From Balneolales bacterium (GTDB lineage Bacteria > Bacteroidota > Rhodothermia > Balneolales > Cyclonatronaceae): DNA of 64,000 bases. Position 1 is the first letter of the stretch. Each line of letters opens with the position of its first letter. The notes under the pieces are model-generated. The model made no database searches. It was not told the DNA's origin and worked only from the letters and a program-made list of their open reading frames with translations. The stretch is taken from contig JAFIET010000008.1 in assembly GCA_020832405.1 (NCBI GenBank), positions 1 to 64,000 of the forward strand, read 5' to 3'. Of the stretch, positions 1 through 64,000 are shown one piece after another. The translations under genes were made by a program, and so were the position numbers.

Positions 1-407
1 GTGAGATGGCCGGTGAGGTGAATCAGCAGAAATGCTGTGTCGGGGTTGTCCGGGAATTTGTCTTCGGGGTAGGGCGCGGCGGCCTTTTCGGCAGGCAGGC
101 GGCGCAGCACTTCATCCACCATGCTGCGGGTCTGCACGAGGCGGGCGATGATTTCCTGCCGGCTTACGCCCCTTTCCGTAAACTCCCGCTCCCGTTCGCG
201 CACATAGCCCGTATCACCCAGCCGGGCCCCGACAAAATGATTCAGGTTCCCCGCCACATGCAGGCACAGCGTGCCGGGACTGTTGCTGATTTCTCCGCGA
301 AGCTCCCAAAGGTCTTCTTCATGTTCATAGGCCTGCACCTCAGCAATGAGTTTCCCCAAATCGCGCACCAGAATTGTGCGGATGTTCTCCAGAAAAAGCT
401 TTTCCAT
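1..407 (-). CDS. DinB-like (DUF1572-type) protein, 3' end cut by the window
   Basis: The minus strand is open from an ATG at 407 to the window edge (about 135 residues, no stop seen). The translation begins MEKLFLENIRTILVRDLGKL and contains a histidine in LHVAGNLNHFVG and an HLTGHL motif near the visible end. This fits the four-helix DinB/YfiT superfamily, whose members bind a divalent metal through three spaced histidines and are often thiol-dependent transferases or stress proteins. The start is supported by GAGG about ten bases upstream. It follows sbcC on the same strand after a 61-base gap and may be co-transcribed with it. The exact reaction cannot be inferred. An overlapping plus-strand ORF is a shadow. 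Confidence 0.72.
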   Translation of the reverse strand, partial: MEKLFLENIRTILVRDLGKLIAEVQAYEHEEDLWELRGEISNSPGTLCLHVAGNLNHFVGARLGDTGYVREREREFTERGVSRQEIIARLVQTRSMVDEVLRRLPAEKAAAPYPEDKFPDNPDTAFLLIHLTGHL

Positions 408-468
408 AATTTTGTGCCTCTTGTTTTGTGTGATGATGATGATTCCTTACCCCGCCCCGCAGCCTGTC

Positions 469-3400
469 CTAACCCGGCAGCCCCTGCCAGCTTGGGTAAA
501 CCCTGCTGCCCCGCTGTGCATCGTTTCCGATTTTGAGAAAAACATCGATCTCCTGCTGAAGCTCTTCCACGTGCGAAATAATGCCCACAACCCGGCTCTC
601 CTCCCGCAGCGACTTGAGCGTGGCAAATACCGTTTGCAGCGATTCCCGGTCGAGTGAGCCAAAGCCTTCATCCAGAAAGAAAAAGTTCTGCCGGCTTTTG
701 CTGCGGCTCTGCACGCTTTCGGCAAGTGCCAGCGCGAGGCAAAGCGAGGCCTGAAAGGTCTGCCCGCCGGAGAGCGTCTTCACGCTGCGCAGCCGCCCTT
801 CGTTGAGGAAATCCCGCACCTCGAATTTGTTGTCGGCCGAGAGCTCCAGCCGCAGCTGCTGCCGGCTGAGCTTGTAGAAGCGCCGGTTGGCAACCTCGCA
901 CAGCTGCCGCAGGTACACCGTCGAGATGTACTCCACAAAGCCGCTTCGGGCGAACAGCTTTCGCAGCGTATCCAGGTCACCGAGGCGGTGCTCAGCCTGC
1001 GCCAGCTGCTGCTCCAGTTCACGCTTCTCCCCCAAATTCTTTTCCAGCCTCACCAGCTCTTTTTGGGCCGCTCCCAGCTCTTTAACGGCATTTTGGTGCG
1101 CCGCTTCCTCTTCCTTCAGCTGCTGCCTGAGTGCTTCAAAGGCTTCGGCATCAAACTGCTGACCGCCGGTTTCGGCTTCGAGCTCACTAAGTTTGGTCCT
1201 GATCCTGCTGCGCCTTTCTCTGAATGCCAAGATTTCTCCGCGCAGCTTTTCCGCATCGAGCCGAAGGTCAAGCACCTGCTTCACGGCAGCAAGACCGGCA
1301 TGGTCGCTGTCCGTAATCAGCTTTTGAAGCGTTTCTTCCGCTGCCTTGCACTCCGCTGACCTCGACGCCAAATCGCGCTTCACCACTTCGAGGCTGCCCT
1401 TTATTTCACCCTGACGGTTTTCGAGTTCACGCACCGCGGCTTCCAGTTTATCAAAAGCTTCGACCGTTTTGCTGCGCTTTTCCAGAATCTGATCGCGCTG
1501 TTTTTTGATTTCGGGGGATGGCATCAGTCCATAATCCGGCCACTGAAGCACCTTCAGCTGCCGGATTTCCGCTTCTATGTTTGCCTCAAATTTTCCGGCC
1601 TGATCCTGAAGTTTCTGCATGTCGGCTTTCAGCGCTTCCAGCTCTTCCTGAAGCCCTCTGAGGGTTTTCTCATCCGCATCCCGCTTGGCCCGCCCTTGTC
1701 TGTAGCTGGCCTGATGCGCTTCAGCAGCCCTGAATGCGGCGTCGAGCTGAGCCCGGTCCTCCGGGTCAAATCCGCTCCAGACAAAAGCCGAAAGATGCTC
1801 CGCCAATACACCCTGCGCGTCCCGGACTTTTGTTTGCAGCTTGTCGAGCTGCGTTTTAGCCGTTTCGAGCTGCCCCCCGAGCTTGTCAAAGCCGCGCGTG
1901 AATTTCCTGATTTCCTCCAGGCGCTCGTCCAGCTTTTTGAGGACGTCCCGGGCATGCTTCAGCTGCGCCGCACTTTTGCCGTGCAGCGGCTCCGGGTGAT
2001 GGGTCGCCCCGCACAGCGGGCACGCCCTGCCCTCTTCCAGCGCACCGGCGAAATCTTCCAGCTTTACCTGAACCGCCAGCTGCTCACACCGCTGCGCAGC
2101 CTGCACGCGGTCCCGGCCGGTCAGCTCCTCATCCTGCATCAGCAGCGCGATGAGCTCCGCTGTTCCGGCATCGGCTTCAGCCAAAATTCCCAGACTCAGC
2201 TCCATTTTCTCACAGCCGCGCCTGAAGGATTCCCGGCATTTTTCCAGCTCCGCCTGTGCCGCTTCCGCCTCATGTGCTGCTTTATCCAGCTGCATCTTAT
2301 GCCCGAGCCGCAGCACATACCAGTTCCTGATTTCGGCCAGCTTGGCCATGTCAGGCGCCGTTTCCTCCATTTCGCGCAGCTTTGCCTGAAGCGCATCCAA
2401 TGCTCCTTTCGCCGCTTCAGCTTTTGCTGCCAGTTCCTGCGTCTGCGTCTTTTTCGCGCCCAGCTTTTCTTTCAGCCCGTCAAGACTTTCCATTTCGGTC
2501 CTGATTCGCAGCATGCCGCTGAGGTCATCGGCTTCCCGCTGCCGCAGATCCCGCTTTTCGTACTCCGGCCGGATTTCATCCAATGCCCGAACCGCGGCAC
2601 CCAGCTCACCTGCTACTTTTTGCTGCTCAGCGCTCAGCGCATCAAAGCTCGCCTGCAGCCCGTCCCGCTCGGCGCGCAGCCGCTCCGCCGTACGCACCGG
2701 CTCAGCAAAAATCCGCACACAAGCTTCGTAGGCTTTGAGCTGCGTTTCAGCATCTTCGATTTCGGCCCCGCGTGCCTCCATCCCGGCCAGTTCCCGCGCC
2801 AGCTTTTCCCGCATCTCGGCTTTCTGCTGAATGAGCGCAAGCCGGCTTTCTTCCTTACGGAGCCTCCCCAGCGTTTGATCCGACGTCTGAACGGCCTCCT
2901 CAAGTGCGGCAAGTTTTTCTTTTTGCAGGGTGATGGAGGCTTCGTCCAGCCCTTCGTGCTGCTTCAGCTGACCCCGCAGGTTTTCGCTTCGTTCTTTTTC
3001 GCGATTGATGAGGGCGCCCGTTTGCATGCTGAACTCGAAGCGGTCGAGGTCGAAGATTTCTTTCAGCATGCGGGTGCGGTCGGTTGCGCCAAGCTGCAGG
3101 AACTCCTGAAATTTCCCCTGCGGGATGATGATGGTCCGCCGGAAGTTGTCGTAGCTCAGCCCGATGATGTCATCCGGATTGGCGTCCTCAACCGGGGTCC
3201 AGCTCCCGTCGTCTTCCCGCTTCAGGATGCGGCGGCTGAAGGTGTTCACCTTCTCAAACTGCCGGGAATTCCGCTTCCCTTCCACCACAAAGCGCCAGTG
3301 TTCCAGCTTCGCATTGATGCACTCAAAATCGATGAGCAGCCGGTTCGATTTGAGGTTCATCATGTTGTAGTTGCGCCCGTCGGCCTGATTGAGGCGCTCG

Positions 3401-3567
3401 GTTTGTCCGTAAATCGCAAAGGCGATGGCCTCGAGAATCGAAGATTTCCCCGAGCCTACCGTGCCGAATATGCCGAACAGCTGCGATTCGATCAGGCGCG
3501 TAAAATCAATGGTTTGGGCGGCCTGATACGAGTACAGGCCTTCAATCGTGAGTTTTTGGGGAATCAT
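469..3567 (-). CDS. sbcC: SbcC, ATPase subunit of the SbcCD nuclease (Rad50 family)
   Basis: This 1032-residue SMC/Rad50-type ATPase pairs with SbcD to process DNA ends, hairpins and protein-blocked ends. The Walker A motif GTVGSGKS lies at residues 35-42. Long charged coiled coils flank a CPLC zinc hook at 516-519. The ABC signature LSGGQ is at 932-936, followed by Walker B and D-loop (FFFLDEGFGSLD). All key motifs are intact and the length matches the family (about 1000-1050). Its ATG overlaps the stop of sbcD by four bases (ATGA), so the pair is translationally coupled with the nuclease first. Both are cytoplasmic and act at the nucleoid. The 656-residue ORF on the opposite strand is a composition artefact. 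Confidence 0.97.
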   Translation of the reverse strand: MIPQKLTIEGLYSYQAAQTIDFTRLIESQLFGIFGTVGSGKSSILEAIAFAIYGQTERLNQADGRNYNMMNLKSNRLLIDFECINAKLEHWRFVVEGKRNSRQFEKVNTFSRRILKREDDGSWTPVEDANPDDIIGLSYDNFRRTIIIPQGKFQEFLQLGATDRTRMLKEIFDLDRFEFSMQTGALINREKERSENLRGQLKQHEGLDEASITLQKEKLAALEEAVQTSDQTLGRLRKEESRLALIQQKAEMREKLARELAGMEARGAEIEDAETQLKAYEACVRIFAEPVRTAERLRAERDGLQASFDALSAEQQKVAGELGAAVRALDEIRPEYEKRDLRQREADDLSGMLRIRTEMESLDGLKEKLGAKKTQTQELAAKAEAAKGALDALQAKLREMEETAPDMAKLAEIRNWYVLRLGHKMQLDKAAHEAEAAQAELEKCRESFRRGCEKMELSLGILAEADAGTAELIALLMQDEELTGRDRVQAAQRCEQLAVQVKLEDFAGALEEGRACPLCGATHHPEPLHGKSAAQLKHARDVLKKLDERLEEIRKFTRGFDKLGGQLETAKTQLDKLQTKVRDAQGVLAEHLSAFVWSGFDPEDRAQLDAAFRAAEAHQASYRQGRAKRDADEKTLRGLQEELEALKADMQKLQDQAGKFEANIEAEIRQLKVLQWPDYGLMPSPEIKKQRDQILEKRSKTVEAFDKLEAAVRELENRQGEIKGSLEVVKRDLASRSAECKAAEETLQKLITDSDHAGLAAVKQVLDLRLDAEKLRGEILAFRERRSRIRTKLSELEAETGGQQFDAEAFEALRQQLKEEEAAHQNAVKELGAAQKELVRLEKNLGEKRELEQQLAQAEHRLGDLDTLRKLFARSGFVEYISTVYLRQLCEVANRRFYKLSRQQLRLELSADNKFEVRDFLNEGRLRSVKTLSGGQTFQASLCLALALAESVQSRSKSRQNFFFLDEGFGSLDRESLQTVFATLKSLREESRVVGIISHVEELQQEIDVFLKIGNDAQRGSRVYPSWQGLPG

Positions 3568-4805
3568 TGGCCGCCCTCCCTTTCGGCCGCACCCGACCGG
3601 ATTTCGCGGAACAGCGCCATGAGGCCTTCCCCCGGATCGAGGTTTGCGTTTTTGCTCCGGAAGTAGTCGGCGAACAGCTCCTCCATCGGGCGCTGCAGGT
3701 CGATCAGGCCGGCCTCCTCCTCCGGGGCCGCATCCTGCTGCCGCACATTCGGGATGATGGCCACGATGCCCTCATGCGCATCGTGCAGCTGCCGGGTTTC
3801 GTCGGCGTTGAGGTAGGTCTCGGTTGTAAGGCTCAGCTCCACCAGCGCCTGCGCGTTCTCGCGAAGCACGTGCAGCGCCTCGTCCATGCCCGTCGCCCGG
3901 AGGCGCTTCAGCGGGCGCCCGCTCTGCAGGGGGATGCGCTCCGTGCGCACAGGTCGGCCGGGTTCGGCATCGATCATCACCACGTACTTTTGCTGCTCGG
4001 CCTCGCTGAAGCTGTAGCTCAGCGGACTGCTGCTGTACACCACCGGCCGCTCGCCTTTCCGGATTTCGATGTAGCGGTGCAGGTGCCCCAAAGCGGTGTA
4101 CTGAACCTGCGGCGGGATGGCGTCGGCATATAGCTGCTGCGCCCCGCCTACGTGCAGCACCGGCTTCTCATCCTCGGGCTCTTCCAGTTTTTCACCGCTT
4201 GCCGGCGTAAAAAAAAGATGCGCGACCAGCAGATTTACCCCGGCCTCGTCGCAGTGCTTATCAGCCAGCGCCTTCCAGCGATCGGCGAGCTGGTCGCGCA
4301 GGTTTTGCTCCGCCGCCTCGAGCCCGAGAAAGGTCCTGAGGCGCTGCTCGTTCGCATAGGGTGCAAGGAGGATGCGCACCGGCGCCTGAACCCCGGGCAA
4401 GGCAAGCTCCGCAAATCCGGGTTCACTTTGGAGGATGCGCAGCCCGCTGCCCAGCTCAAAAACCGGAATCACGCTGTCGGGGTAGCCAGCCAGCAGTATG
4501 CCGCACTCCCGCGCAAGCGGATCAGGCGCGGCGATGCGGTCAGCGGAATCGTGATTGCCCGCGATGGCCACCACAGCCCGACGGCCGTCGGCTGAAAGCC
4601 GTTTCAGCGTCTTGTAAAACAGCTCGGTCGCCTGCGTTGGCGGGTTGAAGGTATCGAACAAATCGCCGGCAATCAGCACCAAATCGGCCTTCTGCGCTTC
4701 GGCGATGTCGCAGATTTCCTGCATCACCTGCCGCTGTTCATCGAGCCGCTCAAAGCGATCCAGCCGCTTGCCGAGGTGCCAGTCGGCCGTGTGTAAAATT
4801 CTCAT
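3564..4805 (-). CDS. sbcD: SbcD, Mre11-like nuclease subunit
   Basis: This 413-residue calcineurin-like metallophosphoesterase is the nuclease partner of SbcC. Metal-binding motifs are in order: DWHLGK (8-13), GDLFD (47-51), GNHD (82-85) and GHLH near residue 239. The C-terminal part is the capping domain typical of SbcD. The start ATG at 4805 is the first methionine and gives the canonical MRILHTADWHLGK opening. It is the first gene of the sbcD-sbcC pair, and the upstream 200 bases carry no gene before the palindromic repeat at 5009. The complex makes double-strand 3'-5' exonuclease and single-strand endonuclease cuts in the presence of Mn2+ and ATP, by family knowledge. Confidence 0.97.
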   Translation of the reverse strand: MRILHTADWHLGKRLDRFERLDEQRQVMQEICDIAEAQKADLVLIAGDLFDTFNPPTQATELFYKTLKRLSADGRRAVVAIAGNHDSADRIAAPDPLARECGILLAGYPDSVIPVFELGSGLRILQSEPGFAELALPGVQAPVRILLAPYANEQRLRTFLGLEAAEQNLRDQLADRWKALADKHCDEAGVNLLVAHLFFTPASGEKLEEPEDEKPVLHVGGAQQLYADAIPPQVQYTALGHLHRYIEIRKGERPVVYSSSPLSYSFSEAEQQKYVVMIDAEPGRPVRTERIPLQSGRPLKRLRATGMDEALHVLRENAQALVELSLTTETYLNADETRQLHDAHEGIVAIIPNVRQQDAAPEEEAGLIDLQRPMEELFADYFRSKNANLDPGEGLMALFREIRSGAAEREGGQ

Positions 4806-5008
4806 GGTAGGTTTTCGGGTGAAGGCATCCCAAACCGGTCAGGCAGCGGACGCATCAAAAAATTTGGTAAGTAGCCTCCTATAATCCTGAAACTGTGCTG
4901 TGAATGCAAGAACAAAAACGGGGGAGTTGTACGGGCGAATCGAATCAAATCAGCCGGGCAGTCCGCGGGTTACTCCTTCCGGGATAATCAAAGGCTGAAA
5001 TCAATTTT

Positions 5009-5047
5009 TTTATGTAATTTGGAAATTGAACTTCCAAATTGCATAAA
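5009..5047. repeat. 39-bp palindromic repeat, copy A
   Basis: Left arm TTTATGTAATTTGGAA (5009-5024), 7-base spacer, right arm TTCCAAATTGCATAAA (5032-5047). The arms pair over 16 positions with one mismatch, and two further T/A pairs extend the stem. A second copy with 38 of 39 bases identical lies at 6254-6292, in the same orientation, on the other side of the ATPase gene. The right arm ends one base before the ATG at 5049, so the hairpin would form the 5' leader of that gene. Confidence 0.9.
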
Positions 5048-5048
5048 A

Positions 5049-6239
5049 ATGATCGCAAGAGACCTCACCCGAAAAATTTCCGGCCTGATTAAAAAGTTTC
5101 CGATGCTTGCCGTGCTTGGTCCGCGCCAATCGGGAAAAACCACGCTCCTCCGGGCGCTGTTTCCGGCTTATGCCTACGTTAATCTTGAACTCCCCGAAAC
5201 AAGAGCATATGCCGCTTCTGACCCCCGCGGATTTCTTGAACGCTACCAAAAGGGCGTCATTCTGGACGAGATTCAAAACGTGCCGGACTTGTTTTCGTAC
5301 TTGCAGGTTTTCACGGATGAACGCGGGATCAACGGGGAGTATGTGCTCACCGGATCGCAGCATTTTCTGATGATGGAGCAAATCTCCCAATCTCTTGCCG
5401 GGCGGGTCGCACTGCTTTACCTGATGCCGTTTTCAGCCCGGGAGCTTCATCAGGGAGAAAAGCCACAAAACTGGGAGCGCCTTATTTTTTACGGCGGTTA
5501 CCCCCGCATTTTCGATCAGCACATTCATCCTGCCGATTTCTATCCGGCCTACATTCAAACCTACATTGAGCGGGATGTGCGTAAGCTTCAGAATGTTGCC
5601 AACCTGAATCAGTTTCGGAAATTCCTGATGCTGCTTGCAGGCCGTGCGGGGCAGCTCCTGAACGTGAACAGCCTCGCTGCCGATGCCGGCATCAGCAACC
5701 ACACTGCCGAAGCGTGGATCAGACTGCTCGAAGCTTCATTTATCGTTTTCCGGCTGCCGCCTTACTTCAAAAATTTCAACAAGCGGGTAATAAAATCACC
5801 AAAACTGTACTTCTGTGATACGGGCCTGCTCTGCAGTCTGCTCGGGCTTCGCAGGCAGGCTGATGCCGAGCTCCACTTTATGCGGGGCGCCTTGTTTGAA
5901 AACCTCGTGCTTCTTGAGTTCCGGAAATTCCTGTCGAATGCCGGCGAAAAGCCTGACCTTTATTTTTGGCGGGATTCGAATCAAAACGAAATTGACCTGC
6001 TTTTTGAGCGCAACGGCAGTCTGCACGCCTGCGAAATCAAGAGCGGAAAAACCATCACTAAAGATTATTTCAAAGGCCTTACTAAATTTCAAAAAATACA
6101 GCCCGAAACCCGTCTGCATCTTATCTACGGCGGAGTCGAGCAGTACGAACAGCTGGGCATCCGGATAACAGGCTTCACACATCTCACCGGTTCTGCACTT
6201 CCGGCCATATTTACTGAGGAAACGGAAGACGCCGAATGA
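5049..6239 (+). CDS. AAA-type ATPase with C-terminal DUF4143 / PD-(D/E)XK-like domain
   Basis: Predicted 396-residue P-loop ATPase of the large, often multi-copy prokaryotic family annotated as ATP-binding protein or DUF4143 protein. The Walker A motif GPRQSGKT is at 24-31, Walker B GVILDEIQ at 69-76, and a sensor-like LTGSQHF near 105. The C-terminal region contains NEIDLLF followed by ACEIKSGK, which resembles a PD-(D/E)XK nuclease core (D, E-x-K). The function of the family is not established. I chose ATG 5049 (MIARDLTRKISGL, the usual family opening) over the in-frame TTG at 5019, which lies inside the palindrome. The gene stands alone between two near-identical palindromes and is opposite in strand to both neighbours, so it looks like an inserted unit. 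Confidence 0.85.
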   Translation: MIARDLTRKISGLIKKFPMLAVLGPRQSGKTTLLRALFPAYAYVNLELPETRAYAASDPRGFLERYQKGVILDEIQNVPDLFSYLQVFTDERGINGEYVLTGSQHFLMMEQISQSLAGRVALLYLMPFSARELHQGEKPQNWERLIFYGGYPRIFDQHIHPADFYPAYIQTYIERDVRKLQNVANLNQFRKFLMLLAGRAGQLLNVNSLAADAGISNHTAEAWIRLLEASFIVFRLPPYFKNFNKRVIKSPKLYFCDTGLLCSLLGLRRQADAELHFMRGALFENLVLLEFRKFLSNAGEKPDLYFWRDSNQNEIDLLFERNGSLHACEIKSGKTITKDYFKGLTKFQKIQPETRLHLIYGGVEQYEQLGIRITGFTHLTGSALPAIFTEETEDAE

Positions 6240-6253
6240 CAGCACGCTTCACT

Positions 6254-6292
6254 TTTATGTAATTTGGAAATTGAACTTCCATATTGCATAAA
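6254..6292. repeat. 39-bp palindromic repeat, copy B
   Basis: Same sequence and orientation as copy A at 5009-5047 except for one base in the right arm (ATATT for AAATT). It begins 14 bases after the ATPase stop codon. The two copies bound a segment of about 1.2 kb holding only that gene. Confidence 0.9.
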
Positions 6293-6322
6293 ATCTCGGC
6301 TCCATCACCCTTCCAAAAAAAC

Positions 6323-6359
6323 AACAAAGCCCCGTCGCTGTTGGCAACGGGGCTTTGTT
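6323..6359. terminator. Bidirectional rho-independent terminator
   Basis: A 13-bp perfect stem (AACAAAGCCCCGT, 11-base loop, ACGGGGCTTTGTT) lies between the convergent ATPase and kgd genes. On the minus strand it is followed by a seven-T run, so it mainly ends kgd. On the plus strand a short T run follows. Confidence 0.88.
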
Positions 6360-6387
6360 TATAGAGTGATGTGTTTCGAAACCTGAA

Positions 6388-9300
6388 TTACTTCAGGGCT
6401 TCGGCCACAAGTTTTTCCTGCTCGGCGGTGTGCAGCTTCATGGTTCCGGCAGCCGGAGAAGCCGACGGGAAACGGCCCGCGTATTTGATCTGATAGTCAT
6501 CTTTCAGGTCGTACTCAAAGCGGGAGCGGATGTAGGTCCATGCGCCCATGTTGCGGGGTTCTTCCTGACACCACACAATTTCCCTGAGGTTCGGGTACTG
6601 ACTGATCTCCGCGCGCACGTCTGCATCCGGGAACGGGTAGTACTGCTCGATGCGCACGAGCGCGATATCTTTGGCTTCCGTTTCCTTGCGCTTGTTGTAC
6701 AGGTCGTAGTACACCTTGCCGGAACAGAACACGATTTTGCGCACATCAGAAGCATTCACCTCAGCATCACCTAACACGTAGTTGAAGCGGCCGTTTGCCA
6801 GCTCCTCGGTGCTGGAAACTGCCAGCGGGTGCCGCAGCAGGCTCTTCGGTGTGAACAGAATGGTTGGCTTCTTGTTGGGCGAAAGGGCCTGACGGCGAAT
6901 CAGGTGGAACAGCTGCGCCGGGGTCGTACAGTTGCAGATGCGCATGTTGTCTTCCGCGCAAAGCTGCAGGAAGCGCTCAATACGAGCCGAGGAGTGCTCC
7001 GGGCCCTGACCTTCATAGCCATGCGGCAGGAGCATCATCAGGCTTGAGGTCTGCCGCCATTTGGTTTCAGACGACGACAGGTACTGATCGATGATGATTT
7101 GCGCGCCGTTCACGAAATCGCCGAACTGAGCTTCCCAAAGCACCAGCGATTCCGGCCGCGATGCGCTGTAGCCGAATTCATAGCCAAGGGCCGCGAACTC
7201 ACTCAGCAGGCTGTTGTACACCTGAAACTTCGCCTGCCCCTCATCAAGATGGTTAAGCGGCGTGAACTTCTGACTCGTTTCGGTACCGTGCAGCACGGCG
7301 TGCCGGTGGGAAAAAGTACCGCGCTCAGAATCCTGACCGGCAAGGCGAATCGGCACGCCCTGCACCAGCAAACTGCCGAAAGCCAGCGCTTCGCCGTAGC
7401 CCCAATCGATTTTCTTCTGGTTTTTCTCCACAATTTCACTGCGTTTGGCAAGAATGCGCAGCAGTTTGGGGTTGGCATCAAAATCAGACGGAACCGTATT
7501 GATTTTGTAAGCAATATCAATCAGCTTCTGCGAATCAATTGAGGTATTGGTTACCTTATTGCGTTCACTTTGGCTGCTGTACTTCCGCAAGGTGTCTTTC
7601 TCGCCGATCTGATAGCTTGGCAGCGATTTGGCATCATTGAAAGCCTGCTCGAGAATTTCGTCGAACTCTTTGAAGATTTCGTCAACTTCCTCCTGCGAGA
7701 GTTCTTTTTTGCGAAGCAGCTCCTGCGTGTAAATTTCGCGTACCTGCGGGTGATCCTTAATTTCGCGGTACAGGCCCGGCTGTGTGAATGCGGGCTCGTC
7801 GCCCTCATTGTGGCCGTGCTTGCGGTAGCAGATGAGGTCGATCACCACATCCTTTCCGAAACGCTGACGGTAGTCGAGGGCGAGGTTCATGGCATGAACA
7901 CAGGCTTCGGGGTCGTCGCCATTTACGTGGAAAATCGGGGCCAGAATCATCTTGGCCAGATCGGAGGCGTAGCGTGTTGAGCGGCCGTCTTGCGGCAGGG
8001 TTGTGAACCCGATCTGATTGTTGATAATCAGATGGATGGTACCGCCGGTCTTGTAGCCCTTCAGCTGCGACATGGTGAGGGTTTCGGCCACAACGCCCTG
8101 TCCGGCGAAGGCGGCATCCCCGTGGATGAGCAGCGGGATAACCTTGCTGCCGCTGTCCTCATTGTTCTCGCTGATGAGGTCCTGCTTGGCGCGCACCGCT
8201 CCTTCCACAACCGGATTCACCGATTCGAGGTGCGAGGGGTTGGGCATCAGCTCAAGCTTGATTTCTTTGCCGTCAGCTGTTTTGAAAATACTGCGGGTAC
8301 CGAGGTGATATTTCACATCACCGGAGCCCTGCGCGCTGTCGGGATCGATATTTCCTTCGAACTCAGAAAAAATCTGCTTATAAGATTTGCCCATAATGTT
8401 CACGAGCACGTTCAGACGGCCGCGGTGTGCCATCCCGAAAACGACTTCCTCAACACCGTAACCGCCGGCCCGCTCAAGCATGTGGTTGATGGTCGGGATT
8501 ACCGACTCAGCTCCTTCCAGCGAGAAGCGCTTATGGCCGATGTATTTCTTGTGGAGGAACTCCTCAAACGCAGATGCCTGATTGAGTTTCTTGAGGATGA
8601 GGCGGCGGTCTTCTTTATCGAGATCCGGCACGTTCAGCGTGCTTTCCATGCTGTCGGTGAGCCAGTTGCGCTCACTCAGGTTCAGAATATGCGTGTACTC
8701 GGCGCCGATTTTGCCGCAATAGGTATCGCGCAGCAGGCTCACGATATCGCGAAGCGGTGCCTTTTCGAGGCCGCCGAGACCGCCGCAGTAAAACTCGCGG
8801 TCCATATCCCACATGGTGAGGCCATGATACTCGTAATCCAGCTCGGGATGATGGCCGGGGCCGTGCTTCAGCGGATTGATGTTGGCCAACACATGCCCGT
8901 GCGTGCGGTACATATTGATGAGATTGAGTACCGAAACAGCCTTTTTGGTAGCGGCAAGATTGTCGGCATTGCCGCCAATGAGTCCGGAGTAATTATCGCG
9001 TCCAAACGGAATCGGATCGTAAGGAATATCCAGATCCGCGAAAATGGAGTCGTAAAAATCGCCGTTGCCGGTAAGCAGCGTATGAATTTTGGACAGGAAC
9101 ATGCCGCTCTCCGCGCCCTGAATGATGCGGTGATCGTAGGTGCTCGTCATGGTCATCACCTTGCTGATACCAAGATGATTCAGCAGCTCTTCGGACATCG
9201 ACTGAAACTCAGCGGGGTAATCCATAGCGCCGGTGGCCACGATGGTGCCCTGCCCTTTCATCAGGCGGGGCAGCGAGGAAACTGTGCCTATGGTACCGGG

Positions 9301-10065
9301 ATTGGTGATGCTGATGGTTGTTCCCTGAAAATCGGGCACATCCAGCTGACCGTTACGGGCACGGGCGATCAGCTCGTAATAGGCGTGCAGGAACTCCCGG
9401 AAAGTCATCTTGTCAACTTTCTTGATGTTGGCAACCACCAGATTGCGGGAGCCGCCCTTGCCGGGCAGGTCGATCGCGATGCCGAGGTTCACATCATTGG
9501 GGTACACCTTCACGGGGCGCCCTTTTTCGTCGGTATCGTAGTAGGCGTTCATGGAAGGCACCTCCTTCAGCGCACGGATAACCGCCCAGCCGATAAAATG
9601 GGTGAAGGTCGCCTTCGGCTCGCCGCGCTCGGTGAGGTGTTTGTTGATGATGTTCCGGTCTTCAAACAGCATTTTAACCGGAATTACGCGCAGCGAGGTA
9701 GCGGTAGGAAGTTCGAGACTTTCATCCATATTCTCCGCGATTTTCGCTGAAGCACCGCGCAAAGGCTCGATCCGCACATCATCAGATTTTTCAGCGGGTT
9801 TCTTCGCAGCTTTGGCAGCCGGGGCGGCCTTGGCTTCAGGGGCTTTGGGGGCAGGCGGCTGTGCAACCGCTGAACCGTTGGTTGCGGCCTTCGCCTGTGC
9901 AGCAGGCTGAGCGGCCACAACAGAACCGTCGCCGAGCTTGCTGAGATATTCGTCAAAATAATTGCGCCAGTATTCAGGAACCGAATCCGGATCTTCCTGA
10001 TATTGTTTTAATAATTCTTCGACAAGGGCTGCATTCGGGCCAAATAATTCTTCAAGTGACTTCAA
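6388..10065 (-). CDS. kgd: Multifunctional 2-oxoglutarate decarboxylase / dehydrogenase E1 with fused E2 succinyltransferase domain
   Basis: This 1225-residue TCA-cycle enzyme has a short OGDH-type N-terminal helix (LEELFGPNAALVEELLKQYQ). An Ala/Pro/Lys-rich linker follows (about 50-95). Next comes an acyltransferase (E2) catalytic domain with the active-site His312 in TYDHRIIQGAESG. The thiamine-diphosphate E1 domain completes it, with HRGRLNVL and GDAAFAGQG (about residue 649) and a C-terminal transketolase-like half. There is no lipoyl domain. This is the OdhA/Kgd architecture best known from Actinobacteria, which needs a separate lipoylated partner for full dehydrogenase activity. The start is a TTG (10063-10065). 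No ATG lies in frame nearby and there is no clear Shine-Dalgarno. A terminator lies at 6323-6359. Confidence 0.95.
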   Translation of the reverse strand: MKSLEELFGPNAALVEELLKQYQEDPDSVPEYWRNYFDEYLSKLGDGSVVAAQPAAQAKAATNGSAVAQPPAPKAPEAKAAPAAKAAKKPAEKSDDVRIEPLRGASAKIAENMDESLELPTATSLRVIPVKMLFEDRNIINKHLTERGEPKATFTHFIGWAVIRALKEVPSMNAYYDTDEKGRPVKVYPNDVNLGIAIDLPGKGGSRNLVVANIKKVDKMTFREFLHAYYELIARARNGQLDVPDFQGTTISITNPGTIGTVSSLPRLMKGQGTIVATGAMDYPAEFQSMSEELLNHLGISKVMTMTSTYDHRIIQGAESGMFLSKIHTLLTGNGDFYDSIFADLDIPYDPIPFGRDNYSGLIGGNADNLAATKKAVSVLNLINMYRTHGHVLANINPLKHGPGHHPELDYEYHGLTMWDMDREFYCGGLGGLEKAPLRDIVSLLRDTYCGKIGAEYTHILNLSERNWLTDSMESTLNVPDLDKEDRRLILKKLNQASAFEEFLHKKYIGHKRFSLEGAESVIPTINHMLERAGGYGVEEVVFGMAHRGRLNVLVNIMGKSYKQIFSEFEGNIDPDSAQGSGDVKYHLGTRSIFKTADGKEIKLELMPNPSHLESVNPVVEGAVRAKQDLISENNEDSGSKVIPLLIHGDAAFAGQGVVAETLTMSQLKGYKTGGTIHLIINNQIGFTTLPQDGRSTRYASDLAKMILAPIFHVNGDDPEACVHAMNLALDYRQRFGKDVVIDLICYRKHGHNEGDEPAFTQPGLYREIKDHPQVREIYTQELLRKKELSQEEVDEIFKEFDEILEQAFNDAKSLPSYQIGEKDTLRKYSSQSERNKVTNTSIDSQKLIDIAYKINTVPSDFDANPKLLRILAKRSEIVEKNQKKIDWGYGEALAFGSLLVQGVPIRLAGQDSERGTFSHRHAVLHGTETSQKFTPLNHLDEGQAKFQVYNSLLSEFAALGYEFGYSASRPESLVLWEAQFGDFVNGAQIIIDQYLSSSETKWRQTSSLMMLLPHGYEGQGPEHSSARIERFLQLCAEDNMRICNCTTPAQLFHLIRRQALSPNKKPTILFTPKSLLRHPLAVSSTEELANGRFNYVLGDAEVNASDVRKIVFCSGKVYYDLYNKRKETEAKDIALVRIEQYYPFPDADVRAEISQYPNLREIVWCQEEPRNMGAWTYIRSRFEYDLKDDYQIKYAGRFPSASPAAGTMKLHTAEQEKLVAEALK

Positions 10066-10608
10066 GGCAGTAGTGAGTTGGGTGAGTAAATAGGACTTAA
10101 ATAATAGTAAAGCCTGAATTTAACGCGGCCTGAATTTCAGTTCGGCAACAAAGAGGATACCTGCAAAAAAACTTTCCCCCTTTAAAATGATGCAGCCGGG
10201 AAACAATCGAAAATCAGCACGCTAATTCATTGGTTTTGTAGCATTTTAAGCAGCTTATTGCTGCGTCCGTTAACTTTCATCTGCGGACGTTCATTTTAGC
10301 ATACATCCTTTGGAAGGACGACTGCTTCAAGAAAGCGCTTTTAACACTGCTTAACTTGCAAAATACTTAATCTGCCGCTTAAATACGACAGCTTTAAAAA
10401 CAGATACTGCTGTTTGATTTGTGATATTTTTGTTTTCTTTAGAGGAATAGATACCGATACATTCCGGATGCCTGAAACGCCCGATAGTCTGAACAGAGGC
10501 TGACGATTTGCTTCATTTCTGAATAATCACTGATCTTTATTTATTAAGGCTTCAAGTCCGGAACAATCTCCTTTTTTCATTAACTGTTCTAATCAACCCG
10601 ATATTTTT
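10066..10608. other. Divergent intergenic region kgd / pepF, no gene seen
   Basis: This 543-base, AT-richer region separates the divergent kgd and pepF genes. No convincing ORF or tRNA is present. A possible hairpin (GCGTCCG, loop, CGGACG) sits around 10264-10290. It should hold the promoters of both genes, but I could not assign them with confidence. Confidence 0.5.
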
Positions 10609-12402
10609 ATGAGTACACAGCACGGAGCTGAAACCATCAGGTGGGACCTGTCCGATTTATACACGGCTCCCGACGACGATAATTTAACCAGCGACATGAA
10701 GCGCATAGGCGAAGAAGCCGACGCATTTGCCGCCCGCTGGAAAGGCCGCATCGCAGCCCTTAGTGCGGAAGAACTCAAAGAAGCCCTCGCGGGCTACGAA
10801 AAGCTGAACGACCTCAGCAGCAAAATCGGCTCCTACGCCTACCTGAACTGGAGCACCAACACCGAAGATGCCGCTCTGGGCAAACTGCTTCAGCAAACGA
10901 GCGAGCTGGGCTCTGAACTCAGGCAGAAGCTCGTTTTCTTCGACCTGGAATGGCTTGCGCTCGATGATGCCCACGCCCAAAGCCTGATTGATGCCCCTGA
11001 GCTCGCCTTTTACCGGCACTATCTCGAAAGCTCCCGCAAGTACAAGCCGCACATGCTTACCGAGGCCGAAGAAAAGGTGCTCTCGGCAAAATCCGTGACC
11101 GGCGCCCGTGCGTGGGTGCGGTTTTTCGATGAAACCCTCGGTGCAGCACGCTTCGATCTCGACGGGGAGAAGGTGCCCGAGCAGCAGGTGCTCAGCAAGA
11201 TGCACGCGCCCGACCGCGAAACCCGTCGCAAGGCCGCGGCCTCCCTCACGGCGGGCTTCAAAGAGCTGAGCCGTCCGCTCACCTTTGTGTTCAACACCCT
11301 GCTGGCCGACAAAAGCACCAACGATAAGCTGCGCGGCTACCCGAGCTGGGTGACCTCCCGAAACCTTTCCAACGAGATCAAAGACGAAACCGTGGAATCG
11401 CTGGTTGAGGCCGTAACCGATGCCTACCCGCTGGTGCAGCGTTACTACCGGATGAAAGCGAAGCTGCTTGGCCTGGATCAGATGCATGATTACGACCGCT
11501 ACGCACCGCTCGCACAAAATGAAACCGTCGTTACCTGGCAGGAAGCCCGCAAGATGGTGCTTGAGGCCTACGGCGGCTTCCATCCGAAAATGGGCGAAAT
11601 TGCCGGGCATTTTTTTGAGAAAAACTGGATTGATGCCGCCATCAGGCCGGGGAAACGGGGCGGGGCCTACTCGGCCTCGACGGCTGACTCCGTGCACCCC
11701 TACGTATTTATGAACTACGACGGCCGCGTGCGCGATGTACAAACCCTGGCGCATGAGCTTGGGCACGGCGTGCATCAGTACCTTTCGCGCGAGCGCGGTC
11801 CGCTGCAGTCAGGCACCCCGCTTACTACCGCAGAAACGGCTTCGGTTTTCGGGGAGATGCTGGTTTTCCGCGACCTCATGGCAACGCTCAGCGATCCCAA
11901 AGAAAAGCTTGCCCTGCTGTGCGGCAAGATTGACGACAGCATCGCAACAGTTTTCCGGCAGATTTCAATGAACCGCTTCGAAAATGCCATCCACACTACC
12001 CGCCGCGAAAAAGGCGAACTTACCACGCAGCAGTTCAGCGAACTGTGGATGGAAACACAAACCGCACTCTACGGGGAGTCTGTAAAACTCAGTGACGATT
12101 ACGGACTTTGGTGGTGTTATATTCCGCACTTCCTGCACTCGCCGGGTTACGTCTATGCCTACGCCTTTGGCGAATTACTCGTGCTTTCGCTGTATGAGCA
12201 GTACCGCAGCACACCGCAGGGCTTTGCTGACCGCTACATGGAGCTGCTCAGTGCCGGCGGTTCAGAATCGCCGGAGGTGCTCACTGCGCGCATGGGGGTT
12301 GACATCAACGACAAAGCCTTCTGGCAGGCCGGCGTGGCGCTCATCGGCAAGCTTATCGACGAAGCGGAGGCTCTGGCAGCCGAAGTTTCGGCTCAGGCGT
12401 AG
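10609..12402 (+). CDS. pepF: Oligoendopeptidase F (M3B metallopeptidase)
   Basis: This 597-residue cytoplasmic zinc endopeptidase cleaves short peptides, generally in peptide recycling. The HExxH zinc motif is HELGH at 382-386, with the third ligand probably Glu409 in AETASVFGE. The N-terminal helical region (MSTQHGAETIRWDLSDLY) is typical of PepF and the length matches the family. It has no signal peptide. ATG 10609 is the first start and fits the family N-terminus. It is followed by a 105-base gap and then the GAF-like gene on the same strand; co-transcription is possible, with no clear terminator between. Confidence 0.95.
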   Translation: MSTQHGAETIRWDLSDLYTAPDDDNLTSDMKRIGEEADAFAARWKGRIAALSAEELKEALAGYEKLNDLSSKIGSYAYLNWSTNTEDAALGKLLQQTSELGSELRQKLVFFDLEWLALDDAHAQSLIDAPELAFYRHYLESSRKYKPHMLTEAEEKVLSAKSVTGARAWVRFFDETLGAARFDLDGEKVPEQQVLSKMHAPDRETRRKAAASLTAGFKELSRPLTFVFNTLLADKSTNDKLRGYPSWVTSRNLSNEIKDETVESLVEAVTDAYPLVQRYYRMKAKLLGLDQMHDYDRYAPLAQNETVVTWQEARKMVLEAYGGFHPKMGEIAGHFFEKNWIDAAIRPGKRGGAYSASTADSVHPYVFMNYDGRVRDVQTLAHELGHGVHQYLSRERGPLQSGTPLTTAETASVFGEMLVFRDLMATLSDPKEKLALLCGKIDDSIATVFRQISMNRFENAIHTTRREKGELTTQQFSELWMETQTALYGESVKLSDDYGLWWCYIPHFLHSPGYVYAYAFGELLVLSLYEQYRSTPQGFADRYMELLSAGGSESPEVLTARMGVDINDKAFWQAGVALIGKLIDEAEALAAEVSAQA

Positions 12403-12507
12403 CAAAACCGGCACAGCCGGGGTAACAGGCAGAAACTGCCCAAGCCCCGCAGTCGGCGAAGGTATGGAAGCACATCACCCGAAAAGAAAACACGATCTAA
12501 TAAAAAA

Positions 12508-14046
12508 ATGAGCAACAGCTCACCATCTGATTTGGCAACTGCAAACGACATCCACCGGGATAAAACGCTTGAGAAACAGGCAAAACGGCGCTTCAAGGAT
12601 GCGGCCCGAAACCTGCTCAGGCTGCTTCGGGCATCGGTTGGCGCCCAAACCAGCTACATGTACTGGATAAACCGCAACCGGGAGCAGCTGGTGCTCGAGT
12701 GCGCAGACTCCGACCTGCAGGAGGTCGTATTTCAGGACCGCATCACCTTCAAAGAGCACTTTCTCACCCCCTGGCTCGATCTGGACCACCCGGCCCTGAT
12801 TGACACCGGAAATGAAAACCGGCAACTTAAGCTCCTCCATCACATCAGCGAGCAGGATCAGCTGGTTAAAACACTCCTGCTCATTCCATTTGTGAATAAC
12901 GGGGAAACCGTAGCCCTCTCTGTTGCAGAATTCACCAGGGCTGTTGCGGAAGGGGAACTTGCAGAGGAAACGGTGACCGCCTATCACGACTCGGTGGAAA
13001 ACATCCTGCAAACCTTTCTGGACCTCAGCTTTATGCTGGAGCAGGAAGAGCGCTGGGCAAGGCAGGAAAAAACATCCCAAAACCTGCTTGGCCGCATGAA
13101 CAGCTGTCAGCTGCTGCGAAGGCTTGTTGTTGAAGCCGCCGCACTAACCAAAAAAGGCGGGGCTGTGCTTGCACTCAAAAACGGAAGCGGTTGGCAACTT
13201 GTGTTTCGCGCCGGCGCCATGATACACGAACTGCCTGCCGGTCTGGAACTGACTGAACACTCACAAGCCTGGCTGGCCCTTGAATCGGGTGAGCCTCGGT
13301 TTACGCTTCATTTTAATGGGAACCCCAAACGCTTTCATCCGGCGGAAACGCCCGCAACCGGGGCCTCGCTCGCCATCCCGATGGATGTGCTTGATTTCCG
13401 GCAGGGATTGCTGCTGGTTTGGGATGAAGACCCGCTGCGTTTCACGGAATCGCAGCGGCACATGTACATCAGTATGTGCCGCGTTGTGAGCCTGCAGCTG
13501 GGGCAGCCGCGTTTCGGGCACACGGGCAAACCCGAAGAACCGCTGCTCGGAACCCCGCATGGTGCCTATAACCTGGAACTGCTGGAGCACGTGCTCGAAC
13601 AGGAATTCGAAAACCGAAAGCCCGAAACGGAGGGGGCAAAACCCTGGCTGGTGATGGTTACCCCGGCTGACTATCACATCCTTCGCACCCGAAACGCGCT
13701 GCGCAAAACCAACGAAATTCAGCGTCAGATGATCCTTGATCTGGGTCCGGCCCGTTCCGGACTGAGCGGGCTGGTAGCCTTTCATTCCGACAGCATCTGC
13801 CTGGTTTACATCCGTGCTGAGGAAAAACAGGCAGATAAGTGGCTGCTCCGCTTTGCGCAGCACAGCCGCGAACAGGGCCTGGCGGGCCGGGTTTACCCTT
13901 CGGATATTGATTTTATTGCTGCAAAATACTGCATCCCCGCCGGCGAAACAGACGTATATAACTGCATTCAGGCTGTTCGAAAGGCCCTAAATGCTGCAAT
14001 AAAAGAGAACAGAACCATCCTAAAATCAGCAGGGGACTTAAAATGA
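12508..14046 (+). CDS. Double-GAF-like protein of unknown function
   Basis: 512 residues, no signal peptide or membrane segment. The pattern of alternating helices and strands suggests two GAF-like domains: about 30-175 (LRASVGAQTSYMYWINRNRE onwards) and about 195-335 (GGAVLALKNGSGWQLVFRAG, later ASLAIPMDVLDFRQGLLLVW). A C-terminal alpha/beta region (355-512) has no motif I recognise; it could be a degenerate output domain. GAF domains usually bind small ligands or mediate dimer signalling, so a cytoplasmic sensor role is an inference. The stop overlaps the deoB start by four bases (ATGA), so the two are translationally coupled. The assignment is low resolution and rests on fold-like patterns, not on a firm signature. 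Confidence 0.6.
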   Translation: MSNSSPSDLATANDIHRDKTLEKQAKRRFKDAARNLLRLLRASVGAQTSYMYWINRNREQLVLECADSDLQEVVFQDRITFKEHFLTPWLDLDHPALIDTGNENRQLKLLHHISEQDQLVKTLLLIPFVNNGETVALSVAEFTRAVAEGELAEETVTAYHDSVENILQTFLDLSFMLEQEERWARQEKTSQNLLGRMNSCQLLRRLVVEAAALTKKGGAVLALKNGSGWQLVFRAGAMIHELPAGLELTEHSQAWLALESGEPRFTLHFNGNPKRFHPAETPATGASLAIPMDVLDFRQGLLLVWDEDPLRFTESQRHMYISMCRVVSLQLGQPRFGHTGKPEEPLLGTPHGAYNLELLEHVLEQEFENRKPETEGAKPWLVMVTPADYHILRTRNALRKTNEIQRQMILDLGPARSGLSGLVAFHSDSICLVYIRAEEKQADKWLLRFAQHSREQGLAGRVYPSDIDFIAAKYCIPAGETDVYNCIQAVRKALNAAIKENRTILKSAGDLK

Positions 14047-15230
14047 GCAATTTCTATTTGATTATACTCGATGGTGTAGGCTGCGGGCATCAGGAAGATG
14101 CCGCTCAGTACGGAGATGTTGGCAGCAACACCCTTGGGCACGTAGTTAACAGCATGAAACCCGAACTGCCGAACTTCACCCGCCTCGGGCTTGGCAACAT
14201 CATCCCCCTTGATACTGTGCCGCCGGTTTTGAATTCTCTATGTGGTTTTGGTAAGATGAGGGAGGTCTCAGCCGGCAAAGACTCAACGACCGGGCACTGG
14301 GAAATCGCGGGTATCCGCATGCCCGAAGCCTTCCCGACTTATCCCGAAGGTTTCCCGGCTGAAATAGCGCAGGCATTTGCTGAGCATACCGGAACATCGG
14401 GTATTCTGGCCAACAAGCCGTTTTCCGGCACCGATGTTATCCGGAATTTCGGGGAAGAGCACCTAAAAACCGGCAAGCCCATTGTTTATACCTCCGCCGA
14501 CAGCGTTTTCCAGGTAGCAACCCACACCGATATTGTGCCGCTCGAAAAACTGTATGCCTGGTGCCGTTTTGCGCGCGAAGAACTCATGACCGGTGAGCAC
14601 GCTGTCGGGCGGGTTATTGCACGGCCCTTCGCCGGCGAGCCCGGTAAGTTTTTTCGGCTGACCGATCACCGGCAGGATTTCTCGCTGGTTGCACCGGAGC
14701 CCAACATTATGTCGGAACTGCAGGGAGCGGGCATCAAAACCTACTCCATCGGCAAAATAATCGACCTTTTCGGCGGGGTCGGTTTCACACAGTACCGCAA
14801 AACACACAGCAACGCCGAAGGCATCTCTCAGCTGCTTTCCCTGATGCATGCAGCGGAAAACAGCTTCGTATTTGTGAACCTCATCGATACCGATCAGCTG
14901 TTTGGCCACCGCAACGATCCTGCGGGTTTTGCCGGATCGCTCGAAGAGTTTGACCGGGCCATACCTGCCCTTTTTTCGAACCTGAAGGATGACGACGTGC
15001 TGGTAATAACTGCCGATCACGGAAACGACCCTACTACAGTGAGCACCGATCATGCACGGGAATTTGTGCCACTGCTCGTTTACGGAAAAGGATTGGAAGG
15101 GCAATCACTGGGCACAAGGGCGACCTTCAGTGATGTTGCCGCTTCAGTGATGCATTGGGCCGGCCTTGAAAACCTTTTCACAGGCCGTTCATTTCTTGCA
15201 GAAAAAAAGAAACCGGAAGAAACACACTAA
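14043..15230 (+). CDS. deoB: Phosphopentomutase
   Basis: This 395-residue member of the alkaline-phosphatase superfamily interconverts ribose/deoxyribose 1-phosphate and 5-phosphate, linking nucleoside salvage to pentose phosphates. Asp10 in LIILDGVGCG is the expected first metal ligand. The nucleophilic threonine lies in GKDSTTGHWE (82-83). The C-terminal metal site includes ITADHGND and TDHAREFVP. The length fits the family (about 390). It is coupled by an ATGA overlap to the GAF-like gene upstream. The other deo genes are not in the window. Confidence 0.93.
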   Translation: MSNFYLIILDGVGCGHQEDAAQYGDVGSNTLGHVVNSMKPELPNFTRLGLGNIIPLDTVPPVLNSLCGFGKMREVSAGKDSTTGHWEIAGIRMPEAFPTYPEGFPAEIAQAFAEHTGTSGILANKPFSGTDVIRNFGEEHLKTGKPIVYTSADSVFQVATHTDIVPLEKLYAWCRFAREELMTGEHAVGRVIARPFAGEPGKFFRLTDHRQDFSLVAPEPNIMSELQGAGIKTYSIGKIIDLFGGVGFTQYRKTHSNAEGISQLLSLMHAAENSFVFVNLIDTDQLFGHRNDPAGFAGSLEEFDRAIPALFSNLKDDDVLVITADHGNDPTTVSTDHAREFVPLLVYGKGLEGQSLGTRATFSDVAASVMHWAGLENLFTGRSFLAEKKKPEETH

Positions 15231-15401
15231 ACAGTGTACTCCGGCAAATAAAGCATCGTATTGTCTGATGAATGCTTCACCAAAGAAAACAGCCATTGCA
15301 GGCGCAGCAAGTAAACGCAGCAATCCGCGTTTAAAATTAAATTCTATGCATGAATGGCAGTACTAATTGTAAAAGCAACTTTTCAGGTAATGCACAGCAG
15401 G

Positions 15402-15433
15402 TTTGTTCAGCCCCCTGAAAGGCCTTATATTCA
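15402..15433 (+). promoter_or_regulatory. Bacteroidota-type promoter for the sigma factor gene
   Basis: TTTG at 15402-15405, a 20-base spacer, then TATATTCA at 15426-15433, matching the -33 TTTG / -7 TAnnTTTG pattern in six core positions. It lies about 50 bases ahead of the GTG start at 15484. Confidence 0.45.
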
Positions 15434-15483
15434 TCAGTTAATCGCTAAAGCACAACTCGAATCAACTTAAAGCGGATATCTAA

Positions 15484-16368
15484 GTGTCAAAGAAAAAGAA
15501 AAAAGATCCCAAAAACCCGGCACCAAGCGGTATATCAACGCGTGAATCGCAATCATTGGACCGCTATTTACAGGAAATCGGAAAGGTAAGTCTCATTACA
15601 CCTGATGAAGAAGTTGAGCTTGCGAAACGCATTCAGGCGGGCGATCAGGAAGCCCTCGAAAAATTAACGCAGGCCAATCTGCGTTTCGTTGTGTCTGTAG
15701 CCAAGCAGTATCAAAATCAGGGGCTATCCCTTGGCGATCTGATCAATGAAGGAAATCTTGGGCTGATAAAAGCAGCCAAGCGTTTTGATGAAACCCGCGG
15801 TTTCAAGTTTATTTCTTACGCCGTATGGTGGATTCGCCAGTCCATTCTGCAGGCGCTTGCCGAGCAGAGCCGTATCGTACGCCTGCCGCTGAACCGGGTT
15901 GGCGCACTCAACAAAATTGGTAAAGAGCTCTCCAAACTGGAGCAGGAGTACGAGCGGCTTCCGTCAGCGGCAGAGCTTTCCGAATCTTTGGATATGACTG
16001 TATCTGAAGTTGCCGATACGCTCAAAATTTCCGGACGTCACCTTTCCGTTGACGCGCCATTTGCGCAGGGTGAAGACAACAGGCTTCTCGACGTTCTTGA
16101 AAACGAGGAAACACCAAACCCCGATCTTGAGCTGATGAGCGAGTCGCTCAAAGTTGAAATCGAGCGGGCATTATCCAAGCTGAGCACCCGCGAAGCTGAG
16201 GTTATCCGCCTGTATTTCGGCATTGGCCGTGAGCACTCCCTCACCCTTGAGGAAATCGGAGAGCGTTTCGATCTTACCCGTGAACGTGTGCGCCAGATTA
16301 AAGAGAAGGCCCTCAGGAAGTTACGCCATCACAACAGAAGCATGGCGCTGCGCGCTTACCTCGGTTAG
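15484..16368 (+). CDS. rpoD: Primary RNA polymerase sigma factor (RpoD/SigA type, short form)
   Basis: 294 residues, the short housekeeping sigma form common in the Bacteroidota/Balneolota. Region 1.2 ([20 protein letters not shown]) comes first. Region 2 carries [20 protein letters not shown] and the -10-melting segment with [10 protein letters not shown]. Region 3 and a region 4 helix-turn-helix ([20 protein letters not shown]) follow. Region 1.1 is absent. The start is GTG 15484, followed by a very lysine-rich tail (SKKKKKDPK). A promoter-like element lies 50 bases upstream and a strong terminator follows at 16413. In this group the factor recognises TTTG/TAnnTTTG promoters, and several candidates in this window fit that. 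Confidence 0.96.
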
Positions 16369-16412
16369 GCTGAGTCACTTTGTTTCAATCGTAAGTATTA
16401 GATAAAAATTTT

Positions 16413-16442
16413 GGGATTCGGACCTTTCCGAATCCCTTTTTT
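16413..16442 (+). terminator. Rho-independent terminator after rpoD
   Basis: A 9-bp stem GGGATTCGG / CCGAATCCC with a 6-base loop is followed by a T-rich run. Confidence 0.92.
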
Positions 16443-16571
16443 GTTTATTGTACCTGTGTGCCTTTTTGCTATTACATGCGAAAACAATTAGTTTGAAAAC
16501 AGAATAAAAATGAGTCTTACCGTTGGCACATCATAATCCGAATACTGACGTTAACGGGATATACGGAACAA

Positions 16572-16590
16572 AAACTGAGTCACTCAGTTT
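16572..16590. promoter_or_regulatory. Small perfect palindrome ahead of the lipoprotein gene
   Basis: AAACTGAG, TCA, CTCAGTTT: 8-bp arms with a 3-base centre, 30 bases before the ATG at 16620. It could be an operator or a leader hairpin. No family can be named. Confidence 0.4.
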
Positions 16591-16619
16591 AAGGCTGCAC
16601 AACTCAACGAGGTAATATT

Positions 16620-17627
16620 ATGAAAACGACATTTTTAATTGGCTCCCTTGCAGCGGTACTTTTTCTTTCGGGCTGTTACACCCAGCTTGAAACCATTGAG
16701 AGGCCCCGTGGCTGGAACTCTGCCGGGCAAGCCCTGAGTCCGTACACTTCAGATGCGTACAGCTCCTTTTATTCACGTGAGGAAGAAAACGCTTATGCCC
16801 TTGGCTATTATAACGGTGTTTTCGATGCCGACCTGCAGTTTCGCAGTTATAACTGGAACCGGCATCACGCCTCAATCGGCTTTCATTGGGGAACTCCTTT
16901 TATTGGCTACGGTTTCGGCTCCGGCTATTTCTACGATCCCTACTGGCATCATGCTATGCTGTATGATCCCTTCTTTTTCAGCTATTACGGTGTTTATGCA
17001 TTCCCTCCCCACATGAGATACCGTCATTGGGCTCATTTCAATAACCCCTGGTGGTTTGGAAGTCGCTACATAATCGTGTACAACAACTGGAATATCGGGT
17101 CTGGAAATACAGATATCGTGAGAGGTCCGCGCGCCTCCGGTGTACACCGGGGCAATGTGAACAACATCCGCAGCAACCGAACCGGAAGCAGCGGCCTGGC
17201 TGGTGATACCCGCACCAGAATTCGCGGCAACGATTTCGGCCCTGACGCACACCCTGTATCTGTACGCTCCCGCGGGGGCGGCACTCAGCCGACCAGCATT
17301 GACCGGCGCACACGGGGCGGATCCGCCACACCTTCCGTAATTCGCAGGCCCGCACCTTCTTCAACGCAGGCAACACCACCACGTACAAGAGGAAACAACA
17401 ACACGCCTTCAACCGGAAACCGCAACAGTGGCAGCAGCAGTCAGGGTGAGGCCGGCCGTAGCAGGGGCGGCGGCAGTTCCGGAACACAGGCAACGCCACA
17501 GCGCTCCTCATCAGGAAGTAACAGCAGCGGAACACGCACCCGGAACCGCAACGATAACTCTGACAGCCCGGTATCTATGCTCAGCTCACCGCTGATGTAC
17601 AACGGCGCAACTTTTAGCCTGAGCTAA
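16620..17627 (+). CDS. Lipoprotein with Tyr/Trp/His-rich domain and Ser/Gly/Arg/Thr-rich tail
   Basis: 335 residues. A type II signal (MKTTFLIGSLAAVLFLSGC, lipobox LSGC, Cys19) predicts lipid anchoring in the envelope. Residues 60-165 are unusually rich in Tyr, Trp, His and Phe (repeated SYYGVYAFPPH-like segments). From about 175 to 325 the chain is low-complexity Ser/Gly/Arg/Asn/Thr and probably disordered. The start ATG has GAGG eight bases upstream. Terminators lie before and after, so it is monocistronic. I do not recognise the family. The aromatic/His domain could bind metal, cell wall or nucleic acid, but nothing in the sequence decides this. Confidence 0.7.
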   Translation: MKTTFLIGSLAAVLFLSGCYTQLETIERPRGWNSAGQALSPYTSDAYSSFYSREEENAYALGYYNGVFDADLQFRSYNWNRHHASIGFHWGTPFIGYGFGSGYFYDPYWHHAMLYDPFFFSYYGVYAFPPHMRYRHWAHFNNPWWFGSRYIIVYNNWNIGSGNTDIVRGPRASGVHRGNVNNIRSNRTGSSGLAGDTRTRIRGNDFGPDAHPVSVRSRGGGTQPTSIDRRTRGGSATPSVIRRPAPSSTQATPPRTRGNNNTPSTGNRNSGSSSQGEAGRSRGGGSSGTQATPQRSSSGSNSSGTRTRNRNDNSDSPVSMLSSPLMYNGATFSLS

Positions 17628-17667
17628 TCAGGCCTGAAAACTGCCGGGTAAACATCCTTCGAAACTA

Positions 17668-17708
17668 AAAAGCAGCTTTCTGTTCAGGTACAGAAGCTGC
17701 TTTTTTTT
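17668..17708 (+). terminator. Rho-independent terminator after the lipoprotein gene
   Basis: Stem AAGCAGCTT / AAGCTGCTT with extended CTGT/ACAG pairing toward the loop, followed by eight Ts. Confidence 0.88.
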
Positions 17709-17839
17709 CGCTGATGAGTTTTTATCTAAACACCTCAGCTACTGAATTACCTTCACACCTTAACCCACAAATAGCACGTTTATACCTCTTATTAAAAAAA
17801 TCCCCTTTTCCCTATTCTCACGATTGAAATCTATACATC

Positions 17840-19330
17840 ATGGAAAAAAAACTTTTTCAGCTTATTCTGTCGCTTTTGTTAATTGGATTTTCAGTATTTC
17901 CGAAACAGGCTGATGCGCAGAACAGATTTGATGCCCTGCGCTTTTCCACACAGCTGCCGGCCGGAGATGCAGCAACCCTGTTTTCGGGCGGAGCCACGGC
18001 CGCAACCTACACCGGTTTTGGGGCAAGCATCCTGAACCCGGCAACCCTGGGCCTGGCACAGCACTCTGAGTTTCACCTTGGTATCGGCATGCGCGACGTA
18101 AGCGAAAGCGCGGTTTATCTGAACCGGCGCTCCAATTACGATGACGCCCAAACCTCATTCACCAATGCCGGCTTTGTGTACGCGGTGCCAACTGTGCAGG
18201 GCAGCCTTGTGGTCGGTTTCGGCTACAGTCAGCTGGCTGACTTCAACCGGGCATACCGGCTGAGCGCCTTCAACCCAAGAAGCTCAATCACGGATATGTT
18301 TTTCGACAACAGCTTCTACTTCAACACCGCCTTCAATGCCTTCGCCATTGAGGAAGATGATTTTGGTCAGTTCCCAATTTTCCGGGATGATTTCAGTGCC
18401 CCCTTTCGCGGCATCAATCAGGCCGCAACGGTTCGTGAAAGCGGTCAGCTCGGAGAATTCTCCGCGGCTATCGCCACTGAATTTGTTCAAAACCTGTTTG
18501 TTGGTGCATCTCTTGGCATTCCCGTTGGTTCATACACCTACCGCCGCAACTTCCTTGAAAGAGATAACGAAGGTCTTTATGGAGCTATCGATACCATTAT
18601 CGACGGTGAGCCCTTCACCATACCGGCACCGGCAGGGGTAATTCTGCAGGAGCGGATAAATGCTGATATTATCGGGTTTTCTGCCCGTTTCGGAATGATA
18701 TACCGGGCCATCCCCAACCTTCAGTTCGGCCTGAGCTACAGCCTGCCCACCACCCTCAATATCGATGAAAGCTACTCCGTTTTCATCCAAACCGAGTATG
18801 AAAACGGCAGCGCAGAGAATGCACAGCTTCGCGGGGAAACCTCTTACAAGGTGAAGCTTCCCGCCCGCCTCACAGCAGGCTTCGCAACAACCGGCCTGCC
18901 CGTTAACATCTCTTTTGCGGCAGAGCGCGTTTCCAACAGCCGCATTCAGTTCCGCGATTTCGACGACCTCGGTTTTGAAGTTCAGGAAAATGAACTCATG
19001 AGTGAAGACTTCCGGGATGTGTTCAACCTGCGCTTTGGTGCAAGCCTGAACCTCACCGAAGCTGTTGTACCTACCATCGGCTACGCCTATTTACCGGCCG
19101 TGAGCCGTCAGTCGGGCAATGCGCGTCAGCTGCTGAGTGCCGGAATTTCCATTGGCGTTAACCAGGGGCTGCGCCTCGATGCCGGCCTGCAGTACATGTT
19201 TTTTAACGACGATCAGATCGTGTACGAGTTTTACGACTATCAGGCCGACGATGGCCGCTTTGCCGCTGAAACCATCCGCACATCTGTGGACCGCTTCCAT
19301 GCCGTAATCGGCATTTCTTACCGGTTCTGA
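17840..19330 (+). CDS. Outer-membrane beta-barrel protein, OmpP1/FadL-like
   Basis: 496 residues. A Sec signal peptide (MEKKLFQLILSLLLIGFSVF) has a predicted cut after QADA. The mature N-terminus (NRFDALRFSTQLPAGDAATL) and the GGATAATYTGFGASILNPAT stretch resemble the hatch segment and first strands of OmpP1/FadL-type transporters. The rest is alternating amphipathic strands, and the chain ends in FHAVIGISYRF with a terminal Phe, as expected for BAM-inserted barrels. The likely role is uptake of hydrophobic compounds; the substrate is unknown. It is monocistronic, between terminators. Confidence 0.85.
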   Translation: MEKKLFQLILSLLLIGFSVFPKQADAQNRFDALRFSTQLPAGDAATLFSGGATAATYTGFGASILNPATLGLAQHSEFHLGIGMRDVSESAVYLNRRSNYDDAQTSFTNAGFVYAVPTVQGSLVVGFGYSQLADFNRAYRLSAFNPRSSITDMFFDNSFYFNTAFNAFAIEEDDFGQFPIFRDDFSAPFRGINQAATVRESGQLGEFSAAIATEFVQNLFVGASLGIPVGSYTYRRNFLERDNEGLYGAIDTIIDGEPFTIPAPAGVILQERINADIIGFSARFGMIYRAIPNLQFGLSYSLPTTLNIDESYSVFIQTEYENGSAENAQLRGETSYKVKLPARLTAGFATTGLPVNISFAAERVSNSRIQFRDFDDLGFEVQENELMSEDFRDVFNLRFGASLNLTEAVVPTIGYAYLPAVSRQSGNARQLLSAGISIGVNQGLRLDAGLQYMFFNDDQIVYEFYDYQADDGRFAAETIRTSVDRFHAVIGISYRF

Positions 19331-19404
19331 TTCCGAAAAATCAAATCAGTCATAGCTGCCCAAGCTGTTCAGAAAGCTCAGCTTCCTCTGTTTAAAAAAC
19401 GAGC

Positions 19405-19437
19405 AAAGGCCGGAACCCGCCAGGATTCCGGCCTTTT
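19405..19437. terminator. Bidirectional terminator between convergent genes
   Basis: An 11-bp perfect stem AAAGGCCGGAA / TTCCGGCCTTT is followed by a T run on the plus strand. It separates the barrel gene from the convergent usp gene. Confidence 0.9.
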
Positions 19438-19483
19438 TTCTTACGTTCAAACAGGGAAGCCGCTGAAAAAACTTTTCCTCCGG

Positions 19484-20398
19484 TCAGCTGTACTCTTTTT
19501 CGAAGGTTTCGCGCTTCATTTCGGCGTGTTTGGTAGGGTTCACGCTGAGCACAGCACATTTAACCATACGCGCTACGTTAGAAGTCGTGCTGCCGAGCAT
19601 CAGGTAATCGAGACCGGTGCGGCCGATGGTTGACATCACAATCAGGCTGTAATAATTCTCCTGCGTGTGCTTCAGTACGGCTTCGTGTGCCGAGCGGTTT
19701 GTTGTGATAACCGTTGTGTGCACCTTGCCGGGTATGCCCTTAAAGAACTTGTCAGCAATCAGGTTGATGTTCTCTTTGCGGGTTTCATAGGTCGATTCGG
19801 CTTTTGCAAGCGAGTCAAAGTTATCATACAGGATGGCATGGAAAAGCTCGATATCAGCGCCGGTTGCTTCTGCGAAAGCACGTGCGGCGGGGAATGCCGC
19901 CTTGGCATTTTCGGAAAAGTCGGTCGTAACCAAAATCCGCTTAACCGGAGTAAAGGTGGTGTTGTCTTCCACAATCATCACCGGCTTATCAGCCATACGA
20001 AGCACTTTCTCAGCAACTGAACCCAGCAGGAACCGCTTGAATCCGGTTCTGCCGTGTGTGCTCATAATGATGAGGTCATGCTCAGAACTCATCTCCACAA
20101 TGGCATGTGCCGGGTTGCCTATACCAATCATCCCTTTTTCAAGATACTTTTCATCAACTATATCAGTGGCCACATCATCAAGCCGGTTCCGCAAGCTGTC
20201 TTCTATGTCTGTCAGGTTCTTTTGGGTTGCTGCGCCCGAACTCATATAGTGAAAACCGTCAAGATCGGTTATCGGAATGTAAGAATGAAACGGGGTTACC
20301 CGGCCATCCATGGCTGCGGCTACTTCATTTGCGATATGAAGTGCTTTTTTACTAAGATCAGAAAAATCAATGGGTACGAGAATCTTTGGGTTTTTCAT
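19484..20398 (-). CDS. Tandem universal stress protein (two UspA domains)
   Basis: 304 residues with two UspA domains, about 1-148 and 150-295. Each carries the ATP-binding G-2x-G-9x-G(S/T) signature: HGRTGFKRFLLGSVAEKVLR in the first and IGRTGLDYLMLGSTTSNVAR in the second. UspA proteins are cytoplasmic, bind ATP and are induced by starvation, oxidative or other stress. I chose ATG 20398 (MKNPKILVPIDFSD) over an upstream in-frame start because AGGAG lies at the right distance and the family begins there. A 20-bp near-palindrome lies 49 bases upstream. Confidence 0.93.
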   Translation of the reverse strand: MKNPKILVPIDFSDLSKKALHIANEVAAAMDGRVTPFHSYIPITDLDGFHYMSSGAATQKNLTDIEDSLRNRLDDVATDIVDEKYLEKGMIGIGNPAHAIVEMSSEHDLIIMSTHGRTGFKRFLLGSVAEKVLRMADKPVMIVEDNTTFTPVKRILVTTDFSENAKAAFPAARAFAEATGADIELFHAILYDNFDSLAKAESTYETRKENINLIADKFFKGIPGKVHTTVITTNRSAHEAVLKHTQENYYSLIVMSTIGRTGLDYLMLGSTTSNVARMVKCAVLSVNPTKHAEMKRETFEKEYS

Positions 20399-20774
20399 AG
20401 CTTGCTCCTTATTGATAAGAATGGGAATCAGTCTTGTACAAACAATTTGACAAAAATTTTGGTCAACCTCAACTAAATTCAAATACACAAATTAGATTTA
20501 TTGCTTCTTTTCAGCTTGTTTGCTTAAGCGGCTGCTCATTAATCTCAGACCGGTTTAAGCCCGGCAATCCGTAAAATCCAGATGTTCCAATTGTTGCAGT
20601 TTTATAATAAGGTCAAATTGTTTAGTTTCTCCCATCGCCGGAAGCACATTCTGCAAGCGCTTTTTTCTGTTTCCATTTCAGATATTTTCAGCTGACCGGC
20701 ACCTTTTCCATGTGGGCCTTTTACAAACGGCCCGCTTTTGCTGCCCATACTAACTGCTACGAAACCGTCTGTTT
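20399..20774. other. Divergent intergenic region usp / SSS symporter
   Basis: 376 bases with no gene. It contains the usp ribosome-binding site (AGGAG), the palindrome at 20447-20466, and AT-rich leader sequence for the symporter gene. No RNA gene was recognised. Confidence 0.5.
20447..20466. promoter_or_regulatory. Near-palindrome upstream of usp, possible operator
   Basis: TTGACAAAAATTTTGGTCAA matches its own reverse complement at 18 of 20 positions. It lies about 50 bases upstream of the usp ATG, where a promoter would be expected. The regulator is unknown. Confidence 0.35.
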
Positions 20775-22346
20775 ATGACCGAAATTACGCTGAGTAATCT
20801 CGACAAGATGATTATTGTCGGGTATTTTGTCATTATTGTGATTATCGGGGTAGTTGTATCCCGCAAAACCGAAACGGGCGACGACCTCTTTCTTGCCGGC
20901 CGCAGCCTGGGCTGGCTCGCCATCGGTTTCTCGCTGTTTGCCTCCAACATCTCCAGCACTACCCTCATCGGGCTTTCGGGGCAGGCCTACATGACCGGCA
21001 TCTCGGTTGCCAACTACGAATGGATGGCCGCGGTCGTACTCGTGATAATGGCCGTTTTCTTCATCCCCTACTACATCAAATCACGCATCACCACCATCCC
21101 GGAATTTCTGGAACGCCGTTTTGATGTCCGCTCTCGAAAGTATTTTTCCGTCATCACCATTTTTCTCAGCATCGTAGTTGATACCGCCGGCGGCCTGTAC
21201 GCAGGTGCCATTGTGGTGAACGTCTTCTTCCCCGATATCCCCATCTGGCAGACCATCCTCGCGCTTGGCGTGTTTGCCGGCCTGTACACCGCGGCAGGCG
21301 GCCTCAAAGCCGTAGTGTACACCGATGTGCTTCAGGCCGTAATCCTCCTTTTCGGGGCCACCGTGCTCACCTACCTGATGTTCGAAAAATTCGACTTCAG
21401 CTGGGCTTCGGTCACCGCAGGCATCGAGCCCGAAAAACTTTCCAAAATCCGCCCGCTGGATGATCCTGCCCTGCCCTGGCTGGGTACCCTCATCGGTGTG
21501 CCCGTGCTCGGTTTCTACTACTGGGCCACCAATCAGTACATCGTGCAACGTGTACTGGGCGCCAAAGACATCAAGAACGCGCGCTGGGGTGCCATGCTCG
21601 GCGGCACGCTCAAGCTCACCGCGCTTTTCATTATGGTGCTGCCCGGCGTAATGGCCTTCAGCGTGTTCCCGAACCTCGACGACCCCGACATGGTTTTCCC
21701 CACCATGGTAGCCAACGTACTCCCGATCGGCATTACCGGGCTGGTGCTTGCGGGGCTCATCTCCGCCATCCTTTCCAGCATCGACTCCACGCTCAACTCG
21801 GCTTCCACCCTCATCACCATGGATTTTGTGAAGCCCAAAAATCCCAACATCACCAACGAGCAAACTGCCCGCATCGGCCGCATAACCACGCTCGTACTCA
21901 TGGTCGTAGCCGTGCTTTGGGCGCCCAACATTGCCAATTTCGAAGGCATCTTCTCCTACATTCAGCAGGCCTTCTCCTACATCGTGCCGCCGGTTGTGGC
22001 CATTTTCTTTATGGGCATTCTGTGGGAGCGCGGCAGCCGCAACGCCGCCTTCATCACCCTGGTTACGGGTCACGGCCTGTCTGCCCTGCTTTTCGTGCTC
22101 TCGCAAATGGGCCTGTTCCAGCTGCACTTCACCATCACGGCCGGCATGCTCACCATCATCAGCTTTGGCGTATTTTACCTGGTGAGCATCCTCAGCGACG
22201 CGCCGAAAGCCGGCGAATTTGCCGACATCACCTGGAAACCCGCCGATGCCCGCCCTTCCGAGCCAATGCCGCTCTGGAAAGACTACCGCCTGCATTCCGT
22301 CATCGTGCTGCTGCTCACCGCCGCATCCGTAATCGCATTCTGGTAA
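20775..22346 (+). CDS. Sodium:solute symporter (SSS family), probable sugar transporter
   Basis: 523 residues and about 13-14 hydrophobic segments, in the inner membrane. The N-terminal helix is followed by SRKTETGDDLFLAGRSLGWL and FSLFASNISSTTLIGLSGQA, the conserved TM1-TM2 core of SGLT-like SSS proteins. TM8 carries LISAILSSIDSTLNSASTLI, with the Ser/Thr pair that builds the Na2 sodium site. SSS proteins import sugars, amino acids or other small solutes with Na+. The next genes (isomerase-like lipoprotein, GH65 enzyme) suggest a sugar substrate. It is followed after 34 bases by the isomerase-like gene, so the two probably form an operon. Confidence 0.92.
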   Translation: MTEITLSNLDKMIIVGYFVIIVIIGVVVSRKTETGDDLFLAGRSLGWLAIGFSLFASNISSTTLIGLSGQAYMTGISVANYEWMAAVVLVIMAVFFIPYYIKSRITTIPEFLERRFDVRSRKYFSVITIFLSIVVDTAGGLYAGAIVVNVFFPDIPIWQTILALGVFAGLYTAAGGLKAVVYTDVLQAVILLFGATVLTYLMFEKFDFSWASVTAGIEPEKLSKIRPLDDPALPWLGTLIGVPVLGFYYWATNQYIVQRVLGAKDIKNARWGAMLGGTLKLTALFIMVLPGVMAFSVFPNLDDPDMVFPTMVANVLPIGITGLVLAGLISAILSSIDSTLNSASTLITMDFVKPKNPNITNEQTARIGRITTLVLMVVAVLWAPNIANFEGIFSYIQQAFSYIVPPVVAIFFMGILWERGSRNAAFITLVTGHGLSALLFVLSQMGLFQLHFTITAGMLTIISFGVFYLVSILSDAPKAGEFADITWKPADARPSEPMPLWKDYRLHSVIVLLLTAASVIAFW

Positions 22347-22380
22347 GCCCCCCTCCTTCACCTCAACCCACCTCCCCGTC

Positions 22381-23283
22381 ATGAACCTTTCCACCCGCCG
22401 CGCCTTCCTCAAAAACGCCGCCCTGCTCGGGGCCGGCCTCATGGTTGCCCCGCAGTTCGCCTGCTCCCGCCCCGACAGCGAGAGCAGCGGCACCGCCGGC
22501 ACCGAACCCCAAACCCTGCCCTTCGGCATACAACTCTGGACCCTCCGCGAAGCCTTCCCCGCCGACCCGCGCGGCGTGCTCCGCATGCTCTCCGAACTCG
22601 GCTACCGGCAGATCGAAACCTTCGAAGGTCCGCAGGGCATGTTTTGGGGCATGAGCCATACCGAAATGCAGCAGTACATCCAAAGCCTCGGCATGCAGCT
22701 CGTAGCCGGGCACTGCAACATTATGGAAGATTTTGAGCGCAAGGCCGCACAGGCCGCCGAAATCGGCATGAGCTACCTCGTAAGCCCGTGGATCGGCCGT
22801 CAGGAAAGCCTCGACGGCTACAAACGCTACGCCGAAATCTTCAACGAGCGCGGCGAAATCTGCCGGCGCGAAGGCATCCGCTTCGCCTACCACAACCACG
22901 AGTACACCTTCGATCAGCCCTTCGATGGCGTGCTCCCGCAGGATCTGCTCATGCAGGAAACCGACCCCGATCTCGTCTCCTTCGAAATCGACATCTACTG
23001 GGTCGTAACCGCCGGCGCCGACCCCATGTACTGGCTCAACAAATACCCCGGCCGCTTCACCCTCTGCCACATCAAAGACCGCGCCGATGTAGCCCCCGAT
23101 GTACTCCGTGCCTCCACCGTGCTCGGCACCGGCACCGTCGATTTCGCGCAGCTCCTGCCCGCCGCCAAAGCGCAAGGCATGCAGTACTTCTTCGTAGAGC
23201 AGGAAGAATACGAAGGCACCACCCCCACCGATGCCGTGCGCAAAAACGCCGAATTCATGAAAAGCCTCGACCTCTTTGCTTAA
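22381..23283 (+). CDS. Exported sugar phosphate isomerase/epimerase-like TIM-barrel protein
   Basis: 300 residues. The N-terminus has a twin-arginine-like signal (STRRAFLKNAALLGAGLMVA) ending in a lipobox-like FAC at about Cys27, so the protein is probably exported and lipid-anchored. The body has the AP-endonuclease-2/xylose-isomerase-like fold: FGIQLWTLRE, FAYHNHEYTF (metal-binding His region), FEIDIYWV and FTLCHIKDR. Bacteroidota have many such secreted proteins next to sugar transporters; their reactions are mostly unassigned. The gene is much richer in C at third positions than its neighbours, which creates a long antisense ORF. It is in an apparent operon with the SSS symporter. Confidence 0.88.
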   Translation: MNLSTRRAFLKNAALLGAGLMVAPQFACSRPDSESSGTAGTEPQTLPFGIQLWTLREAFPADPRGVLRMLSELGYRQIETFEGPQGMFWGMSHTEMQQYIQSLGMQLVAGHCNIMEDFERKAAQAAEIGMSYLVSPWIGRQESLDGYKRYAEIFNERGEICRREGIRFAYHNHEYTFDQPFDGVLPQDLLMQETDPDLVSFEIDIYWVVTAGADPMYWLNKYPGRFTLCHIKDRADVAPDVLRASTVLGTGTVDFAQLLPAAKAQGMQYFFVEQEEYEGTTPTDAVRKNAEFMKSLDLFA

Positions 23284-23350
23284 ACGCTCGCAAAGCCCGG
23301 TTACCCTTCTAAATTGAACTGAAGGGCAAACCCATATTTTACTCCTTAAC

Positions 23351-23404
23351 AAGCGTGCCAACTTGACCCCGGATTTAATTCGGGACAGTTGGTACGCTTT
23401 TTTT
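23351..23404 (+). terminator. Long-stem terminator after the isomerase-like gene
   Basis: Outer stem AAGCGTGCCAACT / AGTTGGTACGCTT (one G-T pair) and inner stem CCCG/CGGG, followed by a T run. Confidence 0.82.
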
Positions 23405-23480
23405 GTGCCCTCATGGTTTCATTAAATCAGCACCCCAAACCCGGTCAGACCTGCTCAACATATCAGGGCAATCTTTTTTA

Positions 23481-23514
23481 GGGGAAATCCCGTGAACATC
23501 ACGGTCTTTCGTGC
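23481..23514 (+). repeat. Inverted repeat, left copy
   Basis: Core ACATCACGGTCTTTCGTGC at 23496-23514, preceded by a related GGGGAAATCCCGTG stretch. The reverse complement of 23673-23706 matches the core exactly and the flank partly. The copies are about 160 bases apart. Confidence 0.7.
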
Positions 23515-23672
23515 TTGCTTTTACACCCCAAACCAACGGAGCAGCCCGTGCTTTTTGAGTTCAAGGTTCAGCTTTCTGAAGGTATCTGCACCGGTTGATA
23601 TGATAGCATAGAACTTATTACTCAAAACTTATAAGCAGGGGATTGTGCGCCGGTTTGGGATGTCAGGAGCGG

Positions 23673-23706
23673 GCACGAAAGACCGTGATGTGCACGGAGT
23701 TCCCCC
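23673..23706 (-). repeat. Inverted repeat, right copy
   Basis: Begins GCACGAAAGACCGTGATGT and continues into CACGGAGTTCCCCC. It is the inverted counterpart of 23481-23514, with a 19-base exact core and partly conserved flank. Confidence 0.7.
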
Positions 23707-23844
23707 CAAAAAAAAGAGGGAGAGGGAATACCTCGGCCTTTTATGGTTAATCACGGGCTGCATTATTACCAGCGGGTCGTGGTTTCCCTGGTGTGTTATA
23801 CTGCGGGGCCCTCAAGTAAGCGGCCCACACAGTATTGCCCCGAC

Positions 23845-25887
23845 TCAGCGGTTGTTGCGGAAGGTTTCCCGCCCGGGGCCCACGCCTGTAATCGTGAGGC
23901 TGCGCCAGGCGCGCGGCAGAGGGGTCTCCAGCTGCTTGATGCCGGTGTCCGTAATTTCGAGACCGCCGAAACCGGAAAGCACGGTTTGCAGCATGCCGCC
24001 GGCACCGGTTGCGAAGTACGGATTGGTACCGCCGGCATCCTCGGCTATCACGCCGAAGGGCGGCAGCTCGTTGGGCCGGTACGCCCGGTGGAACAGCTCG
24101 TAGGCCCGGCGCTCATCACCGAGGCGCGCGTACAGCGTGGCAAAAACCGAGTGCGTCATCGCCGGACCCGCACCCACACGCGGGATGTAGTACTCCAGAT
24201 CTTTCCGGATCTGATCGGGGTCGCGGATGATGTCGAGCGGGAAGGAGAGCAGGTTCACATCGGCCTGCTTAATCAGCTCGCCCTCGTAGGTGGCGTGCTC
24301 CCGCGTTGTGCCGTCTTCGAATTGCAGTATGGGCAGCCCGTTGGCGATTTCCATCCACTTGGGATCAGGGGTTTGGCCGAGCAGCTCCGCGGCCTGCGTC
24401 GCAAAACGCAGCGCGCTTATGGCCGCGCCGTTGGTGAAGGCGTTGTCATCCACATTTTCAGCCCACTCATCGGCTGCCATCACATTAATGATGTGGAAGG
24501 CGCCGTTCTCGCCCTCATCCACGCGGCTCACCCAAAACTCCGCCACCTCGCGCAGCAGCGGGTAGCCCATTTCCCGCAGGAAATCCATATCCTGCGTTAC
24601 GCGGTAGTAGTTCCAGAAGGCGATGCCCACCACGGCCGTAATGTGGTGCTGAAACGGGCCGGAAAGTGCCCATACGGGCGTTGCTTCCTGCCCCGTATCG
24701 TTCGATTCCCAGGGGAACATCACCCCGCGGTAGCCGTTGGCAAAGGCCTTCATTCGCGCGGCCTCTTTGCGCTCGAAGCGGTAGCGGATCAGCGATTTGG
24801 CGATTTCGGGCTGCAGCATCAGCAGCGGAGGGTACATCCAGAGTTCGGTATCCCAGAACACGTGCCCGTTGTAGCCCAGCCCGGAGAGGCCCATGGGCGA
24901 CAGGCTGTAGGCCGTGCCTTCGCGGGCAAAGCTGTACAGGTGGTACAGGGCTGAGCGCACATCAATCTGATCCTGCAGGTTGCCCTCAATAATAATGTCG
25001 CTTTCCCAGAGGCGCTCCCACTCGCGTTCATGGCGCATAATCAGGCGGTCGCGGCCTTCGAGCATGGCGAACACGCTCAGGCGCTCTGCTTCGTTGTGCG
25101 GGTCGGCCACATGCTCGGTGCCGATCACGCTGCTGAGCACGGTAAAGCGGTAGGTCTCCCCCGCCCGCAGCTCTTTGGTGAAATGCACCCGGTGCATGTC
25201 GTGGTCCCAGTCTTCATGTACGAGATGCGGACGCTGCTCCTCGCTGAACAAAAAGGTGGATGCCGCAGCTACGGTGTGCCGGCCCGTCGGGCTTTGGGCA
25301 ACCGACGTCATAATCGGGATGTTCACATGCGGACGGTCCACTTCCTGATAGAACTGCCGCACATCGCGCAGGTGCGCGGGCGCCTCAATGCGGCTTGCGG
25401 CACGCATGGTGATATTTTCGCGGGCCGTCACTTCCAGCTCAATCATGGACGTAAAGGGCAGGTTCCGCAGTGCCCGAACGGTGTAGCGCACGCTCGCTTT
25501 GCGGCCCACATCGAAAGTCGTTTCGGCAAAGGCACGGCGCATATCAAGCCGCTGCCGCATATTGCTGACCTGCTGCGCGGTAATGAACTGATCGTCGATA
25601 TTCAGCTCCATACCCGCAAAGTTGAACACCCGCAGGATGTTGGAAACCCGCCCGCGGCCGTACTGATCGTAGATGCCATTCAGCACGGTATCGCTCACGC
25701 GAAGCGGCTCGTGCGAGGTCACCAGCCCGACCATGCCGTTGGCCACGGTGATGCCGTAGTAGTTGGAGGGATCAATTTCGGTTGCGCGGATTTCCCAGTC
25801 GCGCAGCTGATCCTGTGCCTGCAGCGTCATACTCCCTGCAAGCAGCAAAACCAGCATCAGAAGCGTTGTTAGATTGGGTTTTTTCAT
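23845..25887 (-). CDS. Exported glycoside hydrolase family 65 protein (disaccharide hydrolase or phosphorylase type)
   Basis: 680 residues. Signal peptide MKKPNLTTLLMLVLLLAGSM, with a likely cut after TLQAQ, places it in the periplasm or outside. The (alpha/alpha)6 barrel carries FWDTELWMYP (344-353), the conserved GH65 sugar-binding segment. MAADEWAENVDDNAFTNG follows, in which Glu474 fits the general acid position of the family's PDEY motif (here ADEW). GH65 enzymes act on alpha-linked disaccharides such as trehalose, maltose or kojibiose, by hydrolysis or phosphorolysis. Export favours hydrolysis, since phosphorylases are usually cytoplasmic. I chose ATG 25887 over an upstream in-frame start because it begins a clean signal peptide. 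It is convergent with the SSS/isomerase pair. Confidence 0.88.
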   Translation of the reverse strand: MKKPNLTTLLMLVLLLAGSMTLQAQDQLRDWEIRATEIDPSNYYGITVANGMVGLVTSHEPLRVSDTVLNGIYDQYGRGRVSNILRVFNFAGMELNIDDQFITAQQVSNMRQRLDMRRAFAETTFDVGRKASVRYTVRALRNLPFTSMIELEVTARENITMRAASRIEAPAHLRDVRQFYQEVDRPHVNIPIMTSVAQSPTGRHTVAAASTFLFSEEQRPHLVHEDWDHDMHRVHFTKELRAGETYRFTVLSSVIGTEHVADPHNEAERLSVFAMLEGRDRLIMRHEREWERLWESDIIIEGNLQDQIDVRSALYHLYSFAREGTAYSLSPMGLSGLGYNGHVFWDTELWMYPPLLMLQPEIAKSLIRYRFERKEAARMKAFANGYRGVMFPWESNDTGQEATPVWALSGPFQHHITAVVGIAFWNYYRVTQDMDFLREMGYPLLREVAEFWVSRVDEGENGAFHIINVMAADEWAENVDDNAFTNGAAISALRFATQAAELLGQTPDPKWMEIANGLPILQFEDGTTREHATYEGELIKQADVNLLSFPLDIIRDPDQIRKDLEYYIPRVGAGPAMTHSVFATLYARLGDERRAYELFHRAYRPNELPPFGVIAEDAGGTNPYFATGAGGMLQTVLSGFGGLEITDTGIKQLETPLPRAWRSLTITGVGPGRETFRNNR

Positions 25888-26124
25888 AAAAAATACAGTC
25901 AGATCAAATGATGAAAACCCGGCGCTGATACTGAAAAACGACACGCTTCAAAACCTGGACTGCCTGCATCTGATGCCCTGCATCGATGGTATCGCATCCC
26001 CGCCCTGAAACGTTCTGTTTTTTTGAACTGCTGCCGGTTTGAATAACTTAAGCCGGGCTAAGCCCTTAAGCTAAAAGAATATACAAATTAGCAGCCTAAG
26101 TTCGGGATTTCAGTTGTGCGGCGG

Positions 26125-27120
26125 CTAATGATCGGTAACGTAGCGCCGCATGCGCAGCAGCAGATAAAACAGGGCAGATGCCACCAGAGAAGAAACGACC
26201 AGAAAGAGGATGCGCTCCGGGGTCATGGCTACAACCCATAAGGTGCTGCCGAGATCGACCGCAATGAGCAGCAGCAGCAGGTACAGCAGCTGATCGCGCT
26301 TTATTTTGCTGCACACCCAGGCTCCGAAGGGGGCCCCGAAAATGACAACAGGCACACAGCTCATCCAGTACTGCCACACTTCGGGATTGATTTCCTGCTT
26401 AACGGCGCCGTACCAGAGGAAGCCGAACACCGAGAGCAGCCCCATCATCACGACGGTGGTCGGGGTCGAGATTTTCTCATTAACCCCGAACATGAGGGTG
26501 AGGAGGATGAAGGTGAGCATGTCGATGCCCACCCCGATCACCGACGACACCATGCCGCCCATGAGACCGGTTACGGCAAAAAGGCCGATCTGCACGCCGC
26601 GCCTGAGCCGGATGTGCTCGGCAGGCTTGTTGTTCACAATCCAGCGGTTGTAGATCAGGAAAAACCCAAAGACCCCGGCCACCAGCGAGAAAAAAAGTTT
26701 GGGGTAGGGGTTGGGTAAATCGAGAAACGCATCACCCAAAATTAAACCAACCACCCCGCCCGCAAGCCCGAAGCCGATTACGTGCCACAGCACCGGTATT
26801 TTGCGCAGATAAATCACCAGGCCGGCCATGGTCATTCCGAACGACTGAATCATGAAGCTGAAGATTTTGGCGTCGTGCGGGGCTACCCCGAAGGCTTTGG
26901 TGAAAACGGGGAAGGCAACGGCCCCGCCGCCCTCTGCGGTTGCGCCGGCAATGAAGGAGCCGAACACCATGGTGAGGGTGAGCGGCCAGGTGTCCGCAAA
27001 CATGGCCCACCAGCCAAGCCGGAACATGGCAAGTACCCAGACCAGCAGAATGACCGCAGCCATGCCCCAGTAGAGGGCAAGTTTTTGTGCGGGCAGCGGC
27101 GATGCAGGCGGTGCTGACAT
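26125..27120 (-). CDS. TauE/SafE family membrane transporter
   Basis: 331 residues, about eight or nine transmembrane segments, inner membrane. The N-terminal repeat contains FGSFIAGATAEGGGAVAFPV and the second repeat has GLMGGMVSSVIGVGIDMLTF, the paired glycine-rich motifs of this family. Members export or import sulfur-containing or organic anions (sulfite, sulfoacetate, taurine-related); the substrate here is unknown. A short N-terminal tail (SAPPASPLPAQK) precedes the first helix. No operon partner is close: 233 bases separate it from gatA and 237 from the GH65 gene. Confidence 0.88.
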   Translation of the reverse strand: MSAPPASPLPAQKLALYWGMAAVILLVWVLAMFRLGWWAMFADTWPLTLTMVFGSFIAGATAEGGGAVAFPVFTKAFGVAPHDAKIFSFMIQSFGMTMAGLVIYLRKIPVLWHVIGFGLAGGVVGLILGDAFLDLPNPYPKLFFSLVAGVFGFFLIYNRWIVNNKPAEHIRLRRGVQIGLFAVTGLMGGMVSSVIGVGIDMLTFILLTLMFGVNEKISTPTTVVMMGLLSVFGFLWYGAVKQEINPEVWQYWMSCVPVVIFGAPFGAWVCSKIKRDQLLYLLLLLIAVDLGSTLWVVAMTPERILFLVVSSLVASALFYLLLRMRRYVTDH

Positions 27121-27294
27121 GCAGTACGTTTCGTTGTGGGATTGGGCGTTATTGCAGTATGAACTGAGGGATTAACCGACAATCCGTCAGCATCGTTTTA
27201 GGCCCGGTGAATCGTTTCGGGTGAACAGGGCCGGCCTCCGGCAAAAGGGGCGTTCCGGCCCGGGGTTTGGGGTGTGCCGGAAACACATCCCCCC

Positions 27295-27332
27295 TTTAAA
27301 AAAAGCCACCCGAAACAACTCCGGATGGCTTT
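27295..27332 (-). terminator. Rho-independent terminator after gatA
   Basis: On the minus strand, stem AAAGCCATCC / GGGTGGCTTT with one T-G pair, followed by a run of Ts. It lies about 20 bases after the gatA stop. Confidence 0.85.
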
Positions 27333-27353
27333 GAGAATGATGCGGCTTAAACC

Positions 27354-28865
27354 TCAGCCGGCTGACTGCTGCGCGCGTTCGAGTTCGCGGCCGGCAGCAA
27401 AGAGCAGGTCTTCGCGGAAGTGCGGGGCCATCAGCTGCACGCCAACGGGAAGGCCGTCGGCGGGGTGCAGTCCTGCGGGCATGCTCATGGCCGGGATGCC
27501 GGCGAGGTTGGCGGAAATGGTGTAGATATCGCTGAGGTACATCTGCAGCGGGTCGTCGGTTTTTTCGCCTATGCCGAAAGCCGTTGTGGGCGAGGTGGGC
27601 GAAAGAATGACATCGCATGAGCGGAAGGCGTCGAGGAAATCCTGCTGAATGAGGCGGCGGATGCGCTGCGCCTTGCCGTAGTAGGCGTCGTAGTAGCCCG
27701 CGCTGAGCACGTAGGTGCCAAGCATGATGCGGCGTTTGACCTCCGGACCGAAGCCTTCGGTGCGGCTTTGCTTGTAGAGCCGGATGAGGGCGCTATCCAC
27801 AGTGGCCGTATTTCCGCCGTTTTTCTGAAGCTGTTTTTTCTCAGCGGCGAGCTCTTCGAGCATTTTGCCGCGGTCGGCACGGTGGCCGTAACGGATGCCA
27901 TCGAAGCGTGCGAGGTTGCTCGAGGCTTCGGCAGTGGCCAGGATGTAGTAGGTGGCCACGGCGTAGGGCGTGTGCGGCAGGCTTATCGGCACCGGCACAG
28001 CGCCGGCTGCTTTGAGGACTTCAACCTGCTGCATCACCAGATTTTTGACCTCCGGATCGAGGCCTTCGCCGAAATATTCTTCGGGCAGCCCCACGCGGAT
28101 ACCCGCCGACAGTGTTTCGCTGAGGGAGGCGTAATCGGGCACCGGCTGCCGCGATGAGGTCGCATCTTTCGGATCGTGACCGGCAAGTACGCTGAGAAGC
28201 AGCGCAGCGTCTTCGACGCTTTGCGTAAGCGGCCCGATGCAATCGAAGGAAGAGGCGTAAGCGATGAGCCCGTAGCGCGAGATGCGTCCGTAGGTGGGTT
28301 TGAGGCCCACTACGCCGCAGTGGGATGCCGGCTGACGAACCGAGCCGCCGGTATCGGAGCCGAGTGCGGCATGGCACAAGCCCGCTGCAACAGCTGCGGC
28401 GCTGCCGCCCGAGGAGCCGCCCGGCACTTTAGAGGGATCGGCCGGATTCCGGGTGATGCCAAAGGCCGAGTTCTCGGTAGATGACCCCATTGCGAACTCG
28501 TCCATATTCAGGCGGCCGATGAGAATGGCGTCTTCGGCACGAAGGCGCTCCACAGCCGTTGAATCGTAAACACTCTCGAAACTGGCCAGCATTTTGGAGC
28601 CGGACGTACAGATACGGCCCTTCTCCACAATGGCTTCCTTAATACCGATAACGGCACCGGCAAGGCGCCCTGCCGTGCCTTCACGCTGCTTTAGGTCAAC
28701 TTCCCGGGCCTGCTCAAGCGCCTGCGCTGCGGCAACGCTCGTGAAGGCATTCAGCCCGGGGTTTTCGCGCTCAATGAGGTCGAGCTGCCGGCTCACATGT
28801 GCTTCAGCAGAGTGATCACCCTTGCTGATGAGCCGCTGTGTTTGCCGGATATCAGTTGGCTGCAA
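27354..28865 (-). CDS. gatA: Aspartyl/glutamyl-tRNA amidotransferase subunit A
   Basis: 503 residues. This is the amidase subunit of the GatCAB complex, which converts Asp-tRNA(Asn) and Glu-tRNA(Gln) to their amides. The amidase catalytic triad is intact: Lys76 in AVIGIKEAIV, Ser151 in GGSSGGSAAA, and Ser175 in DTGGSVRQPA, with the spacing seen in characterised GatA. The start is TTG (28863-28865), since no ATG is available in frame before the conserved region. gatB and gatC are not in the window, which is common because these genes are often scattered. tatA follows upstream on the same strand, 69 bases away. Confidence 0.95.
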   Translation of the reverse strand: MQPTDIRQTQRLISKGDHSAEAHVSRQLDLIERENPGLNAFTSVAAAQALEQAREVDLKQREGTAGRLAGAVIGIKEAIVEKGRICTSGSKMLASFESVYDSTAVERLRAEDAILIGRLNMDEFAMGSSTENSAFGITRNPADPSKVPGGSSGGSAAAVAAGLCHAALGSDTGGSVRQPASHCGVVGLKPTYGRISRYGLIAYASSFDCIGPLTQSVEDAALLLSVLAGHDPKDATSSRQPVPDYASLSETLSAGIRVGLPEEYFGEGLDPEVKNLVMQQVEVLKAAGAVPVPISLPHTPYAVATYYILATAEASSNLARFDGIRYGHRADRGKMLEELAAEKKQLQKNGGNTATVDSALIRLYKQSRTEGFGPEVKRRIMLGTYVLSAGYYDAYYGKAQRIRRLIQQDFLDAFRSCDVILSPTSPTTAFGIGEKTDDPLQMYLSDIYTISANLAGIPAMSMPAGLHPADGLPVGVQLMAPHFREDLLFAAGRELERAQQSAG

Positions 28866-28934
28866 AATAGATGAATTGGGTTTTCACCGCTGCTTAAAGG
28901 CTGAGTAGTGCTCCTGATTCAGCCGGCAGGCAGC

Positions 28935-29165
28935 TTAGTTACCGGTTGAAGTTTTTTCTTTCTGATCGGTGCTGCTGTTGTTGCTGCGGCTATCGCCTTC
29001 GCGTGAGCCCTGCTCGATTTCACTCTTGATTTCGTTGGATGCTTTGCGGAACTCATTAATACCCTGACCAAGGCCGCGGGCGAGTTCCGGTATTTTCTTG
29101 GCTCCGAAAAGAAGTAAAATGACCATTACAATAACGGCAATTTCAAGTCCGCCAAATGAACCCAT
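28935..29165 (-). CDS. tatA: Twin-arginine translocase subunit TatA/E family
   Basis: 76 residues. A short N-terminal transmembrane helix ([20 protein letters not shown]) is followed by the Pro hinge and amphipathic helix ([20 protein letters not shown]) and a charged tail, the standard TatA layout. It forms the pore component for folded-protein export. The exported isomerase-like protein at 22381 with a twin-arginine-like signal is a plausible client. GGAG lies seven bases before the ATG, and a small palindrome is in the leader. tatC is not in the window. Confidence 0.93.
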
Positions 29166-29712
29166 GTGTTGTCTCCAAAAAATGTGTGATGGTGGTTTTG
29201 AAACAAAGCTTGTTTCAGTCCGGCAATATACGAACTATTGCAATCGGATAACATTTCCAATTAGGGCGCTGTCTGAAACCCTGCTGAAACCACAAGCAGA
29301 AAGGCAGGCTTATAAAAATACAGTGCTGCACAGCCCTGAAGGCTTATTTATTCATCTGAATATTTGTGCTGAAATTACTAAAAATGCTTTATATTCGACC
29401 GAAATTAAAACCTATGTAACCCGGTCTCTGATCAGCTGATGAATATGAGATCGTTCGTCCTGAAGGCTGCTATCTATCATCGGCAAAGCTTGAAGTTCGC
29501 AATCGGCAAAAGACATGGGAACAAGGTTCGTTTTCAGAACCTCAAAAAAGCCAAAACCCTGCAAAAACAACACTTTATTTAAAATCATAATTTTATTAAG
29601 ATTTGCTGTAATCCAATACTTTAAAACGAAAAACCCCGTTTCGGGACTTCAGTACAGCTTACTCTTTTTTTTAACCATATCCCTTTTCACAAACAGCCAA
29701 TATTAAAACCCT
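29166..29712. other. Divergent intergenic region tatA / DUF2795 gene, no gene seen
   Basis: 547 AT-rich bases. A 63-codon ORF at 29515-29706 has a random-looking composition and no start context, so I do not call it. The only structure noted is the palindrome at 29199-29217. Confidence 0.5.
29199..29217. promoter_or_regulatory. Palindrome in the tatA leader
   Basis: TGAAACAA, AGC, TTGTTTCA: perfect 8-bp arms 34 bases ahead of the tatA ATG. It may be a leader hairpin or an operator. Confidence 0.4.
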
Positions 29713-29958
29713 ATGATCTGGACAGTTGAATTAGCCGCGACTCTGGAAGAAGCTCCCTGGCCCGCTACCCGCGAAGAGCTTATCGAGTGGGGAGAGCGCA
29801 ACGGATGTCCGCAGCAGGTTATCGACAACCTGTATGAACTCGACGAAGAAGATGACACCCCTTACGAAAGTATCGAAGAAATCTGGCCTGATTACATCAT
29901 GAAAGAAGATTTTTTCCATGGTGAAGAAGACGACGGCTTCGATTACGACGACGTCTGA
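29713..29958 (+). CDS. Small acidic DUF2795-like protein
   Basis: 81 residues, strongly acidic at the C-terminus (EEDDGFDYDDV). The core WPATREELIEWGERNGCPQQ followed by VIDNLYEL matches the DUF2795 pattern (pWPATKeeLi..A...Gap..vi..L), a family of small proteins of unknown function in many bacteria. Acidic character suits a soluble, possibly salt-adapted protein. Monocistronic, with two hairpins following. Confidence 0.82.
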   Translation: MIWTVELAATLEEAPWPATREELIEWGERNGCPQQVIDNLYELDEEDDTPYESIEEIWPDYIMKEDFFHGEEDDGFDYDDV

Positions 29959-29964
29959 TTTCCG

Positions 29965-30003
29965 GCAGCCTGCTAAAGGCGCTTTAAGCCATTAGCAGGC
30001 TGC
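29965..30003 (+). terminator. Hairpin after the DUF2795 gene
   Basis: A 12-bp perfect stem GCAGCCTGCTAA / TTAGCAGGCTGC with a 15-base loop. Only a weak T run follows, so termination may rely on the next stem. Confidence 0.65.
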
Positions 30004-30017
30004 AATTTAAGACCTTC

Positions 30018-30056
30018 AAAAACGGCTGTACGGAAACGTGCAGCCGTTTTTGTTTT
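30018..30056 (+). terminator. Second, stronger terminator after the DUF2795 gene
   Basis: Stem AAAACGGCTG / CAGCCGTTTT followed by a T-rich run. Confidence 0.85.
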
Positions 30057-30147
30057 CGGGAAACAGGCCTTTGCAAACAAAATCTTTGCTGTAGTTTCCC
30101 GTATATTTGTACGTCTTACACCTTAATGCTGATAAAATTTCACACTT

Positions 30148-32526
30148 TTGACTTCCGCCCGTTTCTTGCTGTCTGTATCCGATTGGGTAAATTGGGTTAA
30201 TAGGGTAAACCCTTCGGGCCTTTTCCGCCTTGTGCTTTTATTTCTGCTTCTTTTTGCCCCATCTGTACACGCCAACGCAGCCAAAATTACACAGGTACAG
30301 CCGGATAACAGAAGTGAGCCCGAAGGGCTTGTAAGGTCAGTTCAGTTTAACGGCAACGATGCCATCAGTAATGGTGTGCTTCAGACCGTTGTGCGGACCC
30401 GCACCAACCGTGAGATATTCAGCATTCCGGGGGCCACACTCTGGCTTGGCCTCAACCGCATCAGCTCGCGGCTGGGAGAAGCTCCGCGCATGATTAACAG
30501 TGCAACCATCGCGCAGGATGTTGAACGGCTCCGCATCTTTTACAACAACAACGGCTACCTCGAAGCAACCATTGAATCAGAAATCCGCGAACTTCGGCGC
30601 AATCGCTGGCAGGTAATTTTCAGGATAGATGAGGGCGAGCCCTCTGTGATGCGTACCGTGAGCTTTTCCGGAATCCCGGAGTTTGAAGACGAGCGTACTC
30701 TGGAGCGGTTTTTGTCGCGCAGTCAGCTCATTCGCTTCAGCGAGCCGGTTAACGACAGTACTTTTGTTTCAAACCGGATTTACTCTGTTGATCTGATCAG
30801 CGAGGAGCGTAACCGCATTCTCAGCATGCTGCACAACAACGGATATGCCTCCGCAAACCGGGATTCCATTGTTGTTCAGGTGAGGCGGGAGCGTGAGGAC
30901 CCGCTTAATCTGGATCTCGCCTTCCGGGTAAAGCCCGGCTCTGTTTTTTACTTTGGGGATGTGCGTATCAACCTGTCGGCACCACAGTCAACGGCCGGCA
31001 ACTTTGTATCGGATACGCTCAGCGGGCCGCCGGTAACCTTCGAGCCCTGGCAGATGATCATCAACATAGAACCCGACACCCGCACCCGTTCGCGGCTGAT
31101 GCAGCAGCGGGTACTTTTCACCCCCGGCGAGCGGTTCAACAACCAGCTGTATATGTCAACCGTGAATCAGTTTCAGACGCTGGGGATGCTCAGCCTGCGG
31201 CAGTTCAGCCTCAGTGAAGGCGGCGGGCTGCCTGATTACAGCAGCGAGTTTCTACCCGTTTATTTCGATCTGGAAACCCTGCCCCGGCATCAGCTTCGGG
31301 CTGATTTTTTTGGGATGCAGCGTATCGGGCTGGGCCTGGGCGCCGGGCTTCAGTACAGCAACAACAACATTTTCGGCTCTGCAGAGCGCTTCGAGCTTGG
31401 GCTCAACACAAGCTACGAGTTTATCGAGGGTAATCAGGAGAACCCGCGTAGTATTGAAACCTTCGTAAATTATAGCTTCCCCCGCTTTGCTTTCCCCTTT
31501 GCCGGTTTCAACAACGATACCCGCTTCCTAAACCCCCGCACCCGCTTTCAGCTCAGTTACGGGCAAATCCGGCAGATCAATTTTACCGTTGATGACAATG
31601 TGCGCTTCAGTATGCGCTTTCAGGCCAACCACGATCAGACTACAACCAGCTTTTTCGATCTGCTGGAGTTGGAATGGTTCGATGCCAACATCACCCCGGC
31701 ATTCCGGGAAGTACTCGAAGAAACCACGACCGACCCGCTGTTTCTGCAGCTCATCCTGGAAGACTACCGACCTCAGATCAATTCCCTCACGCGATATACC
31801 TTTCGCAACGCGGCCACTCACCCCATCCGGCGCGACCGCGGGTTCTTTCTTGAAACAAGTGTCGAAATCGGGGGCAACCTGCCTCGGCTGCTTGAGGAAA
31901 CCTTCTTTGAACGCCCTGATTCCCTGCGCGGCACCTTCCCTTCCTTCAGCGGCAGCGGGCGCGACCTCAGCTACAGTCAGTTTGTGAAGGGCTCTCTCGA
32001 TTACAGGCAATATTACCCCATAGGAAACAACTCCGTTTTTGCCTGGCGCGGCTTTGTGGGGCTTGCCTATCCTTACGGCCTGAGCAGAACCATCCCCCTT
32101 AACCGGCGTTTCTTTGCCGGCGGCTCCAACGATATCCGCGGCTGGAACCCGCTCACACTCGGGCCCGGTACCAACGACCGGAACCTGAACCCCATCAACG
32201 GGGGCGATATCAAGCTGGCCGGTTATCTTGAGTACAGAAATACCTTTTCCCGAAACTTCCTCAGTACGAACTGGATTTTTGCCGCCTTCACCGATTTCGG
32301 AAACGTCTGGACCGGCCCAAGAAACGAAATTGACGAAGGCAAATTCAGCCTGAACACTTTCTGGCGCGAAATAGCCGTAGGTTCCGGAATCGGTCTGCGC
32401 CTCGACTGGGAATTCGTGGTTTTCCGCGTTGATTTTGCTTACCGGGTAACCGATCTCGGCAACGAGCCGGGCACCTCATTGCTGGACCGCCGCAATATTC
32501 ACTTTGGCATCGGGCACTCCTTCTGA
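30148..32526 (+). CDS. BamA/TamA-family outer-membrane protein (POTRA plus Omp85 barrel)
   Basis: 792 residues from TTG 30148. A hydrophobic signal (LVLLFLLLFAPSVHANA) is followed by POTRA-like repeats (RSVQFNGNDAISNGVLQTVV; LRIFYNNNGYLEATIESEIR) to about residue 290. The C-terminal surface-antigen barrel contains RFFAGGSNDIRGWNP, the conserved Omp85 strand/loop motif, and ends in FGIGHSF with a terminal Phe. It is shorter than typical BamA and closer to a TamA-like or lineage-specific paralogue that assembles or secretes outer-membrane proteins. The start is uncertain: GTG 30232 would leave a compact signal peptide. The upstream segment carries an odd WVNWVNRVN repeat from tandem GGGTAAAT-like DNA. 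Confidence 0.9.
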   Translation: MTSARFLLSVSDWVNWVNRVNPSGLFRLVLLFLLLFAPSVHANAAKITQVQPDNRSEPEGLVRSVQFNGNDAISNGVLQTVVRTRTNREIFSIPGATLWLGLNRISSRLGEAPRMINSATIAQDVERLRIFYNNNGYLEATIESEIRELRRNRWQVIFRIDEGEPSVMRTVSFSGIPEFEDERTLERFLSRSQLIRFSEPVNDSTFVSNRIYSVDLISEERNRILSMLHNNGYASANRDSIVVQVRREREDPLNLDLAFRVKPGSVFYFGDVRINLSAPQSTAGNFVSDTLSGPPVTFEPWQMIINIEPDTRTRSRLMQQRVLFTPGERFNNQLYMSTVNQFQTLGMLSLRQFSLSEGGGLPDYSSEFLPVYFDLETLPRHQLRADFFGMQRIGLGLGAGLQYSNNNIFGSAERFELGLNTSYEFIEGNQENPRSIETFVNYSFPRFAFPFAGFNNDTRFLNPRTRFQLSYGQIRQINFTVDDNVRFSMRFQANHDQTTTSFFDLLELEWFDANITPAFREVLEETTTDPLFLQLILEDYRPQINSLTRYTFRNAATHPIRRDRGFFLETSVEIGGNLPRLLEETFFERPDSLRGTFPSFSGSGRDLSYSQFVKGSLDYRQYYPIGNNSVFAWRGFVGLAYPYGLSRTIPLNRRFFAGGSNDIRGWNPLTLGPGTNDRNLNPINGGDIKLAGYLEYRNTFSRNFLSTNWIFAAFTDFGNVWTGPRNEIDEGKFSLNTFWREIAVGSGIGLRLDWEFVVFRVDFAYRVTDLGNEPGTSLLDRRNIHFGIGHSF

Positions 32527-32586
32527 GCAGCTCCCTGCGAACCGCTTCACTTACTCCTAAAACCCGCTTACTCAACATCATTGGCT

Positions 32587-33138
32587 ATGCTCAAAAAAAA
32601 CGGATTCCTCAAAACCATGCGCAATCAGGCCAATATTGTGTTTAATTCGGCCTTTCTCAAAAACCTCTCCCACACGGAAACCTACGAGTTTCTGCAGCTA
32701 TGCCACCGCCGTGTGTATGCCGACGGGGAAATGATTTACCACATTAAAGATCCCGGAAACGGCTTTTATATTATTGAAAGCGGCTCCGTTGAGCTTTTTG
32801 TGGAAAATGAGAAGGGAACTCAAATCGGAAGCTCTTTCCGGCTCACAAGCCCTGACACCTTCGGCAATCTGAGCCTGGCGCACGATATGCGCCGTATGAG
32901 CTCGGCGAGGGCAGCGGGTGAAACCGTTGTACTGGGCTTTTTTAATCCTGATTTCAGAGCACTTGAGAAAAGGCACCCGCAAATTGCCATTAAACTTCTG
33001 TCTGAGATTAACCGGGTGATGGCACAGCAGCTCGAATCAACCATGCTGGAGCTGGCCAATCATATAGGGGAATTTCAGTCGCTGTATTTTCAGGCTGAAA
33101 CATTTTATGCCCAAAACAGCGATTCGCCAATAATCTGA
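32587..33138 (+). CDS. Cyclic nucleotide-binding-domain protein without DNA-binding domain
   Basis: 183 residues. A single CRP-like effector domain, about 30-140: ADGEMIYHIKDPGNGFYIIE, SGSVELF, and a phosphate-binding-cassette-like FGNLSLAHDMRRMSSARAAG. The family's usual FGE glutamate is Asn here, so cAMP binding in the standard way is doubtful. No helix-turn-helix follows; the C-terminus is helical. A role as a cytoplasmic regulator or scaffold is an inference. ATG 32587 was chosen over TTG 32581. It lies 60 bases after the BamA-like gene and may be co-transcribed with it, then 54 bases before rlmD. Confidence 0.82.
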   Translation: MLKKNGFLKTMRNQANIVFNSAFLKNLSHTETYEFLQLCHRRVYADGEMIYHIKDPGNGFYIIESGSVELFVENEKGTQIGSSFRLTSPDTFGNLSLAHDMRRMSSARAAGETVVLGFFNPDFRALEKRHPQIAIKLLSEINRVMAQQLESTMLELANHIGEFQSLYFQAETFYAQNSDSPII

Positions 33139-33192
33139 GCGGATTCGAAATCATTTTCATCACACACTGAACTCACCAATTTAAGCGAACAC

Positions 33193-34608
33193 ATGGCTGT
33201 CAAAAAAGGGCACACTGCTGAACTCACCATTGAATCTGCTGCTTTTGAAGGGAAAGGATTTGGCCGGCTGGAAGACCGCGCCTGCTTTGTTAAAAATACC
33301 GCACCCGGCGACCATGTGAAGGTGCGCATCATCAAAAAACGGAAATCTTTTTTTGAAGGTCAGCTGATCGAAGTTCTCAAAGAGGGACCGGACCGGGTAC
33401 AACCGGTGTGCCGGCACGCATCAGTATGCGGAGGCTGTACCTGGCAGCATGTTAGCTATGCCGAGCAGCTGCGCTTCAAACGGCAGCACGTGGAGGATCA
33501 CCTGCACCGCATCGGCGGGCTCAGGGATGTGATTCCGCTACCCGTGCTTGCCGCGCCGCAACAGCTGCACTACCGCAATAAAATGGAGTACAGCTTCGGC
33601 GACCGGCGCTGGCTCACGCGGGAGGAAATCGACAGCGGCATCACCTTCACCGACAAAGACGTGGCCGCAGGCATGCACGCACCCGGCCGCTTCGACCGCA
33701 TTCTGAACCTGGAAGAGTGCCATCTTCAGGTTCCCGTTTCTTTCGAAATTATGGATTTTGTGAGAAGCTACGCCCTCAAACACGACATCAGCTCCTACAA
33801 CCCCGTAAAAAAACAGGGTTTTATCCGGCATGTAATGGTTCGCAACGGTCATCATACCGGCGATCTGATGGTCAACCTCGTAACCTTCGCCGACCGTGGC
33901 GATATCGTGAAGCCCCTTGCCGAAGCCCTGCTTGCACGCTTTCCGCAAATCACAACCATCGTTAACAATGTGAACGACACCCCTTCACCAAGTTCAGAGG
34001 GGCGTTTTGAAAACGTACTGTTCGGGCCCGGATACATCACCGAAAAACTTGGGACCAACCTCTTCCGGATCGATGCCAACACTTTTTTCCAGACCAACAC
34101 CCTGCAGGCCGGGCAGCTCTATGAAACCGCCCGGCAATTTGCGGACCTTCGCCCCGAGGACCTGCTCTTCGACCTCTACTGCGGCGTCGGCTCCCTAACC
34201 CTGTACACCGCCGATGCGGTGAAGCAGGCCGTAGGCATCGAGCTGAGCCCCGTTTCGGTGGAAAATGCCCGGAAAAATGCCGCAGCCAATAACGTTGTAA
34301 ACTGCGCCTTTGAAACCGGCGATATGAAAGATGTCTTCACCGGAAAATTCATTCAGAAATATGGCAGGCCTGATGTGATTATCACCGATCCGCCGCGGGC
34401 GGGTATGCATCCCGATGTGGTAAAAACCCTGTGCGAACTCGCCGTTGACCGCCTCATTTATGTGAGCTGCAACAGCGCAACCATGGCGCGCGACCTGGCA
34501 GAACTCAGCCGGGTGTACACCATCGACCGGGTACAACCGGTTGATATGTTCCCGCAGACGTATCATATAGAAACCGTTGCAAGACTCACACGCAGGTTTC
34601 AGGCCTGA
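33193..34608 (+). CDS. rlmD: 23S rRNA (uracil-5-)-methyltransferase, RlmD/TrmA family
   Basis: 471 residues. An N-terminal TRAM-like RNA-binding region (about 5-65) precedes the Fe-S cluster ligands Cys73, Cys79 and Cys82 in CRHASVCGGC, with a fourth at about Cys176 (LEECHL). The SAM-binding motif FDLYCGVGSLTLYT follows, then ITDPPRAGMHP, and the catalytic Cys426 in YVSCNSATMARDL. Together these define the RumA/RlmD group that makes m5U in 23S rRNA. RlmD and RlmCD-type enzymes cannot be separated without comparison, so the exact uridine is an inference. Confidence 0.92.
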   Translation: MAVKKGHTAELTIESAAFEGKGFGRLEDRACFVKNTAPGDHVKVRIIKKRKSFFEGQLIEVLKEGPDRVQPVCRHASVCGGCTWQHVSYAEQLRFKRQHVEDHLHRIGGLRDVIPLPVLAAPQQLHYRNKMEYSFGDRRWLTREEIDSGITFTDKDVAAGMHAPGRFDRILNLEECHLQVPVSFEIMDFVRSYALKHDISSYNPVKKQGFIRHVMVRNGHHTGDLMVNLVTFADRGDIVKPLAEALLARFPQITTIVNNVNDTPSPSSEGRFENVLFGPGYITEKLGTNLFRIDANTFFQTNTLQAGQLYETARQFADLRPEDLLFDLYCGVGSLTLYTADAVKQAVGIELSPVSVENARKNAAANNVVNCAFETGDMKDVFTGKFIQKYGRPDVIITDPPRAGMHPDVVKTLCELAVDRLIYVSCNSATMARDLAELSRVYTIDRVQPVDMFPQTYHIETVARLTRRFQA

Positions 34609-34812
34609 AATGAGATCAAACAATTAGGCACAAATAGCTTATTTTTGACCTTATACCATACGCATACGCAAGCCTCAGCACATTAAGCCAGCTAAGCACA
34701 AACCTGGCGGCTTGATACCCTTACAGGCAGCAGCACAAACCCTGTATTTCAAATCTGCGTTCTATAAAGCTCAACGAAGAAAAACCTTACCATTGAGGAT
34801 TCAATTTCAGCT

Positions 34813-36300
34813 ATGAAGAAAAACATTGGCGTTATCGGTGCCGGAATCGGGGGATTAAGCACTGCGGCCCGGCTTGCAGCACAGGGGCATAAGGTGAAGC
34901 TTTGGGAGCGCACTGAAAGTGCCGGCGGCAAAATGAATCAGATTATAAAAAACGGCTACCGCTTTGATACCGGGCCGAGCCTGCTCACCATGCTTTTCGT
35001 AATAGAAAAACTGTTTAAAGACTGCGGGCGCAACGTGAATGATTACCTCAGTTTTGAGCCCATAAACCCGCTATGCCGCTATAACTGGACCGATGGCACC
35101 GTGTTCGACTGTTCGGCCAACCTTCAGCAGACCCTGGGGCAAATTGCGGCCTTTGCACCCGAAGACTGCGAAGAATACGTCAAGTTTCTGGGTTACGCCG
35201 CCGACCTGTACCAGAAAACAGCGGATACCTTCATCATGAACCCGCTGCAAACCATCAAAGACCTGAAAAATCTGAAAAAATCAGATGTCTTCAAGATTGA
35301 TGCCTTCCCGACCGTAAGCACGCGTGTTGACCGCTGTTTTAAATCTGAATATCTGCGGCAGGTGTTCAAGCGGTTTGCGACCTACAACGGATCATCACCC
35401 TATCTTGCACCGGCTACCATCAACGTAATCGCCTATGTGGAGCTTTGCCTTGGCGCGTATTATGTGAAGGGCGGCCTCTATAAAATAGCTGAAGCGCTCG
35501 AAAGGCTCTGCCTTGAGCTGGGTGTGGAAATCACCTACAATGCGGATATAACCCGCATCACTACTAAAGAAAAAACGGTGTCCGGGCTTGAACTTGCCGA
35601 CGGCAGTACCCACAAAGCAGATGCTGTTTTCTCTAACTCAGACGCTACCTTCACCTATGCCAAGCTGCTCGATGCAGATGTAATAAAATCAAAGAAGCGC
35701 AGCAGGTTTACGGATATCGAACCTTCCTGTTCCGGCTTTGTGATGCTGCTCGGTGTCAGAAAAACCTTCCCGCAGCTCAAACATCACAACATTTTCTTCG
35801 GACGGGATTATGAAAAAGAGTTTGCGGAAATCTTCCAGCGGAAAGTGCTTCCTGAAGATCCGACCATCTACATTGCCAACACCTCTTACAGCGATGCCGG
35901 GCATGCCCCTGAGGGTTGTTCGAACCTGTTCATCCTTATCAACGCACCCTACCTCACCGACAAAGTAGTATGGACCGAAGAGCTTTCGCGGGATTACGGC
36001 GACCTCATCATAAAAAAACTGGAAAAATTCGGGCTGGAAAACCTGCAGGAGTTCATTGAGGTTCGGGAACACATCAGTCCGCAGGAATTTTATGACCGCT
36101 ACCGCTCAAACCGGGGCAGTATTTACGGTACTTCATCGAACCATCAGTTCTCGGCCTTCATGCGGCCCAGGAACAAATCGCCTTACCTCGACGGGCTGTA
36201 TCTTGTTGGCGGCTCAACGCACCCCGGGGGCGGCATACCGCTGGCGATGCTCTCGGCCGATCATGCGGTTACGATTTTCAACCGAAATCAAAAGCCCTAA
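34813..36300 (+). CDS. CrtI/CrtD-type carotenoid desaturase
   Basis: 495 residues. The FAD-binding Rossmann motif GVIGAGIGGLSTAARLAAQG is at the N-terminus (about 5-25), followed by RFDTGPSLLTM, typical of phytoene desaturases. The C-terminal FAD motif GLYLVGGSTHPGGGIPLAML is intact. The enzyme removes hydrogens from a carotenoid backbone at the membrane. Phytoene desaturase (CrtI) and hydroxycarotenoid 3,4-desaturase (CrtD) are both possible, and the sequence alone does not decide. No other crt gene is in the window, so it is outside a full pigment cluster here. Confidence 0.88.
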   Translation: MKKNIGVIGAGIGGLSTAARLAAQGHKVKLWERTESAGGKMNQIIKNGYRFDTGPSLLTMLFVIEKLFKDCGRNVNDYLSFEPINPLCRYNWTDGTVFDCSANLQQTLGQIAAFAPEDCEEYVKFLGYAADLYQKTADTFIMNPLQTIKDLKNLKKSDVFKIDAFPTVSTRVDRCFKSEYLRQVFKRFATYNGSSPYLAPATINVIAYVELCLGAYYVKGGLYKIAEALERLCLELGVEITYNADITRITTKEKTVSGLELADGSTHKADAVFSNSDATFTYAKLLDADVIKSKKRSRFTDIEPSCSGFVMLLGVRKTFPQLKHHNIFFGRDYEKEFAEIFQRKVLPEDPTIYIANTSYSDAGHAPEGCSNLFILINAPYLTDKVVWTEELSRDYGDLIIKKLEKFGLENLQEFIEVREHISPQEFYDRYRSNRGSIYGTSSNHQFSAFMRPRNKSPYLDGLYLVGGSTHPGGGIPLAMLSADHAVTIFNRNQKP

Positions 36301-36330
36301 ACCGCAGCAGAGCTGCTTTCTAACGGCGGC

Positions 36331-37572
36331 TCAACCGCGGCGGCTCAGCATTTTGAAATCCTCACCCGTAGGCTGCTGATACACGCGAAGACCAAATTCG
36401 GGAAGTATCGAAAGCAGATGATCAAAAATATCGGCCTGAATTGCTTCGTATTCTGCCCAGGCAGTGGTGTTGGTAAACACATAGATCTGCAGCGGCAGGC
36501 CATGCCCGGTTGGTTCAAGTTGCCTCACAAGCATCAGCAGGTCTTTTTTTGAGCGGGGATGCCGCTTAAGATACTCGATAACATACGCGCGGAAAGTTCC
36601 CAAATTTGTAAGCCAGCGCGCGTTGGTGAGCACAGAAGGATTATCGCCCAGGTGCTTTTCGTTGTAGGCCATAATTTCTTCCATCTTCCCTTCGATATAG
36701 CTGCCCAAAAGATGGGTCTTGCGCAGCTGCTGAATTTCTTTGTAGTTCAAAAAGCGAATGCTGGAAAGGTCAATGTGAAGGGAGCGCATGATGCGCCGGC
36801 CGCCGGCTTCGCTCATACCGCGCCAGTTTCTGAAGCTGTGGTCCAGAAATTTGTGTGTCGGAATTACCGTGAAGGTTTTGTCGAAGTTCTGCACCCTAAC
36901 GGTATTCAGAGAGATATCAACCACATCGCCGTCGGCACCGAAATTGGGCATTTCAATCCAGTCGCCAATGCGGATCAGATCGTTGTTGGTAAGCTGAACA
37001 CTTGCCACCAGCGAGAGCAGCGTATCCCGGAATACGAGCAATAAAATGGCCATAATGGCACCAATTCCGCTCAAAAAGTACCAGGGCGACTGATCCGACA
37101 GGCTGGCGATAATAAAAATAAGGGCAAATATATACACAATCAGCTTACCCAGCTGAATGTAGGATTTGATGGGCCGCTGATCTGCTTTGGGCATCATGCG
37201 GTAAATGGCATGCACCGAGCTGAGCAGGGCATCGATTACCCGGGCTGCAACCAAAATCATGAGAGATGCAGTGAGGCGGGTCACAAAGCCTTCAAAGGCC
37301 TCATTGAGGCCCGGCACAAAATCGATACCAAGGTACAGAAAGATGAGGGGTACCATCATCAGCGCCCGCTGCGGCAGCTTTGCCTTGATGATTTCAGCGT
37401 ACCATTCGCTGGCTGTATTTTCGTCCAGCTTGTGAAGCAGCCGGATAACCCACACCCGTATGATGATATGAACCGTTGTTGAAAGCGTAAGCAGTATGGT
37501 GAAGGCCGTAATCGTTTCACCTTCAACAGAAGTAAGCCAGCCATGAATGGCCTGGAGGATATCAGTAAGCAT
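36331..37572 (-). CDS. MscS-family mechanosensitive channel, YbdG-like
   Basis: 413 residues. Five N-terminal transmembrane segments precede the MscS pore helix and beta domain. GDWIEMPNFGADGDVVDISL, the FRNWRGMSEAGGRRIMRSLH segment and the C-terminal AWAEYEAIQADIFDHLLSIL closely resemble E. coli YbdG (MscM), as does the total length (415 in E. coli). The channel opens under membrane tension and lets solutes out on hypo-osmotic shock. It is convergent with the desaturase gene and ends 30 bases from it. It lies 9 bases after the GT4 gene start end in the same direction, so it may be transcribed separately or with GT4. Confidence 0.93.
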   Translation of the reverse strand: MLTDILQAIHGWLTSVEGETITAFTILLTLSTTVHIIIRVWVIRLLHKLDENTASEWYAEIIKAKLPQRALMMVPLIFLYLGIDFVPGLNEAFEGFVTRLTASLMILVAARVIDALLSSVHAIYRMMPKADQRPIKSYIQLGKLIVYIFALIFIIASLSDQSPWYFLSGIGAIMAILLLVFRDTLLSLVASVQLTNNDLIRIGDWIEMPNFGADGDVVDISLNTVRVQNFDKTFTVIPTHKFLDHSFRNWRGMSEAGGRRIMRSLHIDLSSIRFLNYKEIQQLRKTHLLGSYIEGKMEEIMAYNEKHLGDNPSVLTNARWLTNLGTFRAYVIEYLKRHPRSKKDLLMLVRQLEPTGHGLPLQIYVFTNTTAWAEYEAIQADIFDHLLSILPEFGLRVYQQPTGEDFKMLSRRG

Positions 37573-37581
37573 GTCGTTTGT

Positions 37582-38790
37582 TTAGAAGATGGTCTCGTCT
37601 GCCTGTTTGAGCAGTTCGAGAATCTGAAAGGCTGTAGTGTCCCAGTTTAACTTTTCGGTTACGCGCCTGCGCCCGTTCTTACCTAATGCGATGCGGGTTT
37701 CGGGTGCAGTTATCATCCGCTCAATGGCTGCTGCCAGGGCAGCGGGGTCCTGCTCAGGCACAATCAGCCCGGTATGGCCGTCTTCAACGGCATCGGGTAC
37801 ACCGCCGGAATTACTGCCGATTACCGCAAGCCCGCAGGCACCGGCCTCAAGATACACAATGCCAAAGCCTTCCACATCAGGCAGAATGGTTTTAGGCACC
37901 ATCACAAAAAGATCGCAGGCACTGTACAGTTCGGGCAATTCATCAAACGGAACGGTTCCGGCAAACTGTACCACATCACCCAGACCGGCATCCCGGCTGT
38001 GCCGCTCCAGCTCCTCCCGTGACTCCCCCTTGCCTACCACCACATACCGCAGCTGCGGGTATTTCGGATACAACTGCTTCAGGGCATCGATTGTGGTATC
38101 TATGCCTTTTCGGGGCACAATACGGGTGGTGGTGATGAGCACAAAATCGTTATGAGAAAGCCCGTAGCGTATTCTGGTCTGCATCCGGTTTTCTGCATCT
38201 TCTGAAGGCCTGAAGTGCGAAGGATCGGCTCCGTTCGGCATAATCTGCCGCAGCTCCGCAGGGACCCTGTACTGATCCAGAATTCCGTCGGTATAGCGGC
38301 TCACAGGCAGCCACAGATCCGGCAGCCGCAAATATTCGGCCCTCACGCGCCTGAACCAGCCCAGCAACGGCTGCGGAACGCCCGGCTCACGAAACAGCTC
38401 CCGTGCGTGCGCCGCGCAAACAATACGCCCCATATACCCCAATTTCCTGGCTTTTTTAGACGCAGCGAGGGTCGTCCACTGGGTGTGAAAAATGATATCC
38501 GGATTAACCGTTTCAAGCAGCCAGGCCACATCCCGCTTCATCTTCCAGCCGAGCCAGGCACTCTGGCACTTAATACGAACCACCTCATAAGGCAGGGCAT
38601 CATCCACACGCTCACACCCCTTCTGATGCGGTGTAACCACAGTGAGCTTATCAAACTGCTTCACAAACCGAAGGCAAAGCTCTGTACTGTAGCTGTTAAT
38701 GCCGCCAAACTGAGGCGGAAAATCTTGTGTAATAAATAAAAGCCGGCTTTCAGAAAGCCGCTTTCTGCCTTTGGTTTTGCCGCCGTGCAT
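37582..38790 (-). CDS. Family 4 glycosyltransferase
   Basis: 402 residues. GT-B fold: the N-terminal acceptor domain has LLFITQDFPPQFGGINSYST, typical of PimB-like GT4 enzymes. The donor domain holds RIVPRKGIDTTIDALKQLYP and EGFGIVYLEAGACGLAVIGS, whose EGFG...E is the conserved EX7E motif. It transfers a sugar from a nucleotide sugar to a lipid, polysaccharide or small acceptor at the cytoplasmic face. The donor and acceptor cannot be named. The divergent gene at 39097 is also a glycosyltransferase, so both may serve the same envelope glycan. Confidence 0.9.
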   Translation of the reverse strand: MHGGKTKGRKRLSESRLLFITQDFPPQFGGINSYSTELCLRFVKQFDKLTVVTPHQKGCERVDDALPYEVVRIKCQSAWLGWKMKRDVAWLLETVNPDIIFHTQWTTLAASKKARKLGYMGRIVCAAHARELFREPGVPQPLLGWFRRVRAEYLRLPDLWLPVSRYTDGILDQYRVPAELRQIMPNGADPSHFRPSEDAENRMQTRIRYGLSHNDFVLITTTRIVPRKGIDTTIDALKQLYPKYPQLRYVVVGKGESREELERHSRDAGLGDVVQFAGTVPFDELPELYSACDLFVMVPKTILPDVEGFGIVYLEAGACGLAVIGSNSGGVPDAVEDGHTGLIVPEQDPAALAAAIERMITAPETRIALGKNGRRRVTEKLNWDTTAFQILELLKQADETIF

Positions 38791-39096
38791 ACATGCAGTT
38801 TATGGTCAACAGTTTGGATTTTCAGCTCCGGCCAAAGTTACGCATATTATCGCGGCTGCACCTTATGCTTTGTTACAAAGCCCTGTTTAATACCTTAATA
38901 TCCATTCGGGCTATTTTGGGGCTGGGTTTTGTTTCCTCATTGCATGCTTTTATTCACCCGCACCAAACCGCTGCGGCTGTCCATACCGGACGGGTAAAGC
39001 CAAAGGGTGCATGCAGTGCGGCACTTGCAGCCACACCTCAGCAAGCAATCACAGATTCACCCGTAAACCGCCTCACAAAAACACCCCAAACCATAC
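38791..39096. other. Divergent intergenic region between two glycosyltransferase genes
   Basis: 306 bases. A plus-strand open frame here (38793 onward) runs into the GT2 gene in another frame and looks non-coding. Promoters for both genes should lie here; none was assigned. Confidence 0.45.
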
Positions 39097-39864
39097 ATGT
39101 CTCACCTTCCGCTTGTAAGCTGTCTTATGGTAACAGCCAACCGCAAAGCGCTGGCTGCACGGTCGGTGCGCTGTTTTGAGCAGCAAACCTACCCCAACAG
39201 GGAGCTCGTTGTAATCGACGACGGTGAGGAAGACTACTCGGGGCTTTTCACCAACCTGCCGCCCTCCCAAATTCGCTACATCCGGGATGTGCCCAAAGCC
39301 CAGGTACTCGGGCGGCTGCGGAACACAGCCCTCAACGCCGCCCGCGGCGAATACCTCACCCAGTGGGACGACGACGACTGGTACCACCCCGACCGCATCC
39401 GAATACAAGCCGGGTACCTTCAGCAGGGCTACGATGCCTGCTGCCTCGGCCAAACCCTGATGCACCTCAGCGACCCGCAGTACCGAAACCTGCCCTACCT
39501 CGGCAGCCTGCCCCACGGCGTACCCGGCAGCATCATGCACCGGCGCGATTCCGCTATCCGCTACCCCGAATTCGAAAAAGCAGAAGACACTGTGTATCTC
39601 GATTCGTGGATGGAGCGGCGCTACGCCAAACTACCCGACGAATTTTCCTGCCTGTTCATCCGCTGCTTCCACGGCAGCAACACCTGGGAGCGCGAGCACT
39701 TCCTGCGGCGCGTACGCAACAGCTTCCCAAAAGCCGTTCGCTACTACTGGTACGCCTGGATTATCCGCGACCTCTCCAAACACCCGGCCTTCCGGCTCAC
39801 TTCCGGCTGCCGGGATGCCTTCGTACAATACCGCACCCTCTCAGAAGAACTTGGCCTCTTCTGA
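39097..39864 (+). CDS. Family 2 glycosyltransferase
   Basis: 255 residues. GT-A fold: N-terminal LVSCLMVTANRKALAARSVR, then LVVIDDG and the metal-binding DXD-type WDDDDWYHPDRI. No transmembrane segment is seen, so it is likely cytoplasmic or peripheral. The acceptor is unknown. Third codon positions are strongly C-rich compared with most neighbours. Its last 24 bases overlap the convergent rraA-like gene. Confidence 0.88.
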   Translation: MSHLPLVSCLMVTANRKALAARSVRCFEQQTYPNRELVVIDDGEEDYSGLFTNLPPSQIRYIRDVPKAQVLGRLRNTALNAARGEYLTQWDDDDWYHPDRIRIQAGYLQQGYDACCLGQTLMHLSDPQYRNLPYLGSLPHGVPGSIMHRRDSAIRYPEFEKAEDTVYLDSWMERRYAKLPDEFSCLFIRCFHGSNTWEREHFLRRVRNSFPKAVRYYWYAWIIRDLSKHPAFRLTSGCRDAFVQYRTLSEELGLF

Positions 39865-40359
39865 GCCGTACTCATGCAGCGGCTTATCAGTCAGCAAAAT
39901 GCCGTCTTCATCCGCATACAAAAACGCTCCCGGCCTGAAAGCAACGCCTGCAAAATCCAGCCTCTGCTGCCGGCTGCCCTCACCCCTCTTCACACTTTTA
40001 AACGGATGCGTACCCAAAGCACGCACCCCCACCTTCATGGCATTAATATCAGCCGAGTCGCGGATGCACCCGTAAATCACCACGCCCTCCCAGCCGTTTT
40101 CGAGTGCAAGTGCCGCAAGCTGATCGCCCATCAGCGCCACCCTTCGGGAGCCACCGCCATCAACCACAAGCACCTTCCCGCTACCCGGCTGTTCAAGCTC
40201 GCGCTTCACCAGCACATTATCCTCAAAAACCTTCACGGTAACCACTTCCCCGCAAAAGCGTGTTTTCAGCCCGAAACTCCGGAACACATCATCAGCAACC
40301 TGAACACCTTCCCGGTGCACATCACTGAGGTCAGCGGTCTTAAAATCAACAAAACGCAT
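39841..40359 (-). CDS. rraA: RraA-like protein (RNase E regulator / HMG aldolase family)
   Basis: 172 residues. It starts MRFVDFKTADLSDVHREGVQ and carries the family's glycine-rich site DGGGSRRVALMGDQLAALAL followed by GVVIYGCIRDSADI (conserved Arg and Asp that bind divalent metal in the aldolases). Members either inhibit RNase E or act as 4-hydroxy-4-methyl-2-oxoglutarate aldolase/oxaloacetate decarboxylase. The short form here resembles RraA proper. I chose ATG 40359 over an in-frame upstream Met because the family starts there. Its 3' end overlaps the convergent GT2 gene by 24 bases. Confidence 0.9.
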   Translation of the reverse strand: MRFVDFKTADLSDVHREGVQVADDVFRSFGLKTRFCGEVVTVKVFEDNVLVKRELEQPGSGKVLVVDGGGSRRVALMGDQLAALALENGWEGVVIYGCIRDSADINAMKVGVRALGTHPFKSVKRGEGSRQQRLDFAGVAFRPGAFLYADEDGILLTDKPLHEYGSEEAKFF

Positions 40360-40449
40360 AGCAGCTAAATTAAAAGTTAAAAAAAGAATCATGGCAGGGC
40401 GCACATCACCCTGCACCACAAAAATAGCAAAGCCACAGCTGCCCTGAAA

Positions 40450-40680
40450 TTATTCATCGCTGTCCCGGCACTTTTTGGGGGTATCGGGGGATGTGCTCAC
40501 GGGTAGCTCAAAAGGCCGTACACCTGCCGCAGCGCCGTAGCTGCACAGCGCTTCGTTGGGGGCTGCTGTGCTCCGCATGAAGCTACCGGCGGAAGAATAT
40601 CCGCCTCCGAAGCCTAAACATACAGCCTTGTTTCGGAAACGGGAAGCCGCTGCACGTCGTCGGTGCACCCTTCTTTTTTA
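40450..40680. ncRNA. Candidate structured RNA or structured repeat, unassigned
   Basis: A GC-rich block unlike the flanking AT-rich spacer. Nested pairing: GGTAGCT (40502-40508) with AGCTACC (40581-40587), enclosing GCACAGC (40543-40549) with GCTGTGC (40565-40571). Adjacent hairpins follow: GGCGGA (40588-40593) with TCCGCC (40600-40605), and TGCAC (40651-40655) with GTGCA (40663-40667). I tested it by eye against tmRNA, SRP RNA, RNase P RNA and 6S RNA landmarks and found none. The strand is unknown. Confidence 0.3.
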
Positions 40681-40731
40681 AGATTGGCCGGCTGAATCAG
40701 GCTTTAAACAGTTTAAACCCAACTTGTGCTG

Positions 40732-40764
40732 TTTGTCAAAAAACGGCTATTCTGGCTATATTTC
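40732..40764 (+). promoter_or_regulatory. Bacteroidota-type promoter for lat
   Basis: TTTG at 40732-40735, 21-base spacer, TATATTTC at 40757-40764 (TAnnTTT match). It sits about 56 bases ahead of the ATG at 40821. Confidence 0.55.
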
Positions 40765-40820
40765 GGCATATTTAATGCCTGTGAGCATATCTCAAAAACA
40801 CTTTAATAATCCTACTGCGC

Positions 40821-42200
40821 ATGACTGTTAAGCAATCTATTGATGCCGCTCAGGTTCACGACGTTTTAGGCCGCCGCATACTGGCTGACGGCTTTGACAT
40901 GGTTCTTGATCTCGAAAACAGCAAAGGTCCATATCTGTACTGCTCAAAATATGAGCGCAACTACCTGGATTTTTTCACCTTTTTTGCATCCAACCCGCTC
41001 GGGATGAATCACCCGATGATGAGTGATCCCGACTTTCTGAACAAAATCACCCGTGTTGCGGTCAACAACCCGTCGAACTCTGATGTGTACACCCGCGAAA
41101 TGGCTGAGTTTGTAGATACCTTCGATCGTGTGGGTATTCCTTCATACCTTCCGCATGCGTTTTTCGTTGCCGGCGGCGCTCTCGCTGTAGAGAACGCCCT
41201 GAAAGTAGCCTTCGACTGGAAGGTTCAGAAAAACCATCAGAAAGGCTACCGCCACGAAAAAGGGCACAAAATACTGCACTTCGAACAGGCTTTTCACGGG
41301 CGTACCGGCTACACCATGTCGCTGACAAACACCGAGCCTAACAAAGTTGCGCGCTTCCCGAAATTCGACTGGCCACGCATCCACAATCCGAAAATGATTT
41401 TCCCGATCACTGAGGAAAACACCATGAAAGTGGCAGAAGCTGAAAAGATGGCTCTTGCACAAGCCGAGCGCTGGTTCGAAATTCACAAAGATGACATCGC
41501 GGCTATCATTCTGGAGCCCATTCAGGGAGAAGGCGGCGACAATCAGTTCCGCCCGGAATTCCATCAGGCGCTGCGCGACCTGGCTGACCGCCACGAAGCC
41601 CTGCTAATCTACGACGAAGTGCAGACCGGCGTTGGCCTCACCGGCAAATTCTGGTGCCACGAACACTACGTGAAGCCCGATATCATCGCCTTCGGCAAGA
41701 AAGCACAGGTTTGCGGCATTCTCGCCGGCGAGCGGGTTGATGAAGTGAAGACCAATGTGTTCAAAGTATCTTCCCGCATCAACTCCACCTGGGGCGGAAA
41801 CCTGGTCGATATGGTGCGTTTCCAACGCTACCTCGAAGTTATTGAAGCCGAAAACCTGGTAGATAACGCAGCCAAAGTTGGCGCCTATCTGCTCGAAAAA
41901 CTGCACGCATTCACCGCCGAGCACACCTATGTAACCAACGCCCGCGGTAAAGGTCTCATGTGTGCCTTCGACTTCCCCGATCATCACTCCCGCGCGGCCT
42001 TCACCAGTGAATGCCACAAAAACGGCCTGCTGATCCTGCAATGCGGCACACACTCCGTACGCTTCCGCCCGCCGCTCACGGTCACAACCGCCCACATTGA
42101 TGAGGGCATGGAAATCATCACCCGCTCATACAAAGAAGCCGTATCACGCTGCCCGGTCGTTCATATGCGCAACGTGAAAGCCGGTAACGGCAAAGCCTGA
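40821..42200 (+). CDS. lat: L-lysine 6-transaminase
   Basis: 459 residues, a class III PLP aminotransferase moving the epsilon-amino group of lysine to 2-oxoglutarate to give 2-aminoadipate 6-semialdehyde, which cyclises to piperideine-6-carboxylate. Recognisable LAT segments: FFTFFASNPLGMNHPMM, FFVAGGALAVENALKVAFDW, AFHGRTGYTMSLTNTEP and IILEPIQGEGGDNQFRPEFH. The PLP lysine is in AFGKKAQVCG (Lys293 or Lys294). The length matches the M. tuberculosis enzyme. No piperideine dehydrogenase or lysine-catabolism gene is adjacent. It is monocistronic, with its own promoter and terminator. The role could be lysine breakdown or synthesis of an adipate-derived solute. Confidence 0.94.
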   Translation: MTVKQSIDAAQVHDVLGRRILADGFDMVLDLENSKGPYLYCSKYERNYLDFFTFFASNPLGMNHPMMSDPDFLNKITRVAVNNPSNSDVYTREMAEFVDTFDRVGIPSYLPHAFFVAGGALAVENALKVAFDWKVQKNHQKGYRHEKGHKILHFEQAFHGRTGYTMSLTNTEPNKVARFPKFDWPRIHNPKMIFPITEENTMKVAEAEKMALAQAERWFEIHKDDIAAIILEPIQGEGGDNQFRPEFHQALRDLADRHEALLIYDEVQTGVGLTGKFWCHEHYVKPDIIAFGKKAQVCGILAGERVDEVKTNVFKVSSRINSTWGGNLVDMVRFQRYLEVIEAENLVDNAAKVGAYLLEKLHAFTAEHTYVTNARGKGLMCAFDFPDHHSRAAFTSECHKNGLLILQCGTHSVRFRPPLTVTTAHIDEGMEIITRSYKEAVSRCPVVHMRNVKAGNGKA

Positions 42201-42254
42201 TTTTCTCATGAGCGGAGGGTTATCACTCCTCGTTGTACCGGGAAATACCCGAAC

Positions 42255-42287
42255 AAAAAAAACCGGTCATTCGACCGGTTTTTTTGT
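42255..42287 (+). terminator. Rho-independent terminator after lat
   Basis: Stem AAAAAACCGGTC / GACCGGTTTTTTT with a 4-base loop, then more Ts. It can also end the convergent SDR gene. Confidence 0.92.
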
Positions 42288-42358
42288 TTTAAGAGGTGTA
42301 GCTTTTTTTTCGACGCTTTGCGCGTGCTCTCTTGAATAATTTCTGTAACGGAACACCA

Positions 42359-43078
42359 TCACACCATCTGATGACTATCCGGCTGAATCACAATTTCGTT
42401 GAGTACTGAACTTCCCGGCTGCGAGCAGGCGTAATAAACTGCCTTGGCTACTTCACCGGCGGAAAGCATTTTATCGCGCTGTACGCGCATATCGATGAGG
42501 TCGCTATCCCAGAAACCGGTATCGATCCCGCCCAGATACATCAGGGTAAATCTTACGTTAGAACGGCGGTGTTCATCAACCAGAGCTTTGGTCATACCGG
42601 TTACGGCAAACTTGCTGGCCGAGTACACAGAGGAGCCCTTCATCACCGCTTTACCCAGAATACCGGGGAACATCACTACCTTACCGCTTTTGGCCGTTGC
42701 CATGTGCCTGAGCACCGACTGAGTTACAAGGAAGGTGCCGTACACATTCACATCGAATACTTCTTTGGCCTTGCGCGGATCAACATCAAGCAGCGGCTGT
42801 ATGATGCCCATGCCGAAGGCATTGATGAGAATATCAATTTTGCCAAATTCTTTGATTACGTCATCAGTCATCTTAAAAACGGAGGTTGAATCGGTTACAT
42901 CCACGTCGGTTACGTAGGCATCTCCCCCGCCGTTATTGATTTCAAGGGCAACTTCTTCAGCTTTGGTTCGGTTGCGTGCCGCAAGAATAATCTTTGCTCC
43001 GGCCTTGGCAAACAGTTTAGCAGTTGAAGCGCCAACACCGCCGGATCCGCCCACAATCAATACTATCAGGTCTTTCAT
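42359..43078 (-). CDS. Short-chain dehydrogenase/reductase family protein with a missing catalytic Ser
   Basis: 239 residues, Rossmann fold. The NAD(P)-binding GGSGGVGAS is at 10-18, the catalytic Tyr152 and Lys156 are in VYSASKFA, and Asn111 is in FDVNVYG. The Ser usually found 13 residues before the Tyr is replaced: residues 136-140 read MFPGI (Gly at 139). The DAYVTDVDVTD segment fits an adenine-binding pocket. With the Ser missing, activity may be reduced or use another residue. It lies alone and is convergent with lat. Substrate unknown. Confidence 0.88.
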   Translation of the reverse strand: MKDLIVLIVGGSGGVGASTAKLFAKAGAKIILAARNRTKAEEVALEINNGGGDAYVTDVDVTDSTSVFKMTDDVIKEFGKIDILINAFGMGIIQPLLDVDPRKAKEVFDVNVYGTFLVTQSVLRHMATAKSGKVVMFPGILGKAVMKGSSVYSASKFAVTGMTKALVDEHRRSNVRFTLMYLGGIDTGFWDSDLIDMRVQRDKMLSAGEVAKAVYYACSQPGSSVLNEIVIQPDSHQMV

Positions 43079-43236
43079 AAAAAGGATTTATTTGTGATGT
43101 TTAGTTCTGCCGGCATAACAGAAGCGACCTCTCAAATGTTCCGACCAAACACAGATTGACAGGTTGCAGACCTGCTTTAAGAGCTGCAAATCAGCTTCCT
43201 GTGAACGGGCAGAGTCATTCCGCCGGTTACACGATC

Positions 43237-43491
43237 ATGAAAAACACAATTGAATTTACCGAAGGCGACATTTCCCGCATCATTGAAATGGCCTGGGAAG
43301 ACCGCACCCCGTTTGAAGCCATTGAGTTTCAGTTCGGGCTCAAAGAAAATGAAGTCCGGGCCCTCATGCGCAGCCACATGAAGCCGTCGAGTTTCAAAAT
43401 GTGGCGAAAGCGGGTAGGCGGCCGCAGCACCAAACACCGTAAACTAAGGCCTGAAAGCGTAAACCGGTTTAAAGCACCAGGCCAAAAGTAG
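43237..43491 (+). CDS. Small DUF2805/TIGR03643-like protein
   Basis: 84 residues. It starts MKNTIEFTEGDISRIIEMAW and contains EDRTPFEAIEFQFGL, KENEVRALMR and SSFKMWRKRVGGRSTKH, the recognisable pattern of the DUF2805 (TIGR03643) family of short basic proteins found across Bacteroidota and Proteobacteria, function unknown. The helix-turn-helix-like first half and basic tail suggest nucleic acid binding, as an inference. An upstream in-frame Met (43156) was rejected because the family begins at 43237. Confidence 0.85.
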   Translation: MKNTIEFTEGDISRIIEMAWEDRTPFEAIEFQFGLKENEVRALMRSHMKPSSFKMWRKRVGGRSTKHRKLRPESVNRFKAPGQK

Positions 43492-43552
43492 GCCGAACAC
43501 AACATCTCCTCAGGTCTTTTTTGGCCCTGCCGCGTTATTCGAAATTATCTAA

Positions 43553-43600
43553 AACAAAGCCGCCCGACCCGCAACAGTGTGCTGGCCGGGCGGCTTTGTT
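43553..43600. terminator. Terminator between convergent genes
   Basis: Perfect 14-bp stem AACAAAGCCGCCCG / CGGGCGGCTTTGTT with a T-rich tail on both sides. Confidence 0.9.
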
Positions 43601-43659
43601 TTATTTTCGGGTGATGTTTTTCCGGCCGTGATTCAGATTTTTGGCCTGATCAACCATTT

Positions 43660-44274
43660 TCACTCATGTCCCCAGGGTGCTGGCGGGGCGTCAACAGCTT
43701 GAGTGAGGTCGAAATCAACTCTCCATGACCATTCACCGCCTCGGTGTGTGCCGTACACATAGCGCACACCCGGCTCAATTATGATGCGCCACCCGCGGTA
43801 AATACCGGTTTCTTCGGTACGCTCATGAGAGATAAACTCCATCTGATTCGGATCGGCAGCACCGTGTGTTGGGCCGCCGTACATGGTAAATGAATCATCG
43901 CTGCCGTCGGGCTTGCGGTGATCGTGCCGCAGGTCGATGCCTTCTTCCGTGCGGGTGAAGATCCAGGTGCGGGAGCGGTCCCATTCGCCGTCGAGCTTCT
44001 CAATATGAAACGGTACGCGAATTACATCTTCCTCGCACTCCCTGAAATGCACCAGAAGCCGCTCGCGGCCGTCCAGCATGGTATCACCTTCGGGTTCAAG
44101 GGTAAGACTCCCGGCATAGGCGTTTCCGCACTCAGCCCGCAGGTTATCCATAAACAAATCGTAGGCTGAAACAACTTCGGCTTCGGCCGGCTCTGATTCA
44201 GAACCGCAGGCAGTTAGCAGAGCTGTTGCAAGCAGAGCAGCAGCGATAAGGCTGGAAAAAGATAGTTTGAACAT
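43660..44274 (-). CDS. Predicted lipoprotein of unknown function
   Basis: 204 residues. Type II signal (MFKLSFSSLIAAALLATALL, lipobox LTAC, Cys23) followed by an acidic linker (GSESEPAEAEVV). The mature domain contains CGNAYAGSLT and LLVHFRECEEDVIRVPFHIE (two further Cys that could form a disulfide), then FTMYGGPTHGAADPNQMEFI and VYGTHRGGEWSWRVDFDLTQ. I do not recognise a named family. ATG 44274 starts the signal; an upstream Met at 44316 was rejected. Confidence 0.78.
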   Translation of the reverse strand: MFKLSFSSLIAAALLATALLTACGSESEPAEAEVVSAYDLFMDNLRAECGNAYAGSLTLEPEGDTMLDGRERLLVHFRECEEDVIRVPFHIEKLDGEWDRSRTWIFTRTEEGIDLRHDHRKPDGSDDSFTMYGGPTHGAADPNQMEFISHERTEETGIYRGWRIIIEPGVRYVYGTHRGGEWSWRVDFDLTQAVDAPPAPWGHE

Positions 44275-44381
44275 TTTTATATAAATTGGTGAAATGATTT
44301 GGGTTAGTATCCGCAAGTGTTACTTATCTAAGAAGTTTATAATAAGGGAATCAAAACCAAAATTCAGAGGATTTTCCCAAT

Positions 44382-44420
44382 CAAAAAAACGGCCTGACTT
44401 ACTTGCGTAAATCAGGCCGT
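44382..44420 (-). terminator. Rho-independent terminator after ftsH
   Basis: 9-bp stem ACGGCCTGA / TCAGGCCGT, 14-base loop, followed on the minus strand by a run of seven Ts. Confidence 0.88.
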
Positions 44421-44453
44421 GTGTTTCAATTTGGTAGTAAACAGCTGCCGGTT

Positions 44454-46652
44454 TTACTGTTTATCCTCTTTCGCAGACCCTTCGGCTTCTGCGGCGGCTC
44501 GCTCACTGTTTCCTTTTCCATTTGCTAACTGAGCATCAGAAGCTGAGTCAGCTTTCACAGAGGCTTCGCTTTCTTCAGTTGTGGTTCCACTTAATTCATC
44601 TGATGCTGCAGGGGCCGGCTCAGATTTTACCGCATCGGCATGAGCATCTGTCTTTGCGGTTTCATCAGCGCCATTTACCTTGGGTTTTTTATCAGCCGTG
44701 CTGAACAGATCTTTATACTTGAGCGGGTAGTTACCGGAAGGCCGGTCACCGAGCATTTCAACAAGATCTTTTGCTCCGAGAATTTCTTTTTCAAGAAGGG
44801 TTTCGGCCATGTGGGTGAGCATTTCGCGGTGTTCACGAAGCATGTTTATGGTTCGCTGATAGCATTCCGCAATTATACGGGAAACTTCATTATCGATTAG
44901 CTGAGCAGTCGATTCACTGTATCTCTTGTTGAAACCGAACATCCCTCCTTCGTTCTGAGAATCGTAGTAGGAGATATTACCGATTTTATTACTCATCCCG
45001 TAAACAGTAACCATAGAGAGGGCCATCTTTGTAACGCGCTCAAGGTCGTTTTGCGCACCGGTCGAGATGCGGCCGAACTCAATTTCCTCGGCAGCACGGC
45101 CCGCAAGCAATGCACAAATCCGGTCGTTAAGCTCCTCTGTCGTCATAAGAAAGCGATCTTCCGTGGGGGTTTGCAGCGTGTACCCTAAAGCCGCAAGTCC
45201 GCGCGGCACAATGGAAACTTTAAGAACGGGGTCGGTATGCTCCAGATACCAGCCAATAATAGCATGGCCCGCTTCATGATACGCAACAATGCGGCGCTCA
45301 CGCGGGCTGATGATCTTGTTTTTCTTTTCCAGACCAGCAACAACGCGCTCGATGGCATCCTGAAAATCAACCATTTCAACCTGATCCTTGTTACGGCGGG
45401 CAGCAAGCAGGGCTGCTTCGTTACACATGTTGGCCAGCTCGGCACCAGCAAAGCCCGGTGTTTGAGAAGCCAGCATATTAGGATCGATATCGGTGCCGAC
45501 TTTTATTTTTTTTAGGTGAACTTTCAGAACTGCTTCGCGGCCTTTAAGGTCGGGCCGGTCGATCAGAATCTGACGGTCGAAACGCCCGGGGCGAAGCAGC
45601 GCAGAATCGAGAATATCAGCCCGGTTTGTAGCAGCCATAATAATGACGCCCTTTTCGGTATTGAAGCCATCCATCTCTGAAAGCAGCTGATTAAGCGTGT
45701 TTTCACGCTCATCGTTGGAGGCAGCCATGGCATTTTTACCACGACTGCGACCGATGGCATCAATTTCATCAATAAAAATAATACAAGGTGCTTTTTCTTT
45801 TGCCTGCTTGAAAAGATCACGCACACGGGCGGCACCAACCCCCACGAACATTTCCACGAAATCTGAACCGCTGAGGCTGAAAAACGGAACATCAGCTTCG
45901 CCGGCAGTTGCTTTTGCCATAAGGGTTTTACCTGTACCCGGAGGGCCTACAAGCAGCACGCCCTTTGGAATATTACCTCCAAGAGTTGAAAATTTCTCCG
46001 GATTACGCAGAAATTCCACCACTTCTTCCACTTCCTCTTTAGCTTCTTCAAGGCCGGCTACATCTTTAAAAGTAACTTTATTCTCACTTTGTTTATCGTA
46101 AAGTGCCGCCTTATTCTTGCCGATATTCAGCACCTGCTGACCGGGGTTCATCCGTTTGAAAATAAAAATCCAGAAAATAATAATGAGTGCGATGGGAATG
46201 AGCCAGATAAACAAACTTCCGAACCAGTTTTCATCAATCCTTGCATCATAGGCTACATTGTGTTCATCAAGCAACGCCCTGATTTCACGGATTTCATCAC
46301 CCTGTATGATCGTTGCTGTAAACTTGTTACCCGTTTCCTGAGCTGAAGATGCCCATCGCTGATTGCTTTCTTCAGGCTGACGGCCAACATGCCCGGCATC
46401 GACAGCTGACTGCCGGTAAAGCCCCTCGATTTTGACCCCGTTCACAATCGTGACCTTTTCTACCCAGCCTTGCTGAACATGGTTTAGAAACTCACTGTAG
46501 TCAATTCGGGAGGAAGAATCCTGAGAAAAAGCAAAAATCTGGATAATGATAAGACCTACCAGAATTGCTACATAGATCCAAATCGGAAACCTTGGGGTTT
46601 TCGGCTTTTTATCGTCTGCCTGTTTTGGTGTTTTTGAGTTTTGATCTGCCAT
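44454..46652 (-). CDS. ftsH: ATP-dependent zinc metalloprotease FtsH
   Basis: 732 residues, inner membrane. Transmembrane segments at about 22-42 and 146-165 flank a periplasmic domain. The AAA ATPase carries Walker A GPPGTGKT (about 234-241), Walker [12 protein letters not shown] and an SRH region. The protease site is HEAGH at 459-463. The last roughly 95 residues are a low-complexity tail rich in Ala, Glu, Ser and Lys (for example [13 protein letters not shown]), longer than the E. coli tail. It degrades misassembled membrane proteins and selected cytoplasmic ones. Monocistronic, with its own terminator; 258 bases separate it from thiL. Confidence 0.97.
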
Positions 46653-46910
46653 TCTTTGGATTGAATAAAAAAATAATTTGTCGCTTAAATAAAGCGGGAT
46701 ATATACAAAATCGGGTGTTTTTGTTGGCTCACCAAACGGTCTTGAGCGGGGTTTGATGTACAGCCTTTAAATATAGGAAATACCTGTACCAAATTCTTTT
46801 TAACAGCGCTCTGCCAACGCCCCTGTTTCATGAATAGTGCATTTGAGCAAAAAACATAAAGCATCCATACTGAACAGTTCCGTTTTGGTCTGCATTCCTT
46901 AGGCAAGCGG

Positions 46911-47933
46911 TCAGCTTAGTGTCATCAGGTGGCCTTCAGCGGTTAGCATTTTGATGCCGTGTTCTTTAGGCTCAACCTTTCCGATAACCACGAAATCCCT
47001 GAAACGGTCTGCAAAAGTTTTGACCTGACTCTCCGGAAGGGTGAATAAAAGCTCAAAATCCTCCCCACCGTATAAAACAAAGGTATCGATATCCTTCTCG
47101 AGTTCATCTGCTGTGTTTCTGGTTTCAGGATGGACAGGCAGCGCTGCCTCAAAAATTTTACAGCCGCATTTCGAACTATCCATCATTTCAAGCAGGGTAC
47201 TCACCAGGCTTTTTGAGATATCCGACATCGACGAGGGAACAATCTCAGAAGCTCTGAATGATTCTATACAATCGAAGCGTGCTTCAGGAACCAGCTGTTT
47301 TCGAACCACATATTCAAACGGGCTCAGATCGGGTTCAAAAACGGTTTGTTCAGCGGTTTCGAAATGTCTTTTTTCACGCAGCAAAATCATAAGGCCACAG
47401 CTTGCAGCACCCAGATCACCGGTAACGCAGATGGCATCACCAGGCCTTGCACCCGAACGGTAAACCGGCACCCCGGCAGTTCCGTACACAGTAACCGCTA
47501 CTGAGCAGGTATGATGCGATGCACCGAAATCACCGCCGGCCAACCGCACATTGTATGTACTGCAAGCGTGAGCAACGCCCTGATAGAAAAGGGTGAGCAT
47601 CTCAACTGAAATCTTATTGGTTAGAGATAAGTTCAGGAAAATGAACTCTGGTTTGCCGTTCATCGCAAAAATATCAGAAACTGCCATCGATATCACTTTA
47701 AAACCGAGATGGTTCCAGGGTGTGTATGTAAGATCGAAATCCACCCCTTCTGAGTAAATTTCAGAACTGATAAGCGGATGCCCGCCTGATTTGGTATCAA
47801 GTACGGCGGCATCATCACCAATGCCAAAAACAAGGCCTTCACCATGCCTGCCGAACTCAGCGGCAATTTTTTCGATCAGACCTTTTCGACCGAGCTTTTC
47901 TATAGGGGTAAATGAAGCGGCAGTATTACTCAT
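46911..47933 (-). CDS. thiL: Thiamine-monophosphate kinase
   Basis: 340 residues, PurM/SelD-like ATP-binding superfamily. GIGDDAAVLD (37-46) and MAVSDIFAMNG (about 82-92) are the conserved metal- and ATP-binding segments, and GGDFGASHH follows. It phosphorylates thiamine monophosphate to thiamine diphosphate, the cofactor also needed by the 2-oxoglutarate decarboxylase at 6388-10065. No other thiamine gene or riboswitch is visible here. The next gene upstream in transcription (ftsH) is downstream in coordinates, 258 bases away. Confidence 0.93.
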   Translation of the reverse strand: MSNTAASFTPIEKLGRKGLIEKIAAEFGRHGEGLVFGIGDDAAVLDTKSGGHPLISSEIYSEGVDFDLTYTPWNHLGFKVISMAVSDIFAMNGKPEFIFLNLSLTNKISVEMLTLFYQGVAHACSTYNVRLAGGDFGASHHTCSVAVTVYGTAGVPVYRSGARPGDAICVTGDLGAASCGLMILLREKRHFETAEQTVFEPDLSPFEYVVRKQLVPEARFDCIESFRASEIVPSSMSDISKSLVSTLLEMMDSSKCGCKIFEAALPVHPETRNTADELEKDIDTFVLYGGEDFELLFTLPESQVKTFADRFRDFVVIGKVEPKEHGIKMLTAEGHLMTLS

Positions 47934-47981
47934 TAAGCGGTAACTGAAATAATTAATTGTGCAAGAAAGCTATATAACGCA

Positions 47982-48010
47982 AAAGGCTGCTCAGGTAATG
48001 AGCAGCCTTT
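47982..48010. terminator. Terminator between thiL and the exbD genes
   Basis: 12-bp perfect stem AAAGGCTGCTCA / TGAGCAGCCTTT with a 5-base loop. It ends the exb operon on the minus strand; the T run is short. Confidence 0.75.
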
Positions 48011-48053
48011 CACGGAAAAGCAAGTTGAGAAAAAGCTGATAGTGCTGTAAAAC

Positions 48054-48521
48054 CTACATCTCCACAGCGCCTTCAGCCCTTCTGGTAGAATAGTTAATAC
48101 GAAGCGCATCAGCAAACCTAAGCTGCTGCTTAATATCGCTCACGATTCCCATTTCAGACTCGTAATCGACCCGCAGCGAAACAATAAGGCGGGGCTCATC
48201 GGTTCTGCGCTGACGCATCACGTTTTGTATTGCGGTGAGGTCATTTGGATCCACAAGGGCATCATCAACCTGGATTCTTGTGTCGCCGTACTGGCCTCCG
48301 GGAAGAATTAGCGGCCCTACGTAAATATAACTGACAAGACGCTTCTCTTCGATTCGTTCAATGTTTTCTGCACGGGTGAGATCCTGACGTACGAGAAGTT
48401 CTACTTCGCGAAGTACAGTAACAACCATGAAGAAAATCAGGAGGATGAAGATAATATCCGGCATGGATGTAGTAGGAATCTCCTGACTTGTACTTGCTTG
48501 CTTCTTTTTAAAATGTGACAT
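48054..48521 (-). CDS. ExbD/TolR-type protein (second copy)
   Basis: 155 residues. One N-terminal transmembrane helix (SMPDIIFILLIFFMVVTVLR) contains the conserved Asp of the ExbD proton channel, followed by a periplasmic domain with DDALVDPNDL. Last gene of the ExbB / small protein / ExbD / ExbD operon; it lies 21 bases after the larger ExbD gene. With ExbB it would form a proton-driven motor for TonB- or Tol-type energy transfer to the outer membrane. Confidence 0.9.
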   Translation of the reverse strand: MSHFKKKQASTSQEIPTTSMPDIIFILLIFFMVVTVLREVELLVRQDLTRAENIERIEEKRLVSYIYVGPLILPGGQYGDTRIQVDDALVDPNDLTAIQNVMRQRRTDEPRLIVSLRVDYESEMGIVSDIKQQLRFADALRINYSTRRAEGAVEM

Positions 48522-48542
48522 AGTACTTTATAAGTTTAGAGA

Positions 48543-49091
48543 TTAACTACCCGGATCGGGTTCAGCCAGCGAAATGTTCATCGGAAACTCACGCCGAACA
48601 GGGTTGGGCTCACCTTCTACCGTACGATAATGAGCGTAATCGCGAAAACCTCTCGATCTTGCTTCCTGATCCCAGATAATGCGGTAAGCACCACGAACTT
48701 CATCAAGCATTTCAATGTAGCGTTCGTACTCGGTCTGCCGGTCTGTTTTGATGGATACAACAGCCTGCTGAGGAGAGTCAGAAAGGTTAGGATCAACACC
48801 ACGGTTAGTAACGAAACGGATAACCCTTTCCTGAACATCGCGGAGGTTAGCACGCTCTTCATTGATAAGAATACCACCCTGAGCGTTCATCAGAATTTTA
48901 AGCATATTCCGCTCCCGTACTTCTGGTGGCGGCTGCTCCGGATCCGGAGGCGGCGGTAAAACCAGACCAATACCGGTATCCACATCGATAGTTGTAACTA
49001 CGAGGAAGAACACCAGCAAAAGAAAGGCAATATCGGCAAGGGAAGAAGATGGGATTTCAGCTCCTTCTCTGCCTCTTTTCTTTTTAAACAT
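48543..49091 (-). CDS. ExbD/TolR-type protein (first copy)
   Basis: 182 residues. A basic start (FKKKRGREGAEI) is followed by PSSSLADIAFLLLVFFLVVT with the conserved Asp in the membrane helix. The periplasmic part has a Pro-rich linker (LPPPPDPEQPPPEVRE) and the STTIDV-type fold, ending in an extended tail. Bacteroidota commonly encode two divergent ExbD proteins in tandem. It follows the 92-residue protein gene by 18 bases. Confidence 0.91.
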   Translation of the reverse strand: MFKKKRGREGAEIPSSSLADIAFLLLVFFLVVTTIDVDTGIGLVLPPPPDPEQPPPEVRERNMLKILMNAQGGILINEERANLRDVQERVIRFVTNRGVDPNLSDSPQQAVVSIKTDRQTEYERYIEMLDEVRGAYRIIWDQEARSRGFRDYAHYRTVEGEPNPVRREFPMNISLAEPDPGS

Positions 49092-49109
49092 AGGAGGGGT
49101 CCTTCTGGA

Positions 49110-49388
49110 TTAAAAGTTGGAAATCAGACTGCGGGAACCTGAAACAAGAATACCCAAAAACATCAGCGCTATCATTGCAAGCAGCGTGTTGATTGCTGCA
49201 ATTCCTACAAAACCGGTAACAAGGTAGGCTATCGCAAAAATGATTACCGGTATGAAGAAAAATACAATAGCTGAGAGCTTATGCTTTTGTGAAAAAATGT
49301 TCTTAAGGCCAAAAACGGTGATTCCAAGAATAGAAATACCGAGCAGACCGATTGTAAAAATGAGTGCAATTTGAGAAAATGCTTCCAT
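49110..49388 (-). CDS. Small membrane protein of the exb operon
   Basis: 92 residues with three hydrophobic segments: IALIFTIGLLGISILGITVF, a central AIVFFFIPVIIFAIAYLVTG and a C-terminal GIAAINTLLAMIALMFLGIL. No enzymatic motif. Its fixed position between ExbB and the first ExbD suggests an accessory subunit or assembly factor of the motor, as an inference. Similar small proteins occur in exb operons of related bacteria as far as I recall. Confidence 0.8.
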   Translation of the reverse strand: MEAFSQIALIFTIGLLGISILGITVFGLKNIFSQKHKLSAIVFFFIPVIIFAIAYLVTGFVGIAAINTLLAMIALMFLGILVSGSRSLISNF

Positions 49389-49450
49389 AAGTCAGTTGTT
49401 GGATAAAGTGGAAAGAAGCTTACGCCATTTGACAAATTAGATTTTTAAGG

Positions 49451-49479
49451 AAGAAGCCGGGGTGTCGGCCCGGCTTCTT
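49451..49479. terminator. Intra-operon hairpin between exbB and the small membrane protein gene
   Basis: 11-bp perfect stem AAGAAGCCGGG / CCCGGCTTCTT with a 7-base loop. On the minus strand it is followed by CTTAAAAATC rather than a clean T run, so it may be a partial terminator or an mRNA processing/stability stem that lets ExbB be made in excess. Confidence 0.65.
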
Positions 49480-49497
49480 TACGCTTAAAAATTCTTT

Positions 49498-50214
49498 TTA
49501 TCCGTTGGTTGAATCACCACCGCTAACGGATTTGCCTTTCTCCATGGCAGAAATTGAATCAATCAGTACAATTGAGCTTTCTTCCATTTCAACAACCAAA
49601 CGGTCGATTTTGGATACACAATAGTTGTATCCTACCTGAAGGATAATTGCACCAATCAGACCGGCAAGTGTTGTAAGAAGAGCGGTTTTGATACCACCGG
49701 CTACAATACTCGGGGAGATATCACCAGCGCTTTCGATAGCATCGAAGGCTTCAACCATACCAATAACTGTACCGGTAAATCCGATCATAGGTGCGAGTGC
49801 GATAAACAGCGACAACCAAACGAGACCTCTTTCAAGGAAGCTCATCTCGATAGAGCCATAAGAAATGATAGCTTTCTCGGCGGCTTCAAAACCTTCGTCG
49901 GCACGTAGCAAACCCGCATTAAATACGGAAGCAACCGGCCCTCTTGTACTTGCACAAAGTTCCTGAGCTGCAGGGATTCCGCCACTGTCAAGAGCTTCCT
50001 TTACATCCAGAATGAATTGTCTGGTATTAATGTCAGCACGGTTAAGGGTAACGAGTCTTTCAAGGAAAATAGCCAAACCAAGGATTACACAGATGAGTAC
50101 GGGCCACATAAAAAGCCCCCCCTCATTGAAATACCTAACTAACTGGCTGAAAGCGCCCTCTGATTGCAGATCAGCGGAAACCTGCATGAGGATAACACTA
50201 AAGGAGAAGGTCAT
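49498..50214 (-). CDS. MotA/TolQ/ExbB proton channel protein
   Basis: 238 residues with three transmembrane helices: about 32-54 (FMWPVLICVILGLAIFLERL), 130-155 (WLSLFIALAPMIGFTGTVIG) and 170-195 (KTALLTTLAGLIGAIILQVG). The TolQ/ExbB signature with Gly-Thr-Val-x-Gly is visible. It forms the stator ring around ExbD dimers. A promoter-like element is at 50266-50297. The start could also be the internal Met10; both keep the helices. First gene of the four-gene exb operon. Confidence 0.92.
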   Translation of the reverse strand: MTFSFSVILMQVSADLQSEGAFSQLVRYFNEGGLFMWPVLICVILGLAIFLERLVTLNRADINTRQFILDVKEALDSGGIPAAQELCASTRGPVASVFNAGLLRADEGFEAAEKAIISYGSIEMSFLERGLVWLSLFIALAPMIGFTGTVIGMVEAFDAIESAGDISPSIVAGGIKTALLTTLAGLIGAIILQVGYNYCVSKIDRLVVEMEESSIVLIDSISAMEKGKSVSGGDSTNG

Positions 50215-50519
50215 ATTACAAAACTCCGGTTTATTCTAAGTTGATTATTAAGCGTTGAGTTGGCGAAATTATAGATTATTTATGCTTAAATGTCAAAGCT
50301 ACATTCCAAAATAATGCACACATTGAGACTTAGCACGTTTAAAATAGGGCTAACGCTGTAGTTTATCAACCGGCAACACTGCTAAATCACCACATAACAG
50401 TTATTTCTTGGCAGCTTTCGGAATTACCCCGTTTAGACGGGCTTATTTCTTTGAATAACGTTTTGCTTTTTCAGCTGTTTAATCACTGCGGCTATGGCCG
50501 GCATGTTTTTTTTGTATTC
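50215..50519. other. Intergenic region ahead of the exb operon
   Basis: 305 bases, AT-rich. It holds the exbB promoter at 50266-50297. I see no gene in the rest. Confidence 0.5.
50266..50297 (-). promoter_or_regulatory. Bacteroidota-type promoter for the exb operon
   Basis: On the minus strand, TTTG at 50297-50294, 20-base spacer, TATAATTT at 50273-50266. It is about 52 bases ahead of the exbB ATG. Confidence 0.5.
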
Positions 50520-53500
50520 TCAGAATACGGCGCTCACGCTCACCCTCAGCGTCTGTATAGCCTGTTGCTGCTGCACAGTTCGCCCGTTATAACTTATATT
50601 CGCCCTTAAATACTGATTTATCCGGTAGGTGCCCTTCACCGACCATTGCCAGGTAGATCCCGTTCCCGCACCATCTGTTAATTCGAAACTTCCGAGACTG
50701 CTTGTTTGCCCTCTGAGGGTGTTCGAACGCCATTCTGCGCGTGCTGTGGTTTGCAGCGATGAACCGGCAAACCAACGCAAATCGGTATAAGCGCGGTGCT
50801 GAAAAAGGCGAACAGGTTCTGCCGGCAGCAAATCCTGCTTTCGCCCGAAGCCGTACCCCCCTGTTGCCTGCAGCGAGCGACTGAAGGTGTACCTCAAAAA
50901 AGGAGCCGCTTCCACACCTCTGATCTGATACGCACGGCTGCTGAACCGCTCGCTTTTTAAATCTCTTTTTTCATACCTAAATTCTGATCCGAGTTGTACA
51001 GCACGGGATACCCGGTATGAAGCATCTGTCGAAAATGTTCGGTTTAAAGTGGTTTCAAGCCCTCCGGTTCGCCTGTTTTTGGTATCGACGCCTGTAAAGC
51101 GCAGACGCAGATCAACAGCTCTGTTCCGGCGAAAAAGTTGTAGCTCCTGCTGCCAAAGCAGGCGCCCTTCCACCGTGTTTTTGTCATCAAGAAAAGAACC
51201 GAGCTGCAGCAGCAGGATCTCTGCTGTACCACTGCCTTCGTTTTGCTCCCTTATTTCAATCAGCGTGTTTAGTGCAAGCTCTTCCCACCAGCTTCCCGGC
51301 AGCAGTGCACCCGGTTCAATTCTGGTTCGCAGGCGGGTATTGACGCTCACCACAGGAATGAGCTCATCACCGGGTATAAATAATCTCAGGAAGGTACCTT
51401 CATCCGGGTTTACGGCCGGAAAGAACTCGTCAATCTGCCGCACTCCGTCTCCGTTGAGATCAACCCAAACATAGTTTCCAAGTTCAGGCCCAACCTCTAT
51501 ATAGGTTTCCTGAAGCAAGGGCCTGCTCTCCGTTCCGCCCTCATACTGCCATTGCAGCTGAAACCAGGGTTCAGCAGTGCGGTAATCAGCTCCTGCATTA
51601 AACAGTACTGCACTTGAGATAAATCCGGCGGTTTCAAGCTCCGGGTTATCGGCCTGTACCCGCCGTTGGTACAAAAGACCTGCACTCAGCTGTAGCCGGT
51701 TAACGGGATCGTACTGTGTTCGTATTTGCCCGGTAAAGGTTTGTGATTCAGCGGCGAAACTGCCCTGCCTGCCTTCTTCATCGGCACGATAACCGGCTGA
51801 AATATCGGTACTCAGACCGTTTCCCCAAACCGATTGTAATCCTGGGGTGATTTCGGCAAAACGAAACGAACCCGCAAGCAGTGAATCTGAGCTTGCTGAA
51901 CGTTGTGTGCGAAGCTCAGCCTCACTTTCAAGGCGTGGGGTGAGGGTAGTGCCGCCGGAACTTACTGTATAGCTGAAACGTCCGCTCTGCCGTAGCCAGC
52001 TGCTTCTGATGTCATCCTTGCCATATGATGAGCGTACCGCATCAGCCCGCTGCATCCAGTTTAATCCGCCGGGTTCCGCAAGGTTAAGCCGAAGAAATCC
52101 GCGGGTACTGTTCACGTCGCTGCGCTCAAGGTTGCCAAGGCCGGCAGTTAGCGAGGAAAAGCCGGTGAAATCAACTGATATTTCGCTTTCAGCCAGCTGC
52201 TCACCGGTTTCAGTACCTGTCGGAATATTCCAGATGCGGTCGAATTCCGCCTCTCTCGTGCGGTCAAAAAAGACGAATTGTTGTGGTGTGTTCCGGTACC
52301 GAACGGTTCCTTTCACACGCCCAATGCGGGTTTGTGTCGGCAGGAAATCTATCCCCGCCTGCCAGGCAGCAGCCTGCGTACGAGTGTCATCAGCTGCGAA
52401 GCGATTTACGTCAAGCTCGCTAAAAGCCGTTTCGCCGTACAATTCAACTGATTCCGATAGGCCAAACCGGCTTCGAAGAGCCAGCATACGCTGCTGCTGC
52501 GGTGCAGGAATCCGCCTGAACGGCTCATAAGAACCGAGGCCGGGGCCAGCCCATTCGTAAACGATACCGTTCAGATTAGTGCCCGTTCGCCGGTAAGAAC
52601 CGAGCCCGTCTCCCACTCTGCTAAAACGGACCCGCCACACACCCGCAGGATCGCCCGGTGCGGCCCTGAAGACCGTATAAGTGATGCCTGCCTGAACCGT
52701 ATCAACTCTTGCGTAGGGGATGAAATCGGGGTTTAGCCGAAACCCGACGGAATCAGCACCCGATATAACTGCATTTTCTACATTCCTCCCCGCCTGTTCC
52801 AAAATTCGGATTTCCTCATCCGTTAAACCAAATTCGGCATTCAGTTCCCGGCTGTCTGATTCCTGAATGAAGGTTGCACCAACCGAAAGCCTGCCCCCAT
52901 ACAGCTGTTTGAATTCACTTTCAGCGGTGAGCAAAGTCCGGTTATATTCTTGCGTTACGTACTGAAAATCAACAACAAGACGGTGGTTTCCCGAAATTAT
53001 CCGGCGCCGTGTGAATTCTATTTCACCCAAACCGTAGTCGATGATGTAGTCGTTTTCTTCTCCTCTGCTGAGCAGCTCACCGTTAAGATATACCCGCTCA
53101 GTTCCGGCGAGTACGATAATGAACTGTTCTCCCTGCGAACCGGTGAGGCGGTACGGCCCCTGAACCCCTTCTCTACCGGAAAAGCTCATGGTTCTGAAAC
53201 GCCCTCTTACCACCGATGCACTCGCCTGCCAATCACCCCAATCGCCGGCAGAGACGCGGGTTTCCAGCCCCTGCAGCCGGCGTTCAATCTGAGCAAACAC
53301 ACTGTTGCGCAGGCTTACATCTACATCACCCAGCTGCACTGAAGCCCGCTCATGCTGCAGGCGGATGAGCACCTGATCAAACTCCCGAAGGTTCTGCGTG
53401 CTTCCGTCGGGCTGAATTGGCGTACTTTGATCAGTGAGGATGGCGGTAAGCTCAAGATCGTCGGTAATATTACCGCTGAACTCAAATCGCAGCCCGCTTT

Positions 53501-54185
53501 CAAGAGATGCATCCTGATTGGTTCCTACGGTAATGCCCCGGGTGATGCTTCCGCTTCGGTTGAGCCGGCCCGGACCGAATAGATCAGGCTGCGTTTCACG
53601 TCTGCCGGATACCAGTAAACCAGATATGTCCTGGTTTTCCAGGCCGTTTGCTGAATCAGTATGGGTGTCTGATTCAGCAAGCGGCCTGAGCATTCTTCTG
53701 AAATAGCTCATTCTCAGTGAGACCGGCAATCTGCTGTAGGAAATCGATATTTTTGCCGATAATTCATTGTTCTGTAAAAAATATTCGGATATTTCGATTT
53801 CACCGCTTGTTGGTATAAACCGCCATGTGGTTGTATCAGCAGGGGTGCCGTCAGCGCTGAGCAGGGTAACGCTTTCGGGCAGAACCCAGCTGTCAAGAAA
53901 GAAAGTAAGCGGAATGGCATCGCGTTCAACCAACACTTCACGAACCAAAACCGGGAGCTTCTGTGGTGTTACGCCTTGTGTTTGTGCCGTAACCGTTTCC
54001 ACTACCCCTGCCCCAAAAAACATAGTTCCAATGATCAACAAACCGGTAAACAAGCCGTGCAAGCCTGAGAGGCAACGACGAATCCGGCTGTATGTATGTG
54101 CTGAAGGTTTCAAACAGAACCCGGCGGCTGATGAATGGGCAAAAAGAGGACTGGATGACTCAAAATAAAAAAAGGATACAAGCAC
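50520..54185 (-). CDS. Very large outer-membrane protein with SprA-like features, function unknown
   Basis: 1221 residues. A signal-anchor-like segment (GLFTGLLIIGTMFFGAGV) precedes a predicted cut after VTAQ, so export is likely. SGSITRGITVGTNQDASLES followed by FSGNITDDLELTAILTD, and NDYIIDYGLGEIEFTRRRII, are reminiscent of large Bacteroidota barrels annotated as SprA-like or of unknown function. The C-terminal two thirds is alternating beta-strand pattern with many aromatic turns, and the chain ends in a hydrophobic strand (RVSVSAVF) with terminal Phe. The start ATG 54185 leaves about 42 residues before the hydrophobic segment, so a later start is possible. Not an operon with rplI: 48 bases apart, but transcription could read through. 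Confidence 0.72.
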   Translation of the reverse strand: MLVSFFYFESSSPLFAHSSAAGFCLKPSAHTYSRIRRCLSGLHGLFTGLLIIGTMFFGAGVVETVTAQTQGVTPQKLPVLVREVLVERDAIPLTFFLDSWVLPESVTLLSADGTPADTTTWRFIPTSGEIEISEYFLQNNELSAKISISYSRLPVSLRMSYFRRMLRPLAESDTHTDSANGLENQDISGLLVSGRRETQPDLFGPGRLNRSGSITRGITVGTNQDASLESGLRFEFSGNITDDLELTAILTDQSTPIQPDGSTQNLREFDQVLIRLQHERASVQLGDVDVSLRNSVFAQIERRLQGLETRVSAGDWGDWQASASVVRGRFRTMSFSGREGVQGPYRLTGSQGEQFIIVLAGTERVYLNGELLSRGEENDYIIDYGLGEIEFTRRRIISGNHRLVVDFQYVTQEYNRTLLTAESEFKQLYGGRLSVGATFIQESDSRELNAEFGLTDEEIRILEQAGRNVENAVISGADSVGFRLNPDFIPYARVDTVQAGITYTVFRAAPGDPAGVWRVRFSRVGDGLGSYRRTGTNLNGIVYEWAGPGLGSYEPFRRIPAPQQQRMLALRSRFGLSESVELYGETAFSELDVNRFAADDTRTQAAAWQAGIDFLPTQTRIGRVKGTVRYRNTPQQFVFFDRTREAEFDRIWNIPTGTETGEQLAESEISVDFTGFSSLTAGLGNLERSDVNSTRGFLRLNLAEPGGLNWMQRADAVRSSYGKDDIRSSWLRQSGRFSYTVSSGGTTLTPRLESEAELRTQRSASSDSLLAGSFRFAEITPGLQSVWGNGLSTDISAGYRADEEGRQGSFAAESQTFTGQIRTQYDPVNRLQLSAGLLYQRRVQADNPELETAGFISSAVLFNAGADYRTAEPWFQLQWQYEGGTESRPLLQETYIEVGPELGNYVWVDLNGDGVRQIDEFFPAVNPDEGTFLRLFIPGDELIPVVSVNTRLRTRIEPGALLPGSWWEELALNTLIEIREQNEGSGTAEILLLQLGSFLDDKNTVEGRLLWQQELQLFRRNRAVDLRLRFTGVDTKNRRTGGLETTLNRTFSTDASYRVSRAVQLGSEFRYEKRDLKSERFSSRAYQIRGVEAAPFLRYTFSRSLQATGGYGFGRKQDLLPAEPVRLFQHRAYTDLRWFAGSSLQTTARAEWRSNTLRGQTSSLGSFELTDGAGTGSTWQWSVKGTYRINQYLRANISYNGRTVQQQQAIQTLRVSVSAVF

Positions 54186-54233
54186 GTGGCCTGTATCCTT
54201 TAAAAAAACGATAAAACAGCTGTTTGTTGCGCC

Positions 54234-54680
54234 TTAATCTTCCTTAACAACCCAAAACTTAAGGGTAGCCTTAACTTCGGTGTGAAGGTCGATTGTAGCG
54301 GTAAACTCACCGAGGTTTTTAACATCAGAATCGATGGTAATTTTACGGCGGTCAATATTGAAGCCTTTCTCTGTGAGCGCATCGCCAAGCATTTGGTTGG
54401 TAACCGTACCGAAGATTTTTCCGTCTTCGCCGGCGGTAACCGAAATGGTGAGGGAGGTTTCAGCAATCTGACGTGCAACCTCTTCAGCCTGAACTTTGGT
54501 AGCGTCGGCTTTACGGGCTTTTTGACGAGCTTCTTCCTGTACAGAGCGTATAGCGCCCGGAGTTGCAAGAACAGCGTAGCCCTGAGGAACGAGATAGTTG
54601 CGACCGTAACCATCCTTAACCGTTACAATCTCACCGGCTGCTCCTAATTTTTCTACATCTTGTTTCAGAATCAGTTTCAT
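54234..54680 (-). CDS. rplI: 50S ribosomal protein L9
   Basis: 148 residues, the two-domain L9 form: an N-terminal globular domain (MKLILKQDVEKLGAAGEIVT, with KDGYGRNYLVP), a long connecting helix (EEARQKARKADATKVQAEEV) and a C-terminal domain. Last gene of the conserved rpsF-rpsR-rplI operon. It binds 23S rRNA near the L1 stalk. Confidence 0.98.
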   Translation of the reverse strand: MKLILKQDVEKLGAAGEIVTVKDGYGRNYLVPQGYAVLATPGAIRSVQEEARQKARKADATKVQAEEVARQIAETSLTISVTAGEDGKIFGTVTNQMLGDALTEKGFNIDRRKITIDSDVKNLGEFTATIDLHTEVKATLKFWVVKED

Positions 54681-54704
54681 GATACGAAAGTTAAACGGTT
54701 CGGA

Positions 54705-54956
54705 TTATCGGAGATTTTCAGCTACGAACGGCATCAGTGCCATTTGGCGTGCACGTTTGATGGCACGGGAGAGCTGCCGCTGGAATTTGGCACTTGTGCC
54801 GGTAACACGGCGGGGCAGAATTTTACCCTGATCGTTAACAAAACGCTCGAGCAGTGCTATATCTTTGTAATCGATATATTCGATACCGGACTTGGTAAAC
54901 TTGCACTCTTTGGTGCGAAGGTTTCCTTTTTTGGGGTGTTGCGGATTTTTAAGCAT
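54705..54956 (-). CDS. rpsR: 30S ribosomal protein S18
   Basis: 83 residues. The conserved core [20 protein letters not shown] is followed by [20 protein letters not shown] and the basic [11 protein letters not shown] tail. It binds S6 on the 30S platform. The N-terminus carries two Cys-free extra residues common in this group. It lies 24 bases from rplI and 35 from rpsF. Confidence 0.98.
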
Positions 54957-54991
54957 GAATCCTGTATGGTTTATGATGAATAATATGAGGC

Positions 54992-55378
54992 TTAGTCGTC
55001 AGAACCGCCTTCGGTTTCGTCTTCAACTTCCGGAAACACTTCCGGAACGGCGCCTTTTTTCTGAAGCTCTCTGTGCCGCTTCATTTTATTATCGTACTTA
55101 ATCGTGATAAAACGTATGATGTTATCATCAATGCGCTCCATCCGTTCAAGCTTCTCAATAAACTCACCGGGACCGGTGAAATACAGGTTTACATAGTATC
55201 CGCTGCGCTTACCGTCGATTTCGTAGGCGAGGCGCTGAATACCCCATTCGTTTACTTCTTCAATCTCGCAGCCGTTTTCCTTAAGCATGTTCACATACTT
55301 GGCAACGGTAGCCTTAATGTCTTCGTCGTCAATAACCGCATTTACGACAAAGAGGTGCTCATAATAATTTGTTTTCAT
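54992..55378 (-). CDS. rpsF: 30S ribosomal protein S6
   Basis: 128 residues. Ferredoxin-like S6 fold: [20 protein letters not shown], a central [20 protein letters not shown] and [20 protein letters not shown], then an acidic tail ([12 protein letters not shown]). It pairs with S18. First gene of the operon. Just upstream on the minus strand is a terminator (55397-55430) ending 18 bases before the ATG, and a candidate promoter with a 14-bp palindrome. Confidence 0.98.
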
Positions 55379-55396
55379 GATTACCTTCGGGTGTTT

Positions 55397-55430
55397 ATAA
55401 AAAAACAGCCACAGGACTTTCCTGTGGCAG
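55397..55430 (-). terminator. Terminator / attenuator directly ahead of rpsF
   Basis: On the minus strand, stem GCCACAGGA / TCCTGTGGC with a 3-base loop, then a run of seven Ts ending about 18 bases before the rpsF ATG. It ends the nuo transcript, and it would also lie in the rpsF leader if transcription starts near 55438. Confidence 0.88.
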
Positions 55431-55438
55431 GCAGATTT

Positions 55439-55480
55439 ACAATATACGCACTTATGGCTTTAATTTCCATAAGTGCGTAT
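55439..55480 (-). promoter_or_regulatory. 14-bp palindrome overlapping a possible rpsF promoter
   Basis: Perfect arms ATACGCACTTATGG (55444-55457) and CCATAAGTGCGTAT (55467-55480), 9-base centre. Minus-strand TATATTGT (55446-55439) resembles a -7 element at its edge. Either an operator or a leader hairpin. Confidence 0.45.
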
Positions 55481-55494
55481 CAATTAATTAAAAA

Positions 55495-56946
55495 TCAGGG
55501 GGCTGTTGCTGTGAGCATGCTGTCTGAAAAGTATCCGTAAATCATCTCGGTAACACCGCCGGGAACAACTCCGAAATAAAGGGTAAGCAGTGCAAGAAAC
55601 ACCAGAGAAAAAGAATAGACTTTCTTGGGTTCAATGAGTGAAACACTTTCTTTACCTTCACGGAAGTACAGATAAACCATCACCCGCAGATAATAGTAGG
55701 CACTTGCGGCACTCGCGAGAACCCCGACAACTACGAGGGATACCAGCCCTGCTTCAATACCGGCTGAAAAAACAAGGTATTTGGCATTAAATCCGGCAGA
55801 AATCGGGATACCAGCCAGTGAAAACAGGAAGATACTCAGCAGCACTCCCATTATAGGCCGCTGATAACCAAGGCCGGCATAACTTTCCACATTATTGAAG
55901 TGCACATCGTGATTTTTCTCGTAGTAAGCCACAACTCCGAAAGCGCCCACATTCATAAATGTGTAGGCAAGCAGGTAGAAAAGAACCGCACTGTAGCCGG
56001 CAACACTTCCTGCAGCAAGCCCGACAAACAAGTAGCCAACGTGTGCAATACTTGAATAGGCCAGCATACGCTTCACATTATCCTGAACCATTGCTACTGC
56101 ATTACCGAGAATCATCGTTAGCAATGCAATGATGCTGAATGTTGCTGTAAGTTCAGTTGCAATAAACGGCATTGCACGATCGAGGATCAGAACAAGCGCA
56201 ACGAATGAGGCTGTTTTTCCGGCCGTTGACATATACGCAGTAATGGTTGTTGGCGAGCCGGTGTAAACATCGGGTGTCCACATGTGAAAGGGCACTGCCG
56301 AAACTTTGAACATAAATGCTACAAGCAGTAAGGATACCCCGCCCCAGTAGATAAGGCCCCCATCGGTGTAAGCACCAATTTCAGGCAAAGAAGTAGAACC
56401 TGTTGCTCCGTAAAGCAGGGTGATGCCATACAGGAAGAAACCTGTAGAAAAGGCACCCATTACAAAATATTTCAGGGCTGATTCCACGCCAAGACGCTTA
56501 TCCCGGATTATACCCGCAAGTGCGTACAAACACACAGACATTGTTTCCAGACCCACAAAAACGGTGACCAGATCATTTGCAGTTGCCAGCACAATCATCC
56601 CGAAAGTACAGAACATCAACAGCGGATACACTTGAGGGAAGTTATGCTTCACCCCTATGAGGTAATCATGCGTAAGAATAACCGTAAAAAAGGTTCCAAA
56701 AACGACAATAAAAGTTCCAAAAGCAGCTGTTCCGCCGGCACCGGCCATATCGCTGAAAATAAGCTCTGGTGCCTGCATCAGCAGATCCCAGGAGGCAACA
56801 CCCAGGGCAATTCCCAGGAAAACCATTGTTGTGGTATAAATGGTTCTTGAGCGGGCTTTGTACCCGTCAAGCATCATTACTGTTAGCCCCCCGATTGCTA
56901 CTATGGTAGCGGGAAGAAAGAGTAGTAAATCGTTAATGATTTCCAT
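55495..56946 (-). CDS. nuoN: NADH-quinone oxidoreductase subunit N
   Basis: 483 residues, about 14 transmembrane helices, antiporter-like. Conserved Lys/Glu-bearing helices appear, for example AVMFKVSAVPFHMWTPDVYT-type motif (FKVSAVPFHMWTPDVYTGSP) and VKRMLAYSSIAHVGYLFVGL. It forms part of the proton-pumping membrane arm of complex I. Last gene of nuoJKLM-pcd-nuoN; a terminator follows at 55397-55430. Confidence 0.95.
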   Translation of the reverse strand: MEIINDLLLFLPATIVAIGGLTVMMLDGYKARSRTIYTTTMVFLGIALGVASWDLLMQAPELIFSDMAGAGGTAAFGTFIVVFGTFFTVILTHDYLIGVKHNFPQVYPLLMFCTFGMIVLATANDLVTVFVGLETMSVCLYALAGIIRDKRLGVESALKYFVMGAFSTGFFLYGITLLYGATGSTSLPEIGAYTDGGLIYWGGVSLLLVAFMFKVSAVPFHMWTPDVYTGSPTTITAYMSTAGKTASFVALVLILDRAMPFIATELTATFSIIALLTMILGNAVAMVQDNVKRMLAYSSIAHVGYLFVGLAAGSVAGYSAVLFYLLAYTFMNVGAFGVVAYYEKNHDVHFNNVESYAGLGYQRPIMGVLLSIFLFSLAGIPISAGFNAKYLVFSAGIEAGLVSLVVVGVLASAASAYYYLRVMVYLYFREGKESVSLIEPKKVYSFSLVFLALLTLYFGVVPGGVTEMIYGYFSDSMLTATAP

Positions 56947-56952
56947 TAATTC

Positions 56953-57243
56953 TTACATTTCGAGATTATCGATACGTTTGGCAAGTTCCAGATCTTTCCG
57001 GGTAACCTGACCGTCGGCATCGTGTGTTGTAAGCCTGATTTCCACGTTGTTGTACACATTGTAGATCTCAGGATGATGGCCAAGGTCTTCGGCTTCAAAA
57101 CTAATGCGCACAATAAATGAGACTGCGTCACGAAAGCTGGCAAACTGATAGCTTACAGTGATGGCATTATCTTCAAATTCCCAACCTTCAAGTTCTTCGA
57201 GGGCTTCATTGATTTCTTTTTCGGTAAGTGCGGTAGTACTCAT
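56953..57243 (-). CDS. Pterin-4a-carbinolamine dehydratase
   Basis: 96 residues. The family signature is present: EDLGHHPEIYNVYNNVEIRL with TTHDADGQVTRKD (paired His and downstream His and Asp). It dehydrates 4a-hydroxytetrahydrobiopterin (or related pterins) for recycling of the pterin cofactor, and some members (PhhB/DCoH) also act as protein partners. It sits inside the nuo operon: its ATG overlaps the nuoM stop (ATGA) and nuoN starts six bases after its own end. No aromatic amino acid hydroxylase is in the window. Confidence 0.94.
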   Translation of the reverse strand: MSTTALTEKEINEALEELEGWEFEDNAITVSYQFASFRDAVSFIVRISFEAEDLGHHPEIYNVYNNVEIRLTTHDADGQVTRKDLELAKRIDNLEM

Positions 57244-58856
57244 GGGTTGGTTTTCTCCTGATTAAATTCTGCGTAATTCGGGGTTATATCATAAAGCCGT
57301 TGTGCCCATGCCGGCATATCAGCCGCATGTGAGGCTTCCATGATGGCGGCGCGTTTTTGTTCGGCCTGCTCAAGCAGTACGTTTACCTGATGCTCAGAGT
57401 ACTGCGTGAAGTGAGTTGGGCGAATACCTATCCAGATGATGAAAAACATCACAGGTATGAGCAAACCTATTTCACGGGCGTTAAGATCAACCAGCTTTTT
57501 GTTTTCTTCTTTCAGCACAGGGCCAAACATTACCCTGCGGAACATCCAAAGCATGTAGATGGCCGCGAGAATAACTCCTGTTGTTGCTACAATTGCAAAC
57601 CAGATACTGCCGATTGATTCAGAGTTGAAGGCTCCCATCAGAATCAGAAACTCCCCGACAAAACCGTTGAGTCCCGGCAGTCCGATGCTGGCAAAAGTAG
57701 CAAGCATAAACATAACTGCGAATACAGGCATAATGCTGGTAATACCCCCAAAATCTTCAATCTGACGCGAGTGGCGTCGGTCATAAATCATTCCTACAAT
57801 CAGGAATAACGCGCCCGTTGAAAGGCCGTGGTTAATCATTTGTATGATGGCGCCTTGTACACCAATGGTATTGAGGGCAAATAGCCCCAGCACCACAAAG
57901 CCCAGGTGACTTACAGAGGAATAAGCTACGAGCTTTTTCACATCCTTCTGAACCATCGCTACAAATGCCCCATAAACAATACCAATTACGGCAAGGAATG
58001 CAATTGCGGGTGCAAACTCCAGCATAGCATTGGGGAAAAGCGGCAGACAAAAACGGATGAGTCCGTAGGTTCCCATTTTAAGCATAATGGCTGCAAGAAC
58101 GACCGAACCTGCTGTGGGTGCCTCAGTGTGTGCATAAGGCAGCCATGTGTGGAACGGAAACAGCGGCACCTTAATGAAGAATGCCAGTGCGAAAGCAAGG
58201 AACAGCCAGGTTTGCTCTACCAAACCAATCTGATATTCCATGCCTGAGAGCACGCGCCAGTCGGTAATAAAAATGCCGTCGTTGATGGCATTGCCGGCAT
58301 GGTACCCGACGTAAACCAGAGCAACAAGCATAATCAGCGAGCCGACCAATGTGTACAGAAAGAATTTGATGGTTGCATGAATCCGGCCTTTCCCTCCCCA
58401 AATACCAATAAGGAAATACATGGGGATCAGGGTCAGCTCAAAAAATACGTAGAAAACGACCAGGTCGAGTGCGGCAAACACACCAAGTGAACCGGTTTGC
58501 AAAATAAGCAGCATGGCAAAAAAACCGGGTACGTGCTTTTTCACGGAGGTCCATGATGAGAGTACCACAATCGGACCGAAGAAAGTGGTTAACATAAAGA
58601 GCAGCAGGCTCAGCCCGTCAAGACCAACTATATATTTGATGTCCAGCCCGAAAACCAGGTTTCCGGATTCAGTTACATATTGAGCAGCATCAGAAGCTGC
58701 AACATCAAAATTAAAAATTAGCGGCAGGGAAATTGCAAAGGTAAGTGTGGTGAAGACAAGAGCGATCCATTTCACCAACTCATCACTTTTCGCAAACAGG
58801 ATGGCGAGCACACCCAGCAGCGGTAAATAGATAGTTAAATTTAATAGAGTTTCCAT
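57240..58856 (-). CDS. nuoM: NADH-quinone oxidoreductase subunit M
   Basis: 538 residues, about 14 transmembrane helices. Antiporter-like core: FALAFFIKVPLFPFHTWLPY (Lys and His in the channel), YAHTEAPTAGSVVLAAIMLK and DVKKLVAYSSVSHLGFVVLG. An early Glu-rich helix (VFYVFFELTLIPMYFLIGIW) carries the conserved Glu. It pumps protons in complex I. Coupled by ATGA overlap to the dehydratase gene; it follows nuoL by 14 bases. Confidence 0.97.
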   Translation of the reverse strand: METLLNLTIYLPLLGVLAILFAKSDELVKWIALVFTTLTFAISLPLIFNFDVAASDAAQYVTESGNLVFGLDIKYIVGLDGLSLLLFMLTTFFGPIVVLSSWTSVKKHVPGFFAMLLILQTGSLGVFAALDLVVFYVFFELTLIPMYFLIGIWGGKGRIHATIKFFLYTLVGSLIMLVALVYVGYHAGNAINDGIFITDWRVLSGMEYQIGLVEQTWLFLAFALAFFIKVPLFPFHTWLPYAHTEAPTAGSVVLAAIMLKMGTYGLIRFCLPLFPNAMLEFAPAIAFLAVIGIVYGAFVAMVQKDVKKLVAYSSVSHLGFVVLGLFALNTIGVQGAIIQMINHGLSTGALFLIVGMIYDRRHSRQIEDFGGITSIMPVFAVMFMLATFASIGLPGLNGFVGEFLILMGAFNSESIGSIWFAIVATTGVILAAIYMLWMFRRVMFGPVLKEENKKLVDLNAREIGLLIPVMFFIIWIGIRPTHFTQYSEHQVNVLLEQAEQKRAAIMEASHAADMPAWAQRLYDITPNYAEFNQEKTNP

Positions 58857-58870
58857 GAGTAAGCGGCTTC

Positions 58871-60880
58871 CTAAAAGATTAACAATCCGATAATGAGTAT
58901 TACCCCTACCACAAATGCGATGGCGTAGGTGTTAATTACACCTGTTTGAACGAAGCGCAGAAGACTGCCGAAGAACTGTACTATACTGCCAATCGCATTT
59001 ACAAAACCGTCCAGGATTTTGACATCAAATACAGCAAGTACCCGATCAGCAAGCCTGTTACCCGGGCGGATAATCATTGCTTCGTAAGCCTCATCGAATT
59101 TGTATTTATCTTCCCATGTGGCGTAAAGGGAGCCGAAACGCTCACGGATGGCCGCATCAGTAGCCTCTCCCTTATCGTTATCATACATCCTGTAAGCTAA
59201 AATAGTGGCGCCAACGGCTACAACAATGGCTATTGCTACCAGCGTCCACTTTACGCCGTAGGGCAGTATAATGGCCGCCCTCACCGTAACACCGCTCAGC
59301 CATGCGTAAAGCCAGTTCACAGTTGCATCTGTACTTGTGAACGTAGTGACGAAAAATTCAGGTACACCCATAAAACCGCCAACCAAAGCAAGTGCCGCAA
59401 GAATCCATAGCGGAGCTGTCATGCTTGCAGGGCTTTCATGCAGGTATTTGGCTGCATTTTCTGCTCCCTTAAATTTGCCGGGAAGTTTGAAGGTGCCGTG
59501 GAAGGTCGTAAGTGTAAGCCGGAACATATAGAATGCGGTAAGAAAAGCAGTCAGTACTGCAAGGCCCCAAAGAGCATAATATACAGCACCGAATTCGCCC
59601 AAACCGGCATTAAAGAGATAGGCAAGAATCTCATCTTTAGAGAAAAAGCCTGAAAAAACCGGGATACCTGCAATCGCAAATGTTGAGATCAAAAAGGTTT
59701 TATAGGTTGAAGGCATATATTCTTTAAGACCGCCCATATTGCGCATATCCTGCGGGTCGAAATGTACGTGCTTGCCTTCATGTTCGAGCTCGTGTTCAAC
59801 GTGATGCATTGCGTGAATAACAGAACCGGAACCGAGGAACAAGCAGGCCTTGAAGAAGGCGTGAGTTACAACGTGGAACATGGCTGCCACAAAACCGCCG
59901 GAACCAAGGGCAAGAAACATAAACCCGAGCTGCGAGACTGTTGAGTATGCCAGTACCTTTTTAATATCATACTGCGTGAGTGCAATGGTTGCAGCAACAA
60001 TAGCGGTAAGACCACCGATAACAGCTACAAGCAGCATAGCTTCAGGGGAAGTCATATAAAGGCCTGAGAACCGGGTAATAAGATATATACCTGATGTAAC
60101 CATCGTAGCGGCATGGATAAGAGCGGAAACCGGCGTCGGCCCTGCCATAGCGTCTGGCAGCCATACAAACAGCGGAATCTGTGCGCTCTTACCGGTAGCA
60201 CCTATAAACATCAGCACAGCTACCCAGAAAGCGATATCCCCGTTGAAAAGGTGCAGATTACTGAAAATCACATCAAAATCGAGGCTGCCAACCGTTCTGA
60301 AAACCAGGAACATGGCTACCAGAAAGGCGAAGTCGCCCACACGGTTGTAGATAAATGCCTTGTTGGCTGCCGTCGCTTTTTCCATATCCTTGTACCAGAA
60401 GCCGATCAGCAGGTAGGAACATACGCCTACGCCTTCCCAGCCAAGGAAAAGCAGCAGCAGGTTATTTGCCATAACAAGGTTTAGCATGGCAAAGATGAAC
60501 AGGTTCAGGTAGGCAAAGAATTTATAAAAACCTTCATCGGTCTTCATGTAACCCATCGAATAGATGTGTATGAGCGTACCTACCCCCGTAACAACAAGTG
60601 CCATTAGTATGGAAAGCTGATCCACACGATAGGCAATATCAGAAGTGAAGCTGCCGGCTTCAATCCAGGTAAAAAGCCGAACCACAACTGGTTCAGAACC
60701 GGCATTCATTTCGAGGAATATCTGGAAGGCAATGAGAAACGGCACAAAAACCGCAAATGTGGCCAGCCAGCCAATTACGCTTTTCTGTTTTCGGTATCCC
60801 TCAGAGCTTAGTCCCAGCAATCCGTTAATCAGAAAGCCGATTAGCGGGATTACTACAATTAGCCAGACAAATTCAGCCAT
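58871..60880 (-). CDS. nuoL: NADH-quinone oxidoreductase subunit L
   Basis: 669 residues with about 16 transmembrane helices and the long lateral helix of NuoL. Conserved FLGWEGVGVCSYLLIGFWYK, GKSAQIPLFVWLPDAMAGPT and PVSALIHAATMVTSGIYLIT are intact. Largest antiporter-like subunit and outermost proton pump of complex I. It follows nuoK after a 166-base gap, the widest in the cluster. Confidence 0.97.
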   Translation of the reverse strand: MAEFVWLIVVIPLIGFLINGLLGLSSEGYRKQKSVIGWLATFAVFVPFLIAFQIFLEMNAGSEPVVVRLFTWIEAGSFTSDIAYRVDQLSILMALVVTGVGTLIHIYSMGYMKTDEGFYKFFAYLNLFIFAMLNLVMANNLLLLFLGWEGVGVCSYLLIGFWYKDMEKATAANKAFIYNRVGDFAFLVAMFLVFRTVGSLDFDVIFSNLHLFNGDIAFWVAVLMFIGATGKSAQIPLFVWLPDAMAGPTPVSALIHAATMVTSGIYLITRFSGLYMTSPEAMLLVAVIGGLTAIVAATIALTQYDIKKVLAYSTVSQLGFMFLALGSGGFVAAMFHVVTHAFFKACLFLGSGSVIHAMHHVEHELEHEGKHVHFDPQDMRNMGGLKEYMPSTYKTFLISTFAIAGIPVFSGFFSKDEILAYLFNAGLGEFGAVYYALWGLAVLTAFLTAFYMFRLTLTTFHGTFKLPGKFKGAENAAKYLHESPASMTAPLWILAALALVGGFMGVPEFFVTTFTSTDATVNWLYAWLSGVTVRAAIILPYGVKWTLVAIAIVVAVGATILAYRMYDNDKGEATDAAIRERFGSLYATWEDKYKFDEAYEAMIIRPGNRLADRVLAVFDVKILDGFVNAIGSIVQFFGSLLRFVQTGVINTYAIAFVVGVILIIGLLIF

Positions 60881-61046
60881 TGGATTAATTAAATAAGTGG
60901 TTGTCTGTAATTATATGCTGTATAAAAGATGTTTTTGATGCCCGTATTCTTTTGTTCGCATAAAACCGCCGCTTTCAATGCAGCTTAAAATTTTAGCACT
61001 AACCAGAATGAAAAGGCACAAAAAACTCCGCATGTAAGCCATTTGG

Positions 61047-61349
61047 CTACCAGCGGAGCAAATTGATTTTACTGATATCAGCTGTGATGTTGTTGCGGTA
61101 AATGGCAATTACAATAGCCAGGCCTACACATGCTTCAGCTGCAGCCACACAAAGGACAAAGAACACCAGAATCATCCCGTGAACATCGCCCATTGAAGCG
61201 CTAAAGGCTACCAGTGAGATATTTACGGCACTAAGCATCAGCTCAACACACATGAATACCACAATGGCGTTTTTACGGATTAGTACGCCTAAAACCCCGA
61301 TTACAAATAATACGGCGCTAACGCCGAGATACAGTTCCAGACCTATCAT
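61047..61349 (-). CDS. nuoK: NADH-quinone oxidoreductase subunit K
   Basis: 100 residues, three transmembrane helices, with the conserved Glu residues in [20 protein letters not shown] and [20 protein letters not shown] that lie on the proton path. Overlaps the nuoJ stop by four bases (ATGA). Confidence 0.96.
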
Positions 61350-61870
61350 TCGATTTCGTCCTCAACGTTAACATTTTTTTGAGCCAGCAGCATAGCACCT
61401 ACAACAGCAGCTGTGAGCAGTATAGCCGTCGCTTCAAAGGGAAGCAGAAATGTTGTGAACATTTCATCACCGATAGCTTCAACCGTTCCGATAGCCATCA
61501 GCTCCTGCTGCGAGAAATCAGGCAATGCACCTGTGAAGTTACCCACAATATAAAGCAGCTGCGCCAGAACAATTACGGTTACCAGTACGGCGAAAATCTG
61601 TTTAAAATCGACCTTTGTGACTATCTGTTCATCCTCGTCCATGTTCAGAACCATGATAACAAAGAGAAACAACACCATAATAGCTCCGGCATATACCAGG
61701 ATCTGAATTACGGCCAAAAACTGCGCGTTCAGCGACAAATAGAAACCTGACACAGATAACATGTGAAGAATCAGAAATAAAGCGCTGTTTACGGTGTTTT
61801 TGCTTAGAACCATTGCGAGGGCAGTACCCAGTGCAAATGTGGCAACAAATACAAAAAAGAAGGTTTCCAT
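61346..61870 (-). CDS. nuoJ: NADH-quinone oxidoreductase subunit J
   Basis: 174 residues, five transmembrane helices. [20 protein letters not shown] is the conserved NuoJ helix that bends during coupling. First gene of the nuoJKLM-pcd-nuoN run in this window; the promoter is at 61901-61932 and the next gene upstream (moxR) is divergent, so nuoA-I must be elsewhere. Confidence 0.95.
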
Positions 61871-61900
61871 GTATGAATGTATTCCGTGAATTTTCGAGCG

Positions 61901-61932
61901 TAAAGGTACCCAAATTTCATTCGGGCTTCAAC
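61901..61932 (-). promoter_or_regulatory. Bacteroidota-type promoter for nuoJ
   Basis: On the minus strand, GTTG at 61932-61929, 20-base spacer, TACCTTTA at 61908-61901. It is about 30 bases ahead of the nuoJ ATG. The 296-base gap from nuoJ to moxR also holds the moxR promoter, which I could not place. Confidence 0.45.
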
Positions 61933-62166
61933 TCAATTCTTGTTATTGTCGTTTGTACGCCAATATCCTACCTTTTGACTGACCACCGGTTTCTCATTAA
62001 AATCAATCATATACTTGTTTTTTAATGGTTTCGGGAAATCAGCGGTGTAACGGTCAGCGGGCAAATATCTCAACAGCTTCCCCCTGAACATAAACTTTAC
62101 TGATAGTCTCCAAAAATAAAAAAAAGCTTCTCAATAATCACCCCTAATTCGATTCTAAAGAAAACT

Positions 62167-63168
62167 ATGTCCGAAAAAACAGCACAAATTCAGGAGTTAA
62201 ATAAGCGGATCGCTCAAAGCAGTGCTTTTATTGAAGCTATCCGAAATGAAATGGCAAAAGTTGTTGTCGGGCAGCAGTATATGATAGATCGTTTACTGAT
62301 CGGGCTGTTGTGTAACGGGCATGTTTTACTCGAAGGTGTGCCGGGGCTGGCCAAAACATTAACGGTGTCTTCGCTTGCAAAAGTAATCGACACCCGCTTT
62401 CAGCGCATTCAGTTTACGCCGGATCTGCTGCCGGCTGATCTTGTCGGGACCCTCATCTATAATCAGAAGCTCGGTGACTTCACCGTAAAGAAAGGTCCCG
62501 TTTTTGCCAACATTATTCTTGCTGATGAAATCAACCGCTCACCTGCCAAGGTACAAAGCGCACTGCTTGAGTGTATGCAGGAACGCCAGGTTACCATTGG
62601 TGAAGAAACGTTTAAGCTTGAAGAACCCTTCCTGGTTCTCGCTACGCAAAACCCTGTGGAACAAGAGGGTACCTACCCGCTTCCTGAAGCCCAAATTGAC
62701 CGTTTTATGATGAAGCTCAAAGTAGGCTACCCTTCTGAACAGGAGGAAATGCAGATTATGCGCCGCATGTCTGGTATTCAGAAACCTTCTGAACTCCAAA
62801 AAGTAATTAGTGCCGAAAAAATTCTGGAAGCCCGCCAAACAGTAAACGACATTTATATTGATGAAAAAGTAGAGCAATATATCATCAATCTTATTTTTGC
62901 TACACGCAAGCCGGTGAAGTACGGTGTGCGTGAACTTGAACACATGATTAATTTCGGGGCTTCACCACGCGCATCAATAAACCTGAACCAGGCTTCTAAA
63001 GCGCATGCATTTTTAGAACACAGAGGCTATGTTACCCCGGATGATGTCCGTTCGGTTGTTTTGGATGTAATGCGACACAGAATAATTTTAAGTTATGAAG
63101 CAGAAGCTGAAGACTTAACTACAGAAGATGTGATCGATAAACTGTTAAACAAAATACAGGTTCCCTAA
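62167..63168 (+). CDS. MoxR-family AAA+ ATPase
   Basis: 333 residues, AAA+ fold. Walker A-like LEGVPGLAKTLTVSSLAKVI, Walker B ADEINRSPAKVQSALLECMQ, sensor 1 LATQNPVEQEGTYPLPEAQI and arginine-finger region with DRFMMKLKVGYPS. MoxR ATPases are chaperones that mature metalloenzymes or regulate stress together with vWA or DUF58 proteins. None of those partners follows here; the next gene is a small unknown protein and then nadA in reverse. Cytoplasmic. ATG 62167 is the first start and gives the expected N-terminal helix. Confidence 0.93.
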   Translation: MSEKTAQIQELNKRIAQSSAFIEAIRNEMAKVVVGQQYMIDRLLIGLLCNGHVLLEGVPGLAKTLTVSSLAKVIDTRFQRIQFTPDLLPADLVGTLIYNQKLGDFTVKKGPVFANIILADEINRSPAKVQSALLECMQERQVTIGEETFKLEEPFLVLATQNPVEQEGTYPLPEAQIDRFMMKLKVGYPSEQEEMQIMRRMSGIQKPSELQKVISAEKILEARQTVNDIYIDEKVEQYIINLIFATRKPVKYGVRELEHMINFGASPRASINLNQASKAHAFLEHRGYVTPDDVRSVVLDVMRHRIILSYEAEAEDLTTEDVIDKLLNKIQVP

Positions 63169-63254
63169 GGTATTCTTTATAATTAAATATTGGATTTTTT
63201 TTTGAATTCATTTATTTTAGAGATGTTTCCTTGGACTTAAATTAATAATACACT

Positions 63255-63506
63255 ATGAAAATCAAAGTTATTCCGCGTTCTAACATTCGTACCAGTAAGA
63301 AAAGCTCCTCTAAATTCAGACCACTAATTGAGGCACTTGAAAGTCTTCAGCCAGGCGGTGATGCTATTGAGGTAACGTACGGCAATGATAAAGAGCTAAA
63401 TTCCATGAGGAATGTTGTGTACACCTTTAACCGTGAAAACGGACAAAAGGTTAAAAGCGGAAAGGATGCTGTGAACAGCAAAATCTTTTTCTTCAAAGAC
63501 AAATAA
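63255..63506 (+). CDS. Small basic protein of unknown function
   Basis: 83 residues, strongly basic (about 16 Lys). It begins MKIKVIPRSNIRTSKKSSSK and ends VNSKIFFFKDK. I recognise no family. The predicted pattern is a short helix (FRPLIEALESLQPG) followed by strands, which could be a small nucleic-acid-binding fold, as a guess. It is 86 bases after moxR and is followed by a strong terminator. Co-transcription with moxR is possible. Confidence 0.6.
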   Translation: MKIKVIPRSNIRTSKKSSSKFRPLIEALESLQPGGDAIEVTYGNDKELNSMRNVVYTFNRENGQKVKSGKDAVNSKIFFFKDK

Positions 63507-63578
63507 TGCTTTTTGAAGATAAAGAAGCTCACACAGACAGCTAATCTGTTTTAATACCAGCGCTATCTTCAATTTTGT

Positions 63579-63619
63579 TTATACAAAAAAGGCCATCACT
63601 GATGGCCTTTTTTGTATAA
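63579..63619. terminator. Bidirectional terminator between the small protein gene and nadA
   Basis: 19-bp perfect stem (TTATACAAAAAAGGCCATC / GATGGCCTTTTTTGTATAA) with a 3-base loop. T runs in both directions end both convergent genes. Confidence 0.95.
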
Positions 63620-63644
63620 CAACGGTTTAATTATGCCTGTATGA

Positions 63645-64000
63645 TTAGCTCATTTCAAGCATACGATCCAGCGACCGTTTCGCCTTAATTCGTATTTCTT
63701 CATCAAGCTCAATCTGATACTTATCTTCCCGAAGGCAGATCAGCGTATCTTCAAGAGTGATTTCATTCATATGCGGACAGCGTACACTGCATAAACCCAG
63801 CATTTCTTTATCAGGGTTCTCTGCCTGTATGTTATCACTCATGCTGCATTCAGTTAGCAACAGAAACCTTTTTGCTTTTGATGCTGAAACGAAATCGACC
63901 ATCGCAGTTGTAGACCCACTGTAATCCGAAGCTTCAACGACTTCCGGCGGGCACTCCGGGTGTGCCATTACAACGGTATCCGGAAACTGCCGCCGCACTG
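63645..64000 (-). CDS. nadA: Quinolinate synthase, C-terminal part
   Basis: The minus strand is open from the window's right edge to a stop at 63645, giving about 118 residues of the C-terminal end. VVMAHPECPPEVVEASDYSG, LLTECSMSDNIQAENPD and GLCSVRCPHMNEITLEDTLI contain the conserved Cys residues of the 4Fe-4S cluster site (the CSVRCPHMN Cys pair and the earlier ECP Cys). NadA condenses iminoaspartate and dihydroxyacetone phosphate to quinolinate, the NAD precursor. The 5' part lies outside the window; the Met at 63998 is probably internal. Confidence 0.93.
   Translation of the reverse strand, partial: VRRQFPDTVVMAHPECPPEVVEASDYSGSTTAMVDFVSASKAKRFLLLTECSMSDNIQAENPDKEMLGLCSVRCPHMNEITLEDTLICLREDKYQIELDEEIRIKAKRSLDRMLEMS

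Follow-up and report, generated by a model that had tools for sequence, protein, structure and literature searches.

The question raised by this locus is why a single ATPase gene should stand between two nearly identical palindromes, one of which touches its start codon. The locus lies in a 64,000-nucleotide stretch of DNA from a Balneolales bacterium (contig JAFIET010000008.1, positions 1 to 64,000 of the forward strand), which is here called the window. A first-pass annotation had taken gene and palindromes for a small mobile or self-regulated unit. Self-regulation is now well supported, mobility through the palindromes themselves is not, and mobility of operator and gene together has some support. 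We read the palindrome as an autoregulatory operator of the adjoining gene, one that would be recognized by the winged helix of the encoded protein, and put the probability of this reading at roughly 0.8.

The encoded protein resembles the candidate defence family PDC-S01 over almost its whole length. In PDC-S01 an ATPase is joined to a domain of the PD-(D/E)XK superfamily; the family ranks as the fourth commonest defence across prokaryotes and is a candidate without experimental validation, its trigger, target and regulation all being without a known answer (PMC12988326). A search of open-access journal papers found no publication that links this family with a palindrome of its own, with control of its own expression, with a recognition code or with mobility.

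Features of the locus

The features of the locus, in window coordinates and with the basis of each assignment in brackets, are as follows.

5007..5049, plus strand: copy A, a 43-nt palindrome adjoining the start codon, putative operator (palindrome scan and family recognition code)
5049..6239, plus strand: AAA_14-DUF4143 ATPase gene, 396 aa, PADLOC PDC-S01 candidate defence family (open reading frame and profile matches)
5049..5453, plus strand: AAA+ ATPase core, residues 1-135, with Walker A (GPRQSGKT) and Walker B (profile, alignment, AlphaFold2 model)
5604..5816, plus strand: winged-helix domain, residues about 186-256, recognition helix 217-229 (AlphaFold2 model)
5694..5702, plus strand: codons 216-218, encoding Ser-Asn-His where the recognition helix begins; of all columns, 218 is the best predictor of the palindrome bases (co-variation)
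5817..6173, plus strand: PD-(D/E)XK nuclease-like domain with invariant E284, E314, D316, E329 and K331 (alignment, profile, model)
6253..6293, plus strand: copy B, the second palindrome copy, 14 nt past the stop codon (40/41 identity to copy A)
6323..6359, minus strand: terminator hairpin of the convergent neighbour (common to the sister genome)

The two near-identical palindromes in the same orientation, first described as 39 bp with 38 matches, are real, and their extent is corrected to a direct repeat of 41 bp (5008-5048 and 6253-6293) with 40 matching positions; the match is not a chance product (0 in 100 shuffles). The palindrome of copy A reaches as far as position 5049, the first base of the ATG. 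As originally noted, the DUF4143-type ATPase is the sole gene between the two copies and lies on the strand opposite to both neighbours, namely an sbcD-like gene upstream (3564-4805, minus strand) and a 2-oxoglutarate dehydrogenase E1-like gene downstream (6388-10065, minus strand). Remnants of a second gene were searched for beyond copy B in the window and none were found. The terminator hairpin at 6323..6359 is shared with the sister genome and therefore lies outside the acquired stretch.

The protein passes the curated cut-offs of DUF4143 (172.5 bits, cut-off 28.1) and AAA_14 (97.1, cut-off 27), and the PADLOC PDC-S01 models match its residues 1-351 (E=1.2e-100). Its AlphaFold2 model (pLDDT 86) comprises the AAA+ core, the winged helix and the PD-(D/E)XK domain. 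The closest solved folds found with Foldseek, at low TM-scores, are MalT, an archaeal Walker ATPase and Cdc6/Orc1 on origin DNA, and a sequence search yielded no full-length homologue among solved structures. Profile and fold searches found no transposase or recombinase fold in the protein.

Palindromes across the gene family

The genome to which the window belongs has 16 DUF4143 genes, nearly all of which carry their own distinct palindrome or inverted repeats just 5' of the start codon, often in two or three copies; two examples are a perfect 58-bp palindrome (L011) and a perfect 39-bp palindrome (L015). The idea that such genes occur as many near-identical copies per genome was not borne out, as a DNA search with the unit returned only itself and the nearest paralogue has 47% protein identity.

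For the wider family, 153 distinct AAA_14-DUF4143 genes from relatives in the phylum were compared with 212 other genes from the same loci as controls, a palindrome being called at a score of at least 10 in the region before the start codon. This score was reached by 54% of the family genes versus 10% of the controls (Mann-Whitney p=4e-25), and about a third of the family genes were without a clear palindrome in the same scan. The median distance from the end of the palindrome to the ATG was 12 nt. Plasmid-borne relatives in Runella, Emticicia and Moraxella are likewise preceded by a palindrome. The pairing of protein and palindrome recurs, with a different palindrome each time, at most genes of this widespread family, and the palindrome is very probably a DNA switch read by the gene's own protein. 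In most relatives it is just the 5' end of the gene that has the palindrome, and palindromes at both gene ends were seen in about 5 independent cases among 94.

On viral contigs the window protein as query gave 0 matches and an alignment query gave 13 loci; at two of the loci on viral contigs, both belonging to other groups, the palindrome coincides with a sigma-70-like site, although shuffles already yield about 0.5 such sites. By visual inspection, Alphaproteobacterial DUF4143 genes on rhizobial plasmids (L278-L286 and L289) are without palindromes and have phased, iteron-like direct repeats upstream, e.g., TTTAAATTAGACG and AATTGGACG, at a spacing of about 22-23 bp. On the Emticicia plasmid pEMTOL02, an arabinose operon is interrupted by a DUF4143 gene with its palindrome (L277), which runs on the opposite strand and has araA on one side and the gene for ribulose-phosphate epimerase on the other.

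Putative recognition code

Palindrome similarity tracks protein identity within the family (Mantel r=0.45, 0 of 2000 permutations), whereas the 45 nt beside the palindrome and the stretch past the stop codon do not rise above background, not even between proteins that share 60-75% identity. A column-wise partial Mantel analysis (about 320 columns) placed residues 216, 238 and 218 on top as those that best account for palindrome similarity once overall identity is allowed for; they map to the start of the recognition helix and to the wing. In the subfamily of the window gene, Lys218 pairs with C at the fifth base from the dyad (C5) and other residues pair with T. This rule was recorded as a prediction before new homologues were fetched for its test. 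Among the latter, C5 was present in all seven Lys218 proteins (in both arms in six) and missing in 31 of the 32 non-Lys proteins. Regarding 64 sequences, residue 218 was the first of 318 columns, with 1.86 bits on bases 5-6, the runner-up having 1.37. As the sequences are related, the p-values are too small and a count on the tree is the safer figure: on a helix-masked tree, Lys218 changes numbered 5 and C5 changes 7, with only 7 joint changes, so that every Lys218 change coincides with a base change.

Typical pairs are Lys218 with AATTC(C/G), Asn218 (in Ser-Val-Asn) with ATTGCAAA, Gln218 with AACTTGAA, Pro218 with AATTTT(G/A)AA and Val218 with AACTTTAAT. The window protein has His218, typically paired with AACTTCCAAA, a rare residue (2 cases) for which the code is weakly calibrated. 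Among plasmid homologues added later, the Lys rule holds in L274 and the Asn218 subrule fails in L277. Judging from the co-variation, operator specificity appears to be encoded in the protein's own DNA-binding helix, and the best explanation is that each family member forms its own protein-palindrome pair, which keeps the paralogues (16 here) insulated from one another.

Proposed autoregulation

A palindrome that adjoins a start codon, is read by the encoded protein and occurs nowhere else has the anatomy of an autoregulatory operator. In the mechanism that we propose, the recognition helix of this ORC/STAND-like AAA+ ATPase would contact the half-sites of the palindrome overlapping the translation start, and the protein would most likely repress, or possibly activate, its own transcription and be held at a low level of its own setting. 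Of the two signs repression is the likelier, as the site spans the start of translation and probably that of transcription as well; given the match to a defence candidate, self-repression of a potentially harmful nuclease would be a reasonable purpose. ATP or signals of DNA damage or phage may alter the regulation. Operator and gene would be inherited and relocated as one compact unit, and copy B is probably a duplicate that arose when an insertion or rearrangement placed the unit here; it may act as a second binding site.

A DNA site matched to each member, together with a code of one residue to two bases, makes PDC-S01 a testable system, in which cognate protein-palindrome pairs can be predicted from sequence and binding, repression and de-repression can be assayed directly. 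The main value of the locus is seen in this family-wide operator code, the mobile reading discussed below being plausible but secondary.

Comparison with known systems

In antitoxins and in the C proteins of restriction systems, a palindromic operator at the gene start is read by the encoded protein, and its specificity insulates paralogues. The window system is alike in its palindromic site at its own start codon but differs in that one 396-aa protein is proposed to act as sensor ATPase, operator reader and nuclease, without a partner gene. Cdc6/Orc1 initiators and MalT (STAND) share with it an AAA+ core followed by a winged helix (Foldseek 8bob, 2qby), a likeness of domain order with low TM-scores (0.26-0.27), but do not have the PD-(D/E)XK domain in the arrangement of the window protein. 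Orc1/Cdc6 proteins bind inverted-repeat boxes that often adjoin their own gene.

Mobility and direct repeats

Insertion sequences and transposons resemble the unit in small size, in empty sites in relatives and in direct repeats around some copies, whereas the DUF4143 family is without a transposase fold, has a palindrome that is mostly one-ended and has no target-site duplication of fixed length (repeats of about 28-450 bp). The window palindromes are not ordinary transposon ends. A transposition-competent cassette bounded by the palindromes, as suggested by the first-pass annotation, does not agree with their distribution: a search of the whole genome found no further site, and at up to 3 mismatches the palindrome was absent from all other genomes among 127 of the order, so that it occurs at this gene alone, the very outcome that the first-pass annotation had named as making mobility unlikely. 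In four sister species the two neighbours are 86-140 bp apart, and these empty sites contain neither gene nor palindrome; in a fifth, the orthologous locus is occupied by an unrelated insert of 11 kb. The gene was accordingly either gained here or lost there; the left flank of the unit can be aligned to the sister genome with the insert up to about 80 bp before copy A.

The palindromes could still be the ends of a self-mobilizing single-gene element, whose protein would bind and cut its own palindrome and whose unit would insert elsewhere, leaving long direct repeats. We consider this unlikely, although several observations speak for it. Direct repeats within 600 bp enclose 23 of 144 family genes (16%) versus 0 of 110 control genes, the latter being unmatched for accessory status. 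Such repeats are often duplicated parts of a gene next door: at three loci (L085, L109 and L155) an intact neighbouring gene starts with one of the repeat copies, the second copy being a truncated duplicate, which is what an insertion with a long target duplication would leave. A plasmid unit of 1.47 kb (from about 0.2 kb 5' of the reading frame to 20 bp past it) was found at 95% identity in unrelated flanks, and the sister species without the gene and the invariant nuclease residues also fit. Several cases come from single-contig genomes (L168, L174 and L177 in G001; L082 in G194) and are therefore no assembly artefacts.

Against the element stand the scarcity of palindromes at both gene ends and the nature of the repeats, which differ in sequence, usually leave the palindrome outside and are unlike the fixed duplications made by transposases; in about five independent cases, the 41-bp repeat of the window among them, the palindrome lies inside the repeated stretch. 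A rhizobial tra region is known with and without a DUF4143 gene, the occupied sites are missing about 210 bp of the target, and the one site compared has no duplication. Genome searches, including the 127 genomes of the order, found no lone palindromes without an accompanying gene, and repair-driven capture would give an identical picture. A bolder version, in which PDC-S01 genes are a new class of selfish element that represses itself through a private palindrome and whose nuclease and ATPase copy operator and gene into new sites, with a target duplication of tens to hundreds of bp that restores an intact target gene on one side, is speculative and rather improbable. Under our preferred reading of the palindrome as an operator, switch and gene appear to travel together between genome positions, a view supported by the gain relative to the sister species, the 95% identical plasmid unit and the repeats around family genes, and if the direct repeats around 16% of the members are insertion scars, the spread of the family is explained.

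The DUF4143 genes L137, L106, L172, L100, L086, L159 and L168, too, are enclosed by direct repeats of neighbouring sequence. Another such gene of the window genome, L016 (G000:C41:58287-60060), is flanked by direct repeats that agree at 83% over 181 nt, with a perfect 33-bp repeat inside, and whose 29-base core occurs at those two sites of the genome only. In the conjugation region of two Sinorhizobium plasmids (L280 and L294), a DUF4143 gene stands in place of part of a DUF5615 PIN-like gene that neighbours DUF433.

Other explanations

Control at the RNA level, with the palindrome forming a 5' hairpin over the ribosome-binding region, would suit its closeness to the ATG but has little probability. 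Among mismatched palindrome pairs, G.U is not significantly favoured on the sense strand (60 vs 45, p=0.17), copies also occur 3' of the gene, and base identity follows the DNA-binding helix. Moreover, tandem palindrome copies, present in 52 genes, are spaced by 22-23, 32-34, 41-42 or 51-54 bp in 49 of them, i.e., by two, three, four or five helical turns, which is explained by proteins that sit on the same side of the DNA and not by hairpins.

Palindromes 5' of genes are usually regulator sites, and the site might hence be the operator of a host regulator acting in trans; this has very little probability, since each paralogue has its own sequence, the site has no further occurrence in the genome and its bases vary together with the helix of the gene's own product. 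That the palindrome is an ordinary dispersed intergenic repeat (REP/MITE-like) or due to chance is hardly credible, one such repeat being present in the sister genome but the two copies in the 127 genomes both lying at the window locus and the palindrome enrichment being strong across the family.

The sole exact match to the palindrome in 85,000 genomes (L043) lies 3' of an enolase gene, without a DUF4143 gene, and is attributed to chance. A dispersed repeat with ATTATTCACCAAGAAATTTTC has 94 matches in the sister species G001 (e.g., C1:3415645) and 0 in the window genome; one copy of it sits in the 11-kb insert at the orthologous locus.
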